The notes under the pieces were generated by a model that saw only the letters and a program-made list of their open reading frames with translations, had not been told where the DNA came from and ran no database searches. The translations under genes and the position numbers were made by a program. From the NCBI RefSeq assembly GCF_002927635.1, contig NZ_PRDS01000001.1, positions 496,001 through 560,000 of the forward strand: a stretch of 64,000 bases of DNA. The letters run 5' to 3'. Each line of letters starts with the position of its first letter. Position 1 is the first letter of the stretch. Below, piece after piece: positions 1 through 64,000 of this stretch. This stretch comes from Albidovulum inexpectatum. GTDB lineage: Bacteria > Pseudomonadota > Alphaproteobacteria > Rhodobacterales > Rhodobacteraceae.

Positions 1-115
1 GCGCGCGGCGCGCCTCGGCCTCGGCAAGGGCGCGGCGCGCGGCGGGGGGAAGTTCGTCACGTTCCGATTGCGGTCCGGGGTCGGTATTGTCCGTGTTGCG
101 CGTCTCGTCGCTCAT
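1..115 (-). CDS. DUF1674 / succinate dehydrogenase assembly factor 4-like protein (partial, 5' end only)
   Basis: Only the first 38 codons are inside the window. The ATG is at 113-115 and the gene runs leftwards off the edge. The translated start is acidic and polar, followed by LPPAARRALAEAEARRA. That is the style of DUF1674 proteins, relatives of eukaryotic SDHAF4 that help FAD-loaded SdhA during succinate dehydrogenase assembly. The diagnostic C-terminal block (GxGGxDPxRYGDWE) lies outside the window, so the call rests on the N-terminal block and on my recollection that this family sits beside rsmB in Rhodobacteraceae. It diverges from rsmB across 93 bp. Confidence 0.6.
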   Translation of the reverse strand, partial: MSDETRNTDNTDPGPQSERDELPPAARRALAEAEARRA

Positions 116-208
116 CGGCGCTTTCCTTGTCTGCGGCACGGCCATGATATAGGGCCAGATCAGACGCCGTCCAACCCGCCTGCGCGGCGACGGCAAGACG
201 GGGGCACG

Positions 209-1516
209 ATGGGCAGGATTTCGCAACAGATGGTCCGTTCGGCGCGACAGGGCGCGCTGCGGCTCGTGCTTGGCGTGACAGAGGCGCCCGACGGACAGGG
301 TCGGTCGATCGCCGACCAGATTGCCTCGGGCCTGTTGGCGCCCCTGTCGCCACCAGACCGCGCGCGGGCCCAGCGCCTTGCGCTTGCAACGCTGCGCAAT
401 GTCGCGCGCGCCGAACACGTCCTGCGCCCGCGGCTGCGCAAGCCGCCGCCGCCGGTGATCCGCGCCCTTCTGCGTCTGTCCGTGGTCGAGATGCTTGCCG
501 AAGGCGCGCCGTCGCACGCCGTCGTGAACGACGCCGTCGCGCTGACGCGCGAGATGGGCGCTGCCGGCATGGCCGGCATGGTGAACGCCGTGCTGCGCGC
601 GGCAGCTGCGACACCGCAGGCTGACTGGGACGCCCTGCCGCCCCAGCCGCTGCCCAACTGGCTGCGCGGGCGGTTGATGTCAGCCTATGGCAAGAAGGCC
701 GTTCAGGCGATCGAGGCGGCACATGCGCGCGGCGCGGATCTCGACCTGACGCCGCGTGATGGCGATGCCACGACGCTGGCCGCGACCCTGGGTGCCGAGG
801 CTCTGCCCACCGGCTCGGTTCGCATCCGTGGCGCGGCGCAGGTCTCGCAGCTTCCGGGCTACGAGCAGGGCGGCTGGTGGGTCCAGGACGCCGCCGCCGC
901 GATCCCCGCCCGGGTGCTGGCCGCACGGCCCGGGGAACGCGTGCTCGACCTTTGCGCCGCGCCGGGGGGCAAGACGCTGCAGCTTGCCGCGACGGGCGCA
1001 AGCGTCACCGCGCTGGACATCTCGGACCAGAGGATGGATCGGCTGCGCCAGAACCTGACCCGCTGTGGGCTCTCGGCCGAATGCGTCGTCGCCGACGCGC
1101 TGGACTGGCAGCCAGACCAGCCCTTCGACGCGGTGCTTCTGGATGCGCCATGTTCGGCGACCGGCACGATCCGCCGCCATCCCGACCTGCCCTTCATCCG
1201 CGACGGCAAGTCGATCGCACAGATCGCCGATCTGCAGGACCGGCTGATCGATCGTGCGCTTGGCTTCCTGCGGCCCGGCGGGCGGCTTGTCTTCGCGACC
1301 TGTTCGCTGCTGCCCGAGGAAGGCGAATCCCGGCTCGCGGCCGCGCTCGAACGCCACCCCGGGCTGCGGGCAAACCGCGAGGCCCTTGACCTGCCGGGAA
1401 TTGCGCCGCAATGGATCACGGCAGATGGCGGCCTGCGCCTGCGTCCGGATTACTGGCCGGAACGGGGCGGAATGGATGGGTTCTTCGTGGCCCGGCTGGA
1501 TCTTCCGGGCGCATGA
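209..1516 (+). CDS. rsmB: RsmB/NOP-family RNA (cytosine-5) methyltransferase
   Basis: A 435-residue SAM-dependent methyltransferase of the kind that makes m5C in 16S rRNA (E. coli RsmB acts at C967). The N-terminal ~130 residues form a NusB-like RNA-binding domain. The Rossmann domain follows, with the SAM motif LDLCAAPGGKT. The two family cysteines are in DAPCSATGT and FATCSLLPEEGE. The ATG at 209 follows a G-rich SD; an upstream in-frame start at 68 would add unconserved low-complexity sequence and overlap the divergent gene, so it was rejected. Length matches the family. The stop overlaps the next ATG by 4 bp (ATGA), which suggests translational coupling. Confidence 0.9.
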   Translation: MGRISQQMVRSARQGALRLVLGVTEAPDGQGRSIADQIASGLLAPLSPPDRARAQRLALATLRNVARAEHVLRPRLRKPPPPVIRALLRLSVVEMLAEGAPSHAVVNDAVALTREMGAAGMAGMVNAVLRAAAATPQADWDALPPQPLPNWLRGRLMSAYGKKAVQAIEAAHARGADLDLTPRDGDATTLAATLGAEALPTGSVRIRGAAQVSQLPGYEQGGWWVQDAAAAIPARVLAARPGERVLDLCAAPGGKTLQLAATGASVTALDISDQRMDRLRQNLTRCGLSAECVVADALDWQPDQPFDAVLLDAPCSATGTIRRHPDLPFIRDGKSIAQIADLQDRLIDRALGFLRPGGRLVFATCSLLPEEGESRLAAALERHPGLRANREALDLPGIAPQWITADGGLRLRPDYWPERGGMDGFFVARLDLPGA

Positions 1517-3270
1517 GGCAAGAGCGGGAGCGGCGGATGGCGCGGCGACAGGCGAACGGGCGGGTCAGGATCGGTATCGCGAACCGGTTTCATGCGCGCC
1601 TTGCGGCCCTGTCGGGCGCAACGCCTGAACTGACCCGCCCGCCCGAACCCCGGGACATCGGATCGATCCCGCGCGGACGCGATCTGGCGCGCGGACGGTT
1701 CCGCATGGCCGGCCACATGATCGACAGCGATCCCGAACGGATCTGGGACCAGCCTCCACCCGACAGATACTTCGCCCACGAACTGCACGGTTTCGGCTGG
1801 CTCGACGACCTTGCCGCCGCGGCCGATGCCGCCGCGCGTGAAACGGCCGCGCGGGCGGTCATGGCATGGATCGCGCGGTTCGGCCGCGGCAGCGGCCCGG
1901 GCTGGACCCCGGCGGTAACGGGCCGCCGGGTGATGCGCTGGATCGACCATTCCGCCATGATCCTGGACAAGGCGACGCCCGGCCAAAGCGCCGCCTTCCG
2001 CCGCAGCCTGGCCCAGCAAACGGTCTTCCTGTCGCGCCGCGCGCGCTCGGCGCCACCCGGCCTGCCCCGGCTGACCGCGCTTTGCGCGCTCATCCATGCC
2101 GGCCTGTCGCTCAGCGGCATGGATCGGCATGTTGCCCGGGCCGCCGATGCCGTGGGGCAGGACTGCGCGCGCCAGATCGACGCCGAGGGCGGCATCGCCA
2201 GCCGCAACCCCGAAGAGCTTCTGAACGCCTTTGCCCTTCTGACCCGTGCGGCGACGGATCTGCGCGAAGCGGGCTTCACGCCTGCCACACAGCATCTTTC
2301 CGCGATCGAACGCATCGCGCCCACCCTGCGCGCCCTGCGTCATGCCGATGGCGCGCTTGCCCGCTTTCATGGCGGCGGAAGCGGGGCCGAGGGACGGCTG
2401 GACCTTGCCCTGTCGCTGGCCGGCGGACGCGCGATGACGGCGCGTGGCCTTGCCATGGGCTATGCCCGCCTGGCCGCCGGTCGCAGCACGGTGATCGTCG
2501 ATGCGGCGCGGCCGCCGATGGGGCGGCAATCGGTCAATGCCCATGCCTCGACGCTTGCGCTGGAACTCACCTCGGGGCGTCGGCCGCTGATCGTCAATTG
2601 CGGATCGGGCGCGCGGTTCGGCGCCGATTGGCGGCGGGCGGCACGGGCGACGGCCGCGCATTCGACTTTGGCGATCGAGGGCTATTCGTCGTCCCGCCTT
2701 GCGGCGGGCGCGCGCGCCGAACTGGCCGAGATCCCCGATCAGGTCTGGGCGCAGCCCGAATCCGACCCGCAGGGGCAGACCCTGACTGCCGGGCACAATG
2801 GCTATGTCCCGACCCATGGCCTGACCCATGTGCGCACGCTGCACCTTGCCGGCGATGGCCGCACACTGACCGGCGAGGACACCCTGGGCGCCATGAGCGT
2901 CGCCGACCGCCGCCGCTTCGAGACCGTGATGGAACGGATCGGCCATCGCGGCGTGCCCTTTGCGCTGCATTTCCACCTGCACCCGGATGTCGAGGCCACG
3001 GCGGATGCCTCGGGCCTGCGCGTCACGCTGCGCCTGAAATCGGGTGAAACCTGGATCTTCAGCCATGACGGCACGGCCGAAATGTCGCTTCGGCCCTCGG
3101 TCTATCTGGACGAACGCCTGCCCGAACCGCGCGCCAGCCGGCAGATCGTCCTTTCGGGAACGCTGCAGGACTACGCGATGACGCTGGGCTGGACGCTGGC
3201 CAAGTCGCAGGATACCCCGACCGCCATCCGCGACATCCTGCGCGATGACGACCCCGACCCATTCGCTTGA
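1513..3270 (+). CDS. Heparinase II/III family protein
   Basis: A 585-residue protein of the heparinase II/III-like family. It has an alpha-helical N-terminal half (including repeated ARxVMAWI- and [18 protein letters not shown]-type helices) and a beta-rich C-terminal half ([24 protein letters not shown]). The family contains polysaccharide lyases, but this clade sits between rsmB and purH in many alphaproteobacteria and its substrate is unknown, so a lyase activity on a cell-envelope glycan is inference. No signal peptide is evident. The start at 1513 overlaps the rsmB stop (ATGA); an in-frame ATG at 1537 has a better SD (GGGAGCGG) and is the alternative. The purH SD begins 4 nt after the stop. 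Confidence 0.8.
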
Positions 3271-3287
3271 CGACAGGAGCCCCAACC

Positions 3288-4883
3288 GTGACCGACACCG
3301 CCCATACCCCGATCCGCCGCGCCCTGATTTCGGTATCCGACAAGACCGGCCTGATCGATTTCGCCCGTGCACTGGCCGAACGCGGCGTCGAACTCCTGTC
3401 CACCGGCGGCACGGCCCGCAGCCTGCGCGAGGCCGGTCTGGCGGTGCGCGACGTGTCCGAACTCACCGGATTCCCCGAGATGATGGATGGCCGGGTCAAG
3501 ACCCTGCACCCCAAGGTCCATGGCGCCCTGCTGGCGCTGCGCGACAATCCCGACCATGTCGCCGCGATGCAGGCGCATGACATCGCGCCGATCGATCTCT
3601 TGGTCGTGAACCTCTATCCGTTCGAATCCACCGTGGCTTCGGGCGCAGACTATGACACCTGCGTCGAGAACATCGACATCGGCGGGCCCGCGATGATGCG
3701 CGCGGCGGCAAAGAACCACGCCCATGTCGCGGTCGTCGTCGATCCCCAGGACTATGCCGCGCTGCTGCAGGACATGGATCAGCATGGCGGCGCGACCTGC
3801 CCGAAATTCCGCCGCAAGCTGGCCCAGCGCGCCTATGCCCGCACCGCCGCCTATGATGCGGCGGTGTCGAACTGGCTGGCCGAAGCGGCCGGCGATTTCG
3901 CCCCGCGCCGCCGCGCCTTTGCCGGCACGATGGCCCAGGCCCTGCGCTATGGCGAGAACCCGCATCAGCGCGCGGCCTTCTATGTCGATGGCTCGAACCG
4001 CCCCGGGGTTGCCACCGCGCGCCAGTGGCAGGGCAAGGAACTGTCCTACAACAACATCAACGACACCGATGCGGCCTTCGAGCTGGTCGCCGAGTTCGAC
4101 CCGGCCGAAGGCCCGGCCTGCGCGATCATCAAGCACGCCAATCCCTGCGGCGTGGCGCGCGGCAACAGCCTGGTCGAGGCCTATCGGCGCGCCTATGACT
4201 GCGACCGCGTATCGGCCTTTGGCGGGATCGTCGCGCTGAACGGCACGCTGGACGGCGAAACCGCCCGCGCCATCACCGAGATCTTCACCGAGGTCGTGAT
4301 CGCCCCGGATGCCACCGAAGAGGCACGCGAGGTCTTTGCCGCCAGGAAGAACCTGCGCCTGCTGACGACCGGCGCGCTGCCCGATCCGCGCGCGCCGGGC
4401 CTGGCCTTCCGGCAGGTCTCTGGCGGATTCCTGGTGCAGGACCGCGACAATGGCATGATCGACCCGGCCGACCTGAAGGTCGTGACGAAACGCGCCCCGA
4501 CCGAAACCGAGATGGCCGATCTGTTGTTTTCCTGGAAGGTGGCCAAGCACGTCAAGTCGAATGCCATCGTTTACGTCAAGGGCGGCGCAACGGTCGGCAT
4601 CGGCGCGGGCCAGATGAGCCGCGTGGATTCGACCCGGATCGCGGCGCGCAAATCGGCCGACATGGCGCAGGCCCTGGGCCTGCCCGAACCCACGGTCCGG
4701 GGCTCGGTCGTCGCGTCCGATGCCTTCTTCCCCTTCGCCGACGGGCTGCTGGCCGCGGCCGAGGCCGGCGCGACCGCGATCATCCAGCCCGGCGGCTCGA
4801 TGCGCGACGACGAGGTGATCGCGGCGGCCGACGCGGCCGGGCTGGCGATGGTCTTCACCGGCCAGCGGCATTTCCGGCATTGA
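3288..4883 (+). CDS. purH: Bifunctional AICAR transformylase / IMP cyclohydrolase
   Basis: Catalyses the last two steps of de novo purine synthesis: formylation of AICAR by 10-formyl-THF, then ring closure to IMP. The 531-residue protein opens with the MGS-like IMP cyclohydrolase domain ([41 protein letters not shown]). The AICAR transformylase domain follows and carries the catalytic IIKHANPCG motif. Start choice: GTG at 3288 has AGGAG 8 nt upstream, whereas the in-frame TTG at 3267 lies inside the previous gene and lacks an SD. It is probably co-transcribed with the upstream genes and with lspA 7 bp downstream. Confidence 0.96.
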
Positions 4884-4890
4884 GGCCGCA

Positions 4891-5370
4891 ATGAAGGTCA
4901 ACCGCGCGTTCTGGTGGAGCATGGCGGCCACCCTGGCCGCCGACCAGGTGTCGAAGTTCCTTGTCGTGCACTGGCTGGACCTGTGGTCACGCCAGGTGAT
5001 CGCGGTCATCCCTGGCTGGCTGAAGTTCCACATGGCCTGGAACCAGGGCATCAATTTCGGCCTGTTGTCGGGATCGAGCGAGATCACGCGCTGGACATTG
5101 ATCGGGGTCGCGATCGCGGTCAGCATATGGGTCTTTTCGTGGGCACGGCGCGAGCCGCACAACCGCGTGGTGCAGCTTTCGGCCGGCCTGCTGATCGGGG
5201 GCGCGCTTGGCAATGTGATCGACCGCATCGCCTATGGCGCGGTGGCCGATTTCCTGAACGTCTCGATTCCCGGCATCCGCAATCCGTGGTCGTTCAATAT
5301 CGCGGATATCGCCATCTTCGTCGGCGCATTCGGCCTGGTGCTGTTTTCGGGGCGCAACAAGACCCCGTGA
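4891..5370 (+). CDS. lspA: Lipoprotein signal peptidase (signal peptidase II)
   Basis: Inner-membrane aspartyl protease that removes signal peptides from diacylglyceryl-modified prolipoproteins. The 159-residue protein has four predicted membrane helices and the family blocks ADQVSK (17-22), NQGINFGL (51-58), GNVIDR (107-112), VADFLN (118-123) and NIAD (136-139). By homology Asp120 and Asp139 are the catalytic pair. A plausible substrate, the DUF3035 lipoprotein, is encoded next door. Confidence 0.95.
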
Positions 5371-5424
5371 CGCGCAGGCGCACATCGGCTAAACGAGATC
5401 AGGAACGGCACGGGGAGACTTCTG

Positions 5425-5979
5425 ATGGCGGCACGATCGGTTCTGGGCGCAATCGCGACGCTTGGCGTGGTGGCTCTGGTGTCGGGCTGCGGCACGTTCG
5501 GCGGCGGCGAAAACGACCCCCGGCTGATGAACATCCGATCGGCCAGCCGGTCGCCGGACGAATTCGCGATCCTGCCGACCAAGCCGCTGCAGATGCCCCA
5601 GGATCTGGCCGCGCTGCCTGAACCGACGCCGGGCGGGTCCAACCTGGTCGATCCCACGCCCGAGGCCGACGCCGTCGCGGCGCTGGGCGGCAACCCGGCG
5701 CTGTTGCAGCGCGACACGATCCCCGCCGCATCGGGCAGCCTGATCGCCCATGTCACGCGCTTTGGCGTGGCGCAGGACATCCGCGCGACGCTGGCGGCCG
5801 AGGATCTGGATTATCGCCGCAGGAATGACGGCCGGCTGCTCGAACGGCTGTTCGACGTGAACGTCTATTTCCGCGCCTATGCGCCGATGACGCTGGACCC
5901 CTATGCCGAGCTGGAGCGTTGGCGCCGCGCGGGGCTGCGCACCGTCTCGGCCCCGCCGCGCGAACTGACGCAAGAGTGA
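5425..5979 (+). CDS. DUF3035 lipoprotein (possible BamF-like outer-membrane assembly subunit)
   Basis: A 184-residue predicted lipoprotein. It has a hydrophobic N-terminal segment and a lipobox ending at Cys22 (LVSGC), then a Pro/Asp-rich region (DPRLMNIRSASRSPDEFAIL, LPTKPLQMP) typical of DUF3035. Some alphaproteobacterial members have been described as BAM-complex subunits (BamF); I recall this from family annotation, so the role here is tentative. A GGGGAGA SD precedes the ATG. The position between lspA and two secreted M16 peptidases is a conserved envelope-biogenesis neighbourhood. Confidence 0.75.
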   Translation: MAARSVLGAIATLGVVALVSGCGTFGGGENDPRLMNIRSASRSPDEFAILPTKPLQMPQDLAALPEPTPGGSNLVDPTPEADAVAALGGNPALLQRDTIPAASGSLIAHVTRFGVAQDIRATLAAEDLDYRRRNDGRLLERLFDVNVYFRAYAPMTLDPYAELERWRRAGLRTVSAPPRELTQE

Positions 5980-6052
5980 CCGTCGCGCCGCGCCGATCCG
6001 CTTGACCGTGGCGTTCCGTCCGCTACCTCTGGTTCCATCGCAGGAGGAGACG

Positions 6053-7498
6053 ATGCGGCATCGGAAAGACAATTCTCTCTGGGCGCGACTTGCCCGACCC
6101 GCAATATGCGCCGCGTTTCTGTCTGCCGCGTCGGGACTCGCCGCTGCGATCCCCGCGCGTGCCGAAACGACCATGCCGGCACAGGCGGACATTCAGGCCC
6201 AAGCCGCGGAACGGGTCACGGATTTCACGCTGGACAACGGCCTGCAGGTCGTCGTGATCGAGGATCACCGGGCGCCGGTCGTGGTGCAGATGGTCTGGTA
6301 CCGCGCCGGCGCGGCGGATGAGCGCCCGGGCCTGTCCGGTGTCGCGCATTATCTGGAACACCTGATGTTCAAGGGCACCGACACCGTGCCCTCGGGCGAA
6401 TTTTCCCGCATCGTCCAGGCCAATGGCGGCTCGGACAACGCCTTCACCTCGTGGGACTTCACGGCCTATTACCAGCGCATCGCGGCCGACAGGCTGGATC
6501 TGGTCATGCGGATGGAGGCCGACCGCATGCGCAACCTGCGTCTGACCGATGACGACTGGCGCACCGAACGTGAGGTCGTGATCGAGGAACGCAACCAGCG
6601 CACCGACAGCGACCCCGGCGCGCTGTTTTCCGAACAGCGCCGCGCGGCGCAATATCTCAACCACCCCTATGGCCGTCCCGTCATCGGCTGGCGGCACGAG
6701 ATGGAAGCCCTGACGCGCGAGGACGCGCTGGCCTGGTACCGGACCTATTACGCGCCCAACAACGCGGTGCTGATCGTGGCGGGCGACGTGACCCCGGACA
6801 AGGTGCGCGAACTGGCCGAACGCTATTACGGCCCGCTGGAGCCCAGCCCCGACATAGCCCCCCGCGTGCGGCCTCAGGAACCGCCTCAGCTTGCCGAGCG
6901 GCACATGACCTTCATCGATCCGCGCGTGCGACAGCCCTATGTGGTGCGCAGCTATCTTGCGCCCGAACGTGACCCGGGCGATCAGCGCCAGGCCGCCGCG
7001 CTGACGATTCTCGCCGATCTTCTGGGCGGCGACGGCCAGACCTCGTATCTTGCGCGCAAGCTGCAATTCGAAAGGACGGTCGCCGTGCATTCCTCGGCCG
7101 GCTATGACGGCACCGCGCTGGACGACACGATGTTCACCCTGGCCGTCGTTCCCGCTCAGGGCATCAGTCTTGCCGAGGCCGAGGCCGCGCTGGATACCGC
7201 GCTGCAGGACTTCCTGGACGAAGGCATCGCCCCCGAGGACTTCGCGCGCGTCAAGACGCGCATCCATGCCGCGCAGATCTATGCCCGCGATGACGTGATG
7301 GGACTGGCGCGCCGCTATGGCGAGGCCCTGACGACCGGCCTGACCCTGCAGGACGTGCGCGACTGGCCCGCGATACTCGACGCCGTGACCGAAGAGGACG
7401 TGATGCAGGCCGCCCGGCAGGTTCTGGACCGCCGTCATGCCGTCACGGGCTGGCTGATGGCCCCGCAGGGCGCGACCCAGCAGGAGATGACGCAATGA
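6053..7498 (+). CDS. M16 family zinc metallopeptidase, catalytic member
   Basis: A 481-residue secreted peptidase of the pitrilysin/processing-peptidase family. A signal peptide (about residues 1-37, ending PARA) precedes the M16 N-terminal domain with the inverted zinc motif HYLEH (His99, Glu102, His103) and the distal glutamate region EREVVIEER. The C-terminal M16 half follows. The start at 6053 has AGGAGG 6 nt upstream; an in-frame ATG at 6002 would displace the signal peptide and was rejected. The ATGA overlap with the next gene, which lacks the zinc motif, suggests an active/inactive heterodimer as in the Sphingomonas M16 pairs and mitochondrial MPP. Confidence 0.9.
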   Translation: MRHRKDNSLWARLARPAICAAFLSAASGLAAAIPARAETTMPAQADIQAQAAERVTDFTLDNGLQVVVIEDHRAPVVVQMVWYRAGAADERPGLSGVAHYLEHLMFKGTDTVPSGEFSRIVQANGGSDNAFTSWDFTAYYQRIAADRLDLVMRMEADRMRNLRLTDDDWRTEREVVIEERNQRTDSDPGALFSEQRRAAQYLNHPYGRPVIGWRHEMEALTREDALAWYRTYYAPNNAVLIVAGDVTPDKVRELAERYYGPLEPSPDIAPRVRPQEPPQLAERHMTFIDPRVRQPYVVRSYLAPERDPGDQRQAAALTILADLLGGDGQTSYLARKLQFERTVAVHSSAGYDGTALDDTMFTLAVVPAQGISLAEAEAALDTALQDFLDEGIAPEDFARVKTRIHAAQIYARDDVMGLARRYGEALTTGLTLQDVRDWPAILDAVTEEDVMQAARQVLDRRHAVTGWLMAPQGATQQEMTQ

Positions 7499-8817
7499 TC
7501 CGCCTTGCCCTTCGCCTGTGCGCGGCGCTGACGCTTGCGCTTTCCGCGGCCCTGCCCGCCCGCGCGATCGACATCCGCGAAGTGACCTCGCCCGGCGGCA
7601 TCCGTGCCTGGCTGGTCGAGGAACATTCCATTCCCTTCACCGCGCTCGAGATCCGCTTTCGCGGCGGCACCAGCCTGGACCCGGCCGACAAGCGCGGCGT
7701 GACGCTGCTGATGGCCTCGCTGCTGGAGGAAGGCGCGGGCGACTTCGACAGCCAGGGCTTCGCGCGGGCGCGCGACGATCTGGCCGCCGAGTTCCGCTTT
7801 GACGCGGGACGCGATTCCGTCTCGGTCTCGGCCCGGATGCTCAGCGAGAACCGCGATCAGGCGGCCGAGCTCTTGCGCCTTGCCCTGACGCAGCCCCGTT
7901 TCGATCCCGACGCGATCGAACGTGTTCGCGGCCAGATGCTGTCGATCATCCGTTCCGAACAATCCGACCCGAATGCCATCGCATGGCGCGAATTCGACGC
8001 GCTGGCCTTTGGCGATCATCCCTATGGCAGTTCGCCGAACGGCACCGAGGACAGCGTCGCGGCAATCACGCGCGACGATCTGGTGGCGATCCATCGCGGG
8101 GCGCTGGCGCGCGACCGGCTGTATGTATCGGCCGTCGGCGACATCACGGCCGAAGAGCTGGGCCCGCTTCTGGACCGGATCCTGGGGGATCTGCCCGAAA
8201 CCGGCGCGCCTCTGCCCCCACATGTCGAACCCGCGCTGAGCGGAGGCGTCAGCATCGTCGAATTTCCCGTTCCCCAATCGGTCGTCGTCTTCGGCCAGAA
8301 GGGGATCAGGCGCGACGATCCCGATTTCTTTGCTGCCTATGTGCTGAACCACATCCTTGGCGGATCGGGCTTTGGCGCCCGCCTGATGGAGGAAGTGCGT
8401 GAACGCCGCGGCCTGACCTATGGAATCTATACCTGGCTGGCCCCGATGGACCTGGCCGAATTGTGGCAGGGCCAGTTCGCCTCGGCCAACGAAAAGGTCG
8501 CCGAGGCGATCGGCGTGGTGCGCGAGGAATGGGCCCGCATCGCCGCAGAAGGCGTGAGCGAGGACGAATTGCAGGCCGCCAAGACCTATCTGACCGGCTC
8601 TTACCCTCTGCGCTTTGACGGCAACGGGCCGATCGCCGCGATCCTTGTCGGAATGCAGATGGAGGGGCTTCCGATCAGCTATGTCAACGAGCGCAATGGA
8701 TACATCGAGTCCGTGACGGCCGAGGATATCCGCCGCGTGGCCGCGCGGCTGATGCAACCCGACGGCCTGCGCTTCGTCGTCGTCGGCCAGCCCCGGGGAC
8801 TGGATGTTTCCAACTGA
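7495..8817 (+). CDS. M16 family protein, non-catalytic partner
   Basis: A 440-residue M16 homologue with a signal peptide (residues 1-24, ending ARA). Where HxxEH should be it has LLMASLLEEGAG, so it cannot bind zinc in the usual way. It keeps the C-terminal substrate-binding element RRGLTYGIYTW of the non-catalytic family half. It starts within the stop of the catalytic member (ATGA). By analogy with MPP-alpha or the Sphingomonas SPH pair it probably forms the chamber half that positions substrate. That pairing is inference; the missing motif is directly visible. Confidence 0.88.
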   Translation: MIRLALRLCAALTLALSAALPARAIDIREVTSPGGIRAWLVEEHSIPFTALEIRFRGGTSLDPADKRGVTLLMASLLEEGAGDFDSQGFARARDDLAAEFRFDAGRDSVSVSARMLSENRDQAAELLRLALTQPRFDPDAIERVRGQMLSIIRSEQSDPNAIAWREFDALAFGDHPYGSSPNGTEDSVAAITRDDLVAIHRGALARDRLYVSAVGDITAEELGPLLDRILGDLPETGAPLPPHVEPALSGGVSIVEFPVPQSVVVFGQKGIRRDDPDFFAAYVLNHILGGSGFGARLMEEVRERRGLTYGIYTWLAPMDLAELWQGQFASANEKVAEAIGVVREEWARIAAEGVSEDELQAAKTYLTGSYPLRFDGNGPIAAILVGMQMEGLPISYVNERNGYIESVTAEDIRRVAARLMQPDGLRFVVVGQPRGLDVSN

Positions 8818-8874
8818 CGGGACGGGCAGCGGGCATCTGGCCGAATCGGCGCACGGCATGCTAGGTCTGGTGGC

Positions 8875-10767
8875 ATGACCGTGATCGACCCCAAGATAAG
8901 CCAGAACCGCCCGGTAATCCGCCAGCTGGACGAAGCCGCGATCAACCGCATCGCCGCGGGCGAGGTCGTCGAACGCCCTGCCTCGGCCGTCAAGGAACTG
9001 GTCGAGAACGCGCTGGATGCGGGCGCGCGACGGATCGAGATCGCGCAGGCCGATGGCGGCAAGACGCTGATCCGCGTCACCGACGATGGCTGCGGCATGA
9101 CGGCTCAGGACCTGCCGCTTGCGCTGTCGCGTCATGCGACCTCGAAGATCGACGAGTCGGACCTGCTGAACATCCGCAGCTTCGGTTTTCGCGGCGAGGC
9201 TCTGCCGTCGCTGGGCGCGGTCGGGCGGCTGCGCATCACCTCGCGGGCCGAAGGCCACGACGCGGCGATGATCGAGGTCGATGGGGGCCGGATGGGGCCC
9301 GTCCGCCCTGCGGCGCTGTCGCGCGGCACGGTGGTGGAACTGCGCGATCTGTTCCACGCCACGCCCGCGCGACTGAAATTCCTGCGCTCGGACCGGGCCG
9401 AGGCGATGGCCATAAAGGATGTCGTCCTGCGGCTGGCCATGGCCGAACCGCGCGTGGGATTCGTGCTGCGCGACGTTTCGGGCGGGGGCGAAGGCCGCGT
9501 GATCCTGCGTGCCGATGCCGAGCAGGGAGAGCTGTTCGATGCGTTGTCGCGCAGGCTGCGGGTTCTTCTGGGCCGCGACTTCGTCGAAAACGCCATTCCG
9601 ATCGAGGCCGAGCGCGAAGGCCTGCGCCTGACCGGGCTGGCGGCGCTGCCAACCTATTCGCGCGGGGCGGCGGTCGAACAATTCCTGTTCGTCAATGGCC
9701 GGCCCGTGCGCGACAAGCTGCTGACCGGTGCGTTGCGGGCGGCCTATTCCGACGTTCTGCCCCGCGACCGGCACCCCGCGGCGGCCCTGTTCATTGCCTG
9801 CCCGCCCGAATCCGTCGATGTCAATGTCCACCCCGCCAAGGCCGAGGTGCGGTTCCGCGATCCCGGACTTGCCCGGGGCCTGCTGGTATCGGCCCTGCGC
9901 CACGCGCTGGCCGAGGCCGGCCATCGCAGCGCGACCACGGTCGCGGGCATGACGCTGGGCGCGATGCGGCCCGAACCGGTGTCAGCCGACGCTCCGCCGC
10001 GCATCTACCAGATGGATCGCCCCTCGGCGCGGGCGCTTCAGGCCAGCCGTCTGGCCTTTGCCCCCGGCGCGGCGCCGTCCCAGCCGCCGACGACGCCGCA
10101 TCTTGCCCCGGAACTGGCCGAGGCAAGTGCCCGGTTCGACGCCCCGCTACCCGACACCGACCAGGACGCGCCCGATCCCGCAACCGCCTGCCCGCTGGGC
10201 GCGGCGCGGGCGCAGATCCACGAAAACTATATCATCGCCCAGACGGCGACCGGCATGGTGATCGTCGACCAGCATGCCGCGCATGAACGGCTGGTTTATG
10301 AACGGCTGAAGCGCCAGCGCGCCGAACATGGCGTGGCCGCGCAGGCCCTGCTGATCCCCGAGGTGGTCGAGCTTGACCCCACCGATGCCGCGCTGATCCT
10401 TGATCACGCCGAAACGCTGGCCAGCCTGGGGCTGAATGTCGAACCCTTTGGCGGCGGCGCGATCGCGGTGCGTGAAACCCCCGCAATCCTTGGCGAGGTC
10501 GATGCCGCCGCCCTGATCCGCGACATCCTGGACGAACTGCGCGACGAAGGCGACAGCCGGACTTTGGAGGCGCGGATCGACGCGGTCCTGTCGCGCATGG
10601 CCTGCCACGGCTCGGTCCGTTCGGGCCGCCGGATGCGTGTCGAGGAAATGAACGCGCTGTTGCGCGAGATGGAGCGCACGCCGCTGTCGGGCCAGTGCAA
10701 CCACGGCCGGCCGACCTATGTCGAGCTGCGCCTGTCCGATATCGAACGGCTGTTCGGACGCACATGA
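8875..10767 (+). CDS. mutL: DNA mismatch repair protein MutL
   Basis: The mismatch-repair matchmaker, 630 residues. The GHKL ATPase N-terminus shows [29 protein letters not shown] and [10 protein letters not shown] proline/alanine-rich linker (about 360-430) leads to the dimerisation domain. This contains [12 protein letters not shown] near residue 465, which fits the DQHA(X)2E(X)4E metal-binding motif of MutL endonucleases, plus ACHGSVRSG and QCNHGRPT. It should therefore nick DNA itself, as expected for a lineage without MutH. It overlaps rmuC by 4 bp. Confidence 0.95.
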
Positions 10768-11912
10768 TCCAGCCCGGCGACCTGTCGATCCTGCTTGACG
10801 ATCCGCGCATCCTCTGGGCCGCCGCGGGCCTGGGGCTGATGCTGATCCTGCTGGTGATGGCAGTGCTGCGCGCGGCGCGGGCGGAACGCATGGCGCGACC
10901 CCTGATCGACATTCTGGGCCGGCTGGATTCGCAGATCGGCGCGCTGAATGCCGCGCAGGAGCGCCTGGCCGGCGGCCTGACCCATGTGGCCGAAGCCCAG
11001 GCCGCCCAGCAGGCACAGGTTCTGCAACTGATGGAAACCCGGCTGGCCGAGGCGACGCGCGCCATGACCGACAGCCTGCACGGCAATGCCGCGCGCACCG
11101 CCCGCAGCCTCGGCGCGCTGCAAGAGCGGCTGGAGGTGATCGACCGCGCCCAGTCCAAGCTCGAGAAACTGTCCAGCGAGGTGCTCAGCCTGCAGGACAT
11201 CCTGTCGAACAAGCAGACGCGCGGCGCCTTTGGCGAGATCCAGCTGCACGACATCGTGCACAAGGCCCTGCCGCCCGATTCCTTCACCATGCAGGCGACC
11301 TTGTCGAACGGCCGGCGCGCCGATTGCCTGATCCACCTGCCCAATCCGCCGGGCCCGATCGTGGTGGACGCGAAATTCCCGCTCGAGGCCTATGAAAAGC
11401 TGCGCCGGGCCAGGAACGAATCCGAACGGATCGAGGCCCAGCGCGAGATGCGCATCAGCCTGCGCAACCATATCCGCGCGATTGCCGAACGCTATATCAT
11501 CGAGGGCGAAACCGCCGACGGCGCGATCCTGTTCCTGCCATCCGAAGCCGTCTATGCCGAACTGCACGCCAATTTCCCCGAACTGGTGCGCGAAGGCTTT
11601 GCCGCGCGGGTCTGGATCGTCTCGCCCACGACCTGCATGGCCACGCTGAACACGATGCGCGCGGTGCTCAAGGATGCGCGAATGCGCGAACAGGCGGGCG
11701 CGATCCGCGCCGCCTTGCGGCAGCTGCATCGCGACATCGAACTTGTGGTCGAACGGGCGGGCAAGCTGTCCACCCATTTCGATCAGGCCCGCGCCGATCT
11801 GGACGGTATCGCCACCGCGGCCGAACGGGCCGGACGACGCGCCGCGCGGCTGGATGCCTTCGATTTCGAGGGCGAGGACGCGCCCGGCCGCCAGCTTCAG
11901 CGCACGCCCTGA
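10764..11912 (+). CDS. rmuC: DNA recombination protein RmuC homologue
   Basis: A 382-residue protein with one N-terminal membrane segment (about residues 20-37), a long coiled coil (about 45-145) and the RmuC nuclease-like core ([36 protein letters not shown]). RmuC limits recombination at inverted repeats; the biochemical activity is not firmly established. The ATG overlaps the mutL stop (ATGA), linking it to DNA repair. Its last 16 bp overlap tail-to-tail with the convergent saccharopine dehydrogenase-like gene. Confidence 0.9.
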
Positions 11913-13039
11913 AGGTGATCGACCCGGCGCATGACCTGGGCCTGGCTGCCCAGCCGGTCGAGCCATCGCAGATACAGCCGCGGGTCCGAGGGCGCGCCCT
12001 GCACCCCGGCTGGAAGGGCGCGTTCCGCCACGGCCTCGACCGCCAGCGCCACCGTGCCAGATACCAGCCTTGCCATGGCTGATCCGCGCAGATCGCCGCG
12101 CGCGTCCAGAACCCATGAGCGGTGCCAGACCGGCCTTCCGCCCGCTTCGGCTATCAGCTCGACCTGCATCACCACGCGGTCGGGCTCGTCCGGCCCAAGC
12201 GGATAAAGCTGCCAAAGCTGCCCGGCCAGTTCCTGAAGGCGCGCATCAGAGGGGTTTGCGCGCAGCTCTTCAAGGATCTCGGCCCAGGCCTCGGCCCAGC
12301 CCGTCAGGCGCAGCGTGCCGCGCTCGAATTCGCGGATCTCGCCCGCGCCGCGCAGCCCGTAGCTGTCCAGATAGGGCAGAGAATCGCGGTTGGGATAGAC
12401 CTCGAAGCTTTCCGGCGGGGTCAGCGGCAGGGTGACCTGCCGCAGCGCGTCCCACGGGTGGGCAACGCTCAGCTCGACGCCCGCGCGGATCGACCGGGCC
12501 GGCGCCATCAGCGCGCGCAACACCCCCAGCGGCGACCATGAGAACTTGTAGCGGAACGCATTCGGGATCGCCGGGACGCCGCCGCAATACGACCGGAAGA
12601 CCAGCCGGTTGTCGCGTGAATAGACCGGGGCGGCCCGATAGGCCGCGATCAGGTCATGCGCCATCAGATGATCGATCCCGGGATCGAGCCCGACCTCGCA
12701 GACGATGCGCAGCCCCTTCTCCAGCGCCGCCGCGTTCAGCCCGCGCAGGGCATCGGTCATGTAGCTTGAACAGACGAAATGCGCGCCCTGTTCCACGCAT
12801 TGGCGGGCAAGCGGTTCATGCAGGGCGGCGGGCAGCATCGAGACCACGATGTCGCCGGGCTTCAGCGCCGCGGCAAAGCGTTCGGGCTGCATCGGATGGA
12901 TGTCGTCGGTCAGATCCCCCACGGCCTCGCGCGCCGGATCGACGGGCAGGTTCCAGACCGTGACGGGATGACCGTCCTCGATCAGCCGCCGCAATCCGGG
13001 CCGCGAGGACAGTCCGGTGCCGCACCAGTGAATTCGCAT
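11897..13039 (-). CDS. Saccharopine dehydrogenase family protein
   Basis: A 380-residue NAD(P)-binding protein. The N-terminal Rossmann-like part has IHWCGTGLSS and DIVVSMLPAALHEPLA. The central saccharopine-dehydrogenase C-domain has CEVGLDPGIDHLMAHDLI and FRSYCGGVPAI. This is the lysine-ketoglutarate reductase/saccharopine dehydrogenase type, which cleaves saccharopine to glutamate and aminoadipate semialdehyde. Bacterial members also act in carboxyspermidine or other opine chemistry, so the substrate is open. It lies 66 bp downstream of the response regulator on the same strand and may share its transcript. Confidence 0.8.
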   Translation of the reverse strand: MRIHWCGTGLSSRPGLRRLIEDGHPVTVWNLPVDPAREAVGDLTDDIHPMQPERFAAALKPGDIVVSMLPAALHEPLARQCVEQGAHFVCSSYMTDALRGLNAAALEKGLRIVCEVGLDPGIDHLMAHDLIAAYRAAPVYSRDNRLVFRSYCGGVPAIPNAFRYKFSWSPLGVLRALMAPARSIRAGVELSVAHPWDALRQVTLPLTPPESFEVYPNRDSLPYLDSYGLRGAGEIREFERGTLRLTGWAEAWAEILEELRANPSDARLQELAGQLWQLYPLGPDEPDRVVMQVELIAEAGGRPVWHRSWVLDARGDLRGSAMARLVSGTVALAVEAVAERALPAGVQGAPSDPRLYLRWLDRLGSQAQVMRRVDHLQGVR

Positions 13040-13105
13040 GAGGCTGCTCCATCATCCTGAATCGCCGGCGATCTGACCGCAGCCGCGCCGCGCGGGCAAG
13101 CCCCC

Positions 13106-13840
13106 TCAGCCCCAGCGGACCTCGCCCAGAAAGACATAGCCCGCGCCATAGATCGTCTTGATCAGGCGCGGATTGCGCGGGTCCTCGCCCAGCTTCGTCC
13201 GCAGGCGCGAGATGCGCACATCCATCGCGCGGTCAAAGCTTTCGCCCGCCGCGCCGCCCAGGCTTTCCTGCATCTGGGCGCGCGAGATCACCCGCCGGGG
13301 GCTTTCCAGGAACAGGCGCAGAACCTCTCCCTCGGCATGGCTGAAGGGCACTTCGCGGCCCTGGTGGTCGATCAGCATGTAGCGGTCGAAATCGGCCGTC
13401 CATCCGGCAAAGCGCGCGATGCGGGCGCGGCCATGATCCTGTCTGGGGCGGCGCAGGCGGGCGCGGATTCGCGCCACGACCTCGGCCGGGTCAAAGGGCT
13501 TGATGATGTAGTCGTCCGCCCCCAGCTCGAGCCCCATCACCCGGTCCTGCACCTGCGCCCGGCCCGAGATGATGATGATCGCCGCGCCCGATTCCAGCGC
13601 GAGGCGATGCACCAGCGCCAGGCCGTCGCGGTCCGGCAGGCCAAGATCGACAAGACAGACATCGGGCGTCGTGCGTTTCAGCGCGGCCTCGAATTCACGC
13701 GCGCGGCCAAAGGCCATGATGCGGAACCCGGCCTCTTCCAGCGCATCGACCAGCATCCGGCGGATCTCGGGCTCGTCGTCCAGCAATGCGACCAGCGGAC
13801 GGGTGTCGTCGTCCAGGCCGGTCCGGGCAGTGTCGCTCAT
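13106..13840 (-). CDS. OmpR/PhoB-type response regulator
   Basis: A 244-residue two-component regulator. The receiver domain carries the acidic pair Asp21/Asp22, phospho-acceptor Asp65 (VCLVDLGLPD), Ser92 and Lys114 (IIKPFD). A winged-helix C-terminal domain follows (AEGEVLRLFLESPRRVISR, MDVRISRLRTKLGEDP, IKTIYGAGYVF). The start overlaps the kinase stop (ATGA), so the pair is co-translated. OmpR-type regulators bind tandem direct repeats about 10-11 bp apart; such a repeat lies at 15833-15851, upstream of the kinase and of the divergent transporter cluster. Confidence 0.93.
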   Translation of the reverse strand: MSDTARTGLDDDTRPLVALLDDEPEIRRMLVDALEEAGFRIMAFGRAREFEAALKRTTPDVCLVDLGLPDRDGLALVHRLALESGAAIIIISGRAQVQDRVMGLELGADDYIIKPFDPAEVVARIRARLRRPRQDHGRARIARFAGWTADFDRYMLIDHQGREVPFSHAEGEVLRLFLESPRRVISRAQMQESLGGAAGESFDRAMDVRISRLRTKLGEDPRNPRLIKTIYGAGYVFLGEVRWG

Positions 13841-15765
13841 GCGGCCATCTCCTGGCTGATCGCCGCCGCAAGCGCGGCAGCGTCGAAGGGTTTGGTCAGC
13901 ACCGTGATCTCGCCCGCCTGCGCGCGAAGGGGATCGCCCGGCGGCAGCGCCGTCATCAGCACCACGCGGGCCGCGTGGCCGCGCTGCTTAAGCCTGCGGG
14001 CCAGATCGATCCCGCTGCCCCGGCCGGCAAGATTGATGTCGGACAGGACGAGGTCAAGACCCGGCAGGGCGGCCAGATCCTCGGCCTCGGCATGCGTCGC
14101 GGCCTCGACCACCGAATGGCCCTGCGCGCGCAGCATTTCTCGGATCGTGGCGCGGATGTCGTCGTCATCCTCGACCAGAAGGACCAGAAGCGGGCGCATG
14201 GCCTCGGCCGGCGCGCGGCGCAAGGGCAGGCGCAACGTGACCAGGGCGCCCCCTTCGGGCCGGTTCGCCAGCCGAACGGTTCCCCCCATCAGGCGCGCAT
14301 GGTCATAGACCATCGACAGGCCCAGCCCCGATCCGCCGCCGCCCTTGGTGGTGAAGAACGGATCCAGACCGCGTTCCAGCGCCTCGGGCGAAAAGCCGGG
14401 GCCGGTATCGGCCACGGTGATCTCCAGCCAGGTCTCGCCCATGGCGCGCGCGGTGATGGTGATGCGGCCGCCGCCCGGTCCGACCGCGTCGCGCGCGTTC
14501 AGCACCAGGTTCAGCAGCGCATCCTGCAGGGACCCCGGATCCAGCATCAGCGCGCCCGGCGGCACGAAGCACAGGATGTCGAGACCCACGCCTTCGGGCA
14601 GCGAAGGTTCGGCCATGATGCGCAGTTCCTCGAGCAGGGCGGGCAGGTCGGTCGGCGCGGGGCGGATCTCGCGCGGGCCCGAGATCGCCGCGATCCTGTC
14701 CAGAAGCGCCCCGCCGCGCCGCGCCGCCGACAGCGTGGCCTGGGCAAGGTCCGACGCCTCCGGTGGCAGGTCGCGGACGCGCAGCAGCCGCCCCTGCAGG
14801 CCCAGGATGATCGTCAGCAGGTTCGCGAAGTCATGCGCCAGCCCCGAGGTCAGCTTGGCCGCCAGCTCGCGCTTGGCCGTCTGGGTCAGCGCGGCGCGGG
14901 CCTGCGCTTCCTCGGTCACGTCCATGGACAGGATATAGACGCCCTGCACGGCGCCCTGAACATCGCGATCGGGCGTCAGCGCGATGCGGATGCGGCGGCC
15001 CGATTCGTCATGCGTGATCTCGAAGACATTGGCCTGTCCGGCCAGCGCCCGCATCAGGCCCGGACGGATGCGTTCGAAAGTGGGCCGACCCAGCGCCTCG
15101 GCCACCGACAGCCCGATGATGTCGGATCGGCTGCCCGGCATCACGGCCGACAGGCGGCGGTTCGAATAGGTATAGCGCAGGTCGCGGCCCACATGCGCGA
15201 TATGGGCCGGCATCATTTCGGTCACCAGCCGCGTGCGCGCCTCCATCTCGGTCAGTTCACGCTTGGCTTCCTCCAGCGCGGCATTCATCGCGGCAAGTTC
15301 CCGGTTCGCCTGGGCCAGCCGTTCGGCATGGGCCAGGACCTGTTCGGAAAGTTCGGCCGACCGGGCGCGCAACAGGGCCTCCTGGGCCTTGATCTCGGTG
15401 ATGTCGGTATAGACGGTGACCCAGCCGCCCTGCTGCAACGGTGACCCTTCGACCGAGATGGTCCGCCCGTTGGGCCGGGTACGTTCCATGTAATGCGGTC
15501 GGAATGCGCGGGCCTGCTCGACGCGCATGCGGACCGCGGCCTCGACATCCTCGACCCTGCCATATTCACCGCGCTGGACCAGATAGCGGATCGTGTCCTC
15601 GAACCGCGCGCCGGGACTGGCGAATTCCTCGGGCAGGTCGAACATCTCGCGGAAGCGGCGATTGCACACCGCCAGACGCAGGTCGCGGTCATAGATCGAC
15701 AGCGCCTGCTGGATCAGGTTCAGCCCCGCCTGGGTCAGGCGCGCGCGGCTGTCCTCTCGCTCCAT
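13837..15765 (-). CDS. Hybrid PAS histidine kinase
   Basis: A 642-residue sensor with no obvious membrane span. In order it has a PAS domain (about 10-125), a coiled coil (125-178), a second PAS domain (about 180-290), a dimerisation/phospho-acceptor domain with His311 (GLAHDFANLL), a catalytic ATPase domain (Asn423 in VLNARDAV, DTGPGF, GGSGLGLSMVYD) and a C-terminal receiver with Asp576 and Lys625. The lack of membrane helices suggests it senses a cytosolic ligand or redox/metabolic state. A GGAGGAG SD precedes the ATG. It is divergent from the transporter/acyl-CoA-ligase cluster, which it probably regulates with the adjoining response regulator (inference from context). Confidence 0.92.
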   Translation of the reverse strand: MEREDSRARLTQAGLNLIQQALSIYDRDLRLAVCNRRFREMFDLPEEFASPGARFEDTIRYLVQRGEYGRVEDVEAAVRMRVEQARAFRPHYMERTRPNGRTISVEGSPLQQGGWVTVYTDITEIKAQEALLRARSAELSEQVLAHAERLAQANRELAAMNAALEEAKRELTEMEARTRLVTEMMPAHIAHVGRDLRYTYSNRRLSAVMPGSRSDIIGLSVAEALGRPTFERIRPGLMRALAGQANVFEITHDESGRRIRIALTPDRDVQGAVQGVYILSMDVTEEAQARAALTQTAKRELAAKLTSGLAHDFANLLTIILGLQGRLLRVRDLPPEASDLAQATLSAARRGGALLDRIAAISGPREIRPAPTDLPALLEELRIMAEPSLPEGVGLDILCFVPPGALMLDPGSLQDALLNLVLNARDAVGPGGGRITITARAMGETWLEITVADTGPGFSPEALERGLDPFFTTKGGGGSGLGLSMVYDHARLMGGTVRLANRPEGGALVTLRLPLRRAPAEAMRPLLVLLVEDDDDIRATIREMLRAQGHSVVEAATHAEAEDLAALPGLDLVLSDINLAGRGSGIDLARRLKQRGHAARVVLMTALPPGDPLRAQAGEITVLTKPFDAAALAAAISQEMAA

Positions 15766-15832
15766 GTCGGTTTCTCCTCCCCGAACATGGCTAGCACCGC
15801 CATGGGGCGGCGGAAAAGGGGCAAGCGGCCCG

Positions 15833-15851
15833 GTTACAATTCGTTACAATT
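15833..15851. promoter_or_regulatory. Tandem GTTACAATT direct repeat, candidate response-regulator site
   Basis: GTTACAATT occurs twice, at 15833-15841 and 15843-15851, starting exactly 10 bp apart (one helical turn). It lies in the 227-bp divergent region between the histidine kinase and the acyl-CoA ligase. This geometry is typical of OmpR/PhoB-family regulators, one of which is encoded next to the kinase. Binding is inferred; the repeat itself is directly visible. Confidence 0.5.
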
Positions 15852-15992
15852 GCGCAAAAGTCACGAAACCTTTGACGGCAAGCTGAAGCGGGCGGCAGTC
15901 TGACGCCCGATCCGCAGCACCCGGGACGGGGAATCCCGGGCCATGCGGGCAGACGCAGCCGCGATGGCGCGACCGCGCAGGGGGAGGAAACC

Positions 15993-17960
15993 TTGGCAGA
16001 ACAGACCCGACCCGAGGATCTGCAGTCGATCCCGGCCTTGCTGGAACGTAATGCCCGACGCTGGGGGGCGCTGCCCGCCTATCGCGAGAAGGAATTCGGC
16101 ATCTGGCAAAGCTGGACCTGGGCCGAAACCGCCGACGAGGTCCGCGCGCTGGCTCTGGGGCTTCTGGTTCTGGGTGTCGAACGTGGCGACCGCGTCGCGA
16201 TCATCGGACGCAACCGCCCGGCGATGTACTGGTCGATGGTGGCGGCGCAGATGTGCGGCGCGATCCCCGTGCCCCTGTACCAGGACGCGGTTGCCGAGGA
16301 GATGGCCTATGTCCTGGACCATTGCGGCGCGCGCTTTGTCGTCGCGGGCGACCAGGAGCAGGTCGACAAGGTGCTGGAGATCCAGGACCGCGTGAAGGGC
16401 ATTCGCCACATCGCCTATCTCGATGGGCGGGGCATGCGCAAATACGACCACACGCACATGACTTCGCTGGCCGACATCGCGCGCGAGGGGCGCGCGGCGG
16501 AAACGCGGCTGGGCGAGGAACTCGACCGGCGCAAGGCCGAGCTGACCTTCGACCATACATGCGTGATGCTGTATACCAGCGGCACGACGGGCAAGCCCAA
16601 GGGCGTGGTCCTGTCCAACCGCAACATCATCGTCACGTCGAAGAATTCCGCGGAATTCGACCATCTGACCCATAACGAGGAGATCCTTGCCTACCTGCCC
16701 ATGGCCTGGGTTGGCGATTTCATCTTCTCGGTCGGGCAGGCCTACTGGACCGGGTTCACGGTGAACTGCCCCGAAAGCCCGGCAACCATGATGTCCGACC
16801 TGCGCGAGATCGGCCCTACCTACTTCTTTGCGCCGCCGCGCATCTTCGAAACCGTCCTGACCAACGTGATGATCCGCATGGAGGATGCGGGACGGATCAA
16901 GAAGTGGCTGTTCGATCACTTCATGGAAGTGGCCCGCAGGGTCGGCCCGGCGATCCTTGATGGCCGACCCGTCGGCCTTGGCGATCGGCTGCGCTATGCG
17001 CTTGGCGACATCCTGATCTATGGCCCGCTGAAGAACACGCTGGGCTTTTCGCGCATCCGCGTTGGCTATACCGCCGGCGAGGCGATCGGCCCCGAGATCT
17101 TCGACTTCTATCGCAGCCTGGGCATCAACCTGAAACAGCTCTACGGCCAGACCGAGGCATCGGTCTTCATCACCCAGCAGCCGGACGGACAGGTGCGTTC
17201 CGATACGGTCGGCGTACCCAGCCCCGGCGTCGAAATCCGCATCGCCGAGAATGGCGAGGTGTTCTATCGCTCGCCCGGCGTCTTTGTCGAATATTACAAG
17301 AACCCCGAATCCACGGCCTCGACCAAGGATGCCGAAGGCTGGGTGGCCACGGGCGATGCGGGCTTCTTCGATCCCGAGACGGGACAGCTGCGCATCATCG
17401 ACCGGGCCAAGGACGTGGGCAAGATGGCCGACGGGTCACTGTTCGCGCCGAAATATGTCGAGAACAAGCTGAAATTCTATCCCAACATCCTTGAGGCCGT
17501 GGTCTTTGGCGCGGGTCGCGACAGGTGCTGTGCCTTCATCAACATCGACCTGACCGCCGTGGGCAACTGGGCCGAACGCAACAACATCGCCTATTCCAGC
17601 TATCAGGAGCTGAGCCAGCACCCCAAGGTCGGCGACATGATCCAAGCCCATGTCGAGGAGGTGAACCGCGCCCTGGCCGCGGATCCGATGCTGTCGGGCT
17701 GCCAGATCCATCGCTTCCTTGTGCTGCACAAGGAACTGGACGCCGATGACGGCGAGATGACGCGCACCCGCAAGGTCCGCCGGCGGATCGTCGAACAGAA
17801 ATACGCCGACCTGATCGACGCGCTCTATGGCGGCAAGGACAGCGTCCATACCGAAACCGAGGTGACCTACGAAGACGGTCGCAAGGGCAAGATCAGCGCC
17901 ACGCTGACGATCCGCGACGCCGCCGTGGTCCCGGTCAGCACGAAGGCGGCAGCGGAATGA
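15993..17960 (+). CDS. AMP-binding long-chain-type acyl-CoA synthetase
   Basis: A 655-residue adenylate-forming ligase. It has the P-loop-like YTSGTTGKPKG motif, the LYGQTEA motif and the C-terminal hinge GDAGFF..GQLRIIDRAKD. The size and the long N-terminal domain fit long-chain or aryl-type acyl-CoA synthetases: an acid plus ATP and CoA gives acyl-CoA. The start is a TTG at 15993 with a strong GGGGAGGA SD 5-12 nt upstream, and no nearby ATG fits. It opens the transporter cluster, suggesting that the imported carboxylate is activated on entry. The substrate cannot be read from sequence. Confidence 0.88.
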   Translation: MAEQTRPEDLQSIPALLERNARRWGALPAYREKEFGIWQSWTWAETADEVRALALGLLVLGVERGDRVAIIGRNRPAMYWSMVAAQMCGAIPVPLYQDAVAEEMAYVLDHCGARFVVAGDQEQVDKVLEIQDRVKGIRHIAYLDGRGMRKYDHTHMTSLADIAREGRAAETRLGEELDRRKAELTFDHTCVMLYTSGTTGKPKGVVLSNRNIIVTSKNSAEFDHLTHNEEILAYLPMAWVGDFIFSVGQAYWTGFTVNCPESPATMMSDLREIGPTYFFAPPRIFETVLTNVMIRMEDAGRIKKWLFDHFMEVARRVGPAILDGRPVGLGDRLRYALGDILIYGPLKNTLGFSRIRVGYTAGEAIGPEIFDFYRSLGINLKQLYGQTEASVFITQQPDGQVRSDTVGVPSPGVEIRIAENGEVFYRSPGVFVEYYKNPESTASTKDAEGWVATGDAGFFDPETGQLRIIDRAKDVGKMADGSLFAPKYVENKLKFYPNILEAVVFGAGRDRCCAFINIDLTAVGNWAERNNIAYSSYQELSQHPKVGDMIQAHVEEVNRALAADPMLSGCQIHRFLVLHKELDADDGEMTRTRKVRRRIVEQKYADLIDALYGGKDSVHTETEVTYEDGRKGKISATLTIRDAAVVPVSTKAAAE

Positions 17961-18015
17961 GGTTTGCCCGGATGTCGAGCCCCGCAAGCCCCGCCCGCCT
18001 CAGGAGAATGCGCGC

Positions 18016-18834
18016 ATGACGGACATGACCGAAGGCTACACCACCGCAGACGGCCGCCGGATCGGCCCGGTCCTGATGGACCTGCGCAACATCACGCTGC
18101 GCTTTGGCGGGGTCGAGGCGATCAAGAACATCTCCTTCGACATCCGCGAAGGCGAGATCCGCGCCATCATCGGGCCGAACGGTGCGGGCAAGAGCTCCAT
18201 GCTGAACGTGATCTCGGGATTCTATCACCCGCAAGAGGGCGAGGTCTGGTTCCGCGGCCGCAAGCGCCCGCCGATGAAGCCCTACGAGGTCGCCCGTCAG
18301 GGCATCGCGCGCACCTTCCAGAACATCGCGCTGTTCGAAGGCATGAGCGTTCTGGACAACATCATGACCGGCCGGCTGACCCTGATGAAGACCGGCATGC
18401 TGTCGCAGGCCGTCTGGTGGGGCCGCGCCCAGCGCGAGGAGGTCGCCCATCGCGAGAAGGTCGAACGCATCATCGACTTTCTTGAAATCCAGTCGATCCG
18501 CAAGACGCCCGTCGGCCGCCTGCCCTATGGCCTGAAGAAGCGCGTCGAACTGGCGCGGGCGCTGGCCGCCGAACCAAAGCTTCTGCTGCTGGACGAACCG
18601 ATGGCCGGCATGAATGTCGAGGAAAAGGAGGACATGTGCCGCTTCATCCTCGACGTGAACGACGAGTTCGGGACGACCATCGCGCTGATCGAACACGACA
18701 TGGGCGTGGTCATGGACCTGTCCGACCGCGTGGTCGTGATGGATTACGGCAAGAAGATCGGCGACGGCACGCCCGACGAGATCCGCAACAACCAGGACGT
18801 CATCGACGCCTATCTGGGGGTAAGCCATGATTGA
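18016..18834 (+). CDS. Branched-chain-amino-acid-type ABC transporter ATPase (LivG-like)
   Basis: A 272-residue nucleotide-binding subunit. Walker A is GPNGAGKSS, the Q-loop region ARTFQNIALF is LivG-like, the signature is the degenerate LPYGLKKRVELARAL, and Walker B is LLLLDEPMAGM. The C-terminal IGDGTPDEIRNNQDVIDAYLG is also typical of LivG. It is the first transporter component after the ligase and lies 38 bp before the first permease. LivG-type ATPases work with LivF, encoded at the far end of the cluster. Confidence 0.92.
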   Translation: MTDMTEGYTTADGRRIGPVLMDLRNITLRFGGVEAIKNISFDIREGEIRAIIGPNGAGKSSMLNVISGFYHPQEGEVWFRGRKRPPMKPYEVARQGIARTFQNIALFEGMSVLDNIMTGRLTLMKTGMLSQAVWWGRAQREEVAHREKVERIIDFLEIQSIRKTPVGRLPYGLKKRVELARALAAEPKLLLLDEPMAGMNVEEKEDMCRFILDVNDEFGTTIALIEHDMGVVMDLSDRVVVMDYGKKIGDGTPDEIRNNQDVIDAYLGVSHD

Positions 18835-18872
18835 GCCGCGCGCCAAGCACCCCGCCCTGGAAAGGAGCCGCC

Positions 18873-19859
18873 ATGCCTGAACAGATGTTGTTTGCCACCG
18901 AGGCCGCGCTGAACGGCCTGATGGCGGGGGTGATGTATTCGCTGGTCGCGCTGGGCTTCGTGCTGATCTTCAAGGCCAGCGGCATCTTCAATTATGCCCA
19001 GGGGGTGATGGCGCTTTTTGCCGCACTGACCCTGGTGGGTATCCAGACCGGGCAGATACCGTTTTCCCACCTGATCAACGCGATCTTCGGCACTGATCTG
19101 CACCATTTCGGATGGGAGCTGCCCGCGATCGTCGCGATCGTCCTGACCGGTCTGGTGATGATCCTGCTTGCGGTGCTGATCGAGCGCATCGTGCTGAAGC
19201 ACCTGATCAATCAGGAACCGATCATCCTGTTCATGGCGACGATCGGTCTTGCCTATTTCCTCGAGGGCTTTGGCGACCTGATGTGGGGCTCGGACATCAA
19301 GAAGCTGGATGTCGGCCTGCCGCAGGGGATCAACGAAACCATCGACCGCGTCACCTATGACGCCTTCGGCTATGGCTTCTTCATCGACAATCTGGACATC
19401 GTGGCGACCGTGGTTGCCGGGCTGCTGGTGCTGACGCTGTCGCTGTTTTCGCAATATACCAAGTATGGACGCGCGCTGCGGGCGGTGGCCGACGACCACC
19501 AGGCCGCGCTTTCGGTCGGCATCAGCCTGCGCTTCATCTGGATCCTTGTCTGGTCGATCGCCGGCATCGTGGCGCTGGTCGCCGGCATCATGTGGGGCGC
19601 GAAATCGGGCGTGCAGTTCTCGCTGTCGCTGATCGCGCTGAAGGCCCTGCCCGTCCTGATGCTTGGGGGCTTTACCTCGATCCCCGGTGCCATCGTGGGC
19701 GGGTTGATCATCGGAATGGGCGAAAAGCTGTTCGAGTTCTTCGTAGGTCCCATGATCGGCGGCGCGACCGAGAACTGGTTCGCCTATGTGCTGGCGCTGG
19801 TCTTCCTTGTCTTCCGGCCGCAGGGCCTGTTCGGCGAACGCATCATCGAGAGGGTCTGA
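18873..19859 (+). CDS. Branched-chain-amino-acid-type ABC permease (LivH-like)
   Basis: A 328-residue integral membrane protein with about eight hydrophobic helices and the LivH blocks ALNGLMAGVMYSLVALGFVL, FNYAQGVMALF and RALRAVADDHQAALSVGI. The start at 18873 has AAAGGAG just upstream; an in-frame ATG at 18831 overlaps the preceding gene and adds a polar stretch, so it was rejected. It forms the membrane channel with the LivM-like subunit. Confidence 0.92.
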   Translation: MPEQMLFATEAALNGLMAGVMYSLVALGFVLIFKASGIFNYAQGVMALFAALTLVGIQTGQIPFSHLINAIFGTDLHHFGWELPAIVAIVLTGLVMILLAVLIERIVLKHLINQEPIILFMATIGLAYFLEGFGDLMWGSDIKKLDVGLPQGINETIDRVTYDAFGYGFFIDNLDIVATVVAGLLVLTLSLFSQYTKYGRALRAVADDHQAALSVGISLRFIWILVWSIAGIVALVAGIMWGAKSGVQFSLSLIALKALPVLMLGGFTSIPGAIVGGLIIGMGEKLFEFFVGPMIGGATENWFAYVLALVFLVFRPQGLFGERIIERV

Positions 19860-19862
19860 TCA

Positions 19863-20123
19863 ATGCCGAAACTGGTCGCCACGCTGAATGTCATCGCCTG
19901 GTCGGGGTTCTGGGCCTTCGGCTATCTTGCGCTGACCGGCCCGGCCGATTCCAGCACGCTGGTTGCCCTGATCCTGGCCGCCCTGGGCGCGGGCGCGGGC
20001 CTGCTTTGCTATCTCTGGCTGGCGCGCCATTGCGAGACCACGGGCTATGCCCGCCCGGCCCGGCGGGTCTTGCCCGAACATCTGCGCAACCGTCAGGACC
20101 AGTCCGGGGAGATGACGGAATGA
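19863..20123 (+). CDS. Small two-helix membrane protein within the transporter cluster
   Basis: An 86-residue protein of no family I can name. Two hydrophobic segments (about 7-26 and 31-52) are separated by a short polar turn, followed by a basic, cytosolic-looking tail (ARPARRVLPEHLRNRQD). It begins 3 bp after the LivH-like stop and lies between the two permeases, so it is almost certainly co-expressed with them. It could be an accessory subunit or assembly factor of the transporter; this is inference from position only. Confidence 0.7.
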   Translation: MPKLVATLNVIAWSGFWAFGYLALTGPADSSTLVALILAALGAGAGLLCYLWLARHCETTGYARPARRVLPEHLRNRQDQSGEMTE

Positions 20124-20209
20124 ACCGGTTTCGCCACGCCACATGCGGCCGGATGCGGACCACAGCCAGGACGGGCAGCGGACAGCTTTCGGTCAGAGAG
20201 GGGTAAGAG

Positions 20210-21286
20210 ATGTTCTATCGCGAGGCAGGTGACTTCAAGACGTCCTATGTCGAGGACAGCCAGACCTTTCCCCTGCGGCTGGACAGGCGGGCCTATTATG
20301 TACTGCTGGCCGTGGCCTTCGGCGTGGTGCCGCTGTTCATCAACGATTATTGGGCGAACGCCGTTTTCGTGCCTTTCCTGATCTATGCGATCGCGGCGCT
20401 GGGGCTGAACATCCTGACGGGCTATTGCGGGCAGGTCAGCCTGGGGACCGGGGGCTTCATGGCGGTCGGGGCCTATTCGGTCTACAAGCTGATGACGGCC
20501 TTTCCGGATGTCTCGATCGTGATCCATATCCTGCTGGCCGGGCTGATCACGGCGGGCGTCGGGCTGCTGTTCGGGCTGCCGTCGCTGCGCATCAAGGGTT
20601 TCTATCTTGCCGTGGCGACGCTTGCCGCGCAGTTCTTCCTTGTCTGGCTGTTCAACAAGGTGCCGTGGTTCTACAATTACTCGGCCTCGGGCCAGATCTC
20701 GGCGCCCGAGCGCACGGTCCTTGGCCATGCGGTGACCGGGCCCAACACGACGGCCGCGGCGAAATACCTGATCTGCCTGACATTGCTGTTCGCGCTGGCC
20801 TGGCTGGCGCGCAACCTGACCCGCGGCGCCTTCGGACGCAAGTGGATGGCCATTCGCGACATGGACATCGCTGCCGAAATCATCGGCGTCAATCCCCTGA
20901 CCGCCAAGCTGTCGGCCTTTGCGGTGTCGTCCTTCTATATCGGCGTGGCCGGGGCGCTGCTGTTCTCGGTCTATCTGGGCGCGGCCGAAGTGGGCGAGGC
21001 CTTCGGCATCCAGAAATCGTTCCTGGTGCTGTTCATGGTGATCATCGGCGGCCTTGGCTCGATCTTCGGCAGCTTTGCGGGGGCGGCCTTCATGGTGCTG
21101 CTGCCCGTCCTTCTCAAGAACGTGCTGGTGGGCCAGCTGGGCTGGGCGACGGACCTTGCCGCCCATATCGAGCTGATGATCGTCGGCGGCCTGATCGTCA
21201 CCTTCCTGATCGTCGAGCCGCACGGCCTGGCCCAGCTGTGGCGCCTGACCAAGGAAAAACTCCGGCTGTGGCCCTTCCCGCACTAG
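20210..21286 (+). CDS. Branched-chain-amino-acid-type ABC permease (LivM-like)
   Basis: A 358-residue permease with about nine to ten hydrophobic helices and the LivM blocks ALGLNILTGYCGQVSLGTGGFMAVGAY, GLPSLRIKGFYLAVATLA and GRKWMAIRDMDIAAEIIGV. The ATG follows an AGAGAGGGG SD. Unusually for LivM, about 25 polar residues (FYREAGDFKTSYVEDSQTF) precede the first helix. It partners the LivH-like subunit. Confidence 0.92.
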   Translation: MFYREAGDFKTSYVEDSQTFPLRLDRRAYYVLLAVAFGVVPLFINDYWANAVFVPFLIYAIAALGLNILTGYCGQVSLGTGGFMAVGAYSVYKLMTAFPDVSIVIHILLAGLITAGVGLLFGLPSLRIKGFYLAVATLAAQFFLVWLFNKVPWFYNYSASGQISAPERTVLGHAVTGPNTTAAAKYLICLTLLFALAWLARNLTRGAFGRKWMAIRDMDIAAEIIGVNPLTAKLSAFAVSSFYIGVAGALLFSVYLGAAEVGEAFGIQKSFLVLFMVIIGGLGSIFGSFAGAAFMVLLPVLLKNVLVGQLGWATDLAAHIELMIVGGLIVTFLIVEPHGLAQLWRLTKEKLRLWPFPH

Positions 21287-21356
21287 GATGGCCCGGCCCA
21301 ACGACAAGACCGGCCGACAAGCCGGCGCAAGGACTCAATTCATGGGAGGAAGACCA

Positions 21357-22637
21357 ATGAAGAAGACCCTGACGGCGATCGCCCTGGCCATCGGCCTTGC
21401 GACGCCCGCCATGGCGGATCTGATGATCCCCAACCTCAGCTATCGGACCGGCCCCTATGCCGCGAATGGTGTGCCCTATGCAGATGGCTTCACCGACTAT
21501 TTCACGCTTCTGAACGAACGTGACGGTGGCATCGGCGGCGAAAAGGTCGTCGTGACCGAATGCGAAACGGCTTACAACACCGAAAAGGGTGTCGAATGCT
21601 ACGAGGCCACCAAGGGCCAGGGGGCGCTGGTCTACAACCCGCTGTCCACCGGCATTACCTATCAGCTGATTCCGAAGGTGACGGCCGACAACATCCCGCT
21701 GTACACGCCCGGCTATGGCCGGACCTCGGCCGCCAATGGCAAGGTCTTTGCCAATGTCTTCAACTATCCGGCCAATTACTGGGACGGGGCCTCGATCATC
21801 ATCAAGGACATCCTGAACCGCAATGGCGGCGACATCTCGGGCAAGAAGATCGCGCTGGTCTATCACAACTCGGCCTATGGCAAGGAGCCGATCCGCACGC
21901 TCGAGGAGCTGGCCAAGAAGCATGGCTTCGAACTGACGCTGCTGCCCGTCGATCACCCGGGTCAGGAACAGAAGTCGCAATGGCTGCAGATCCGGCGCGA
22001 GCGGCCCGACTATGTCATCATGTATGGCTGGGGCGTGATGAACGCCGTCGCCATTCAGGAGGCCGTCAACATCCGCTATCCGATGGACCAGTTCTACGGC
22101 ATCTGGTGGTCGGGGTCGGAAAACGACGTGCTGCCGGCAGGCGAGGGCGCGAATGGCTACCGGATGATCTCGTTCCATGGCACCGGGTCCGACTATCCGG
22201 TCTATCAGGACCTCAAGAAATACGTCTATGACGCCGGCAAGGCGGCGGGCGACGGATCGAACCCGGGCAACGTGCTGTATTCGCGCGGCATGTATGCCGC
22301 GATGGTGATTGCCGAGGCCATCCGCACCGCCCAGGAACTGGCCGGTCATTCGAACGTGACCCCGGCCGAGGTCCGCGACGGCTTCGAGGCCCTGAACCTG
22401 ACCGAAGAGCGTCTGGCCGAGCTTGGCCTGCCGGGCTTCTCGCAGCCGATCCAGGCCTCGTGCGAGGATCACGGCGGCCCGGGCACGGCCATGATCTTCC
22501 AGTGGGATGCCGCGGCCAAGAAGTGGAACCCGGCTTCCGACTGGCTGGCATCGGATTCCGAAATCATCGACCCGCTGATTGCCGAAGACTCCGCCGCCTT
22601 CGCGGCCGAAAACGGCATCGCCGAGCGCTGCAACTGA
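21357..22637 (+). CDS. ABC transporter periplasmic substrate-binding protein
   Basis: A 426-residue type I periplasmic binding protein (Leu/Ile/Val-binding family) with a signal peptide (MKKTLTAIALAIGLATPAMA). It keeps the fold blocks YADGFTDYFTLLNERDGGIGG, KIALVYHNSAYGKE and RRERPDYVIMYGWG. Two internal Cys pairs are visible (ECETAYNTEKGVEC near 75-90, and SCEDHG near the C-terminus). GGGAGGA lies upstream of the ATG; a start at 21288 was rejected because it would bury the signal peptide. It differs enough from LivJ/LivK that a carboxylate, not an amino acid, is plausible given the flanking acyl-CoA ligases. Confidence 0.9.
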   Translation: MKKTLTAIALAIGLATPAMADLMIPNLSYRTGPYAANGVPYADGFTDYFTLLNERDGGIGGEKVVVTECETAYNTEKGVECYEATKGQGALVYNPLSTGITYQLIPKVTADNIPLYTPGYGRTSAANGKVFANVFNYPANYWDGASIIIKDILNRNGGDISGKKIALVYHNSAYGKEPIRTLEELAKKHGFELTLLPVDHPGQEQKSQWLQIRRERPDYVIMYGWGVMNAVAIQEAVNIRYPMDQFYGIWWSGSENDVLPAGEGANGYRMISFHGTGSDYPVYQDLKKYVYDAGKAAGDGSNPGNVLYSRGMYAAMVIAEAIRTAQELAGHSNVTPAEVRDGFEALNLTEERLAELGLPGFSQPIQASCEDHGGPGTAMIFQWDAAAKKWNPASDWLASDSEIIDPLIAEDSAAFAAENGIAERCN

Positions 22638-22646
22638 CCTGACCCG

Positions 22647-22672
22647 CCCCGGCCCGCATTGCCGGGCCGGGG
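22647..22672 (+). other. GC-rich mRNA stem-loop between binding-protein and ATPase genes
   Basis: A perfect 10-bp inverted repeat (CCCCGGCCCG / CGGGCCGGGG) with a 6-nt loop lies 10 nt after the binding-protein stop. No T-tract follows, so it is unlikely to be a full terminator. Stem-loops in this position usually protect the 3' end of the abundant binding-protein mRNA and reduce downstream expression. Confidence 0.55.
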
Positions 22673-22704
22673 TATCCGCACAACACAAGGCCCGGAGAAC
22701 ACCG

Positions 22705-23523
22705 ATGCTGGACGCCGGACGGACCGAGACCCTGCTTGAGGTCAACAATATCGAGGTGATCTACAACCACGTGATCCTCGTGCTGAAGGGGGTCAGCCTG
22801 ACCGTGCCCAAGGGCGGCATCACCGCGCTTCTGGGCGGAAACGGCGCGGGCAAGACGACGACGCTGAAGGCGATCTCCAGCCTGCTGCGATCGGAACGCG
22901 GCGAGGTGACGAAGGGCTCGATCCTGTATCGCGGGCAGCGCGTGCAGGACCTGGACCCGGCCGAACTGGTGCGCATGGGCGTCATCCAGGTGATGGAGGG
23001 CCGCCACTGCTTCGAGCACCTGACCATCGAGGAAAACCTGCTGACCGGCGCCTATACCCGCAGCGACAAGGGCCAGATCGCCGCCGATCTGGAGATGGTC
23101 TATTCCTATTTCCCGCGCCTGAAGGAACGCCGCCGCAGCCAGGCGGGCTACACTTCGGGCGGCGAACAGCAGATGTGCGCCATCGGCCGCGCCCTGATGA
23201 GCCGGCCCGAGACGATCCTTCTGGACGAACCCAGCATGGGCCTTGCCCCACAGCTGGTCGAGCAGATCTTCGAGATCGTCAGGGCCGTGAACGAGAACGA
23301 GGGCGTGACCTTCCTGCTGGCCGAACAGAACACCAATGTCGCGCTGCGCTACGCGCATTACGGCTACATCCTGGAATCGGGACGCGTCGTGATGGACGGC
23401 CCCGCGGCCGAGCTGCGCGAGAACCCCGACGTCAAGGAATTCTACCTTGGCATGTCCGACAAGGGCCGCAAGAGCTATCGCGAGGTGCGCAGCTATCGGC
23501 GCCGCAAACGGTGGCTGGGATGA
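22705..23523 (+). CDS. Branched-chain-amino-acid-type ABC transporter ATPase (LivF-like)
   Basis: A 272-residue nucleotide-binding subunit. Walker A is GGNGAGKTT, the LivF marker VMEGRHCFEHLTIEENL is present, the signature region is YTSGGEQQMCAIGRAL, and Walker B is ETILLDEPSMGLAP, with AEQNTNVAL after the H-loop. The C-terminus has a basic tail (SYREVRSYRRRKRW) longer than in standard LivF. The start at 22705 has a CCGGAGA SD. The stop overlaps the ligase start. Confidence 0.92.
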   Translation: MLDAGRTETLLEVNNIEVIYNHVILVLKGVSLTVPKGGITALLGGNGAGKTTTLKAISSLLRSERGEVTKGSILYRGQRVQDLDPAELVRMGVIQVMEGRHCFEHLTIEENLLTGAYTRSDKGQIAADLEMVYSYFPRLKERRRSQAGYTSGGEQQMCAIGRALMSRPETILLDEPSMGLAPQLVEQIFEIVRAVNENEGVTFLLAEQNTNVALRYAHYGYILESGRVVMDGPAAELRENPDVKEFYLGMSDKGRKSYREVRSYRRRKRWLG

Positions 23524-24707
23524 TGAAGGATCGCACCGTGACCCATTACGACGCATTGGAAACCCGTTCGACGGACGAACGCGCGGCAGATCAACTGGCG
23601 GCGCTGAACCGGCAGCTGGCCCTGCATGGGCTGGACCCGTTGTCGGATCTGTCGGAACTGGCCCGGCTGCCCGTCCTGCGCAAGTCCGAGCTGTCGGCCC
23701 GGCAGAAGGCCAATCCACCCTTCGGCGGCCTGCCCGTGTCGAACGTCGCACATGTCTTCCAGTCGCCCGGACCGATCTATGAACCCGGCGGGATCGGGCA
23801 TGACTGGTGGCGCATGGGCCGCTTCCTGCATGCGGCGGGAATAGGGGCGGACGATATCGTCCAGAACTGCTTTGGCTATCATCTGACCCCGGCCGGGATG
23901 ATCTTTGAGAATGGCTGCCGCGCGGTGGGCGCGACGGTCGTTCCCGCGGGAACCGGCCAGACCGATCTGCAGGTGCGCGCCGCGGCCGATATCGGCTCGA
24001 CCGCCTATGCGGGCACGCCGGATTATCTGAAGGTGATCCTTGATCGGGCCGAGGAGATGGGCGAACGCCTGCGCATCACCAAGGCCGCCGTCGGCGGGGG
24101 CGCGTTGTTCCCCAGCCTGCGCCAGCATTACGCCGATCGCGGGATCACGTGCCTGCAATGCTATGCCACCGCCGATCTGGGCAATATCGCCTATGAAAGC
24201 CCCGCGATGGAGGGGATGATCGTGGACGAAGGCGTGATCGTCGAGATCGTCCGCCCCGGCACCGGCGATCCGGTGCCCGAAGGCGAGGTGGGCGAAGTCG
24301 TGGTGACCACGCTGAACCCGGATTATCCGCTGATCCGCTTTGCCACGGGCGATCTGTCGGCCGTCCTGCCGGGGCAAAGCCCCTGTGGGCGCACCAACAT
24401 GCGCATCAAGGGCTGGATGGGCCGGGCCGACCAGACGACCAAGATCAAGGGCATGTTCGTGCGCCCCGAACAGGTCGCGGATCTGTGCGCCCGCCACCCC
24501 GAGATCCGGCGCGCCCGGATCATCGCCACGCGCGAGGGCGAAATGGACCAGATGACAGTCCAGATCGAGACCGAGAGCGGCGATCCGGCACGCTATGAAT
24601 CGTCGGTCACCGCCATTCTGAAGCTGCGCGGCCGGGTCGAGATCGTTCCGCCCGGCAGCCTGCCCAATGATGGCAAGGTGATTGACGATCAGCGCCGCTA
24701 CGAGTGA
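23520..24707 (+). CDS. Phenylacetate-CoA ligase-family protein
   Basis: A 395-residue adenylate-forming protein of the PaaK family. It has ARLPVLRKSEL at the N-terminus, GYHLTPAGMIFENGCRAVGATVVP, CYATADLGNIAYES and the C-terminal MGRADQTTKIKGMFVRPEQV. It lacks part of the N-terminal SSGTTG loop: the region reads VFQSPGPIYEPGG, so ATP binding may be altered. Such shortened PaaK-like proteins recur at the end of Liv-type clusters. The start overlaps the LivF-like stop (ATG at 23520, next ATG 23523). Two different acyl-CoA ligases in one operon may act on two forms of the imported acid. Confidence 0.82.
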   Translation: MMKDRTVTHYDALETRSTDERAADQLAALNRQLALHGLDPLSDLSELARLPVLRKSELSARQKANPPFGGLPVSNVAHVFQSPGPIYEPGGIGHDWWRMGRFLHAAGIGADDIVQNCFGYHLTPAGMIFENGCRAVGATVVPAGTGQTDLQVRAAADIGSTAYAGTPDYLKVILDRAEEMGERLRITKAAVGGGALFPSLRQHYADRGITCLQCYATADLGNIAYESPAMEGMIVDEGVIVEIVRPGTGDPVPEGEVGEVVVTTLNPDYPLIRFATGDLSAVLPGQSPCGRTNMRIKGWMGRADQTTKIKGMFVRPEQVADLCARHPEIRRARIIATREGEMDQMTVQIETESGDPARYESSVTAILKLRGRVEIVPPGSLPNDGKVIDDQRRYE

Positions 24708-24710
24708 CCA

Positions 24711-24729
24711 CCCGCCCCCCGCGGGCGGG
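24711..24729. terminator. GC-rich hairpin between convergent genes
   Basis: A 7-bp perfect stem (CCCGCCC / GGGCGGG, 5-nt loop) fills the 30-bp gap between the convergent PaaK-like gene and ychF. There is no T-run, so termination strength is uncertain. Confidence 0.3.
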
Positions 24730-24737
24730 AACGGTCC

Positions 24738-25835
24738 TCAGGCATTGAACAGGAAGTGCAGGACGTCGCCGTCCTTGACCTCATAGCTCTTGCCCTCGAC
24801 GCGCAGCTTGCCCGCCTCGCGCGCGCCGGCTTCGCCGCCGCAGGCGATATAATCGTCATAGGAAATCGTCTCGGCGCGAATGAAGCCGCGTTCGAAATCG
24901 CCATGGATGACACCCGCGGCCTGTGGCGCGAGCGTACCCTTGCGGATCGTCCAGGCGCGCGCCTCCTTGGGGCCCACGGTGAAATATGTCTGAAGGCCCA
25001 GAAGCTGATAGCCCGCGCGGATCAACCGGTCGAGACCCGGCTCGTCGAGCCCCATCTCGGCCAGGAACATCCTGGCGTCCTCGGGCTCCATCTGCGCCAG
25101 CTCTTCCTCGATCCGGGCCGAGATCACGACGACGCCCGCGCCCTCTTCGCGCGCCATCTGCGCGACCTTTTCGGACAACGCATTGCCGGTCGCGGCCGAG
25201 GCTTCCTCGACGTTGCAGACATACAGGACCGGCTTGGCGGTCAGAAGCTGCAGCATCTTCCATGCCTTGCGGTCTTCCTCGGGCACCTCGACCGTGCGGG
25301 CGGGACGTCCGGCCTCCAGCGCCTCGAGCGCGCGGCGCATCAGCCGTTCCTGCGCCTGCGCATCCTTGTCGCCCGACTTCAGCTTGCGCGCGATATTGGC
25401 CAGACGACGTTCCAGGCTTTCCATGTCGGCGATCATCAGCTCGGTATTGATCACCTCGGCGTCCGAGATCGGATCGATCCGGCCCTCGACATGGGTGATG
25501 TCGTCATCCTCGAAGCAGCGCAGGACATGGGCGATGGCATCGACCTCGCGGATATTGGCCAGGAACTGGTTGCCCAGACCCTCGCCCTTCGAGGCGCCAC
25601 GGACCAGCCCCGCGATGTCGACAAAGGTCATGCGCGTGGGGATGATCTGTTTCGACCCCGCGATTTCGGCCAGACGGTTCAGGCGTTCGTCCGGAACGGC
25701 GACGTCGCCGACATTCGGTTCGATCGTGCAGAAGGGAAAGTTCGCCGCCTGCGCCGCGGCGGTGCGCGTCAGCGCGTTGAAAAGCGTCGACTTGCCGACA
25801 TTCGGCAGTCCGACGATGCCCATGCGGAAACCCAT
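24738..25835 (-). CDS. ychF: Ribosome-associated ATPase/GTPase YchF (OLA1 family)
   Basis: A 365-residue Obg-like NTPase. The G1 motif is GLPNVGKST near residue 10, [14 protein letters not shown] is the G3 region, and VLYVCNVEE replaces a classical NKxD, as in YchF proteins that prefer ATP. It ends with a TGS/ubiquitin-like domain ([32 protein letters not shown]). YchF binds ribosomes and affects translation and the oxidative-stress response. The start at 25835 has a GGAGGG SD; the frame stays open upstream but that sequence is unconserved. Confidence 0.95.
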
Positions 25836-26011
25836 GCTTGCCCTCCATTGATCGATCCGGGGCATGTATGGGCGCAACGGGGGCGCGGTCAAGGCCCGCG
25901 GGGCGGCCAGGCCGGGTATCGCACACCACATTTCCTGTTGCGCGGTTCTGGGGCATTGATTTTCCGTCCGCCATTCTGCAAGACCGGAATGCAGTTCAGG
26001 GAGCCCCGTTC

Positions 26012-26803
26012 ATGACCAGGATCGACCGCACGTTCGCCGCGCTTCGCGAAAAGGGAAAGAAAGCCTTTGTCGCCTATATCATGGCGGGCGACCCGGACCG
26101 GCAGACATCCATGCAGATCATGCGCGGCCTGCCGCGCGCCGGCGTGGACATCATCGAACTGGGGATCCCCTTCACCGACCCGATGGCCGACGGCCCGACG
26201 ATCCAGCTGGCCGGACAGCGCGCGCTGGAAGCGGGCCAGACGCTGAACAAGACGCTGGAGATGGTGGCCGAATTCCGCAAAGACGACAACACCACCCCGG
26301 TTGTCCTGATGGGGTATTACAACCCGATCTACAACCATGGCGTGGATCGTTTTCTGGAAGACGCCCGCGCGGCCGGGGTCGATGGGCTGATCGTCGTTGA
26401 TCTGCCGCCCGAAGAGGACGAGGAATTGTGCATCCCCGCCCAGAAGGCCGGGCTGAACTTCATCCGTCTGGCGACGCCCACCACGGATGACTGCCGCCTG
26501 CCGAAGGTGCTGCAGAACACGTCCGGCTTCGTGTATTATGTCTCGATCACCGGGATCACGGGAGCCGCTGCGGCGCGGGCCGAGGATGTCGCCCCCGAAG
26601 TCGCGCGGATCAAGTCGCAGACCGATATTCCCGTCGTGGTCGGCTTTGGCATCCGCACGCCGGACACGGCCCGCGAGATCGCCTCGGTCGCCGATGGCGC
26701 GGTCGTGGGCTCGGCCATCGTCAAGCAGGTCGAAGAGGGTCGCTCGGTCGAGGAGATCCTTGAATTCGTGCGCAGCCTGGCCGAAGGCGCGCATCGGGCC
26801 TGA
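26012..26803 (+). CDS. trpA: Tryptophan synthase alpha subunit
   Basis: A 263-residue TIM-barrel enzyme that releases indole from indole-3-glycerol phosphate and passes it to TrpB. It has the family block [18 protein letters not shown] with the catalytic Glu (IELG) and Asp (FTDP), plus [22 protein letters not shown] and [11 protein letters not shown]. An AGGGAG SD lies 7 nt before the ATG. trpB is not in the window: here trpA stands alone between ychF (divergent) and a ZIP transporter (convergent, 5 bp gap). Confidence 0.96.
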
Positions 26804-26808
26804 ATGTC

Positions 26809-27585
26809 CTAGCCCAGGGAAACATCCAGCACCATCATCAGGACAAGCCCCGCGATCAGGCCGGCGGTCGCCCTGTTCTGGTGTCCGTTCCGGTGTGTCT
26901 CGGGCATGATCTCGTGGCTGATGATGTAGAGCATCGCTCCGGCGGCAAAGGTCAGGCCCCATGGCAGAAGACTGCCCGATACCGTGATCGCGGCGGCCCC
27001 GAGAAACGCGCCCACGGGTTCGACTGCGCCGGTCATGCTTGCGACAAGGAAAGCCCGCCGCCGGTCATAGCCGCGGCCGATCAGCGCGACGGCAACGGCC
27101 AGCCCTTCGGGCATGTCCTGCAGCGATATGCCCGTCATCACCGAGATCCCGTTGGTCAGGTCACCGCCACCAAAGGCCACGCCGATCGACAGGCCTTCGG
27201 GGAAATTGTGGATCGTGATCGCGATGACAAACAGCCAGATCCGCGCCAGCGCGGCCTGTTCGGCCCCGCCTTCGCTTCCGCTGTAGAAGTGTTCATGGGG
27301 CAGGGTCGCGTTCAGCCATGCAACGAATCCCGCGCCCAGCGCGATGCCCGCAGAGGCGATCAGCGAGGCCAGAACGACCGATCCGGTCTGCAGCTCGGCC
27401 GCATCGATCCCCGGAAGGATCAGCGAGAAGAACGACGCCGAAAGCATGACGCCCGCGGCAAATCCCAGCATCGTGTCGGCCGTGCGCGAGGACATGCCCC
27501 GCCCCACCAGCACCGGAGCCGCGCCCGCAGTCGTGGCGATCCACGCGACCAGTCCCCCCAGCGTGCCCCACAAGATTTCCTGCAT
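26809..27585 (-). CDS. ZIP family metal transporter
   Basis: A 258-residue inner-membrane protein with about eight hydrophobic helices. The metal-site motifs of the ZIP family appear as ITIHNFPEGLSIGVAF and ISLQDMPEGLAVAVAL, with GAVEPVGAFLGA behind and a short His-containing loop (LPHEHFYSGSEGG). ZupT/GufA-type ZIPs import zinc or other divalent metals. The second helix motif has QD in place of the usual HN, so metal preference may differ. The start at 27585 is preceded by GGGGACGGGCAGG. Confidence 0.87.
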   Translation of the reverse strand: MQEILWGTLGGLVAWIATTAGAAPVLVGRGMSSRTADTMLGFAAGVMLSASFFSLILPGIDAAELQTGSVVLASLIASAGIALGAGFVAWLNATLPHEHFYSGSEGGAEQAALARIWLFVIAITIHNFPEGLSIGVAFGGGDLTNGISVMTGISLQDMPEGLAVAVALIGRGYDRRRAFLVASMTGAVEPVGAFLGAAAITVSGSLLPWGLTFAAGAMLYIISHEIMPETHRNGHQNRATAGLIAGLVLMMVLDVSLG

Positions 27586-27695
27586 CCTGCCCGTCCCCTG
27601 CCGCCAAATGCGCTTGCATTTCGAATTGTCCCTGGCCGCAGTCAATGGCGTCGCGGCCCGGTTCGCAATGGAAAATATTTGAAGCGCATGCGACA

Positions 27696-27711
27696 AATTG
27701 GTAAGAACTTC
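27696..27711. promoter_or_regulatory. FadR/LldR-type half-site upstream of alpha-hydroxy-acid dehydrogenase
   Basis: AATTGGTAAG lies about 25-35 bp before the ATG. It matches the left half of the GntR/FadR-subfamily consensus for lactate and pyruvate regulators (ATTGGTnnnACCAAT), but the right half (AACTTC) is poor. It may be a degenerate operator or chance. Confidence 0.2.
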
Positions 27712-27733
27712 TGACCGCAGATCGAGGACATCC

Positions 27734-28897
27734 ATGGCCACCATCACCTGTATCGACGATCTGAAGCAGCTCTACCGCCGACGCGTACCGCGCATGTTCT
27801 ACGATTACGCGGAATCTGGCAGCTGGACCGAGCAGACCTTCCGCGAAAATGTCAGCGACTTTTCCCGGATCCACCTGCGCCAGCGCGTTGCTGTGGACAT
27901 GACGAACCGGTCCACGGCAACGACAATGCTGGGGCAGGATGTGGCGATGCCAGTTGCATTGGCGCCGGTCGGCCTGACGGGGATGCAGAGCGCGGATGGC
28001 GAGATCAAGGCGGCGCGCGCTGCCGAACGGTTCGGCGTGCCCTTTACATTGTCCACCATGTCGATCTGTTCGATCGAGGACGTGGCCGAGCATGTCAGCA
28101 AGCCCTTCTGGTTCCAGATCTATGCGCTGAACGACGACGACTTCAACCGGCGCATCATCGACCGCGCAAAGGCGGCTGGCTGTTCGGCGCTGGTGATCAC
28201 GGTCGACCTGCAGATCCTGGGTCAGCGGCACAAGGACCTGAAGAACGGCCTGTCCGCACCGCCGAAATTCACGCTGCCCGTATTGCTGGATCTGGCCACC
28301 AAATGGCGCTGGGGATTCGAGATGCTGGGCACGAAGCGGCGCTTCTTCGGCAATATCGTGGGCCATGTCGAAGGCGTGTCGGACCCCTCGTCGCTGTCGG
28401 CCTGGACGGCCGAGAAATTCGACCCCGCGCTGAACTGGGACCGTATCCGTCGCCTGATGGACATGTGGGGTGGCAAGGTCGTACTGAAGGGCGTCCTGGA
28501 TGTCGAGGATGCCGAACGTGCCGCGGAAATCGGCGCCGATGCAATCGTCGTGTCAAACCATGGTGGGCGGCAGCTCGACGGGGCACCGTCGTCCATCCGC
28601 ATGCTGCGCCCGATCGTCGATGCCGTCGGCAACAAGACCGAGGTCTGGATGGACAGCGGCATCCGCTCGGGCCAGGACGTGCTGAAGGCCGTGGCCATGG
28701 GTGCGCGGGGCGTGATGATCGGACGGGCCTATGTCTATGGCCTGGGCGCAATGGGCGAAGCGGGCGTGACGCGCGCCCTGGAAATCATCCACAAGGAGCT
28801 GGACACGACGATGGCCCTGTGCGGCGAACGGCGCGTGACCGAGCTTGGACGCCACAACCTGTTAGTGCCGCGCGGCTTCAGCGACGGGTGGGAATGA
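27734..28897 (+). CDS. lldD: FMN-dependent alpha-hydroxy-acid dehydrogenase (L-lactate dehydrogenase type)
   Basis: A 387-residue TIM-barrel flavoenzyme that oxidises L-lactate or a related 2-hydroxy acid and passes electrons to the quinone pool. FMN and catalytic blocks visible are VALAPVGLTGM, TLSTMSICSIEDVA, VITVDLQILGQR, the active-site His in VSNHGGRQLDGAPS, and MDSGIRSGQDVLKA. The start at 27734 follows GAGGACATCC. It is divergent from the ZIP transporter across 148 bp. L-lactate is the likely substrate by similarity, but mandelate or glycolate cannot be excluded. Confidence 0.85.
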   Translation: MATITCIDDLKQLYRRRVPRMFYDYAESGSWTEQTFRENVSDFSRIHLRQRVAVDMTNRSTATTMLGQDVAMPVALAPVGLTGMQSADGEIKAARAAERFGVPFTLSTMSICSIEDVAEHVSKPFWFQIYALNDDDFNRRIIDRAKAAGCSALVITVDLQILGQRHKDLKNGLSAPPKFTLPVLLDLATKWRWGFEMLGTKRRFFGNIVGHVEGVSDPSSLSAWTAEKFDPALNWDRIRRLMDMWGGKVVLKGVLDVEDAERAAEIGADAIVVSNHGGRQLDGAPSSIRMLRPIVDAVGNKTEVWMDSGIRSGQDVLKAVAMGARGVMIGRAYVYGLGAMGEAGVTRALEIIHKELDTTMALCGERRVTELGRHNLLVPRGFSDGWE

Positions 28898-28924
28898 CCC
28901 AAGCGCGGTTCGACACGACCGGCT

Positions 28925-29941
28925 TCAGCGGTCCAGTTCGGCCAGCAGGGACGCCAGATCGGCAAGCGTGACCGACCCCAGCGCCGCCGCGTGATGCGAC
29001 AGCACGTCGCGCAGATCGGATAACAGCGCCCTGCGCGCCGCGTCCTGATCCGGACTCAGCGGCGTGGATACCGTCCCCGCGGCAGGATCGGAGGCGTCTG
29101 CGTTGTCTTCGACCGCGATCGCACCGCCTTCGGCCAGCTGCGGATCGGCGGTGCCGTTCTCGGCAAGATAACGCGACAGAAGCTGCTCTCGCCGCCTCGA
29201 CACCCGCCGCAGGATCGATTCCAGCGTCGTTACAAGCTCGGCCGCGCCGCTTGCCTCCCATGCCAAGGGATTGTCGGCGCGTTGCGCGGCAAGCGCCGTC
29301 TTGAGCGAGGCAAAGATCCGCGCCGCGAACAGGCCGTTCGTTTCCCGCGCAAGGCGGGCTTCGATCTTGGCCACGTCCTCTTCGCTGCGCAGCTTGTCGG
29401 CCCGCGTGACCAGAAGGATCGAATTCTGCCTCAGCCTTGCGGGCATCTCGGCCCACATGGCGCGCTCGCTCTCGCGCCAGGCCTGGGCGGCATGGGTACA
29501 CCAGATCACGCCCGAGGCCGCGGCCAGGATGTCCAGATGATCCTGCGCGGCCAGGTTCGGATCGGAAATGCCGGGCATGTCGATCAGGTCACAGCGGCCA
29601 AGGATGTCAGCCTGGGAAAACACCCGGATCACGCGGGTATCCTCGACCGGAACGTCGGACAGGCGGTTCAGATCCACGGGATGGCGGCGCCCCTTGCGAT
29701 CGATCCTGTAGGGCTCGGCCGAACCGTAGCGCAGCCAGACCGGCGGCAGATGCGTCGCCGTGACCTTGACCGGCATCATGTCCTGCCCGACCAGCAGGTT
29801 CAGCAATGTTGACTTGCCCGACGAAAATTCGCCCATCAGGGCGATGACGGGCTTGCGCCGGCTCCACTGCCTGAGTCGCTCCAGCTTGTCCGGATCGACC
29901 GTACGGGGGGGCCTTGGCCGGATCACGTCTTCCTTGACCAT
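28925..29941 (-). CDS. Dynamin-like GTPase, small partner
   Basis: A 338-residue protein with a dynamin-type GTPase domain at its N-terminus: P-loop GEFSSGKST (37-45), switch-I threonines in VTATHLPP (about 60-67), DMPG (121-124) and the base-specificity motif TRAD (179-182). The remainder is helical and charged with an Asp/Ala-rich linker (about 260-300). It is much shorter than canonical bacterial dynamin-like proteins, with little room for a full stalk and no paddle. It starts 20 bp after the larger GTPase with a GGAGGACGCAGG SD, so the two form an operon and probably a heteromeric membrane-remodelling complex. Function unknown. Confidence 0.82.
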   Translation of the reverse strand: MVKEDVIRPRPPRTVDPDKLERLRQWSRRKPVIALMGEFSSGKSTLLNLLVGQDMMPVKVTATHLPPVWLRYGSAEPYRIDRKGRRHPVDLNRLSDVPVEDTRVIRVFSQADILGRCDLIDMPGISDPNLAAQDHLDILAAASGVIWCTHAAQAWRESERAMWAEMPARLRQNSILLVTRADKLRSEEDVAKIEARLARETNGLFAARIFASLKTALAAQRADNPLAWEASGAAELVTTLESILRRVSRRREQLLSRYLAENGTADPQLAEGGAIAVEDNADASDPAAGTVSTPLSPDQDAARRALLSDLRDVLSHHAAALGSVTLADLASLLAELDR

Positions 29942-29961
29942 CCTGCGTCCTCCGGCCGGTT

Positions 29962-31968
29962 TCAGGCAGCGCTACGCCCGGACTTCGCGTCCGAGGCGGC
30001 CAGAACCGAACCTGGCGGCGCGTCCATCGGCTGCAGGGTGATCTGCGGTTCCGTCTTGCCGCGGGCGACACGCAGGATCGTGGCGATCTGCTGGCGCGTG
30101 AAATCGTCAAGGATCGCACGCATCTCGATCATGACTTCGTTGAACTGCACGGTCTCGAGATCGCTTACAATGGTCGCGACTTCGGCCCGGATCAGATCGG
30201 CATAGTCCCGCGCCATCGCGTCTTCGTCCTTGCGGTGCAACCACCAGCGTTTCCACCACGGCACGCCCAGATCGACCGCGATGGTCTGGCCGATGGCGGT
30301 CGGGGCGGGGATTTCCGGCACCTGCGGAGGCTCGATCGTTAGCTCTCCCTCGGCAAGGCCCAGGTAATCGCGCCAGATGCCCGACAGGGTTTCCGCCGTC
30401 TCGCGATAGATCTCCTCGACCTCGATCGTGGCGGCATGGGAAAAGCGCATGTAGGTGGATTTCAGGACGAAACGCAGGCCCGAGGTCCCGAACGACCAGG
30501 TATCGTGGCGGCCGGTCCGGCGCACATGGTCGATCAGGGCGCGGGTCGCGCGTTCGACATAATTTTCCTGCACCCGATGCAGACGCTGGCGCAGCGTTGC
30601 GATCAACCGGTCCAGCGCGGTGTCCAGCCGCGCGCGCTGGGCATCGGCGGCGGCCTGCAGGCGGGCGCCCAGCTCGGCGATCTCTTCCTCGGTCGCCTGT
30701 TCGCGCGCGGCCTGCGCTGCGCGAATCTCTGCAAGGATGTTGCCAAGATCGGCATTGACCCCTTCGATCATGCGACGCGCCGGCCGATCCAGGATACGGC
30801 GGTAGACGGCCGCCATCAGCTCGGGCACGCCGGACAGGCGCCACGTGAAGCCCGAGGCGTCGCGCACGGCGCCCTGGCCCGCGACGCTGGCCCAGTCGTA
30901 AAGCGCGGCGCGCTCGGCCTCGTTCATCTGTCCAAGGCCGCCATTCAGCGCGATCTCGGCCCAGCGCGCGGAACCGAAGACCAGCTCGACCGATCGGCCA
31001 CCATCCGTCTTCGCCAGGGTCGCGAGGATGCTGGCGCGGATTTCCGGCACCTGTTCGGACGGGCGCTCCAGCTCATCGATGCGGTTCACGAACAGGACGA
31101 CCTGGCGATCCTCCAACGCCGAGATCATGCGCATCAGGGCCATGTCGGCCGTGGACAGGGCCTCGTGTGCGGACAGCACGACGATGCAGACATCGGTACG
31201 CGCCAGCGATCGCAATGTGATCTGTTCGCGCACCAGGAATGTGTCGTTCACGCCCGGCGTGTCGCGCAGGCTCATACGGCCCGGCAAATGGGGATGATCG
31301 ACATACAGATCGGCCGAGCGCGTGATGTCGGCAAAGCGGCTGCGCCGGCCTTTCGAATCCGTCGCCGGATCGCCCATGCTGACATAGCGTTCGACAAGAT
31401 CACGTTCGCAATAGCTGTATTTGTGGATCTTGCCCAACAGCGCTTCGAAGCCCGATCCGAACCGCGCCTGCGCTTGCCGTCGCATCTGGTCGACCTGGGC
31501 GCGCAGACGCGCGGCTTCATCCTCGGCGCCGGCGCGCATGGCCAGTTTGCCCAGATGGCCGCCATCACGGGTCAACGCGTCCCATTCCTTGCGATCGAAA
31601 AGGGTAAAGGCGGCCCGCGTGCGCCCGTCGGGGTGACGGCCGTTCAGATGCAGCGTGGTGACGACCGAGGTCAGCGGGTTCACGTCCGAAGGCAGCAGAC
31701 CCGGCGTCCCGGACAGGACATTGGCCAACGCCGTCTTGCCGGCCTTGACCTGACCGACCAGCGCGACCGATGGCGAGAACGAGTCGATGCGCCGGATCAG
31801 CGCATTCAGCCGATCGGCGAGGGATGCATCAGTATTCTGCGCCAGTTCAGCCGCCTGGCTGCGGATATCATCCAGCTTTTCCTGGAACGGCGCATAGAGA
31901 TCGGCACAAAGGGAAAAGGGATTGGCGTCCCCCGATGAAACCCCTGGATTGTCAATTCGTTCGTCCAT
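29962..31968 (-). CDS. Dynamin-like GTPase, large partner
   Basis: A 668-residue dynamin-family protein. P-loop GQVKAGKT (72-79), switch I around PLTSVVT, G3 DTPGVND (236-242) and G4 NRIDE (295-299) are all present. A long helical region follows (about 400-540), including a coiled coil of ATEEEIAELGARLQAAADAQ type. An aromatic/basic patch VPWWKRWWLHRK (569-580) could insert into or dock on membranes like a dynamin paddle. The ATG at 31968 is preferred over an in-frame TTG at 31986. It is first in a two-gene operon with the small GTPase. Roles known for bacterial dynamins include membrane surveillance, fission and anti-phage protection; which applies here cannot be read from sequence. Confidence 0.85.
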   Translation of the reverse strand: MDERIDNPGVSSGDANPFSLCADLYAPFQEKLDDIRSQAAELAQNTDASLADRLNALIRRIDSFSPSVALVGQVKAGKTALANVLSGTPGLLPSDVNPLTSVVTTLHLNGRHPDGRTRAAFTLFDRKEWDALTRDGGHLGKLAMRAGAEDEAARLRAQVDQMRRQAQARFGSGFEALLGKIHKYSYCERDLVERYVSMGDPATDSKGRRSRFADITRSADLYVDHPHLPGRMSLRDTPGVNDTFLVREQITLRSLARTDVCIVVLSAHEALSTADMALMRMISALEDRQVVLFVNRIDELERPSEQVPEIRASILATLAKTDGGRSVELVFGSARWAEIALNGGLGQMNEAERAALYDWASVAGQGAVRDASGFTWRLSGVPELMAAVYRRILDRPARRMIEGVNADLGNILAEIRAAQAAREQATEEEIAELGARLQAAADAQRARLDTALDRLIATLRQRLHRVQENYVERATRALIDHVRRTGRHDTWSFGTSGLRFVLKSTYMRFSHAATIEVEEIYRETAETLSGIWRDYLGLAEGELTIEPPQVPEIPAPTAIGQTIAVDLGVPWWKRWWLHRKDEDAMARDYADLIRAEVATIVSDLETVQFNEVMIEMRAILDDFTRQQIATILRVARGKTEPQITLQPMDAPPGSVLAASDAKSGRSAA

Positions 31969-32557
31969 ACCCGACAGAAACCCCAATACCTTGCATCACA
32001 TCACAAGTCATTGCCGCGTCAGCAAGAACGCGGATGTCCGAACCGGACGACCTGTTGAGAAACCTGCGCGGCCTGCGCCTGTGCGCGGACCGAGAACGGA
32101 ACGGCGCGAGGAAATTTCGACGCCGAAAGATTTGAACACCACCATCGCACCCTTGCCGAACACCCAATCCGGCTACACAGAACTATAGCATTCGATATTT
32201 CATTGATTCTTGGCCAAACTGTGTCAGCGACAAGAAAATTTCTTCATACACCTGCCTTGGTTCGCAAATCTGTCAATCATTTTCAATCATGAATTGCGCG
32301 ACGCGCAACAAAGACCAACGTGGCCGTGCATTTTTCAAACAATCGGGGCGTGTCTTTCTTGATTGTCTTCGTCCGCGTTGATCCCGGCGGGTCGCTTCTT
32401 CACGCGGTGGGGCCCGCCGGTGGCGCAAGGTGGAAAACGGCAGCTTTCCCGTCACCCGTGTCAGGATTGGGCCGCAGCACGAGCCGGGGCGCGTCTTGTC
32501 GGTCGGCGGCCAACGAAAACGGAGTTGTGCCGCCTGCATCGTTTCCCGGCGGCGCGC
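31969..32557. other. AT-rich intergenic region with palindrome and phased repeats
   Basis: This is 589 bp without a convincing gene. Its left half is clearly richer in A/T than the surroundings. It contains a 13-bp palindrome AAGAAAATTTCTT (32232-32244) and the direct repeat CAATCAT at 32274-32280 and 32284-32290 (10-bp phase). A possible minus-strand -10 (TATAGT, 32182-32187) could serve the dynamin operon. The right half (about 32360-32540) is GC-rich and has an 8-bp inverted repeat CCGGCGGG / CCCGCCGG. Short open frames here show no SD and no recognisable domain. Confidence 0.5.
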
Positions 32558-33448
32558 TCACCCCTGTCTGAGCGACATCTGCGCCTCGTCCCGCCATTGC
32601 CGTGGCGAGCGGCCATAGCTGCGCTTGAACTCGCGGCTGAACTGCGAGGCGCTGGCAAAGCCCGCCTGCCAGGCGGCTTCGCTGACCGTCTTGCCCTCGG
32701 CTATCTTCATTGCGGCGTGATTGAGCCGCATCGCCTTGACGAACTGGATCGGTGACATGCGCGTTGCCTCCTTGAACCTGCGGTGAAAGACGGGACGGCT
32801 CATGCCGGCCCGCGCCGCCAGCTCATCAACGCTGACCGGGGCATTCAGGTGGCTGGACAGATGGTCGATGACGCGCGCGATTGCGTTGTCCACGCCAAAG
32901 GCGCGTCGCGCCGCGTGGCCGGCCTCCCCCATCAGCACCGCATAGTGAAGCTCGCGCAGGCGCGCCGGTCCCAGCACGGCCGCATCGACAGGGTCGTCAA
33001 GCAGTTCAAGCAGCCGCAGCAGCGCATCTGCAAAGCGCGAATCCCAACGCGCCAGCGCAAGTGCCTGCGGACGCGTGCCGTCGGGCCTCGGGCGGACGCG
33101 CGACGCTGTTTCGACCTCGATGACCAGATCGCGCATCACCCGCGGCTCCAGCGCGATCATGACACCCAACAGGGGATCCTCGGGCGACGCCCGGGGCGAG
33201 CCGGCCTCGACCGGCAGGGTCATCGGGCACAGCAGGTAGTGGCTGCTGTCATAGACATGATGCTGACCATCCAGAACGGCGTCCTTGGTGCCACCGACGA
33301 TGGCCACGATGGTCGGGTCATAGACCGCGGGAATGCAGGGCACGGGCTCGGTCACATGGAAAAGCTGCACGCCACGCAAGGCGGTATCCTTCAGCCCCGG
33401 GCCGGGCAGGTGGCGCTTGATGATCTCTTTGATCTGGGCTTGTGGCAT
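32558..33448 (-). CDS. AraC-family transcriptional regulator
   Basis: A 296-residue regulator. The N-terminal ~170 residues are a cupin-like AraC sensing domain (VPCIPAVYDPTIVAIVGG, YDSSHYLLCPMTLPVEA). The C-terminal ~100 residues carry two helix-turn-helix motifs (SVDELAARAGMSRPVFHRRFKE; AAWQAGFASASQFSREFKRSYG). The ATG at 33448 is chosen over an in-frame TTG at 33505. It is divergent from an SDR-family reductase, the arrangement seen for AraC regulators that switch on a detoxifying reductase (YqhC/YqhD style). That target is inferred from position. Confidence 0.88.
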   Translation of the reverse strand: MPQAQIKEIIKRHLPGPGLKDTALRGVQLFHVTEPVPCIPAVYDPTIVAIVGGTKDAVLDGQHHVYDSSHYLLCPMTLPVEAGSPRASPEDPLLGVMIALEPRVMRDLVIEVETASRVRPRPDGTRPQALALARWDSRFADALLRLLELLDDPVDAAVLGPARLRELHYAVLMGEAGHAARRAFGVDNAIARVIDHLSSHLNAPVSVDELAARAGMSRPVFHRRFKEATRMSPIQFVKAMRLNHAAMKIAEGKTVSEAAWQAGFASASQFSREFKRSYGRSPRQWRDEAQMSLRQG

Positions 33449-33611
33449 GACGGAAGGCTGGCAGGGAAATTGGTGCGTTTCAAGCCAAACGATACGATTA
33501 GGCAAGAAATTGAGATCATTGCGCCTGTTTTGGTCCGATTATGAGATCTAAATGACAGCCCAAGCCGCCGGCCAAGGCGGTTTCATCAACCGGGCTGAAA
33601 GGAATTTGACG

Positions 33612-34562
33612 ATGGCAGACACGACATTCGGACCAGCGGGCTGGACGCCCGAGCGTCTAGGCGATCTTTCGGGCAAGACCTATGTGATCACTGGCGCCAA
33701 CTCGGGAACCGGATTCCAGGCGACGCGCATCCTGCTGTCCAAGGGGGCGCGGGTGGTGATGCTGAACCGCTCGCCCGGAAAATCCCAGGTGGCCATTGAA
33801 GCCCTGAAGAAGGAGTTCGGAGATCGCGCAGATATCGCCTTCATCCGCATGGACCTGGCCTCGCTTGCCAGCGTGCGCGCGGCAGCACAGGAGGTGCTGC
33901 GCACCGTGCCCCGGATCGATGCGCTGATCAACAACGCCGCCATCGCCCAGGTGCCGACGCGCCAACTGACCGAAGACGGTTTCGAAAGCCAGCTTGGCAC
34001 CAACCATTTCGGCCATTTCCTGCTGAACGGCCTGCTGTTCGAACGGATCGAGGACTCGCTCGGCCGGATCGTCGTGGTCGCCAGCCTGGGCTACAATCTG
34101 GGGCTGAGGACGATCAATTTCGACGATCTGAACTGGGATCGCGGCTACCGCCCCAACACCGCCTATTCCCAAAGCAAGCTGGCGCAGATGATGTTCGCCT
34201 ATGAACTGCAGGACCGGCTGGCTGCCGCCGGCAGGACCGGCGTGAAAGTCTATGTCTGTCACCCCGGATCATCGGCCACATCGCTGATCTCCGCCAGCGG
34301 CGGTCGGATGACGCGCCTTGCCTGGTGGCTGATGACCAAGACGCCGCTGGTGCAGAGCGCCGAGCGGGGCGCCTGGCCCGAGGTGATGTGCGCCACCGAG
34401 AACGGTCTGGAACAGCGCGCGCTTTACGGCCCCACCGGCTGCCTGCAGATGGTGGGCCCCGTCGGCCGCGGCACCCTGAATCCGCATGCCTACGACAAGC
34501 CGGTGATGCAGCGGCTGTGGGATGTCTCGGAAAAGGCGGTCGGCTTTCGCTGGACGCTCTGA
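33612..34562 (+). CDS. SDR-family oxidoreductase, protochlorophyllide-reductase-like
   Basis: A 316-residue short-chain dehydrogenase. The cofactor loop is TGANSGTGFQ, the NNAA motif appears as INNAAIAQ, the catalytic Ser lies in VVVASLGYN and the catalytic Tyr/Lys in AYSQSK. The layout resembles the light-dependent protochlorophyllide reductase/retinol dehydrogenase subgroup, but nothing nearby points to photosynthesis; a general carbonyl reductase is more likely. SD AAAGGAA lies 7 nt before the ATG. It is divergent from the AraC regulator across 163 bp. Confidence 0.87.
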   Translation: MADTTFGPAGWTPERLGDLSGKTYVITGANSGTGFQATRILLSKGARVVMLNRSPGKSQVAIEALKKEFGDRADIAFIRMDLASLASVRAAAQEVLRTVPRIDALINNAAIAQVPTRQLTEDGFESQLGTNHFGHFLLNGLLFERIEDSLGRIVVVASLGYNLGLRTINFDDLNWDRGYRPNTAYSQSKLAQMMFAYELQDRLAAAGRTGVKVYVCHPGSSATSLISASGGRMTRLAWWLMTKTPLVQSAERGAWPEVMCATENGLEQRALYGPTGCLQMVGPVGRGTLNPHAYDKPVMQRLWDVSEKAVGFRWTL

Positions 34563-34604
34563 CGGCCCCGATGTCGCAACCCGGAAGCGGACGCGACCTC
34601 ACGT

Positions 34605-34644
34605 TTGAGTGATTGCTCAAATTAATTGTTGAGCAATCACTCAA
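34605..34644. promoter_or_regulatory. Paired 16-bp palindromic operators, probable TetR site
   Basis: TTGAGTGATTGCTCAA (34605-34620) and TTGAGCAATCACTCAA (34629-34644) are exact reverse complements of each other. Each is also a near-palindrome with TTGAG/CTCAA arms. They are 8 bp apart, 80 bp upstream of the CMD-family gene. TTGAGC (34629-34634) with TACGTC 17 bp on could be a weak -35/-10. The third gene of the operon encodes a TetR repressor, the obvious candidate ligand. The sequence structure is certain; the regulator assignment is inference. Confidence 0.7.
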
Positions 34645-34723
34645 GTTTCATTACGTCCTCTTTTCGCAAGCCGGATGACCCCGGCCCGCCCAAGGAAAGC
34701 AACAGCGAAAAGAGGACGATCCC

Positions 34724-35293
34724 ATGGTCGATTTCCCCATCCACACGATCGAAACCGCCCCCGAGGCCGCCAAGCCGCTGCTTGAAGCCTCGCTGAAGGC
34801 CAATGGCCGCATCCCCGGCCTGCACGGCACCATGGCCGACGCGCCCGGCCTGCTTGAGGCCTATCAGGTGGCGCACAAGGCGTTCCTGAACACCAGCCTG
34901 ACCAAGGAAGAAAAGACCGTGGTCTGGCAGACGGTCAATGTCGAGCATGAATGCCACTACTGCGTGCCCGCTCATACCGGCATCGCCAAGATGATGGGCG
35001 TGGACGACGCGATCACCGAGGCGCTGCGCAACGAGACGCCGCTGCCCGACCCCAAGCTGGAGGCGCTGCGCGACTTCACGCTGAAGGTGGTGCGCAACCG
35101 CGGCTTCGTGGACGAGGCCGACACCCAGGCCTTCCTCGATGCGGGCTATACCACGACCAATATCCTGGAAGTCATCCTTGGCGTTGCACAGAAGGTGATG
35201 TCGAACTACGTCAATCACTTCGCCAAGACGCCCGTGGACAAGGTGTTCGAGAAATACGCCTGGGAACGCAAGAAACCCGCAGCTGCGGAATGA
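34724..35293 (+). CDS. Carboxymuconolactone decarboxylase / AhpD-family protein
   Basis: A 189-residue AhpD-like helical protein with the peroxidatic signature EHECHYCVPAH. Cys77 and Cys80 form the CxxC pair and His84 follows, with Glu74 and Glu76 nearby. Proteins of this family reduce peroxides or act in thiol redox relay. It is the first gene after the paired palindromes, followed 48 bp later by a DsbA-like protein with a CPWC site and then by the TetR gene. This suggests an inducible thiol-based response to an electrophile or oxidant (inference). Confidence 0.87.
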   Translation: MVDFPIHTIETAPEAAKPLLEASLKANGRIPGLHGTMADAPGLLEAYQVAHKAFLNTSLTKEEKTVVWQTVNVEHECHYCVPAHTGIAKMMGVDDAITEALRNETPLPDPKLEALRDFTLKVVRNRGFVDEADTQAFLDAGYTTTNILEVILGVAQKVMSNYVNHFAKTPVDKVFEKYAWERKKPAAAE

Positions 35294-35341
35294 TCCAGGG
35301 CGGGCGGCCGTGTCCGGCCGCCCCTTCTTTCGGAAAGTCGC

Positions 35342-35992
35342 ATGAACAACGCCCCTACCCTTCGCATCGACATCGTCTCGGACGTGATGTGCCCCTGGTG
35401 CATCATCGGCTATCTGCAGCTTGCCCGCGCGCTGCAGCAGACCGGCACGGCGGCCGAAATCCACTGGCATCCGTTCGAGCTGAACCCCGACATGCCGCCC
35501 GAGGGCCAGAACCTGCGCGAGCATGTCGCCGAAAAATACGGCGCCACCGCCGCGCAGTCCGAGGCCAGCCGAAGGCAGATGGCCGCGCTGGGCGCCGATC
35601 TGGGCTTTGCGTTCCGGTTTGGGGAGGACAGCCGCATCTGGAACAGCTTTGCCGCGCATCAACTGCTGCACTGGGCCAATCTGCAGGGCCGCCAGCATGA
35701 TCTGAAGATGGCGATGTTCCGGGCGCATTTCACGCAAGGCCGCAACATGGCTGACGCGCAGGTTCTGGCCGACATCGCGGGCGAGATCGGGCTTGATCGC
35801 GACGAGGCCCGGGCCGTGCTGCGCGACGGGCGCTTTGCCGAAGAGGTGCGCGCGCATGAGGCCTTCTGGCTGAAACAGGGCATTCGCGGCGTACCCTCGA
35901 TGGTGTTCGACCGCCAATACCTTGTCACCGGCGCGCAGGGGGTGGAAAACTACGCGGACATTCTAAGGCAGATTGCGGCAAGGGGGGCCTGA
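35342..35992 (+). CDS. DsbA-family oxidoreductase (FrnE-like)
   Basis: A 216-residue thioredoxin-fold protein of the FrnE/2-hydroxychromene isomerase subgroup. It has CPWC (Cys17-Cys20), an inserted helical domain and the cis-proline loop GVPSMVF. With no signal peptide it is expected to act in the cytosol, as FrnE does in oxidative-stress resistance. It ends 3 bp before the TetR start, so the three genes are one transcription unit. Confidence 0.88.
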   Translation: MNNAPTLRIDIVSDVMCPWCIIGYLQLARALQQTGTAAEIHWHPFELNPDMPPEGQNLREHVAEKYGATAAQSEASRRQMAALGADLGFAFRFGEDSRIWNSFAAHQLLHWANLQGRQHDLKMAMFRAHFTQGRNMADAQVLADIAGEIGLDRDEARAVLRDGRFAEEVRAHEAFWLKQGIRGVPSMVFDRQYLVTGAQGVENYADILRQIAARGA

Positions 35993-35995
35993 GCG

Positions 35996-36589
35996 ATGGC
36001 GCGCGCAGCCAGCTATGATCGGGACGCGGCGCTGGAAGCCGCCATGACGCTGTTCTGGCGCAAGGGCTATCATGCGACCTCGCTCAAGGATCTGGAAGCC
36101 GCGCTGAAGATGAAGCCCGGCAGCATCTATGCCGCATTCGACAGCAAGGAAAACCTGTATCTGCTGGCGCTCGAGCGGTATTTCCAGCGCTCGCGCGATG
36201 CCTTTCGGACGGCGCTGGCGCGTGCCGAATCTCCGCTTGGCGCGCTGGCCGCGCATCTGCGCGCCTATGCCGATCTGCCGCCCGAGGATGCCGCGCGCCA
36301 GGCCTGCATGCTGACGCGAACGCTGGTCGACACGCGCGCCACCGATCCCGCGATCGCGCAGGCAACGCAGGCCTATCTGGACGAGATGGCCGCCGAGTTC
36401 ACCCGCGCCTTCCAGGCCGCCCGCGACCGGGGCGAGATCGCCCCTGACAGTGATCCCGCGCGACTTGCCCGCCGCTTTCAGGCCTATGTCACCGCGCTGC
36501 GTGTCGAATTGCATCGCGGCGCCCCCGACCGCGTGATCCGCGATCTGGCCGAGGACATGGCGCGCGAGATCGAGGCGCTGCGGGTCTGA
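35996..36589 (+). CDS. TetR/AcrR-family transcriptional regulator
   Basis: A 197-residue repressor. The N-terminal helix-turn-helix domain is typical (AMTLFWRKGYHATSLKDLEAAL, KPGSIYAAFDSKENLYLLAL). The helical C-terminal ligand-binding domain (about 75-195) includes a lone Cys (ARQACML) that could sense electrophiles, as in related NemR-type regulators. Its position as last gene of the operon behind two palindromic operators suggests autorepression. Confidence 0.9.
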   Translation: MARAASYDRDAALEAAMTLFWRKGYHATSLKDLEAALKMKPGSIYAAFDSKENLYLLALERYFQRSRDAFRTALARAESPLGALAAHLRAYADLPPEDAARQACMLTRTLVDTRATDPAIAQATQAYLDEMAAEFTRAFQAARDRGEIAPDSDPARLARRFQAYVTALRVELHRGAPDRVIRDLAEDMAREIEALRV

Positions 36590-36624
36590 ACGCAAGGCAG
36601 ATCGGCTGGGGGGGCTGCCGCCGG

Positions 36625-36978
<354 letters not shown>

Positions 36979-37073
36979 CACGTCCAAGGACCGCAGCCGG
37001 GCGCAAGAGGTATGCCGCGCGTCCTACGCCGTCGCCGCCTGACGCAGGTTCCCTTAAGTGCCCAGGGCAACTG

Positions 37074-37115
37074 ACCCCGGTTTGCGTTTACCGCCGCAGC
37101 CGGGGTTTCTTTTTA
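37074..37115 (+). terminator. Intrinsic terminator, plus strand
   Basis: The 7-bp stem ACCCCGG (37074-37080) / CCGGGGT (37100-37106) is followed by a T-rich tail TTTCTTTTT. It points rightwards although no convincing plus-strand gene ends just before it; the nearest upstream plus-strand gene is the TetR regulator 480 bp away. It may be a leftover from a deleted gene, or it may stop read-through from the TetR operon into the antisense of the DUF2971 gene. Confidence 0.5.
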
Positions 37116-38039
37116 CTCTGACACTTCGTCGTAGGTATGATTCGCACGGTTCGGCACGGCACGAACAAGCCGGGCATTCGGATACCTTGCGGCCAAAGCA
37201 TTGCGTATTCTCTGCGCAGTTTCCTCGCGCGTCTTCGGCCCCAAGATCACGCGGTCAACGGCGTCAGGCGGAAAGTCCAGCAGATGAATTGGGTCGGCGG
37301 GATCACCAACCGTTCTATCGACCTGATCTTCCTTCACATATAGCCGCCACTCGCGCTCGTATTCCCATGCCGTAGTTTTCGAAATAAGAGCGGCTTGAAT
37401 ATCTGCCAAGGGCTCTTCAACCTTACTGTCGAAGTAAGTCACCTTTTGCAAACGGGTTTTCTGTCCGTCCTTTCGACGCTGAAACCATTCATGCTCGGTG
37501 TCAAAGGCGACTACAAAACCGCTGTTGTTGTCGGCGTAGTGTGCCCACATCGGAGCCACATCCATACGCTCGGACAGCGAAAAACAAAGCAATTCACGGC
37601 CCAACCTTTCGAGTAGACCTTCAATGTACTTGGGGTCGTTGAGCATTGGGACAAGCATAGTGTCAACGGCAGACTGCATCTCAGCGCGCAGCGTCGCAAG
37701 AAGGTTCTGCCCTGTCTGTTGTTCGACAAGTCTTATTGCAACGTCTGGGGGCAGGAAACCAAGCCCATATTTCTTTAGTTCCTCCGCAATCATCTTGCGC
37801 ACGTTTGCCTCGGATAATGTAGTGTCCATCTGCTCCGATAGCATCGCAATGAACTTAGGGCCCGCCAGCTTCTCGAACGTCGAACGTACCTCAAAGGTAT
37901 CGTTTGTGTTCATAAGAGGCGTAAACCGCACTGTGCCGCCCTCAAGAACGCTTCCGACACGCTCAGCGGACAGATACTTGTAAAGATAGCGCGGCGGTGG
38001 CGGCAGATTGTCGAAATCGTCTAAGCTAAAAGTATTCAT
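37113..38039 (-). CDS. DUF2971-family protein
   Basis: A 308-residue cytosolic protein with the DUF2971 blocks RYLYKYLSAERVGSVLEGGTV, FTPLMNTNDTFEVR, CFSLSERMDVAPMWAHYADN.SGFVVAFD and the C-terminal WEYEREWRLY. The family's function is unknown; members are scattered and often found in mobile or defence-rich regions. GC content is visibly below that of the neighbours, with A/T-ending codons common. It lies next to the 3' side of tRNA-Ser, a classic integration spot. The ATG at 38039 is preferred; an in-frame GTG at 38048 is possible. Confidence 0.83.
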   Translation of the reverse strand: MNTFSLDDFDNLPPPPRYLYKYLSAERVGSVLEGGTVRFTPLMNTNDTFEVRSTFEKLAGPKFIAMLSEQMDTTLSEANVRKMIAEELKKYGLGFLPPDVAIRLVEQQTGQNLLATLRAEMQSAVDTMLVPMLNDPKYIEGLLERLGRELLCFSLSERMDVAPMWAHYADNNSGFVVAFDTEHEWFQRRKDGQKTRLQKVTYFDSKVEEPLADIQAALISKTTAWEYEREWRLYVKEDQVDRTVGDPADPIHLLDFPPDAVDRVILGPKTREETAQRIRNALAARYPNARLVRAVPNRANHTYDEVSE

Positions 38040-38184
38040 GTTACGCACTTTCTACGCCATCTATCGCGGCATTCATACCGCAACAGATCGGGTAAAACAG
38101 CGCCTCAAAGCCCTGAAAATCGCATGGGTGGTTCATGGGCAGGATTGGCTATGCGACAATTTATCCAGTGAAATCAATGGGTAA

Positions 38185-38274
38185 TGGCGGAGACGAAGGG
38201 ATTCGAACCCTCGAGACGGTTTCCCGCCTACTCCCTTAGCAGGGGAGCGCCTTCGACCACTCGGCCACGTCTCC
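38185..38274 (-). tRNA. tRNA-Ser (anticodon GCU)
   Basis: A 90-nt tRNA read on the minus strand. The acceptor stem GGAGACG pairs with CGTCTCC and CCA is encoded. The D-arm contains the TGGCCGAGTGG block, the anticodon loop CTGCTAA (anticodon at 38238-38240) sits on a 5-bp CTCCC/GGGAG stem, and a long variable arm of the serine type precedes the TTCGAATC T-loop. It decodes AGC/AGU. Confidence 0.97.
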
Positions 38275-38281
38275 GCCTGCC

Positions 38282-38310
38282 CGTTTACAAGGGGAAAATC
38301 GGATGGGCAA
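38282..38310 (-). promoter_or_regulatory. Probable promoter of tRNA-Ser
   Basis: On the minus strand TTGCCC (38305-38310) and TAAACG (38282-38287) are separated by exactly 17 bp. The -10 ends 7 nt before the mature tRNA 5' end, a normal distance for tRNA promoters. Matches to the sigma-70 consensus are moderate (4/6 and 3/6). Confidence 0.4.
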
Positions 38311-38447
38311 GCGGAAAGCTGCGCCCGCGCCTTGCCGCGATCGCCTTGATGCAGAATCGTCTTTCCTTCCTGCGGATTCGGCGATATACGCCCGGGCTCA
38401 TGGGCATGCACCCTTGGAGGATGCCCACAACATGATAGGAGAGACCA

Positions 38448-39071
38448 ATGGCTGGTGAGATCCCGGATCTTATCGCCGAGGTGCGGACGGGGACAGGCAA
38501 GGGGGCCGCTCGTCAAGCTCGTCGTGAGGGCTACGTACCCGGCATCGTTTATGGCGGCAGCAAGGACCCGCTGCCCATTCAGATCAAGTACAACACGCTG
38601 CTGAAGCGCCTCAAGCAGGGCCGCTTCCTGTCGACCCTCTTCAACCTGAAGGTCGAGGGCCAGGACGACGTCCGCGTGATCTGCCGCGGCGTTCAGCGCG
38701 ACAAGGTCAAGGACCTGCCCACGCATGTCGACTTCATGCGGCTGCGGGCCAACTCGCGCATCAACCTGTTCATCCACGTCGAATTCATCAACCATGACAA
38801 GGCGCCGGGCCTCAAGCGCGGCGGCACGCTGGTCGTGGTTCGCCCCGAGGTCGAGCTCGAGGTCAACGCCTCGAACATCCCCGACCACATCACCGTGGAT
38901 CTTGCCGGCCGTCAGATCGGCGATGTCATTCACATCAACGATGTGGAACTGCCCAAGGGCGTGAAGCCGACGATCGACCGCAACTTCGTCATCGCCAACA
39001 TCTCGGCGCCGTCGGGCCTGCTCTCGGCCGAAGCCGCAGAGGAAGAAGCCGAAGCCGAGACCGAGGAATAA
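38448..39071 (+). CDS. rplY: 50S ribosomal protein L25 (Ctc form)
   Basis: A 207-residue L25/TL5/Ctc protein. The N-terminal domain binds 5S rRNA ([25 protein letters not shown]). The C-terminal beta domain ([40 protein letters not shown]) and an acidic Glu/Ala tail follow, as in the long Ctc type. The ATG has an AGGAGA SD. An inverted repeat TGGGCAT/ATGCCCA (38401-38427) lies in the presumed leader. A strong terminator follows, so it is likely transcribed alone. Confidence 0.95.
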
Positions 39072-39095
39072 GCCCGGTCCCGGGCACGGGAACAG

Positions 39096-39123
39096 ACGCG
39101 GGGCCCTTGGGTCCCGCGTTTTC
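39096..39123 (+). terminator. Intrinsic terminator after rplY
   Basis: An 11-bp stem (ACGCGGGGCCC / GGGTCCCGCGT, one G-T pair) with a tight TT loop is followed by TTTT, 24 nt after the rplY stop. Confidence 0.8.
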
Positions 39124-39188
39124 CGTTCCACCTGCCGGTTGCACCGGGCGGGCCCAGGGCCTAGCCTTTGCAACGGAAAGAGGTCGTC

Positions 39189-39875
39189 ATGCGTCTTGTC
39201 GTAGGCTTGGGCAATCCCGGATCGAAATACGCCCGTAACAGGCACAATATCGGCTTCATGGCCGTCGATCGCATCGCTGCCGACCACGGATTTTCGCCCT
39301 GGAGATCGCGGTTCCAGGGCCAGATCGCGGAAGGCCGGCTGGGCGACGAAAAGGTCGTTCTGCTGAAGCCCGAAACCTTCATGAACCTCTCCGGCCAGTC
39401 CGTCGGCGAGGCGATGCGCTATTTCAAGCTGACCCCGCAGGACGTGATCGTCCTGCATGACGAACTGGATCTCGCGCCGGGCAAGTGCCGCGTGAAGACC
39501 GGCGGCGGCCATGCCGGCCATAACGGATTGCGCTCGATCCACCAGCATATCGGCGATGCCTATCATCGCGTTCGGCTGGGAATCGGCCATCCCGGCCACA
39601 AGGACCGTGTGGCTGCCTATGTGCTGTCGGATTTCTCCAAGGCCGACGAAGAATGGCTGGATGACCTGCTGCGCGGAATCTCGGATGGCGCGCCGGCCCT
39701 CGCGCAGGGCGATTTCGGGCGTTTCCAGAACGCCGTCGCGTTGCGCATGTCTCCATCTCGATCGTCCCGCAGCCCCCGGATGGCGCCAGAAAAGACCGAT
39801 CCGAGGCCGTCCGAACACCGGAACGCGCAGAACGATCGGTCGCCATTGCAGAAGCTGATCGACCGCTTTCGCTGA
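39189..39875 (+). CDS. pth: Peptidyl-tRNA hydrolase
   Basis: A 228-residue enzyme that recycles peptidyl-tRNA released from stalled ribosomes. It has [20 protein letters not shown] with the catalytic His, [23 protein letters not shown] and [13 protein letters not shown] Ser/Arg/Pro-rich tail of about 40 residues ([11 protein letters not shown]...) extends beyond the usual ~190-residue enzyme, a common alphaproteobacterial feature. An AAAGAGG SD lies before the ATG at 39189. The rplY-pth order is widely conserved. Confidence 0.95.
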
Positions 39876-39933
39876 CAGGCCTGACGCCTGGCGCGCCCCG
39901 TGATAGGATCGTCTTGGCAGCAAGAGGTGGGGC

Positions 39934-40305
39934 ATGGAAAAGGACCCGGCGATCAATGTCCTTGGTGGACCGCTCGAGCCTTGCTCGCGCGAGCCGCTGA
40001 CGGGTTCCTTTCGTGACGGCCATTGCAATACCTGCGCGCAGGATCGCGGCAGCCACACGGTTTGCGCGATCATGACCGCCGAATTCCTGGCCTATTCGAA
40101 ATATGTCGGCAACAACCTGACCACACCGCGGCCGGAATACCAGTTCCCCGGCCTCAAGCCCGGGGATAGCTGGTGCCTGTGCGCTGCCCGCTTCCTGCAA
40201 GCCCATGACGAGGGCTGCGCCCCGAAGTTGCGGCTTGCCGCGACCCATATCCGCGCGGCCGATATCGTGCCGCTGAAGGTCTTGCAGCTATATGCCGCCG
40301 ATTGA
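39934..40305 (+). CDS. DUF2237 family protein
   Basis: A 123-residue cysteine-rich protein of DUF2237. It shows NVLGGPLEPCS, GSFRDGHCNTCAQDRGSHTVCA, FLAYSKYVGNNLTTPRPEYQFPGLKPGDSWCLCAARF and a C-terminal THIRAADIVPLKVLQLYA. The spaced Cys residues suggest metal or disulfide chemistry, but no function is established. It stands alone, 58 bp after pth. Confidence 0.87.
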   Translation: MEKDPAINVLGGPLEPCSREPLTGSFRDGHCNTCAQDRGSHTVCAIMTAEFLAYSKYVGNNLTTPRPEYQFPGLKPGDSWCLCAARFLQAHDEGCAPKLRLAATHIRAADIVPLKVLQLYAAD

Positions 40306-40328
40306 CCGTTCCTTGTCCAAGGCCCGGC

Positions 40329-40520
40329 CTATTTCGCGGTAACTTCTGCCGACGTCGTCTTCACGCTGATCAGCCGATATGACGGCGGGGCATCTTCACC
40401 CTTCAGCAAGGCTTCGTAGACGCCCCAATTCTGCATCACGTGGCCCGTGGCAAAGGCGATCGCCAGCACGCTGGCCACGTTCACCACGGCGCGACGGATC
40501 TTTCTGACCCTGTTCTGCAT
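40329..40520 (-). CDS. Small single-helix membrane protein
   Basis: A 63-residue ORF with an ATG preceded by AAAGGCATAGG. A basic N-terminus (QNRVRKIRR) precedes one hydrophobic segment (about 11-30) and a polar tail, the layout of a signal-anchored peptide. There is no recognisable family. It is convergent with DUF2237 (23 bp gap). It could be a real small protein or a chance ORF; the SD and amphipathic pattern favour the former slightly. Confidence 0.45.
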   Translation of the reverse strand: MQNRVRKIRRAVVNVASVLAIAFATGHVMQNWGVYEALLKGEDAPPSYRLISVKTTSAEVTAK

Positions 40521-40699
40521 TGCCTATGCCTTTCGTCCCATCCCTGAGGGAAGGATAGCAATCAATCGGGGCAATGCCATGGCAAAACGCCATCACCATT
40601 TAGGTGGACGGGCAGGATCTGCCGCGAAATGTTCCGCCCCTGGCGCGATCCGCCACAATCCTGCCCCAAACTGCCCGCTGCGCGACCGCCGAGCGCGAC

Positions 40700-43420
<2,721 letters not shown>

Positions 43421-43551
43421 GTTTTCTCCGCTTGGGTACTGAATGAATGCGCGGCTTTCGCCTGCCGTTGTAATCGCGGCCTTGCCGCGAACCCTTGCTA
43501 CGCCTAGAACGGCTGCGGAGTAAAGGCGCGGCGGGCCTTTCCACGCTCTGC

Positions 43552-43580
43552 GATGTAAGTCTCCGCCGCGCGATAGTCAA
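43552..43580 (-). promoter_or_regulatory. Candidate secA promoter
   Basis: On the minus strand TTGACT (43575-43580, 5/6 to consensus) lies 17 bp from TACATC (43552-43557, 3/6). It would give a leader of roughly 120 nt for secA. It sits in the secA/isomerase divergent region. Confidence 0.35.
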
Positions 43581-43616
43581 CTTTGCCCGATTGGGGCAGA
43601 ACAGGAGTCGCGTCTC

Positions 43617-44462
43617 ATGCTGAAATCCGTCCATCTTGCCGCGGTCGTTGCGCTGTCGCTGGCCATGCCGGGCCTGGCGCGCGCCGAACAGCCCGCGCTG
43701 GACACGGTCGTTGCCACGGTCAACGGCAAGCCGATCACCCTGGGTCACATGATCGCGATGCGTGACGCCCTGCCGCCGCAATATCTGCAGCTGGACGATG
43801 AAACGCTGTTCAACGGCATCCTCGACCAGATCATCCAGCAGGAAGCGATCGCCTCGACGGTCGATGGCAAGCTGACCCGGCAGGACGAGCTGATGCTGGA
43901 AAACCAGCGGCGCGGTTACCTCGCCTCGATCGTGATCGACAGGGCCGCCCGCGCCGCCGTGACCGAAGAGGCCGTCCAGAAGCTGTTCGACGAACGCTAT
44001 GGGTCGCAGGAACCGGGCAAGGAATACCACGCCGCCCACATCCTTGTGAAAACCGAGGACGAGGCAAAGGCGATCAAGGCCGAGCTCGACAAGGGCGCCG
44101 ACTTCGCCACGCTGGCCCAGGAAAAGTCGATCGGCCCGTCGGGCCCGAATGGTGGCGATCTGGGCTGGTTCGGCGCCGGCATGATGGTCAAGCCCTTCGA
44201 GGACGCGGTCATGGCGCTGGAGCCGGGCCAGGTTTCCGACCCCGTGCAGACCCAGTTCGGCTGGCACGTCATCAAGCTGGAAGAGGTCCGCGACGCCAAG
44301 CCGGTGACGCTGGACGATGTGCGGCCCGAGCTGGAAAAGGAGCTGGAGCAGCAGGCGGTCGAAAAGGCGCTTGACGAACTGACCGCCGGCGCCACGATCG
44401 AGAAATCGGCCGACGGGATCGACCCGGCCGTGATCCGCAACGCCGAGTTCCCGAAAGACTGA
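43617..44462 (+). CDS. Periplasmic parvulin-type peptidyl-prolyl cis-trans isomerase
   Basis: A 281-residue folding catalyst with a signal peptide (about 1-23, ending ARA), a SurA/PrsA-like N-terminal helical region (VVATVNGKPITLGHMI) and one parvulin domain (YHAAHILVKTEDEAKAI, FATLAQEKSIGPSGPNGGDLGWF, QTQFGWHVIKLEEV). It should assist folding of exported or outer-membrane proteins. Divergence from secA puts export and periplasmic folding side by side. argJ follows 29 bp later on the same strand. Confidence 0.92.
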   Translation: MLKSVHLAAVVALSLAMPGLARAEQPALDTVVATVNGKPITLGHMIAMRDALPPQYLQLDDETLFNGILDQIIQQEAIASTVDGKLTRQDELMLENQRRGYLASIVIDRAARAAVTEEAVQKLFDERYGSQEPGKEYHAAHILVKTEDEAKAIKAELDKGADFATLAQEKSIGPSGPNGGDLGWFGAGMMVKPFEDAVMALEPGQVSDPVQTQFGWHVIKLEEVRDAKPVTLDDVRPELEKELEQQAVEKALDELTAGATIEKSADGIDPAVIRNAEFPKD

Positions 44463-44491
44463 TCCAGACCCGCACAGGCAGGGGGCATGAC

Positions 44492-45862
44492 ATGGCGACC
44501 AAATCGGAACTGAAGGCCAAGACGAAACGGCTGAAGGAAAAGGTCCGGGCCTTGCGCGAGCGTCTCGACAACGCGGCGGGCGACCCGGTCGCGCCCCCAC
44601 CAAAGGCCCCCAGGCCCGAAAAGAAGGTCTCGCCGCTGGCGCCCAGGGGTGGATTCCCGGCGCTGCCACGGATCGAGGGCGTCGAATTCGCCACGGTCGA
44701 GGCCAATGTGCGCTATCGCGGCCGCAAGGACGTGATGCTGGTCCGGCTGGCGCCCGGCACGGCGATTGCCGGGGCCTTCACCCGCTCGGCCACGCGGGCG
44801 GCCTGCGTGCTGGATTGCGAATCCAAGCTGAAACTGCCGCAGCCCGCGGATGCGGGCGCGGCGATCATCGTCAATTCGGGCAATGCCAATGCCTTTACCG
44901 GCCGACTGGGGGTCGAAGCGGTCGAGGCCGTGACCCAGGCCGTGGCGCGCGCGCTGTCCATTCCGGCGGAACGGGTCTTTTCGTCTTCGACCGGCGTGAT
45001 CGGCGAACCGCTGCCGCATGAACGCATCACCGCGAAACTGCCCGAACTGGTGGCCCGTCTGGCGCCCGACGCGATCGAGGACGCCGCCCGCGCAATCATG
45101 ACCACCGACACCTTCCCCAAGGGCGCGAGCGCCGAGATTTCGGGCGATGGCGGCCCGATCCGCATTGCCGGCATCGCCAAGGGTTCGGGCATGATCGCGC
45201 CCGACATGGCGACCATGCTGGTCTATGTCTTTACAGATGCGAAGATCCCTGCCCCGCTGCTGCAACAGATCGTCTCGCGCCACGTGGATGATACGTTCAA
45301 CGCCATCACCGTGGACAGCGACACCTCGACCTCGGACGCGCTGATCGTTGCCGCCACCGGGCGGTCCCAGGCCGCGCCGATCACGGATCTCGACTCGGCC
45401 ATGGGGCGCGCCTTCGCGGACGCGCTGCACGCCGTCATGCTGGACCTGGCCCAGCAGGTCGTGCGCGATGGCGAGGGCGCCACGAAATTCGTCGAGATCC
45501 AGGTCACCGGGGCCGCGGACCGGCAGGATGCGCATCGCGTCGCGATGGCGATTGCCAATTCGCCGCTGGTCAAGACCGCGATCGCGGGCGAAGACGCCAA
45601 CTGGGGCCGCATCGTCATGGCGATCGGCAAGTCGGGTGCGCGCGTGGACCGCGATCGCATCTCGATCCGGTTCGGCGACATCCTTGTCGCCGAAAACGGC
45701 TGGCGGGTGCCCGACTATTCCGAAGAAGCGGCCTCGGCCTACATGAAGAACGACGAACTGGTGATCGGCGTCGATCTGGGTGTCGGCGACGGCGCGCGCA
45801 CCGTCTGGACCTGTGATCTGACGCATGGATACATCGACATCAATGGCAGCTACCGTTCCTGA
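44492..45862 (+). CDS. argJ: Arginine biosynthesis bifunctional protein ArgJ, with N-terminal extension
   Basis: A 456-residue ornithine acetyltransferase that moves acetyl groups from N-acetylornithine to glutamate and may also acetylate glutamate from acetyl-CoA. The self-cleavage site is in PDMATML, between Ala240 and the nucleophile Thr241; VNSGNANAFTG and SSSTGVIGEPLP are other family blocks. Before the usual start (VSPLAPRGGFPALP) there are about 46 extra residues: a Lys/Arg-rich coiled coil (about 4-27) and a Pro linker. No internal start codon could remove it, so it appears to be real. Confidence 0.93.
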   Translation: MATKSELKAKTKRLKEKVRALRERLDNAAGDPVAPPPKAPRPEKKVSPLAPRGGFPALPRIEGVEFATVEANVRYRGRKDVMLVRLAPGTAIAGAFTRSATRAACVLDCESKLKLPQPADAGAAIIVNSGNANAFTGRLGVEAVEAVTQAVARALSIPAERVFSSSTGVIGEPLPHERITAKLPELVARLAPDAIEDAARAIMTTDTFPKGASAEISGDGGPIRIAGIAKGSGMIAPDMATMLVYVFTDAKIPAPLLQQIVSRHVDDTFNAITVDSDTSTSDALIVAATGRSQAAPITDLDSAMGRAFADALHAVMLDLAQQVVRDGEGATKFVEIQVTGAADRQDAHRVAMAIANSPLVKTAIAGEDANWGRIVMAIGKSGARVDRDRISIRFGDILVAENGWRVPDYSEEAASAYMKNDELVIGVDLGVGDGARTVWTCDLTHGYIDINGSYRS

Positions 45863-46265
45863 TCCGCGCCGGCTGGTCCTTGTCGCGGCGGTTGCGCTGA
45901 TCGACGTCGATGGACGCGTCCTGCTGACCCAGCGTCCGCCGGGCAAGTCGATGGCGGGCCTGTGGGAATTTCCCGGTGGCAAGATCGAACAGGGGGAAAC
46001 GCCCGAAGCCGCCCTGATCCGCGAGCTGGAAGAGGAGCTGGGCATCCAGACCTGGTCCAGCTGTCTGGCGCCCCTGACTTTCGCCAGCCACGCCTATGAC
46101 GACTTCCATCTGCTGATGCCGCTGTTCGCCTGCCGGAAATGGCAGGGGGTACCCGCGCCGCGCGAGGGCCAGCAGCTTGCCTGGGTCCGCGCGCGCGATC
46201 TGCGCAACTATCCCATGCCGCCGGCGGATCTGCCCCTGATCCCGATCCTGCGCGACTGGCTGTAG
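45843..46265 (+). CDS. mutT: Nudix hydrolase, MutT type
   Basis: A 140-residue 8-oxo-dGTP diphosphatase-like protein. The Nudix box reads GGKIEQGE...REL.EELGI within residues about 45-67, preceded by AVALIDVDGRVLLTQRP. The C-terminal half has MPLFACRKWQG, typical of MutT. It cleans oxidised nucleotides from the pool. It starts inside the last 20 bp of argJ in another frame (ATG 45843; an earlier in-frame ATG at 45825 is possible), which implies coupled translation. Confidence 0.9.
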   Translation: MAATVPDPRRLVLVAAVALIDVDGRVLLTQRPPGKSMAGLWEFPGGKIEQGETPEAALIRELEEELGIQTWSSCLAPLTFASHAYDDFHLLMPLFACRKWQGVPAPREGQQLAWVRARDLRNYPMPPADLPLIPILRDWL

Positions 46266-46460
46266 CAACGGGCGGCCTGCGCAAACAACGCACGGGCCTT
46301 CGATACTGCAGAACCGGGGCACATGGACCCGCGGGTCGGACGGTCAGCCAGACCTCCGCGTCCCTGTCTGCCGCCCGGGTCAGGGCGGCGTGTTGCCGCA
46401 GATCCATGACGCGTAACGCAACCTCCACGGCACCGAAGCCGCTTGGACGGCATACCAGCC

Positions 46461-46496
46461 GAAAAGGAAAAGGGCAGGGCCGTGAAGCCCTGCCCA
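46461..46496 (-). terminator. Intrinsic terminator of the rimP-nusA-ylxR-infB operon
   Basis: On the minus strand a perfect 9-bp stem GGGCAGGGC / GCCCTGCCC (46472-46480 and 46487-46495, 6-nt loop) is followed by TTTTCCTTTTC. It lies about 25 nt after the infB stop. The remaining 46266-46460 shows no gene. Confidence 0.85.
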
Positions 46497-46520
46497 TTTG
46501 TCGTCATGCGTGACGGACGT

Positions 46521-49052
46521 TCAGTCCAGCGCGCGCTCGACTTCCTCGCGCTCGAAGATCTCGATGATGTCGCCCTTGCGGATGTCATCGTAATTCTCGA
46601 ACGCCATGCCGCATTCCTGGCCGGACTGGACTTCCTTGACCTCGTCCTTGAAGCGCTTGAGCGTCTTGAGCGTGCCTTCGTGGATCACCACGTTGTCGCG
46701 CAGCAGACGCACGCCGGCGGAACGCCGCGCCACGCCCTCGGTGACCAGGCAGCCGGCAACCTTGCCCACGCCCGACACCTTGAAGACCTCGCGGATCTCG
46801 GCATAGCCGATGAAGTTCTCGCGCACCTCGGCCTTCAGCAGGCCCGATGCCGCCTTCTTCACGTCATCGACCAGGTCATAGATGACCGAGTAATACCGGA
46901 TCTCGACGCCCTTCTGGTTCGCCGCCTGACGCGCGGGCGCATTGGCACGCACGTTGAAGCCCAGGATCGGCGCGCCCGATGCCTCGGCCAGGCCGACATC
47001 GGTTTCGGTGATCGCGCCGACCCCCGAATGCAGCACGCGCACACGCACCTCGTCATTGCCGATCTTCTCAAGCGCCTGGGCAATCGCCTCGGCCGAGCCC
47101 TGAACGTCGGCCTTCACCAGGACCGGCAGTTCGGCGACATTGGCATCGGCCTTGGCCTTGGCCATCAGCTGTTCCAGCGTCTTGGCCGCACCCGCGGCCG
47201 CGCGCTTGTCGCGGGCAGCTTCCTGGCGGTACTCGGCGATCTCGCGGGCCTGGGCCTCGGTCTCGACGACGTTCAGGATGTCGCCCGCCTCGGGCGTGCC
47301 GTGCAGACCCAGAACCTCGACCGGAACCGATGGCCCGGCCTCGTTCACGCGGTCGCCGTGATCGTTGATCAGGGCGCGCACCTTGCCCCATTGTTCGCCG
47401 ACGACAAAGACATCACCGCGCCGCAGGGTACCGTTCTGTACCAGAACCGTGGCAACCGGGCCGCGGCCGACATCCAGCTTGGCCTCGATCACCGCGCCAC
47501 GCGCACGGCGGTTCGGGTTGGCCTTCAGCTCCAGGATCTCTGCCTGCAGCGCGATGGCTTCCAGCAGCTCGTCCAGCCCCTTGCCGGTCTTGGCCGAAAC
47601 CTCGACATCCTGCACGTCGCCGCCCATCTTCTCGACCACGACTTCGTGCTGCAGCAGTTCCGTGCGCACCTTCTGCGGGTTGGCATCGGGCTTGTCGCAC
47701 TTGTTGATCGCCACGATCATCGGGACACCTGCGGCCTTGGCGTGATTGATCGCCTCGACCGTCTGCGGCATGACCGAGTCGTCGGCCGCCACGACCAGAA
47801 CGACGATATCCGTCACCTGCGCACCGCGGGCGCGCATCGAGGTGAAGGCCGCGTGGCCGGGCGTATCCAGGAAGGTCAGCACCGCACCCGAATCCGTCTT
47901 CACCTGATAGGCGCCGATATGCTGCGTGATCCCGCCGGCCTCGCCCGAAACGACGTTGGTCTTGCGGATCGCATCCAGCAGCGAGGTCTTGCCGTGATCG
48001 ACATGGCCCATGATCGTGATGACCGGCGGACGCGGACGCAGGTCCTCGGGCCGGTCCTCTTCCTGCTCGATCACCTGTTCGACATCGGCATCCGACACGC
48101 GCACGGCCTTGTGGCCGAATTCCTCGATGATGATCTCGGCGGTTTCGGCATCGATGGTCTGGTTGACATTGACCATCATGCCCATCTTCATCAGCGCCTT
48201 GATCACGTCGGCGGCACGCTCGGCCATGCGGTTGGCCAGTTCCGACACGACGATCTGGTCGGGCAGCTGCACCTCGCGCGAGACCTTTTCGGCACGAACC
48301 GTCTGGCCCATCGCCTTCTGCCGGGCCTTTTCCTGCTTGCGCTTCATCGCGGCAAGCGAACGCTGACGCCCGCCCTCGCCCGCAAGCGCTTCCGACAGGG
48401 TCAGCTTGCCCGAACGGCGGCCGTCCTCGCGCCCGCCCTTGCGCGTGTCGCGCTCGCGATCGGCGCGTTCGCGGTCGCTCTTGCGCGGGCCACCGACCGG
48501 CACGCCCTTGGTGGCGACGCGCGCCGCCGCGGCCTGGGCCGCAGCCTGGTCGTCCTCGGGCCGTGTGCGAGCGGCTTGCTTGTCCTTCTCCTTTGCCGGG
48601 GCAGGCTTTTCGGCCTCTTCCTTGGCAAGGCGTTCTTCCTCGGCCTTCTCGCGCAGGGCTTCCTCGCGCTCGCGCTCCTCGCGCTCACGCGCCTCGGCCT
48701 CGGCGCGGCGGCGTTCGCGCTCTTCCTCGCGCTTGCGCTCTTCTTCTTCACGCTTGCGCGCTTCTTCGGCCTCGTTGGCCTTGGCCGCCGCCAGCGCCTT
48801 CAGGCGACGCTCCATCTCTTCTTCAGAGATGCCCGCCGGACGCCGGGAAGGATCGCCAAGCCTTGCCGGCTTGGCCTTGTTGTCGGCCGCGGCCCCAGAC
48901 GCGGCCGCCGCGCCGGGCTTCGGCACCACGACGCGCTTGCGCTTGGTCTCGACGACAACGCTCTTGGTCCGGCCATGGCTGAAGCTCTGCTTCACCTGAC
49001 CCGGACGCGCGCCACCAAGACCCAGGGGTTTCTTACCGTCTTTGTCGCTCAT
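46521..49052 (-). CDS. infB: Translation initiation factor IF-2
   Basis: An 843-residue GTPase that delivers fMet-tRNA to the ribosome. The basic N-terminus ([12 protein letters not shown]) is followed by a very long charged Glu/Arg/Ala coil (about 75-240), then the G domain with GHVDHGKTS near residue 350, DTPGHAAF and NKCDKP, then domains II-IV. It is the last gene of the nusA operon and overlaps the YlxR-type gene by 4 bp. Alternative internal starts giving shorter IF-2 isoforms, known in E. coli, are possible but not evident. Confidence 0.97.
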
Positions 49053-49678
49053 GCCGATTTCGTTTCCTTCCCGGCGGATCGTCCGCCGTCAATACCTCTG
49101 AGGCCCGCCAGCCTCGTCGCTTCCTGTACAATACGCGGCGCAAGACCACCAGCGCCGACCGCGCCATGTACCACGAATTCACGCCCGAATGCCAGACCCA
49201 GCTCGGCCGCGCTGAGGCAGCCGAACCATCTGGCGCCCTCGGGCGTCCACAACTTGCCCTTGCCCCGTTCCGACCCATCTGTTGCCTGGAACAGGACCTT
49301 GACGCGGCCGGTCGCAAGCCAGTCCTTGACCTTCTCGAACCCGGCCACCGCCTCGCCGGCCTTTCGGGCCAGTGCGATCAGCTCGATCAGCCGGCGGACG
49401 AGCAGCCCTTCGACCATATCTTCAAGATTGTCCGGCACGTCCACCCGGGCCCGGGCGGCGCGCGCAAACAGGCCCTTGCGGGCGGCGGTCCGCAGCGCCT
49501 CGCGGTCCGCGCAGACCCAGATGCCGCGCCCGGGCAGCCGGCCCGCGACATCGGGGATCACCGCGCCGTCGGGAGAGACGACAAAGCGGATCAGCCCCGA
49601 TTTCGGCTGCGATTCGCCCGTGACGATGCAGCGCCGCTCGGGCTCGGTCCTGTTCCTTTCGCGTCCGCCTCGGGCCAT
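49049..49678 (-). CDS. YlxR-type RNA-binding protein with L7Ae-like domain
   Basis: A 209-residue protein combining an N-terminal YlxR/DUF448 domain ([37 protein letters not shown]) with a C-terminal L7Ae/L30e-like domain (about 95-190: [18 protein letters not shown]). YlxR homologues are nucleic-acid-binding proteins of the nusA operon whose precise role is unsettled. It lies 23 bp after nusA and overlaps infB by 4 bp. The fused L7Ae-like module is typical of alphaproteobacteria. Confidence 0.9.
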
Positions 49679-49701
49679 CGGCCTGTCTCCGCCGGACCCG
49701 G

Positions 49702-51384
49702 TCAGGCCTCGGCGGCCCCCTCGTCGTCGCCCTCGTCGCTCTCGTCCGCCTCAAGCTCGGCCGGATCGACCCAGCCAAGCTGGACGCGGGCATTCATGAT
49801 CAGGTGCTGGGCCTCTTCAAGGCTCATGTCGAACTTCTCGAGAATGCCCTCATCCTTGACCCGCTCGCCATTCACGGTGGTCCAGCCGCCGGCCAGTTCC
49901 CAGTCTGCGCAGGTGGCGAAGTCCTCGATCGTCTTGATGCCTTCCTTGGCCAGCGCCTCGACCATCTGCGGGGTCAGCCCCTCGAACTCGATCAGGCTGT
50001 CCTCGGCACCAAGCGCCCGCGCATTCTCGATCGCCTTGCGGTTCTGCTCTTCCAGGACATCGCGGGCCCGGGCCTGCAATTCGCGAGCCGTATCATCGTC
50101 CACGCCTTCGATCGACATCAGCTCGTCGATGTCGATATAGGCGACCTCTTCAAGGCTGGTGAAGCCCTCGGACACCAGAAGCTGGGCAAAGAATTCGTCC
50201 AGGTCCAGCGTATCCATGAACAGCTTCGTGCGCTCGGCGAATTCGGCCTGGCGACGGCGGCTTTCCTCTTCCTCGGTCAGGATGTCGATGTCCAGACCCG
50301 TCAGCTGGCTGGCCAGGCGCACGTTCTGGCCGCGGCGGCCGATGGCCAGGCTCAGCTGGTCGTCGGGCACGACGACCTCGATCTTGCCGGCTTCCTCGTC
50401 GATGACGACCTTGGAAACTTCCGCGGGCTGCAGCGCGTTGACCAGGAAGGTCGCCTGATCCTCGTTCCACGGGATGATGTCGATCTTCTCGCCCTGCAGC
50501 TCGTTGACGACGGCCTGCACGCGGCTGCCGCGCATGCCGACGCAGGCGCCGACCGGGTCGATCGCGTTGTCATGGCTGATCACCGCGATCTTCGCGCGCG
50601 AACCGGGATCGCGGGCCACGGCCTTGATCTCGATGATGCCGTCATAGATCTCGGGCACTTCCATCTTGAACAGCTCGGCCATGAATTCCGGCGCGGTGCG
50701 CGACAGGAAGATCTGTGGCCCACGGGTCTCGCGGCGAACGTCCTTGATATAGGCGCGAATGCGGTCACCGGGGCGATAGCTCTCGCGTCCGATCTTCTCG
50801 TTGCGGCGCAGGATGGCCTCGCCACGGCCGACATCGACGATGATGTTGCCGTATTCCTCGCGCTTGACGATGCCGTTGATGATGGTGCCCTTGCGGTCCT
50901 TGAATTCCTCGTACTGGCGCTCGCGCTCGGCTTCGCGGACCTTCTGCAGGATCACCTGCTTGGCCGACTGGGCGGCGATGCGGCCCAGCTCGACCGGGGG
51001 GATGACCTCGTGGAATTCGTCGCCCGGCAGCGGACCTTCGGCGCTGGCCGGATCGATCCGCTGGCCGTCGCGCAGCCAGAATTCCTCGCGCCCGGCGCGT
51101 GGCGGGACGAACAGCGACCGGGCCTGGTCGACGGTCATCTGTGCCTGGTAGTTCTCCAGATCCTCATCGGCCACGACGGTGCGCACGCGGGTAAAGGTGG
51201 CTCTCCCGGTCTTGCGGTCGATCCGCACCCGGATGTCCATTTCAGATCCATAGCGCGACTTCGCCGCACGGGCGAGGCTTTCCTCCATGGCCTGCACGAC
51301 CAGGTCAGGATCGATCATCTTTTCGCGTGCGACCGCCTCGGCGGTTTGCAGCAGCTCAAGCTGGTTGGCAGAGGTGATCGCCAT
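49702..51384 (-). CDS. nusA: Transcription termination/antitermination factor NusA
   Basis: A 560-residue RNA polymerase-binding protein. The N-terminal domain (about 1-130) is followed by S1 ([21 protein letters not shown]), KH1/KH2 ([58 protein letters not shown]) and C-terminal helix-hairpin-helix/acidic repeats (about 370-530), then an acidic tail. It controls pausing, intrinsic termination and antitermination. The start directly abuts the rimP stop; GAGGAGGAA in the rimP 3' end serves as SD. NusA could act on the terminator in this operon's own leader. Confidence 0.97.
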
Positions 51385-51957
51385 TCATTCCTCCTCGGAA
51401 CTGTCGTCTTCTTCGATATGGTCGAAAGCAGATTCGTCAACGGACTCGGTCGCCTTCTTCTGCCGCAGCATTTCGGCGATCAGTTCGTCGTTCAGGACCA
51501 GCTTGGCGTCTGCAAGCCAGTCAAATTTCAACCCGATCGTGCCTTCGTCGATCTCGATCAGGACCTCGTCGCCCTCGACGCCGGCAAGGCGGCCCTTGAA
51601 GCGCTTGCGGCCGTCGATCAGCTCGGCCGTTTCCAGCCGCGCCTCGAAGCCGGTCCACATCTCGAAATCCTTCAGCCGGGTCAGCGGCCGGTCGATGCCG
51701 GGCGAGGACACCTCGAGCGTGTAGGATTCCTCGATCGGGTCCTCGACATCCAGAACAGCCGAAACCGCAACCGAGATGCGCCCGCAATCCTCGACATCGA
51801 TGCCGCCTTCGGGGCGGTCGGCCATGATCTGCAGGGTCTTGGTGTTGCCGCCCATCAGGCGGATCCGGACCAGCTCGAATCCCAGCCCCTCGATCGTGGG
51901 CGTCACGATCTCGGCCAGGCGGCGGTCGATGGGTGTCTTGGCGATGAGATCTGACAT
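51385..51957 (-). CDS. rimP: Ribosome maturation factor RimP
   Basis: A 190-residue 30S assembly factor. The N-terminal domain has [39 protein letters not shown] and [14 protein letters not shown]; the Sm-like C-terminal domain is followed by an acidic tail ([17 protein letters not shown]). The ATG at 51957 has AAGGA upstream. It is first in the rimP-nusA-ylxR-infB operon. An intrinsic terminator lies 16 nt upstream. Confidence 0.94.
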
Positions 51958-51972
51958 CGGTCCTTCAGGCAT

Positions 51973-51996
51973 CAAAAAACGGGCCCAGCGGCCCGT
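51973..51996 (-). terminator. Intrinsic terminator/attenuator in the rimP leader
   Basis: On the minus strand a perfect 7-bp stem ACGGGCC / GGCCCGT (51990-51996 and 51979-51985, 4-nt loop) is followed by six T. The T-tract ends 16 nt before the rimP ATG, leaving no room for a promoter between them. It either ends tspO transcripts or attenuates the operon. A second perfect hairpin (GCGCGGG / CCCGCGC, 52014-52034) lies just upstream. Confidence 0.75.
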
Positions 51997-52116
51997 CACG
52001 CGTTTCCGGTGGGGCGCGGGTTTGGACCCCGCGCACCGCGCTGTTGAATGCCATATAGGCCAGATCGCCCGCTTTCGCAAGCCCCGGCGTTCGGACAGGC
52101 GATGCGGGGCGAAAGC

Positions 52117-52581
52117 TCAGCCCGCCGGGTTGTTGCGCCAGATCTGGAAATTCAGCGCACCCGCAAGGCTCAGCCAGCCCAGATAGGGCAGCAGAAGCAG
52201 CCCCGCCAGCCGGTCCAGCCGCCAGAACACGGGCACCATGACCGCAACCACGATCCACAATGCGACCATCACGACCAGCGCCACGTCGATGCGATGGGCG
52301 CCGAAAAAGGTCGGCGTCCAAAAAGTGTTCAACGCGATCTGCAACGCCCACAGCGACAGCGCCAGCCCGACCCCCTGAATCGCCGGACCCGTCAGCGTGG
52401 CGATGCGTGCGCCGGACAGGGCGATCAGGACATAAAGCGTGGTCCATGCCACGGGAAAGGCCCAGCGCGGCGGGGTCCATGCCGGCCTGTTCAGCGCATC
52501 ATACCAGGCGCCGGGCGAAAAGATCATGCCCGTCGTCGCCGCCGCCGCGCATGCCGCCAGAAGAACCAGAAACGCCGTCAT
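52117..52581 (-). CDS. tspO: TspO/MBR family protein
   Basis: A 154-residue, five-helix membrane protein homologous to Rhodobacter TspO and the mitochondrial benzodiazepine receptor. Conserved aromatic blocks are WYDALNRPAWTPPRWAFPVAW, LNTFWTPTFFGAHR and PYLGWLSLAGALNFQIWR. TspO binds tetrapyrroles and, in R. sphaeroides, modulates pigment gene expression in response to oxygen. hemH lies about 5 kb away, but no direct operon link exists. It precedes rimP on the same strand with 159 bp between. Confidence 0.93.
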   Translation of the reverse strand: MTAFLVLLAACAAAATTGMIFSPGAWYDALNRPAWTPPRWAFPVAWTTLYVLIALSGARIATLTGPAIQGVGLALSLWALQIALNTFWTPTFFGAHRIDVALVVMVALWIVVAVMVPVFWRLDRLAGLLLLPYLGWLSLAGALNFQIWRNNPAG

Positions 52582-52641
52582 GAGTTTATCCCTGCTTGTA
52601 TCGAAACCCGGAAGCCCGGGCCACGCGAAGGTTCCGCCGGA

Positions 52642-53610
52642 TCATCCGCGCAGGCGGTCCATCGTTCGCACCAGTTCGGCCGATATGCCGGGTTCGGACA
52701 GCGCATGCCCGGCCACCGGGATCATGCGCAGATCCGCGCGCGGCCCTGCCTGCGCCAGCGCCCAGGCCGAAATCGGCGGGCAGATCATGTCATAGCGGCC
52801 CTGAACGATCGTCGCCGGAATATGCCGTATGCGCGGCAGATCGCGCAGGATCTGACCATCGCATTCCAGAAAGCCGCGGTTGATGAAGTAATGGTTCTCG
52901 AGGCGCGCAAAGGCGCGGGCATAGTCCGGTGGCGCCTCGCCCGCGTGAAGATCCGCATCGACACTGGCCAGGGCGTTCTCCCACCCCGTCCAGGCCCGGG
53001 CAAAGCGCGTCTCGGTGCCCATGTCGCCACAGAACAGTCGCAGATTGTAGGCCGCGATCAGGTCATGCCGTTCGTCCTCGGGCACCATGCCGGCAAAGGC
53101 ATGCCAGCGTTCGGGATAGAACGCCCCGGCACCGCCGCCATAGAACCAGTCCAGTTCGCCCTGGGTCATCAGGAACACGCCGCGCAGGACCAGATGCGTC
53201 ACCCTTTCGGGATGGGCCTGCGCATACAGCAAGGCCAGCGTCGCGCCCCAACTGCCGCCGAAGACGATCCAGGATCTGATCCCCAGCAGGCTGCGGATGC
53301 GCTCGATATCGTCGATCAGATGCCAGGTCGTGTTGGCCTCGATGCTGGCATGCGGACGCGAGCGGCCACAGCCGCGCTGATCGAACAGGATGATGCGATA
53401 ATGTGCCGGGTCGAAATAGCGCCGCATTGCGGGCGAACACCCCCCGCCCGGGCCGCCATGCAGCACGACCACCGGCTGCCCGTCGGGATGGCCCGATTGC
53501 TCGACATACAGGCGATGGCCGTCGCCCACGTCGATCATGCGCTGGTCGAAGGGTTCGACCTGCGGATAAAGCAGCTGACCTGCGCGTTTTTGCCCTGCGA
53601 AACGATCCAT
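52642..53610 (-). CDS. pip: Proline iminopeptidase
   Basis: A 322-residue alpha/beta-hydrolase that removes N-terminal proline from peptides. The oxyanion motif is HGGPGGG, the nucleophile elbow GGSWGA, and the remaining triad members are in GRYDMICP (Asp) and VAGHALSE (His). The N-terminal LYPQVEPFDQRMIDVGDGHRLYVEQ is characteristic. There is no strong SD, but a consensus -10 lies 6-7 nt upstream, so the mRNA may be leaderless. tspO is 60 bp downstream on the same strand. Confidence 0.94.
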   Translation of the reverse strand: MDRFAGQKRAGQLLYPQVEPFDQRMIDVGDGHRLYVEQSGHPDGQPVVVLHGGPGGGCSPAMRRYFDPAHYRIILFDQRGCGRSRPHASIEANTTWHLIDDIERIRSLLGIRSWIVFGGSWGATLALLYAQAHPERVTHLVLRGVFLMTQGELDWFYGGGAGAFYPERWHAFAGMVPEDERHDLIAAYNLRLFCGDMGTETRFARAWTGWENALASVDADLHAGEAPPDYARAFARLENHYFINRGFLECDGQILRDLPRIRHIPATIVQGRYDMICPPISAWALAQAGPRADLRMIPVAGHALSEPGISAELVRTMDRLRG

Positions 53611-53616
53611 GATCCC

Positions 53617-53622
53617 ATTATA
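53617..53622 (-). promoter_or_regulatory. Consensus -10 element immediately upstream of pip
   Basis: TATAAT on the minus strand ends 6 nt before the pip ATG (A at 53610). Transcription would begin at or one or two bases from the start codon. No good -35 is seen (GGCGGG at 17 bp spacing). Confidence 0.45.
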
Positions 53623-53672
53623 TAGCGCAAAGCGTCCCGCCCGCCATGGGCCACAAAGCCGGAGACACAGGA

Positions 53673-54428
53673 ATGGCCGAAACCGCCAGCAGCGTTGAGC
53701 CCAACGAGATTGCCAAGTTCGAGGCCATGGCGGCCGAATGGTGGGATCCGAACGGAAAGTTCCGGCCGCTGCACATGATGAACCCCGTGCGCCTGGACTA
53801 TATCACCCGGCAGATCGCGGCCCAGTTCGAACGCGACCTGTCGCGCAAATTGCCATTTTTCGGGCTGCGCATCCTGGATATCGGCTGCGGCGGCGGGCTC
53901 TTGTCGGAACCGATGGCGCGTCTTGGGGCCGAAGTCGTGGGCGTCGATGCGGCCGAACGCAATATCCCCGTGGCCCGGATCCATGCCCGGGAACAGGGTC
54001 TGGACATCGATTATCGCCATGGCACGGCCGAAGAGCTGGCCGCGGGGGGCGAAGTCTTCGACGTCGTCCTGGCGATGGAGATCATCGAACATGTCGCCAA
54101 TCCCGGCCAGTTCGTCGCGACCTGCAAGTCGCTTCTGAAGCCCGGCGGGCTGATGATCGGATCGACCATCAACCGCAATCCGAAAAGCTTTGTCATGGCA
54201 ATCGTCGGCGCGGAATGGGTCATGCGCTGGCTGCCCAGGGGCACGCATGAATGGTCGAAATTCATAACGCCCGACGAGTTCTTCGACTTCTACCGCGCTG
54301 CCGGCCTGCGCCCCGTCGACCGCAAGGGTTTCGTCTTCAACCCGATCGGCTGGAGCTGGTCGATCTCGGACCGGGACCTGTCGGTGAACTACGTGACCGC
54401 GGCCGTGAACGAAAACGGTGCGGCGTGA
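53673..54428 (+). CDS. ubiG: Ubiquinone biosynthesis O-methyltransferase
   Basis: A 251-residue SAM-dependent enzyme that performs both O-methylations in ubiquinone synthesis. It has the SAM motif [20 protein letters not shown], the UbiG-type N-terminus [32 protein letters not shown] and the membrane-contact stretch [26 protein letters not shown]. The ATG at 53673 is chosen for its GGAG SD. Its stop directly abuts the stop of the convergent marR gene (TGATCA). Confidence 0.95.
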
Positions 54429-54905
54429 TCAGACCCGGGGCGCGGCCTTGCGCGCGCCGGGCTTCGGCGTGTCGTCGAGCCGCGCGCGCAACTCGCGCAG
54501 CACCGGCAGGACCGAACGCACCTTCTCGGGGCCCAGCGCCCGAATGACATCGGCCACGACCGGCGCCATGGACGCCACGGCCGCATCGCGCGCGGCCCGG
54601 CCCGCGGGGCTGATCGTCACCTGCTTGCGCCGCGCATCATCCCAGTCGGGGAAGATGTGGACATAGCCCGCGCGCTCCAGCTTGGCCAGCGTGTTCGACA
54701 TCGCCCCGCGCGTGACATGGAACGCCTCGGCAAGCTGCGCGGGTGTCCTTTCGGCATTGACATGGGCCAGGTGGTTGAGAACCGCGAAATGGCTGATCTC
54801 CATTCCCTTGGGCAAGGCACGGCCGATCAGGTTGCGCGCCAGCTGATCGGCCATGAAGACCTCGGAGAACAGCGCCACGGCCAGGTTTTCCGTCTCGGCT
54901 GTCAT
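54429..54905 (-). CDS. MarR-family transcriptional regulator
   Basis: A 158-residue winged-helix regulator (AQLAEAFHVTRGAMSNTLAKLERAGYV as recognition region; DARRKQVTISPAGRAARDAA as the wing) with a basic C-terminal tail. It is the last gene of a comF-grxC-nitrilase-marR operon; its ATG overlaps the nitrilase stop by 1 nt. The ligand is unknown. Confidence 0.9.
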   Translation of the reverse strand: MTAETENLAVALFSEVFMADQLARNLIGRALPKGMEISHFAVLNHLAHVNAERTPAQLAEAFHVTRGAMSNTLAKLERAGYVHIFPDWDDARRKQVTISPAGRAARDAAVASMAPVVADVIRALGPEKVRSVLPVLRELRARLDDTPKPGARKAAPRV

Positions 54906-55744
54906 CACGGGCCCTCGAAGTCGCGGTCATGGAACAGGGCGGGCACGCGGGCGCGCGCGCGATCGACCGCCTGAAGGTCAAGATCGATCACGGATACCCC
55001 GATATCGGTCCCGGCGTCCAACAGCACCTCGCCCCACGGCCCGACGGCCATGGAATGGCCGTGGCTGCGCCGGTTGCGACCGGTGCGATCGGCGTGTAGC
55101 CCGCACTGGGCCGGGGCCAGCACGAAAGCGCCGCATTCGATCGCCCGCGCCCGCAACAGAATCTCCCAATGTGCGGCGCCGGTCGTGTCGTTGAAGGCCG
55201 CGGGCACGGTCAGGATCCGCGCGCCCGCCTGCGCCAGCCGGCGATAGAGATGGGGAAACCGCACGTCATAACAGATCGTCATCCCGATCCCCCCAAAGGG
55301 CGTGTTGGCCATGACCGCGCGATTGCCGGGCCGATATGCAGAGGATTCCCGATAAGTTTCGGTTTCCGAGATCTGCACATCGAACATGTGTATCTTGTCA
55401 TAACGCGCATTGATCGCCCCGTCCGGTCCGATCAGGAACGACCGGTTGACGAACGGCGCGTCCCCCTGCGCGGTATCCTGTGCCTTCAGCGCCAGCGATC
55501 CGACCAGCAGCCAGATGCCCAGCTCTGCGGCCTGTCTGCACAGGGCGGCCAGCGTCGGATCGTCGTCTTCGTGCCGAAGGATCGCGGCCTGGTGCGCCCG
55601 GTCCGACGACAGGCAATTCGTTGCCTCGGGCGTCAGGACAAGTTCGGCCCCCTCCACCGCGGCCTGCGCGATCAGGCCCTGCGTGACGGGCAGGTTGACC
55701 GCCGGATCGTCGCCGACCGAAAGCTGGATCAGGCCCACCCGCAT
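54905..55744 (-). CDS. Carbon-nitrogen hydrolase (Nit1/Nit2-type omega-amidase family)
   Basis: A 279-residue nitrilase-superfamily enzyme with the Glu-Lys-Cys triad in LVLTPEATN (Glu), RYDKIHMFD (Lys) and MTICYDVRFPHLYR (Cys). Nit1 cleans up deaminated glutathione and Nit2 hydrolyses alpha-ketoglutaramate. The GrxC gene next to it makes the Nit1-like glutathione-repair role attractive, but this is inference. It starts 3 bp after grxC. Confidence 0.88.
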   Translation of the reverse strand: MRVGLIQLSVGDDPAVNLPVTQGLIAQAAVEGAELVLTPEATNCLSSDRAHQAAILRHEDDDPTLAALCRQAAELGIWLLVGSLALKAQDTAQGDAPFVNRSFLIGPDGAINARYDKIHMFDVQISETETYRESSAYRPGNRAVMANTPFGGIGMTICYDVRFPHLYRRLAQAGARILTVPAAFNDTTGAAHWEILLRARAIECGAFVLAPAQCGLHADRTGRNRRSHGHSMAVGPWGEVLLDAGTDIGVSVIDLDLQAVDRARARVPALFHDRDFEGP

Positions 55745-55747
55745 GGC

Positions 55748-56005
55748 CTAGCCCGCCAGCAGGGCGTCAAGCTTGCCCGCGCGTTCCAGCGCATGCAGAT
55801 CGTCACTGCCACCCACATGGCGACCATTGATGAAGATCTGTGGCACGGTATGACGCCCGTTCGCCCGGCGCATCATCTCCTGACGCAGCTCGGACGCGCG
55901 CGATACGTCCACGTCTTCAAAGCTGACGCCCTTTTTCTGCAGCAGCCGCTTGGCGGCGATGCAATAGGGGCACCACGGGGTGGAATAGATCTCGACGCGC
56001 GGCAT
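55748..56005 (-). CDS. grxC: Glutaredoxin 3
   Basis: An 85-residue dithiol glutaredoxin. The active site is CPYC (Cys12-Cys15), with the cis-Pro TVPQIF and GGSDDLHAL glutathione-binding loops. It reduces protein disulfides and glutathione mixed disulfides in the cytosol. It sits between comF and the nitrilase on one operon. Confidence 0.95.
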   Translation of the reverse strand: MPRVEIYSTPWCPYCIAAKRLLQKKGVSFEDVDVSRASELRQEMMRRANGRHTVPQIFINGRHVGGSDDLHALERAGKLDALLAG

Positions 56006-56043
56006 GCCTGGCCTCTGGCTGAAGTCGGAAAGACTATAGGCAT

Positions 56044-56760
56044 CTAGGCATCCTTCGCAACGCGTGCCAGTACCAGAACGAAAACAGCCGACGCTCCGCC
56101 CTTCAGGCAGGCATGTGTCGCCACACCAAGGGTAGCCCCGGTCGTCATCACATCATCGATCAGCAAGACGGGGCGGCCGGCAACCAGATCGCGGCGCCGG
56201 ACGTTGATGTCGATCGCGCCGCGAAGATTGGCAAAACGCTCTTCGCGGCCACGATGGTCCTGCGACGCGGTGCGCCGCACGCGGCGCAACAGGTCCGGAC
56301 ACTGGTCAAGCCCAAGCCCGCGCGCGACGGCGCGTGCCAGCAGCGCCGACTGGTTGTAGCGCCGCCGAATCAACCGGGTCCAGTGCAGCGGCACGGGCGC
56401 GACGATCATGCCGGGAACGACCAGCGGCTGCGCCGCCCGCGCCATCCACCCGGCCATCGGACGCACCAGGTCCAGCCGGTCGGCATGTTTCAGCGCCAGC
56501 ACCATGTCACGCACGGCGCCGTCATAGACCATGGCCGCCCTGCCCCGTTGCCATGGCGGCGGGGCCGTCAGACACGCGTCGCAATATTCGGCGTCGCCCA
56601 TCTGCCGCCCCGGAAGCGGCGCGCCACAAAGATCGCAGGCCAGGCCCGCGATGAAGGGCGTTCGCAGCCAGCAGGCCGCGCACAACGCATGAGCATCGGC
56701 CACGGCCGCGCCGCAACAGACGCATTGCGGCGGAAAAAGCAGGTCCAACACGCTTTGCAT
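56044..56760 (-). CDS. ComF family protein
   Basis: A 238-residue protein. An N-terminal zinc-ribbon-like double zinc finger (CVCCGAAVADAHALCAAC, CDLCGAPL..YCDAC) is followed by a phosphoribosyltransferase-fold domain (VPLHWTRLIRRRYNQSALLA, VLLIDDVMTTGATL). ComF/GntX proteins take part in DNA uptake or single-strand DNA handling in competent bacteria; in alphaproteobacteria the role is less clear. The start at 56760 has GGCGGGGA upstream; an upstream in-frame ATG at 56793 would overlap the divergent gene. It heads the comF-grxC-nitrilase-marR operon. Confidence 0.88.
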   Translation of the reverse strand: MQSVLDLLFPPQCVCCGAAVADAHALCAACWLRTPFIAGLACDLCGAPLPGRQMGDAEYCDACLTAPPPWQRGRAAMVYDGAVRDMVLALKHADRLDLVRPMAGWMARAAQPLVVPGMIVAPVPLHWTRLIRRRYNQSALLARAVARGLGLDQCPDLLRRVRRTASQDHRGREERFANLRGAIDINVRRRDLVAGRPVLLIDDVMTTGATLGVATHACLKGGASAVFVLVLARVAKDA

Positions 56761-56791
56761 TCCCCGCCGAAGATGCCTAGTTTCCCCGATC

Positions 56792-57637
56792 ATGACCGAA
56801 CCGCCGAAGCTGACAGATACCGCCGCGCTGATGCGAAACCGCGCCAGGGCCATGCGCCAGGGGGCCGAACTGTTCCTGCACGAAGACGCCGCGGACGAGA
56901 TTCAGGAAAGGCTTTCCGAGGTTAACAGGCGGTTTACGAAACCGGCCATCGTCACCGGAATGGCCGCACCCTGGGCCGAACGCTTTCCCGACGCACGTAT
57001 CGTCGCCGACAGCGAGGTCCTGGACCTTGAACCGGGCGCGCACGATCTGGTGATCCACGCGCTTTGCCTGCACTGGTCGAACGATCCGGTCGGGCAACTT
57101 GTCCAGTGCCGGCACGCGCTGCGGCCCGACGGCCTGTTCCTGGGCGTCCTGTTCGGCGGCCGTACCCTGTGGGAACTGCGCGCCGCCCTGGCCGAGGCCG
57201 AATCGCGCCTGACCGGCGGGCTGTCGCCGCGGGTCCTGCCGATGGCGGAGATCCGCGATCTGGGCGCATTGCTGCAACGCGCGGGCTTTGCCCTGCCGGT
57301 GGCCGACGCGGTCAAGCGCACCGTGACCTATCGCACGGCCTTTCACCTGATCGCGGATCTGCGCGCGATGGGAGAGGGCAACGCCCTGGCCCAGCGCAAC
57401 CGGCGCGTCCCGCGGCGTGATCTGTTCCCCGAGGCCGCCCGTATCTATGCCCGGAACTTCCCGGCGGCAGACGGCCGCATCGCCGCGACCTTCGAAATGA
57501 TTTATCTGACCGGATGGGCGCCGGACGAAAGTCAGCCAAAGCCTCTGCGCCCCGGATCGGCCCAGGCCCGGCTGGCCGATGCGCTGGGGGCGCGGGAATT
57601 TCCGCTGAAACCGGATGGCGGGACGCCGGAAACGTGA
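56792..57637 (+). CDS. Class I SAM-dependent methyltransferase, NDUFAF5/BioC-like
   Basis: A 281-residue methyltransferase-fold protein. MRNRARAMRQGAELFLHEDAADEIQERL at the N-terminus and VIHALCLHWSNDPVGQL, LRPDGLFLGVLFGG and TVTYRTAFHLIADLRAMGEGNAL later match the NDUFAF5 group. NDUFAF5 hydroxylates an arginine of complex I subunit NDUFS7. The usual glycine-rich SAM motif I is degenerate (PAIVTGMAAPW), so catalysis may be unusual. It is divergent from comF across 31 bp and 50 bp ahead of hemH. Confidence 0.82.
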   Translation: MTEPPKLTDTAALMRNRARAMRQGAELFLHEDAADEIQERLSEVNRRFTKPAIVTGMAAPWAERFPDARIVADSEVLDLEPGAHDLVIHALCLHWSNDPVGQLVQCRHALRPDGLFLGVLFGGRTLWELRAALAEAESRLTGGLSPRVLPMAEIRDLGALLQRAGFALPVADAVKRTVTYRTAFHLIADLRAMGEGNALAQRNRRVPRRDLFPEAARIYARNFPAADGRIAATFEMIYLTGWAPDESQPKPLRPGSAQARLADALGAREFPLKPDGGTPET

Positions 57638-57687
57638 AACGACATGGCAGCGCCAATGCTCGAAACGAAGGAACGCAAGGGAAACGG

Positions 57688-58767
57688 ATGAACATCGAGA
57701 TGGACAAGCCCGGAGAGGGCCGCCTGAAACACGCACCCGCAGATCACCCACCGGTCGCCCGGCCAAAGATCGGGATCCTGGTCGCCAATCTGGGCACGCC
57801 GGACCATTACAGCTATTGGCCCATGCGCCGCTATCTCAGTGAATTCCTCTCGGACCGGCGGGTGATCGACTATCCGGCGTGGAAGTGGCAGCCCATCCTG
57901 CAGCTGTTCGTGCTGACCAAGCGCCCCTTCAGTTCGGGTGCGAACTACAAGTCGATCTGGAACCACGAATTGAACGAAAGCCCGCTGATGACGATCACCA
58001 AGGCGCAGGTCGCCAAGCTGCGCGCGGAAGTGTCGCGGCGCCATGGCGACGGCATCATGGTCGATTACTGCATGCGCTATGGAAATCCTTCGACCGAAAG
58101 CGTGGTGCGGCGGATGGTCGAGGCCGGCTGCGAAAAGATCGTCTTCTTCCCGCTCTATCCTCAATATGCGGGTCCGACCTCGGCGACGGCGAACGATCAG
58201 TTCTTCCGCGCCCTGATGAAGGAAACGCGCCAGCCCGCCGTGCGCGTCGTGCCCGAATATTTCGAACACCCGCTGTATATCGAAGCCCTGGCGCAGTCGG
58301 TCGAACGCGCCTATGCGGGCCTCGAGCATCGCCCCGATGTGTTGGTCGCATCCTATCACGGGATGCCGAAGCGCTATCTGATGCAGGGCGACCCCTATCA
58401 CTGCCAGTGCCAGAAGACCTCGCGCCTGCTGCGCGAGCGTCTGGGATGGGCCGAGGACAGCATCCACACCACCTTCCAGTCGGTCTTCGGCCCCGAGGAA
58501 TGGCTGCGCCCCTATACGGTCGAACACGTGCAGGAACTGGCCCGCGCCGGAAAGAAGCGGATTGCGGTCATCTCGCCCGCCTTCTCGGCCGATTGCATCG
58601 AAACCCTCGAGGAGATCCAGGGCGAGATCCGCGAGGCCTTCGAACATGCCGGCGGCGAGGAGTTCACCTATATCCCGTGCCTGAACGACGACGATGCCCA
58701 TATCGCCGCCCTGATGGCGGTCCTGGAACAGAACCTGGCCGGTTGGGTGGCGACGAACGGGGCGTGA
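57688..58767 (+). CDS. hemH: Ferrochelatase
   Basis: A 359-residue enzyme inserting Fe2+ into protoporphyrin IX, the last step of haem synthesis. It has ILVANLGTPD, FPLYPQYAGPTSATANDQF, the metal/active-site His in SYHGMPKRYL, and HTTFQSVFGPEEWLRPYT with the conserved Glu. Two Cys residues in YHCQCQKT could ligate an iron-sulfur cluster, as in several alphaproteobacterial ferrochelatases (tentative). The ATG at 57688 has an AAGGGAAACGG SD. A bidirectional terminator follows. Confidence 0.96.
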   Translation: MNIEMDKPGEGRLKHAPADHPPVARPKIGILVANLGTPDHYSYWPMRRYLSEFLSDRRVIDYPAWKWQPILQLFVLTKRPFSSGANYKSIWNHELNESPLMTITKAQVAKLRAEVSRRHGDGIMVDYCMRYGNPSTESVVRRMVEAGCEKIVFFPLYPQYAGPTSATANDQFFRALMKETRQPAVRVVPEYFEHPLYIEALAQSVERAYAGLEHRPDVLVASYHGMPKRYLMQGDPYHCQCQKTSRLLRERLGWAEDSIHTTFQSVFGPEEWLRPYTVEHVQELARAGKKRIAVISPAFSADCIETLEEIQGEIREAFEHAGGEEFTYIPCLNDDDAHIAALMAVLEQNLAGWVATNGA

Positions 58768-58786
58768 TAGCTGGGTTCGTCGGCAA

Positions 58787-58817
58787 GAAAAAAGGCGGTG
58801 GGAAACCCACCGCCTTT
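58787..58817. terminator. Bidirectional intrinsic terminator between hemH and the small-peptide gene
   Basis: A perfect 9-bp stem GGCGGTGGG / CCCACCGCC (58794-58802 and 58806-58814) with an AAA loop. On the plus strand only TTT follows; on the minus strand it is followed by TTTTTTCTT. It is therefore stronger for the minus-strand peptide gene. Confidence 0.85.
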
Positions 58818-58839
58818 CGTCAATTCGGACAGACCCGAA

Positions 58840-59025
58840 TCAGTTGCTGGCAGCAGCCGCGGCGACGACCAGCAGCGCCAGACCGGCAACGACCAGGCCC
58901 GGAGCCGACGAGGACGAAGCCTCTTCCACGATCGGGGCCGGTTCCATGATCGGTTCAGCCATGCCACCGGCAAAGGCCGAGGTCGCGGCAAGCGAAAGCG
59001 TGGCGGCGAGAGCGAATTTCTTCAT
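58840..59025 (-). CDS. Small exported/membrane peptide with Ala/Val-rich C-terminal helix
   Basis: A 61-residue protein. The signal peptide is MKKFALAATLSLAATSAFA. A short acidic/Pro-rich stretch (EPIMEPAPIVEEASSSS) follows, and the C-terminal hydrophobic helix is APGLVVAGLALLVVAAAA. The start has a strong GAGGAGA SD, and its own terminator follows the stop. I know similar small peptides in Rhodobacteraceae genomes but no function. After signal cleavage a ~40-residue inner-membrane peptide would remain. The frame is open upstream, but that extension looks non-coding. Confidence 0.8.
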   Translation of the reverse strand: MKKFALAATLSLAATSAFAGGMAEPIMEPAPIVEEASSSSAPGLVVAGLALLVVAAAAASN

Positions 59026-59162
59026 GTCTTGTCTCCTCGTTGTCACGCGCCGAATCACTTTCGGCGCGCTGAATGGTGTTTGCGTTATGGCGCCATTGGG
59101 GCATATCGCACGCAATACGCAAGAGAAATTGCGCAGACCGCGGAAAAGTTCCCGGGAATTTG

Positions 59163-59771
59163 TCAGATCAGCAGCACCTGCGTTCCGACCCGGGTCAGCT
59201 CGTACAGTTCGGCGATGTGTTCGTTGTACAGGCCGATGCAACCGTTGGAGGATCGGCGGCCGATCTTGCGCGTGTCATGCGTGCCGTGGATCCGGTAATA
59301 CTGCCACGACAGGTACAGCGCATGGGTGCCCAGCGGATTGTCCGGCCCCGGCGGCACATAATCAGGCCATTCCGGGTTGCGCTTCTTCATCTCGGGCGTC
59401 GGACGCCATTCCGGGCCCACGACCTTCCTGACGATCTCGGTCCGGCCGCGGCGGGTAAGATCCTCGGTCAATGGCACGCTGGTCGGATACAGGCGATAGA
59501 TCGTCTCGTCCTCGGACCAGAAATGCAGCGCGCGCGAGGTGATGTCGACCAGGATCGCGCCGTTCTTCAGGCTGGCAAAATAGGGCTGCCATTGCAGCGA
59601 CCGGAAACTCGAGATGTTGCGCCGCGTCACGCCGCCGATGGCGGATTCCATCTCGGTCGTGCCATCGCCGGTCTGCGCGATTGCCGGCGCCGCAAGCGTC
59701 ACACCCAGCGCCGCGGCGCCCTTCATCAGGCCTCTGCGGCTCAGCCGGTCGGTCATCCTGTCGTCGTTCAT
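59163..59771 (-). CDS. L,D-transpeptidase (YkuD), Tat-type signal
   Basis: A 202-residue exported enzyme. The twin-arginine motif SRRGLMKG and a hydrophobic run lead to a YkuD domain. The catalytic signature spans His162 (HGTHD), SSNG and Cys178. L,D-transpeptidases make 3-3 peptidoglycan cross-links or attach lipoproteins to the wall. The start may be ATG 59771 or 59756; the latter places the Arg pair closer to the N-terminus. Another YkuD protein and a CAP-domain lipoprotein lie just to the right. Confidence 0.92.
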   Translation of the reverse strand: MNDDRMTDRLSRRGLMKGAAALGVTLAAPAIAQTGDGTTEMESAIGGVTRRNISSFRSLQWQPYFASLKNGAILVDITSRALHFWSEDETIYRLYPTSVPLTEDLTRRGRTEIVRKVVGPEWRPTPEMKKRNPEWPDYVPPGPDNPLGTHALYLSWQYYRIHGTHDTRKIGRRSSNGCIGLYNEHIAELYELTRVGTQVLLI

Positions 59772-59955
59772 GCTCGTAACCTCGGTCCGCGGGCGGGTCC
59801 CGCGCCCATCCTTTCCTCAGACAGCCGTTACCATAGGCGCAATCCGCGCGCGGCTCAATTGTACCGGGCAAGATGCCGCGGGCGAAGGCGGTATTTGATC
59901 GCATCGCCCCAAGCCGCTATTGAGACAGTCGGACCAATCCCGGGGAACGCCAAGA

Positions 59956-60465
59956 ATGTCGATTTTCGCGCGCCTGTCGCTTGTCATACTGCTGGGGCTT
60001 GCCGCCTGCGCCCCGGCGCCCGTCCAGCTGGGGGCTGATGGCCGCCCCCTGCCAAAGGTCTATCGCATCGAACCCGGCGACGAGGCACGTGTCACCTATG
60101 CCATGGTGGACGGAATCAACACGCTGCGCCGCGCGCGTGGGTTGGCGCCCCTGACGCTGAATGCGCAGCTTACCGCGGCGGCCGCGACCCATTCGCGCGA
60201 CATGGCCGTCCAGAACCGGCCGTGGCATTTCGGCTCTGACGGCTCCTCGCCCATATTGCGGGTCAAGCGCACCGGATATCCCGGACGGATGCTGGGCGAG
60301 AACATCTCTGAAACCTACGAGACCGAACTGGAAACGCTGGCCGCCTGGATGGCACAGCCCGACACCCGCGACGTGATCCTGGATCCGGCCGCGCGCGATG
60401 TGGGCTTTGCCTGGTATCAGGAGCCCAGCGGCAAGATCTGGTGGACCCTGGTCACGGGCGGCTGA
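59956..60465 (+). CDS. CAP-domain (SCP/PR1-like) lipoprotein
   Basis: A 169-residue predicted lipoprotein (lipobox LAAC, Cys18) with a bacterial CAP domain: VDGINTLRRARGLAPLTLNAQL, AAAATHSRDMAVQNRPWHFGSDGSSP, GENISETYET and VGFAWYQEPSGKIWWTLV. The activity of bacterial CAP proteins is largely unknown; association with cell-wall enzymes is common. It is flanked by two L,D-transpeptidase genes, suggesting a peptidoglycan-related job. It is divergent from the first transpeptidase and convergent with the second. Confidence 0.88.
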   Translation: MSIFARLSLVILLGLAACAPAPVQLGADGRPLPKVYRIEPGDEARVTYAMVDGINTLRRARGLAPLTLNAQLTAAAATHSRDMAVQNRPWHFGSDGSSPILRVKRTGYPGRMLGENISETYETELETLAAWMAQPDTRDVILDPAARDVGFAWYQEPSGKIWWTLVTGG

Positions 60466-60488
60466 GCGGGCCGGTTGAGCGGGCCGGT
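60463..60488. repeat. Perfect tandem 13-bp duplication at convergent gene ends
   Basis: TGAGCGGGCCGGT occurs twice head-to-tail (60463-60475 and 60476-60488). The first copy contains the CAP-gene stop codon, and the last base of the second is the final base of the transpeptidase stop. It looks like a replication-slippage duplication. Confidence 0.85.
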
Positions 60489-60994
60489 CACGGATAGATG
60501 TGAACCGGCGTGCCCAGGCGCACCATCGCGTAGATCTCCTCGATCTCGTCATCGGTGACGGCGATGCAGCCCGCGGTCCAGTCCGGCGACTTGCCGTTCT
60601 TCTGGCCAGCCTCGCCGTGAATGAAGATATCCCCGCCCGGGCTGCGGCCCTGCGCCCGCGCAAAGGCGATATCCCGCGCATTGGGATAGGATATGCCCAG
60701 CGACAGGTGATAGCGGCTGTTCGGATTGCGCCGGTCGATGAAATAGACGCCTTCGGGCGTGCGCATGTCGCCCTCGAACTGCTTGGGCCCCACCGGGTTG
60801 CCGCCCAGCCCGATCCGGTATTTCCGCAGCGCCTTGTTGCCATGCAGCAGATACATCACGCGCTTTTCCTTGAAGATCACGATGCGCGTCACTTCCGGCC
60901 CGTCATAGTGCCGGAACTTCGACTCGCCACACGCGCCCAGCGCCGCCAGCGCCGCCACCAGAAAGGCCCGTCGCCCGAAAATCATGCCTGTCAT
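60488..60994 (-). CDS. L,D-transpeptidase (YkuD) lipoprotein
   Basis: A 168-residue predicted lipoprotein. MIFGRRAFLVAALAALGAC gives a lipobox at Cys22 (Cys19 if the ATG at 60985 is used), possibly Tat-exported through GRRAF. The YkuD domain contains IFIHGEAG (His126) and DWTAGCIAV (Cys143). The short length and DWTAGC signature fit the compact YafK/ErfK-like group. It likely acts at the outer or inner membrane face on peptidoglycan. Confidence 0.92.
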   Translation of the reverse strand: MTGMIFGRRAFLVAALAALGACGESKFRHYDGPEVTRIVIFKEKRVMYLLHGNKALRKYRIGLGGNPVGPKQFEGDMRTPEGVYFIDRRNPNSRYHLSLGISYPNARDIAFARAQGRSPGGDIFIHGEAGQKNGKSPDWTAGCIAVTDDEIEEIYAMVRLGTPVHIYP

Positions 60995-61058
60995 CCTGCC
61001 TGCCCGATCGTTCTGTTTTGCCCATGTCTAGCACGATCGGGGGTGTTGGAAAACGGCC

Positions 61059-62285
61059 TCAGTCGCGGACCAGACGCGCCACCAGCTCGACATGCGGCGA
61101 CCAGCGGAACTGGTCCACGACCTGAACCCAGTCGATGCGGAAACCGGCATCGGCCAGGATGCGCGCGTCTCGGGCAAAGGTGACGGGATTGCATGACACC
61201 GCCGCGATGACGGCGATGCCAGAGCGCGCCAGCTCGCGACTCTGCGCCTCGGCCCCCGCGCGCGGCGGGTCGATGACGACGGCATCGAACCGGCCAAGTT
61301 CATCGGGCAGCAACGGGCGGCGGAACAGGTCGCGCGTCTCGACCCGCAGCTGGTGCAGACCGGGCGTGGCGCGCCATGCCGATTGCAGCGCGGCGATCAT
61401 GTCCGCGTCGCCTTCGACCGCAAGGATATCGGCCCCGCGCGCAAGCGGCAGCGCAAAGGTCCCCACGCCACAGAACAGGTCGGCAACGCGCCGCGCGGGC
61501 CCCACGGCCTCGGTCACGGCCTGAACCAGCGCGGCCTCGGCCTCCGCGCTGGCCTGAAGAAACGCGCCCGGCGGCGGAACGACCACCGCATCGCCCATGC
61601 GGAAAGCGGCCGGGCGACGCGCGGCGACGGGCTCGCCGTTCCAGGACAGCCGCGCCAGGTCGGCCTGCTCGGCAAAGGCCGCCAGGCTGGCGAACAGATC
61701 GCGCTCCAGAGGCTTGCCGCCCCGCACCGACAGATCCACGCCCGCATCGCTGCGCGTCAGGGTCAGGTCCAGCTCGGCCTTGCGCGAGGCCCCCAGCACG
61801 ACCAGTTCCTCCAGCCTGGGGATCAGCGCGACCAGGTCGGGATGCAGCAGGCGGCAGTCGGGCACCGGCACGATCGTGTCCGAGGCGCGCGCATGAAAGC
61901 CGATGATCGCGCCCTTTTTCGTGCGCCGTCCGGCCAGCGTCGCCCGCCTGCGGCTGTTGGCGGGAACGGTCACGGTCGGCCGCAAGGCAGCCTCCAGCCC
62001 CTGAGCTGCAAGCGCCGCGCGCACGACATCGGCCTTCCATTGCGCCACGAAACCGTCATCGGCATGCATCAGCGCGCAGCCGCCACAGGCGCGGTAATGC
62101 GGACAGTCCGGGCGGACGCGGTGCGGCGACGGGCGCAGGATCTTCGGCGCCTCGATCCGCCCGTCGCGACATTCGCCTTCGATCTCTTCGCCGGGCAGTG
62201 TCATCGGCACGAAGACCGGAGCGCCATCGGGGCCGCGTGCGATGCCCTCGCCGCGGTGCCCAAGACGTTCGATCGTGACCTTCAT
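61059..62285 (-). CDS. TrmA/RlmD-type 23S rRNA or tRNA (uracil-5) methyltransferase
   Basis: A 408-residue SAM-dependent m5U methyltransferase. It has an N-terminal TRAM domain (about 1-40), [4Fe-4S] cysteines Cys61, Cys67, Cys70 and Cys144 (CPHYRACGGC, DCRLL), the SAM motif VADLFCGVGTFALPLA, VIDPPRAGAE and the catalytic Cys in AAVSCNPVTFARD. The iron-sulfur set points to RlmD/RlmC-like rRNA enzymes. It begins 4 bp inside the ABC exporter's stop, so the two are co-translated. Confidence 0.9.
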   Translation of the reverse strand: MKVTIERLGHRGEGIARGPDGAPVFVPMTLPGEEIEGECRDGRIEAPKILRPSPHRVRPDCPHYRACGGCALMHADDGFVAQWKADVVRAALAAQGLEAALRPTVTVPANSRRRATLAGRRTKKGAIIGFHARASDTIVPVPDCRLLHPDLVALIPRLEELVVLGASRKAELDLTLTRSDAGVDLSVRGGKPLERDLFASLAAFAEQADLARLSWNGEPVAARRPAAFRMGDAVVVPPPGAFLQASAEAEAALVQAVTEAVGPARRVADLFCGVGTFALPLARGADILAVEGDADMIAALQSAWRATPGLHQLRVETRDLFRRPLLPDELGRFDAVVIDPPRAGAEAQSRELARSGIAVIAAVSCNPVTFARDARILADAGFRIDWVQVVDQFRWSPHVELVARLVRD

Positions 62286-64000
62286 TCCGCCGCCTCGTCC
62301 ATGCAGATGAACCCGCCCGATTGCCGCGCCCAATAGCGGGCGTACAGCCCGCCGCGCGCCAGCAATTCGGCATGTGTCCCTTCCTCGACGATCCGGCCGG
62401 CGTCAAGGACGACGATGCGGTCCATCTCGGCGATGGTGGACAGGCGGTGGGCGATGGCCAGCACGGTCTTGCCCTGCATCACGCGATGTAGCGCCTCCTG
62501 CACCTGGGCCTCGACCTCGGAATCCAGCGCCGAGGTCGCCTCGTCCAGCACCAGGATCGGCGCGTTCTTCAGAAAGGCGCGAGCAAGCGCGATGCGCTGG
62601 CGCTGACCTCCCGACAGCTTGACCCCGCGATCGCCCAGATGCGCGTCATAGCCCACCCGGCCCTTGTGGTCGCGCAGGGCGCGGATGAAGTCGTCCGCCT
62701 CGGCCGCGCGTGCGGCGGCGATCACCTCATCCTCGGTCGCGTCGGGCCGGCCATACAGGATGTTGTCGCGGGCCGAGCGGTTGAACATCGCGGTTTCCTG
62801 CGTGACCATCGCGATCTGACGGCGCAGGCTTTCCTGCGTCACGTCGCGCACATCGTGCCCGTCGATCAGGATGCGGCCTTCCTCGGCGTCATAGAGCCGC
62901 AGAAGCAGCGCGACCAGCGTCGATTTCCCCGCCCCCGAGGCGCCGACGATTCCGATCTTCTCGCCCGGGGCGACGTGCAGCGTGACATGCGACAGCCCGC
63001 CCGAGGCGCGTCCATAGGCAAAGCTGACATCCTCGAAACGGATATCGCCGCGCACGCGCTCCAGCGTGATCGCATCGGGCGCATCGGTCAGCTGGTGCGG
63101 CGGCGTCAGGGTGCGCATCCCGTCCTCGACCTCGCCGATCGAGGAATAGATGGACATCAGCGTGAAGCTGACCCAGCCGGTCATCTGGGCGATGCGGATC
63201 GACACCGCCCCGGCCGCGGCGATATCGCCCGGGCTGGCCGCGCCGCGGGTCCACAGCCACAGCGTTCCGCCGATCAGGGCAACCGGCAGCAGGCCCGAAA
63301 GCGTCATCAGCGAATAGCGGAACATCGCCGAAAGCACGCCGAAATCGACCGCCCGTTCGCGAAAGCCCGCCATGGCCCGCAGGGCGGCCTTGTCCTCGTG
63401 CTCGGCATGGGCAAACAGCTTGACGGTCTTGATGTTGGTGATCGTGTCCACGACCTGCCCCGTGACCAGCGCCCGCGCGCCCGCGCGCTCGGCCGAGCGC
63501 GCGCGGATTCGGGGCAGGAAGGCGCGGATCAGCAGGACATACAGCACCACCCAGACCGCCATGACCGCCGCCATGCGCGCGTCAATCGCGATCAGGAATG
63601 CCACCGAGCCGATCAGCGACGCCAGCGCGAATGAAATGGTATTGATCGTTTCGCTGGCCACATCCGTCACCGCGCGGGCGGTCTGCATCTGCTTTTGCGC
63701 GATCCGGCCGGCAAAGTCGTTGTCGAAGAAGGTCACCGCCTGGCCCATCGTCCAGCGATGCAGTCGCGACAGGACCAGCGGCAGGACATTGGGTTGCACG
63801 ACGATCGAGTTCGATGCCGAGGACAGGCCGAACGCGACCGGCCGCACCAGCATCATGAACAGCACAAAGCCCAGAAGGAACGGCCAGTGATCGGTCACGA
63901 TCCGCTCGGGCTGGTTCAGGCCCGCCAGATCGACGACCGCGCCCAGATACCAGGCCGTGACGACCTCCATGACACCGGCCAGGGCCGACAGAGCCGCCGC
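62282..64000 (-). CDS. ABC transporter, exporter type, transmembrane plus ATPase (5' end outside window)
   Basis: At least 572 residues with no stop before the right edge. The frame continues upstream of the ATG at 63970 (AALSALAGV before it), so the true start lies outside. The membrane domain (LGFVLFMMLVRPVAFGLSSA, FDNDFAGRIAQKQMQTARAVTD) is followed by the ATPase: Walker A GASGAGKST, signature LSGGQRQRIALARAF, Walker B ILVLDEATSAL. This is the MsbA/multidrug half-transporter type. The substrate is unknown. It is coupled to the downstream RNA methyltransferase by a 4-bp overlap. Confidence 0.93.
   Translation of the reverse strand, partial: AAALSALAGVMEVVTAWYLGAVVDLAGLNQPERIVTDHWPFLLGFVLFMMLVRPVAFGLSSASNSIVVQPNVLPLVLSRLHRWTMGQAVTFFDNDFAGRIAQKQMQTARAVTDVASETINTISFALASLIGSVAFLIAIDARMAAVMAVWVVLYVLLIRAFLPRIRARSAERAGARALVTGQVVDTITNIKTVKLFAHAEHEDKAALRAMAGFRERAVDFGVLSAMFRYSLMTLSGLLPVALIGGTLWLWTRGAASPGDIAAAGAVSIRIAQMTGWVSFTLMSIYSSIGEVEDGMRTLTPPHQLTDAPDAITLERVRGDIRFEDVSFAYGRASGGLSHVTLHVAPGEKIGIVGASGAGKSTLVALLLRLYDAEEGRILIDGHDVRDVTQESLRRQIAMVTQETAMFNRSARDNILYGRPDATEDEVIAAARAAEADDFIRALRDHKGRVGYDAHLGDRGVKLSGGQRQRIALARAFLKNAPILVLDEATSALDSEVEAQVQEALHRVMQGKTVLAIAHRLSTIAEMDRIVVLDAGRIVEEGTHAELLARGGLYARYWARQSGGFICMDEAAE

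Follow-up and report, generated by a model that had tools for sequence, protein, structure and literature searches.

The window analysed here is a stretch of 64,000 nucleotides in which the operon rimP-nusA-ylxR-infB is encoded on the minus strand. Its genes are identified as rimP at 51385..51957 (RimP equivalog NF000932 and PF02576), nusA as the second gene of the operon at 49702..51384 (TIGR01953), ylxR at 49049..49678 (PF04296) and infB at 46521..49052 (TIGR00487). Upstream on the same strand lies tspO (52117..52581, NF047825), a neighbour outside the element described below; a prolyl aminopeptidase gene is also located upstream of rimP. NCBIfam and Pfam thus agree with a preliminary description of this DNA on the gene order and on tspO as upstream gene. 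In E. coli, metY precedes the rimP-nusA operon. The same description had pointed to the absence of metY beside rimP, and the sole tRNA in the window is indeed tRNA-Ser at 38185-38274, which is also the only feature above gathering score when the window is scanned with Rfam 15. Between 51900 and 52120, five Rfam matches are obtained at E up to 10, all far under their gathering scores. A tRNA-like element or fMet remnant before rimP was dropped as a candidate, with no tRNA nearby and no Rfam support.

Between tspO and rimP we find a conserved leader RNA of 72 nt (51974..52045, minus strand like all features that follow), which reaches from AACAG, the inferred +1, to the end of a U-tract and is described by covariance model R1. 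It consists of the 5' segment AACAGCGCG (52037..52045), hairpin 1 (52014..52034) with seven perfect pairs GCGCGGG/CCCGCGC and the 7-nt loop GUCCAAA, the linker CCACCGG (52006..52012) and an intrinsic terminator. Fold prediction and terminator scan both place the terminator hairpin, a perfect 8-bp stem with loop GCUG, at 51978..51997, and the U-tract of six residues lies at 51974..51979. The minus-strand sequence of the terminator is GACGGGCC-GCTG-GGCCCGTT-TTTT. The perfect hairpin with six U residues 16 nt before the rimP start at 51957 is thereby as first described. The second perfect hairpin upstream is likewise present at 52034-52014, but its distance to the terminator stem is 16 nt and not 17. 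Just past the U-tract, an in-frame ATG is found at 51970-51972, from which RimP could begin five codons earlier (MPEGPMSDL).

The terminator folds with -15.6 kcal/mol, a value reached by none of 200 shuffled sequences. For the whole 72-nt leader the fold is modestly better than for shuffles, 5 of 200 of which equal it (z -2.04). Terminator-like sites are not in excess in the surrounding 9 kb, where a lax scan finds 4 sites compared to 5.3 +/- 2.2 in shuffles. The window holds just two perfect stems of at least 7 pairs with a T6 run behind them, both inside this 9-kb region, whereas 300 dinucleotide-shuffled versions of the region hold none. The only such site besides that of rimP is a strong terminator at 58794-58811 on the minus strand, GGTGGGTTTCCCACC with T6. 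That the rimP hairpin is real and not a product of chance follows from its conservation across Rhodobacteraceae.

This conservation was determined from a RimP-based collection of 110 loci, 30 from relatives and 80 from genome contigs, two sets that overlap. Upstream of rimP, nearly all collected loci carry in order a promoter, AACAGCGG, a hairpin, the ACCG linker and a terminator, and the loop of the leader hairpin is either GGUCCAAAC-like or UUCCACC-like. Alignment A1, from which R1 was built, contains 92 distinct leaders; the ACCG core of the linker is conserved to at least 90% therein, with variable flanking bases. In its own genome, R1 finds one strong match, the leader of the window (75.5 bits, E 1.3e-15), and the next match has an E value of 0.09. 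At E <=0.01, R1 has a match in 277 of the 295 genomes of Rhodobacteraceae, which almost all represent different genera, and in 251 of 260 good assemblies of the family. The conservation of the hairpin in Rhodobacteraceae, which had been proposed as a check on attenuation, is thus borne out. Among 289 genomes drawn from the class there are four strong matches, all inside Rhodobacteraceae, and 15 weak ones (E 3.5e-4 to 6e-3) in 14 genomes outside the family, of which four coincide with a RimP match (L149, L156, L157 and L159).

For the 18 family genomes without R1 match, RimP could be located in nine, and inspection by eye reveals a hairpin and U-tract shortly before rimP in seven of these nine loci. 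The terminator can therefore outlast the rest of the element. Among the R1-negative genomes, G077 has a U-tract that abuts the ATG. In G320 (L269) the hairpin is kept before rimP without U-tract, a natural loss of the terminator, and in G201 the leader looks degraded, so the element can also be lost.

Compensatory changes were followed in alignment A2, which holds 100 leaders aligned to R1; most genera contribute a single sequence, and some of the species are shared with A1. A2 includes L199, whose flank lacks rimP and which stands outside all rimP-based counts. Rows L009 and L039 were left out because they lie at contig ends, and parsing failed for 6 of 223 loci (L009, L033, L039, L084, L185 and L187). 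A2 was fitted to the modelled structure and leans toward it, which has to be kept in mind for the following values. Its cells are paired to 94.6%, compared to 84.3% in shuffles, and the whole-structure covariation score is 0.359, where shuffles reach 0.169 +/- 0.008 and slid versions no more than 0.074. Hairpin 1 shows changes on both sides for all seven modelled pairs. The number of pairs changed on both sides is a less clear measure, with 8 against 6.3 in shuffles (36 of 500 as high). The terminator stem barely varies: its core CGGGC/GCCCG is kept in 99-100 of the 100 sequences, and only the outermost pair is exchanged, with GC instead of AU in 10 sequences. Nothing would prevent a plain terminator from covarying, so the nearly fixed stem before rimP points to a further constraint on its sequence. 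Judged from this alignment, the constraint seems to be either recognition by a protein, as Naville and Gautheret argue (PMC2965389), or an alternative pairing.

Transcription of the leader is predicted to start from its own promoter. In the window it reads TTGCGA-17-TATATG, with the -35 hexamer at 52075..52080 and the -10 hexamer at 52052..52057, which ends 6 nt before AACAG. Both boxes are common to the leaders of the family. In genus-level leaders with enough upstream sequence, our script detects a TTGNNN box 15-19 nt before the hexamer in 104/104, the spacer is 17 nt in 98/104, and the hexamer is TATATC or TATATG in 90/104. As AACAG begins 6-7 nt after the -10 hexamer in 99/104, we infer that the RNA starts there, at about 52045. 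In many family leaders, inspection by eye shows a longer -35 region, CTTGCAGACTC, and TTGCAG is found in 45/104. The extension may serve an activator as its site or belong to the -35 element itself; a search for CTTGCAGACTC in the own genome gave 0 matches.

The distance from the end of the U-tract to the start of rimP is 11-83 nt and less than 36 nt in 97 of 111 genus-level leaders. A gap of this size is too short for a usual second promoter, and in these 97 cases read-through must reach rimP, which agrees with the earlier remark that the hairpin lies too close to rimP for an intervening promoter. These distances also bear on an alternative, an ordinary terminator of the upstream gene, here tspO, with another promoter serving rimP. 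The idea is suggested by tspO itself, which shares the strand of rimP and has its end a short distance upstream, at 52117. Against it, the promoter is located between tspO and the terminator, a second one would not fit downstream of the terminator in 97/111 leaders, and conservation and covariation reach beyond the terminator. Moreover, tspO was detected upstream in only 25 of 106 loci having at least 1200 nt of flank. The scenario named at the outset as refuting attenuation, in which all transcripts crossing the hairpin belong to tspO and rimP has its own start downstream, fits these data badly, and we regard a tspO terminator as very improbable. A count of the orientation of other upstream genes gave 51 plus and 30 minus and was discarded because of long spurious ORFs on both strands.

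The 5' segment is a candidate alternative partner for the terminator. Its CAGCG is complementary to CGCUG at the terminator apex (51986..51990), and as AACAGCGGC it is complementary to the upper 5' arm and loop of the terminator (GCCGCUG). In the window, the fold of the leader prefix contains the 5-bp pairing CAGCG:CGCUG at an energy no better than that of shuffles, 43 of 200 of which fold as well (z -0.71). With the 3' arm of the terminator held unpaired, at least 4 pairs between 5' segment and apex form in 162 of 184 leaders compared to 37% with shuffled 5' segments; the best full-length fold contains this pairing in 29/184. The mean duplex energy of 184 parsed out of 185 unique leaders is -7.32 against -6.95 (sd 0.076, 0 of 2000 shuffles), and for 110 parsed out of 111 genus-level leaders it is -7.71 against -7.56 (p 0.0025), phylogeny being ignored in both comparisons. 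Leaders with the apex CGC carry GCG in the 5' segment in 145/146 cases, those without in 12/38 (Fisher p 2e-21, again ignoring phylogeny; L175 unparsed).

The 5' segment also tends to change where the apex has changed. In a Frigidibacter-like group, CAGAGG is paired with the apex CCUCUG, and in a Pseudorhodobacter-like group ACAG is paired with CUGU while the next bases vary. In a fixed register the antiterminator shows weak covariation (0.042 vs 0.035 +/- 0.008, with 92 of 500 shuffles as high), its cells are paired to 69.6% vs 67.8% (4 of 500 shuffles), and a slide of +2 columns outscores it with 0.132. The equilibrium advantage of the terminator over the fold lacking its 3' arm has a median of 3.3 kcal/mol, so any switch would have to be kinetic or assisted by a factor. 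From these comparisons, which lend moderate support, a role of the 5' segment as antiterminator is plausible.

A conserved structure of this kind could also respond to a signal other than NusA. A protein or an assembly state connected with 30S maturation or initiation, such as RimP, IF2 or a ribosomal protein, would then bind the leader at the UCCA loop and the ACCG linker and shift the balance between antiterminator and terminator. The conserved ACCG core and UCCA loop, the covariation of hairpin 1 and the ability of the 5' segment to pair with the apex when the 3' arm is free are what such an attenuator would show. On the other hand, some leaders have lost the UCCA loop (L024, L025, L029 and L030), and the weak covariation in the fixed register speaks against it. 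We consider such a signal unlikely, and RimP in particular is disfavoured as the target by genomes in which the leader has moved to nusA and rimP is left without an intact one.

These genomes came from 113 leader loci (L116-L148, L164-L243), of which two have no rimP after the leader. In G116 (L199) the leader is located directly before nusA and is separated from rimP by about 1.6 kb including another gene; the leader before rimP has decayed and lost its U-tract. G290 (L187) carries two leaders, of which the one between rimP and nusA is intact and the one before rimP degenerate. A second genome of the genus of G116, G600, has the arrangement rimP - promoter - leader - nusA, with a short 5' UTR of rimP without any terminator. 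The loci of the relocated leaders in G290, G116 and G600 are L263, L265, L266 and L283. The nusA genes of G116 and G290 share 88% DNA identity over 871 bases, and the three cases, from two related genera, are therefore probably to be counted as one event. The relocation suggests that the selected function of the leader lies with nusA, or the genes below it, and not with rimP.

A further possibility is that the element is mainly the gene of a trans-acting sRNA and that rimP is transcribed by read-through from it, a situation resembling that of UpsM upstream of the R. sphaeroides dcw cluster. An own promoter and terminator, a usually single copy and a conserved RNA 5' end would suit such a gene, and UpsM provides a precedent within the same family (PMC5089854). 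Yet all strong R1 matches (E below 1e-7) with inspected flanks are followed by rimP or nusA, and the relocation retains the element in cis to nusA. An sRNA as the main function, which would be compatible with attenuation, appears improbable to us. At first pass, 18 genomes had two R1 matches; on rerun, only G290 and G181 had a second match below 1e-5. The remaining second matches (4e-4 or weaker) were assumed to be chance. The second match of G181 (G181:C22:11093-11155; L264, about 1094-1156) has an E value of 5.6e-6 and lies on a different contig from that of the copy at rimP; it may be either a functional copy or a terminator of similar appearance.

Attenuation at rimP, proposed in the preliminary description, is supported by comparison: an upstream promoter with its 17-nt spacer in 98/104, no room for a second one in 97/111 and the element itself in 277/295. 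Together with the compared structure and position, and the association with nusA where rimP has lost its intact leader, this indicates that the leader is real and conserved and very probably functions as an attenuator, a family-specific variant of the rimP-leader type. The description had proposed attenuation; the promoter, the probable start of the RNA, the covariation seen in the second hairpin, the possible antiterminator and the assignment to the rimP-leader type had escaped it. We favour, with moderate confidence, a cis-acting transcription attenuator of rimP-nusA-ylxR-infB with NusA feedback as its most likely control. RNA polymerase would start at the conserved promoter, at about 52045, and synthesize the 72-nt leader with its 5' AACAG segment, hairpin 1 and ACCG linker, followed, at a distance of 16 nt from rimP, by the intrinsic terminator. 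Some of the polymerases would stop there and release a short RNA, and the rest would read through to give the operon mRNA. NusA would most likely raise the stopped fraction and thereby keep its own level in check by negative feedback. Other possible targets of the control are infB and ylxR, both of which remain downstream.

More speculatively, the leader may be a dedicated Rhodobacteraceae RNA switch for NusA homeostasis. Here AACAGCGG would be held on the terminator apex across hairpin 1, and NusA, perhaps through its KH and S1 domains, or its pausing would tip the fold to the terminator; promoter, leader and terminator would form a portable cassette that has moved from rimP to nusA. This extended version is offered tentatively.

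Feedback by NusA has precedents. Naville and Gautheret (2010) found that predicted attenuators precede rimP more often than any other gene and suggested NusA, as a hypothesis, as the best candidate effector (PMC2965389). In the rimP-nusA-infB operon, their rimP-leader places an intrinsic terminator, whose stem reads GGGc(...)gCCC, a short distance upstream of rimP, and the Rhodobacteraceae leader is alike in both respects: the stem is present as CGGGC/GCCCG in 99-100 of 100 sequences, and for the stated range of 4-130 nt between Rho-independent terminator and gene, the distance is 16 nt here and 11-83 nt in 111 leaders. The general form is described there without a larger conserved element and with a visible antiterminator only in some Gammaproteobacteria. 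In contrast, the leader of Rhodobacteraceae adds a promoter, a 5' segment, a covarying hairpin and a linker, and stands before nusA in three genomes.

A 2025 review (PMC12288461, citing Mondal et al. 2016) describes autoregulation of NusA in B. subtilis, where the protein stimulates termination in the leader of its own gene. This system belongs to a different phylum; what is shared is an element in cis to nusA, given in Rhodobacteraceae by the operon order and by the leader directly before nusA in G116, G290 and G600. NusA control gains weight from this placement in three genomes and from the precedent. For E. coli, two terminators before rimP and an effect of NusA on its own operon are reported (PMC6511841). 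RF01770 is the gammaproteobacterial rimP leader (PMC5955585), which shares the position before rimP and the terminator with the Rhodobacteraceae leader, but its model does not match. Membership in RF01770 was rejected, as it is absent among the matches up to E 10 in 51900-52120 and has 0 matches in the own genome. Across 21 genomes it gave 0 matches over cut-off, and in 14 control genomes it gave a match in 8, one of them over cut-off. UpsM, the Hfq-dependent 206-nt leader sRNA of the dcw cluster in Rhodobacteraceae with very likely action in trans, is similar as a family-specific leader whose terminator is read through into the operon; it differs in the operon, and its rearranged fold is not conserved (PMC5089854). 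Among the titles and abstracts listed for Rhodobacter or Rhodobacteraceae, none names this leader, and the main text of two R. sphaeroides transcriptome papers is without mention of nusA and rimP. The general idea of attenuation is already known; new is the family-wide structured element with promoter, possible antiterminator and relocation to nusA. With a compact, covarying leader of 72 nt and genomes that carry it before nusA and not before rimP, the suggestion of NusA becomes directly testable, and the leader represents a minimal template for studying the tuning of an intrinsic terminator by NusA in Alphaproteobacteria.

Beyond Rhodobacteraceae, 19 regions upstream of rimP were collected and RimP was found again in 15. 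Nine loci from other alphaproteobacterial families have their own terminator before rimP (L149, L159, L246, L249, L250, L251, L253, L257 and L258), and no Rfam family is found at these nine at gathering score. Our script found no hairpin with U-run in 8 of the 15 regions and detects one before rimP in the other 7. These hairpins are mostly GTGGGC...GCCCAC or close to it, which fits the GGGc(...)gCCC motif of the rimP-leader.
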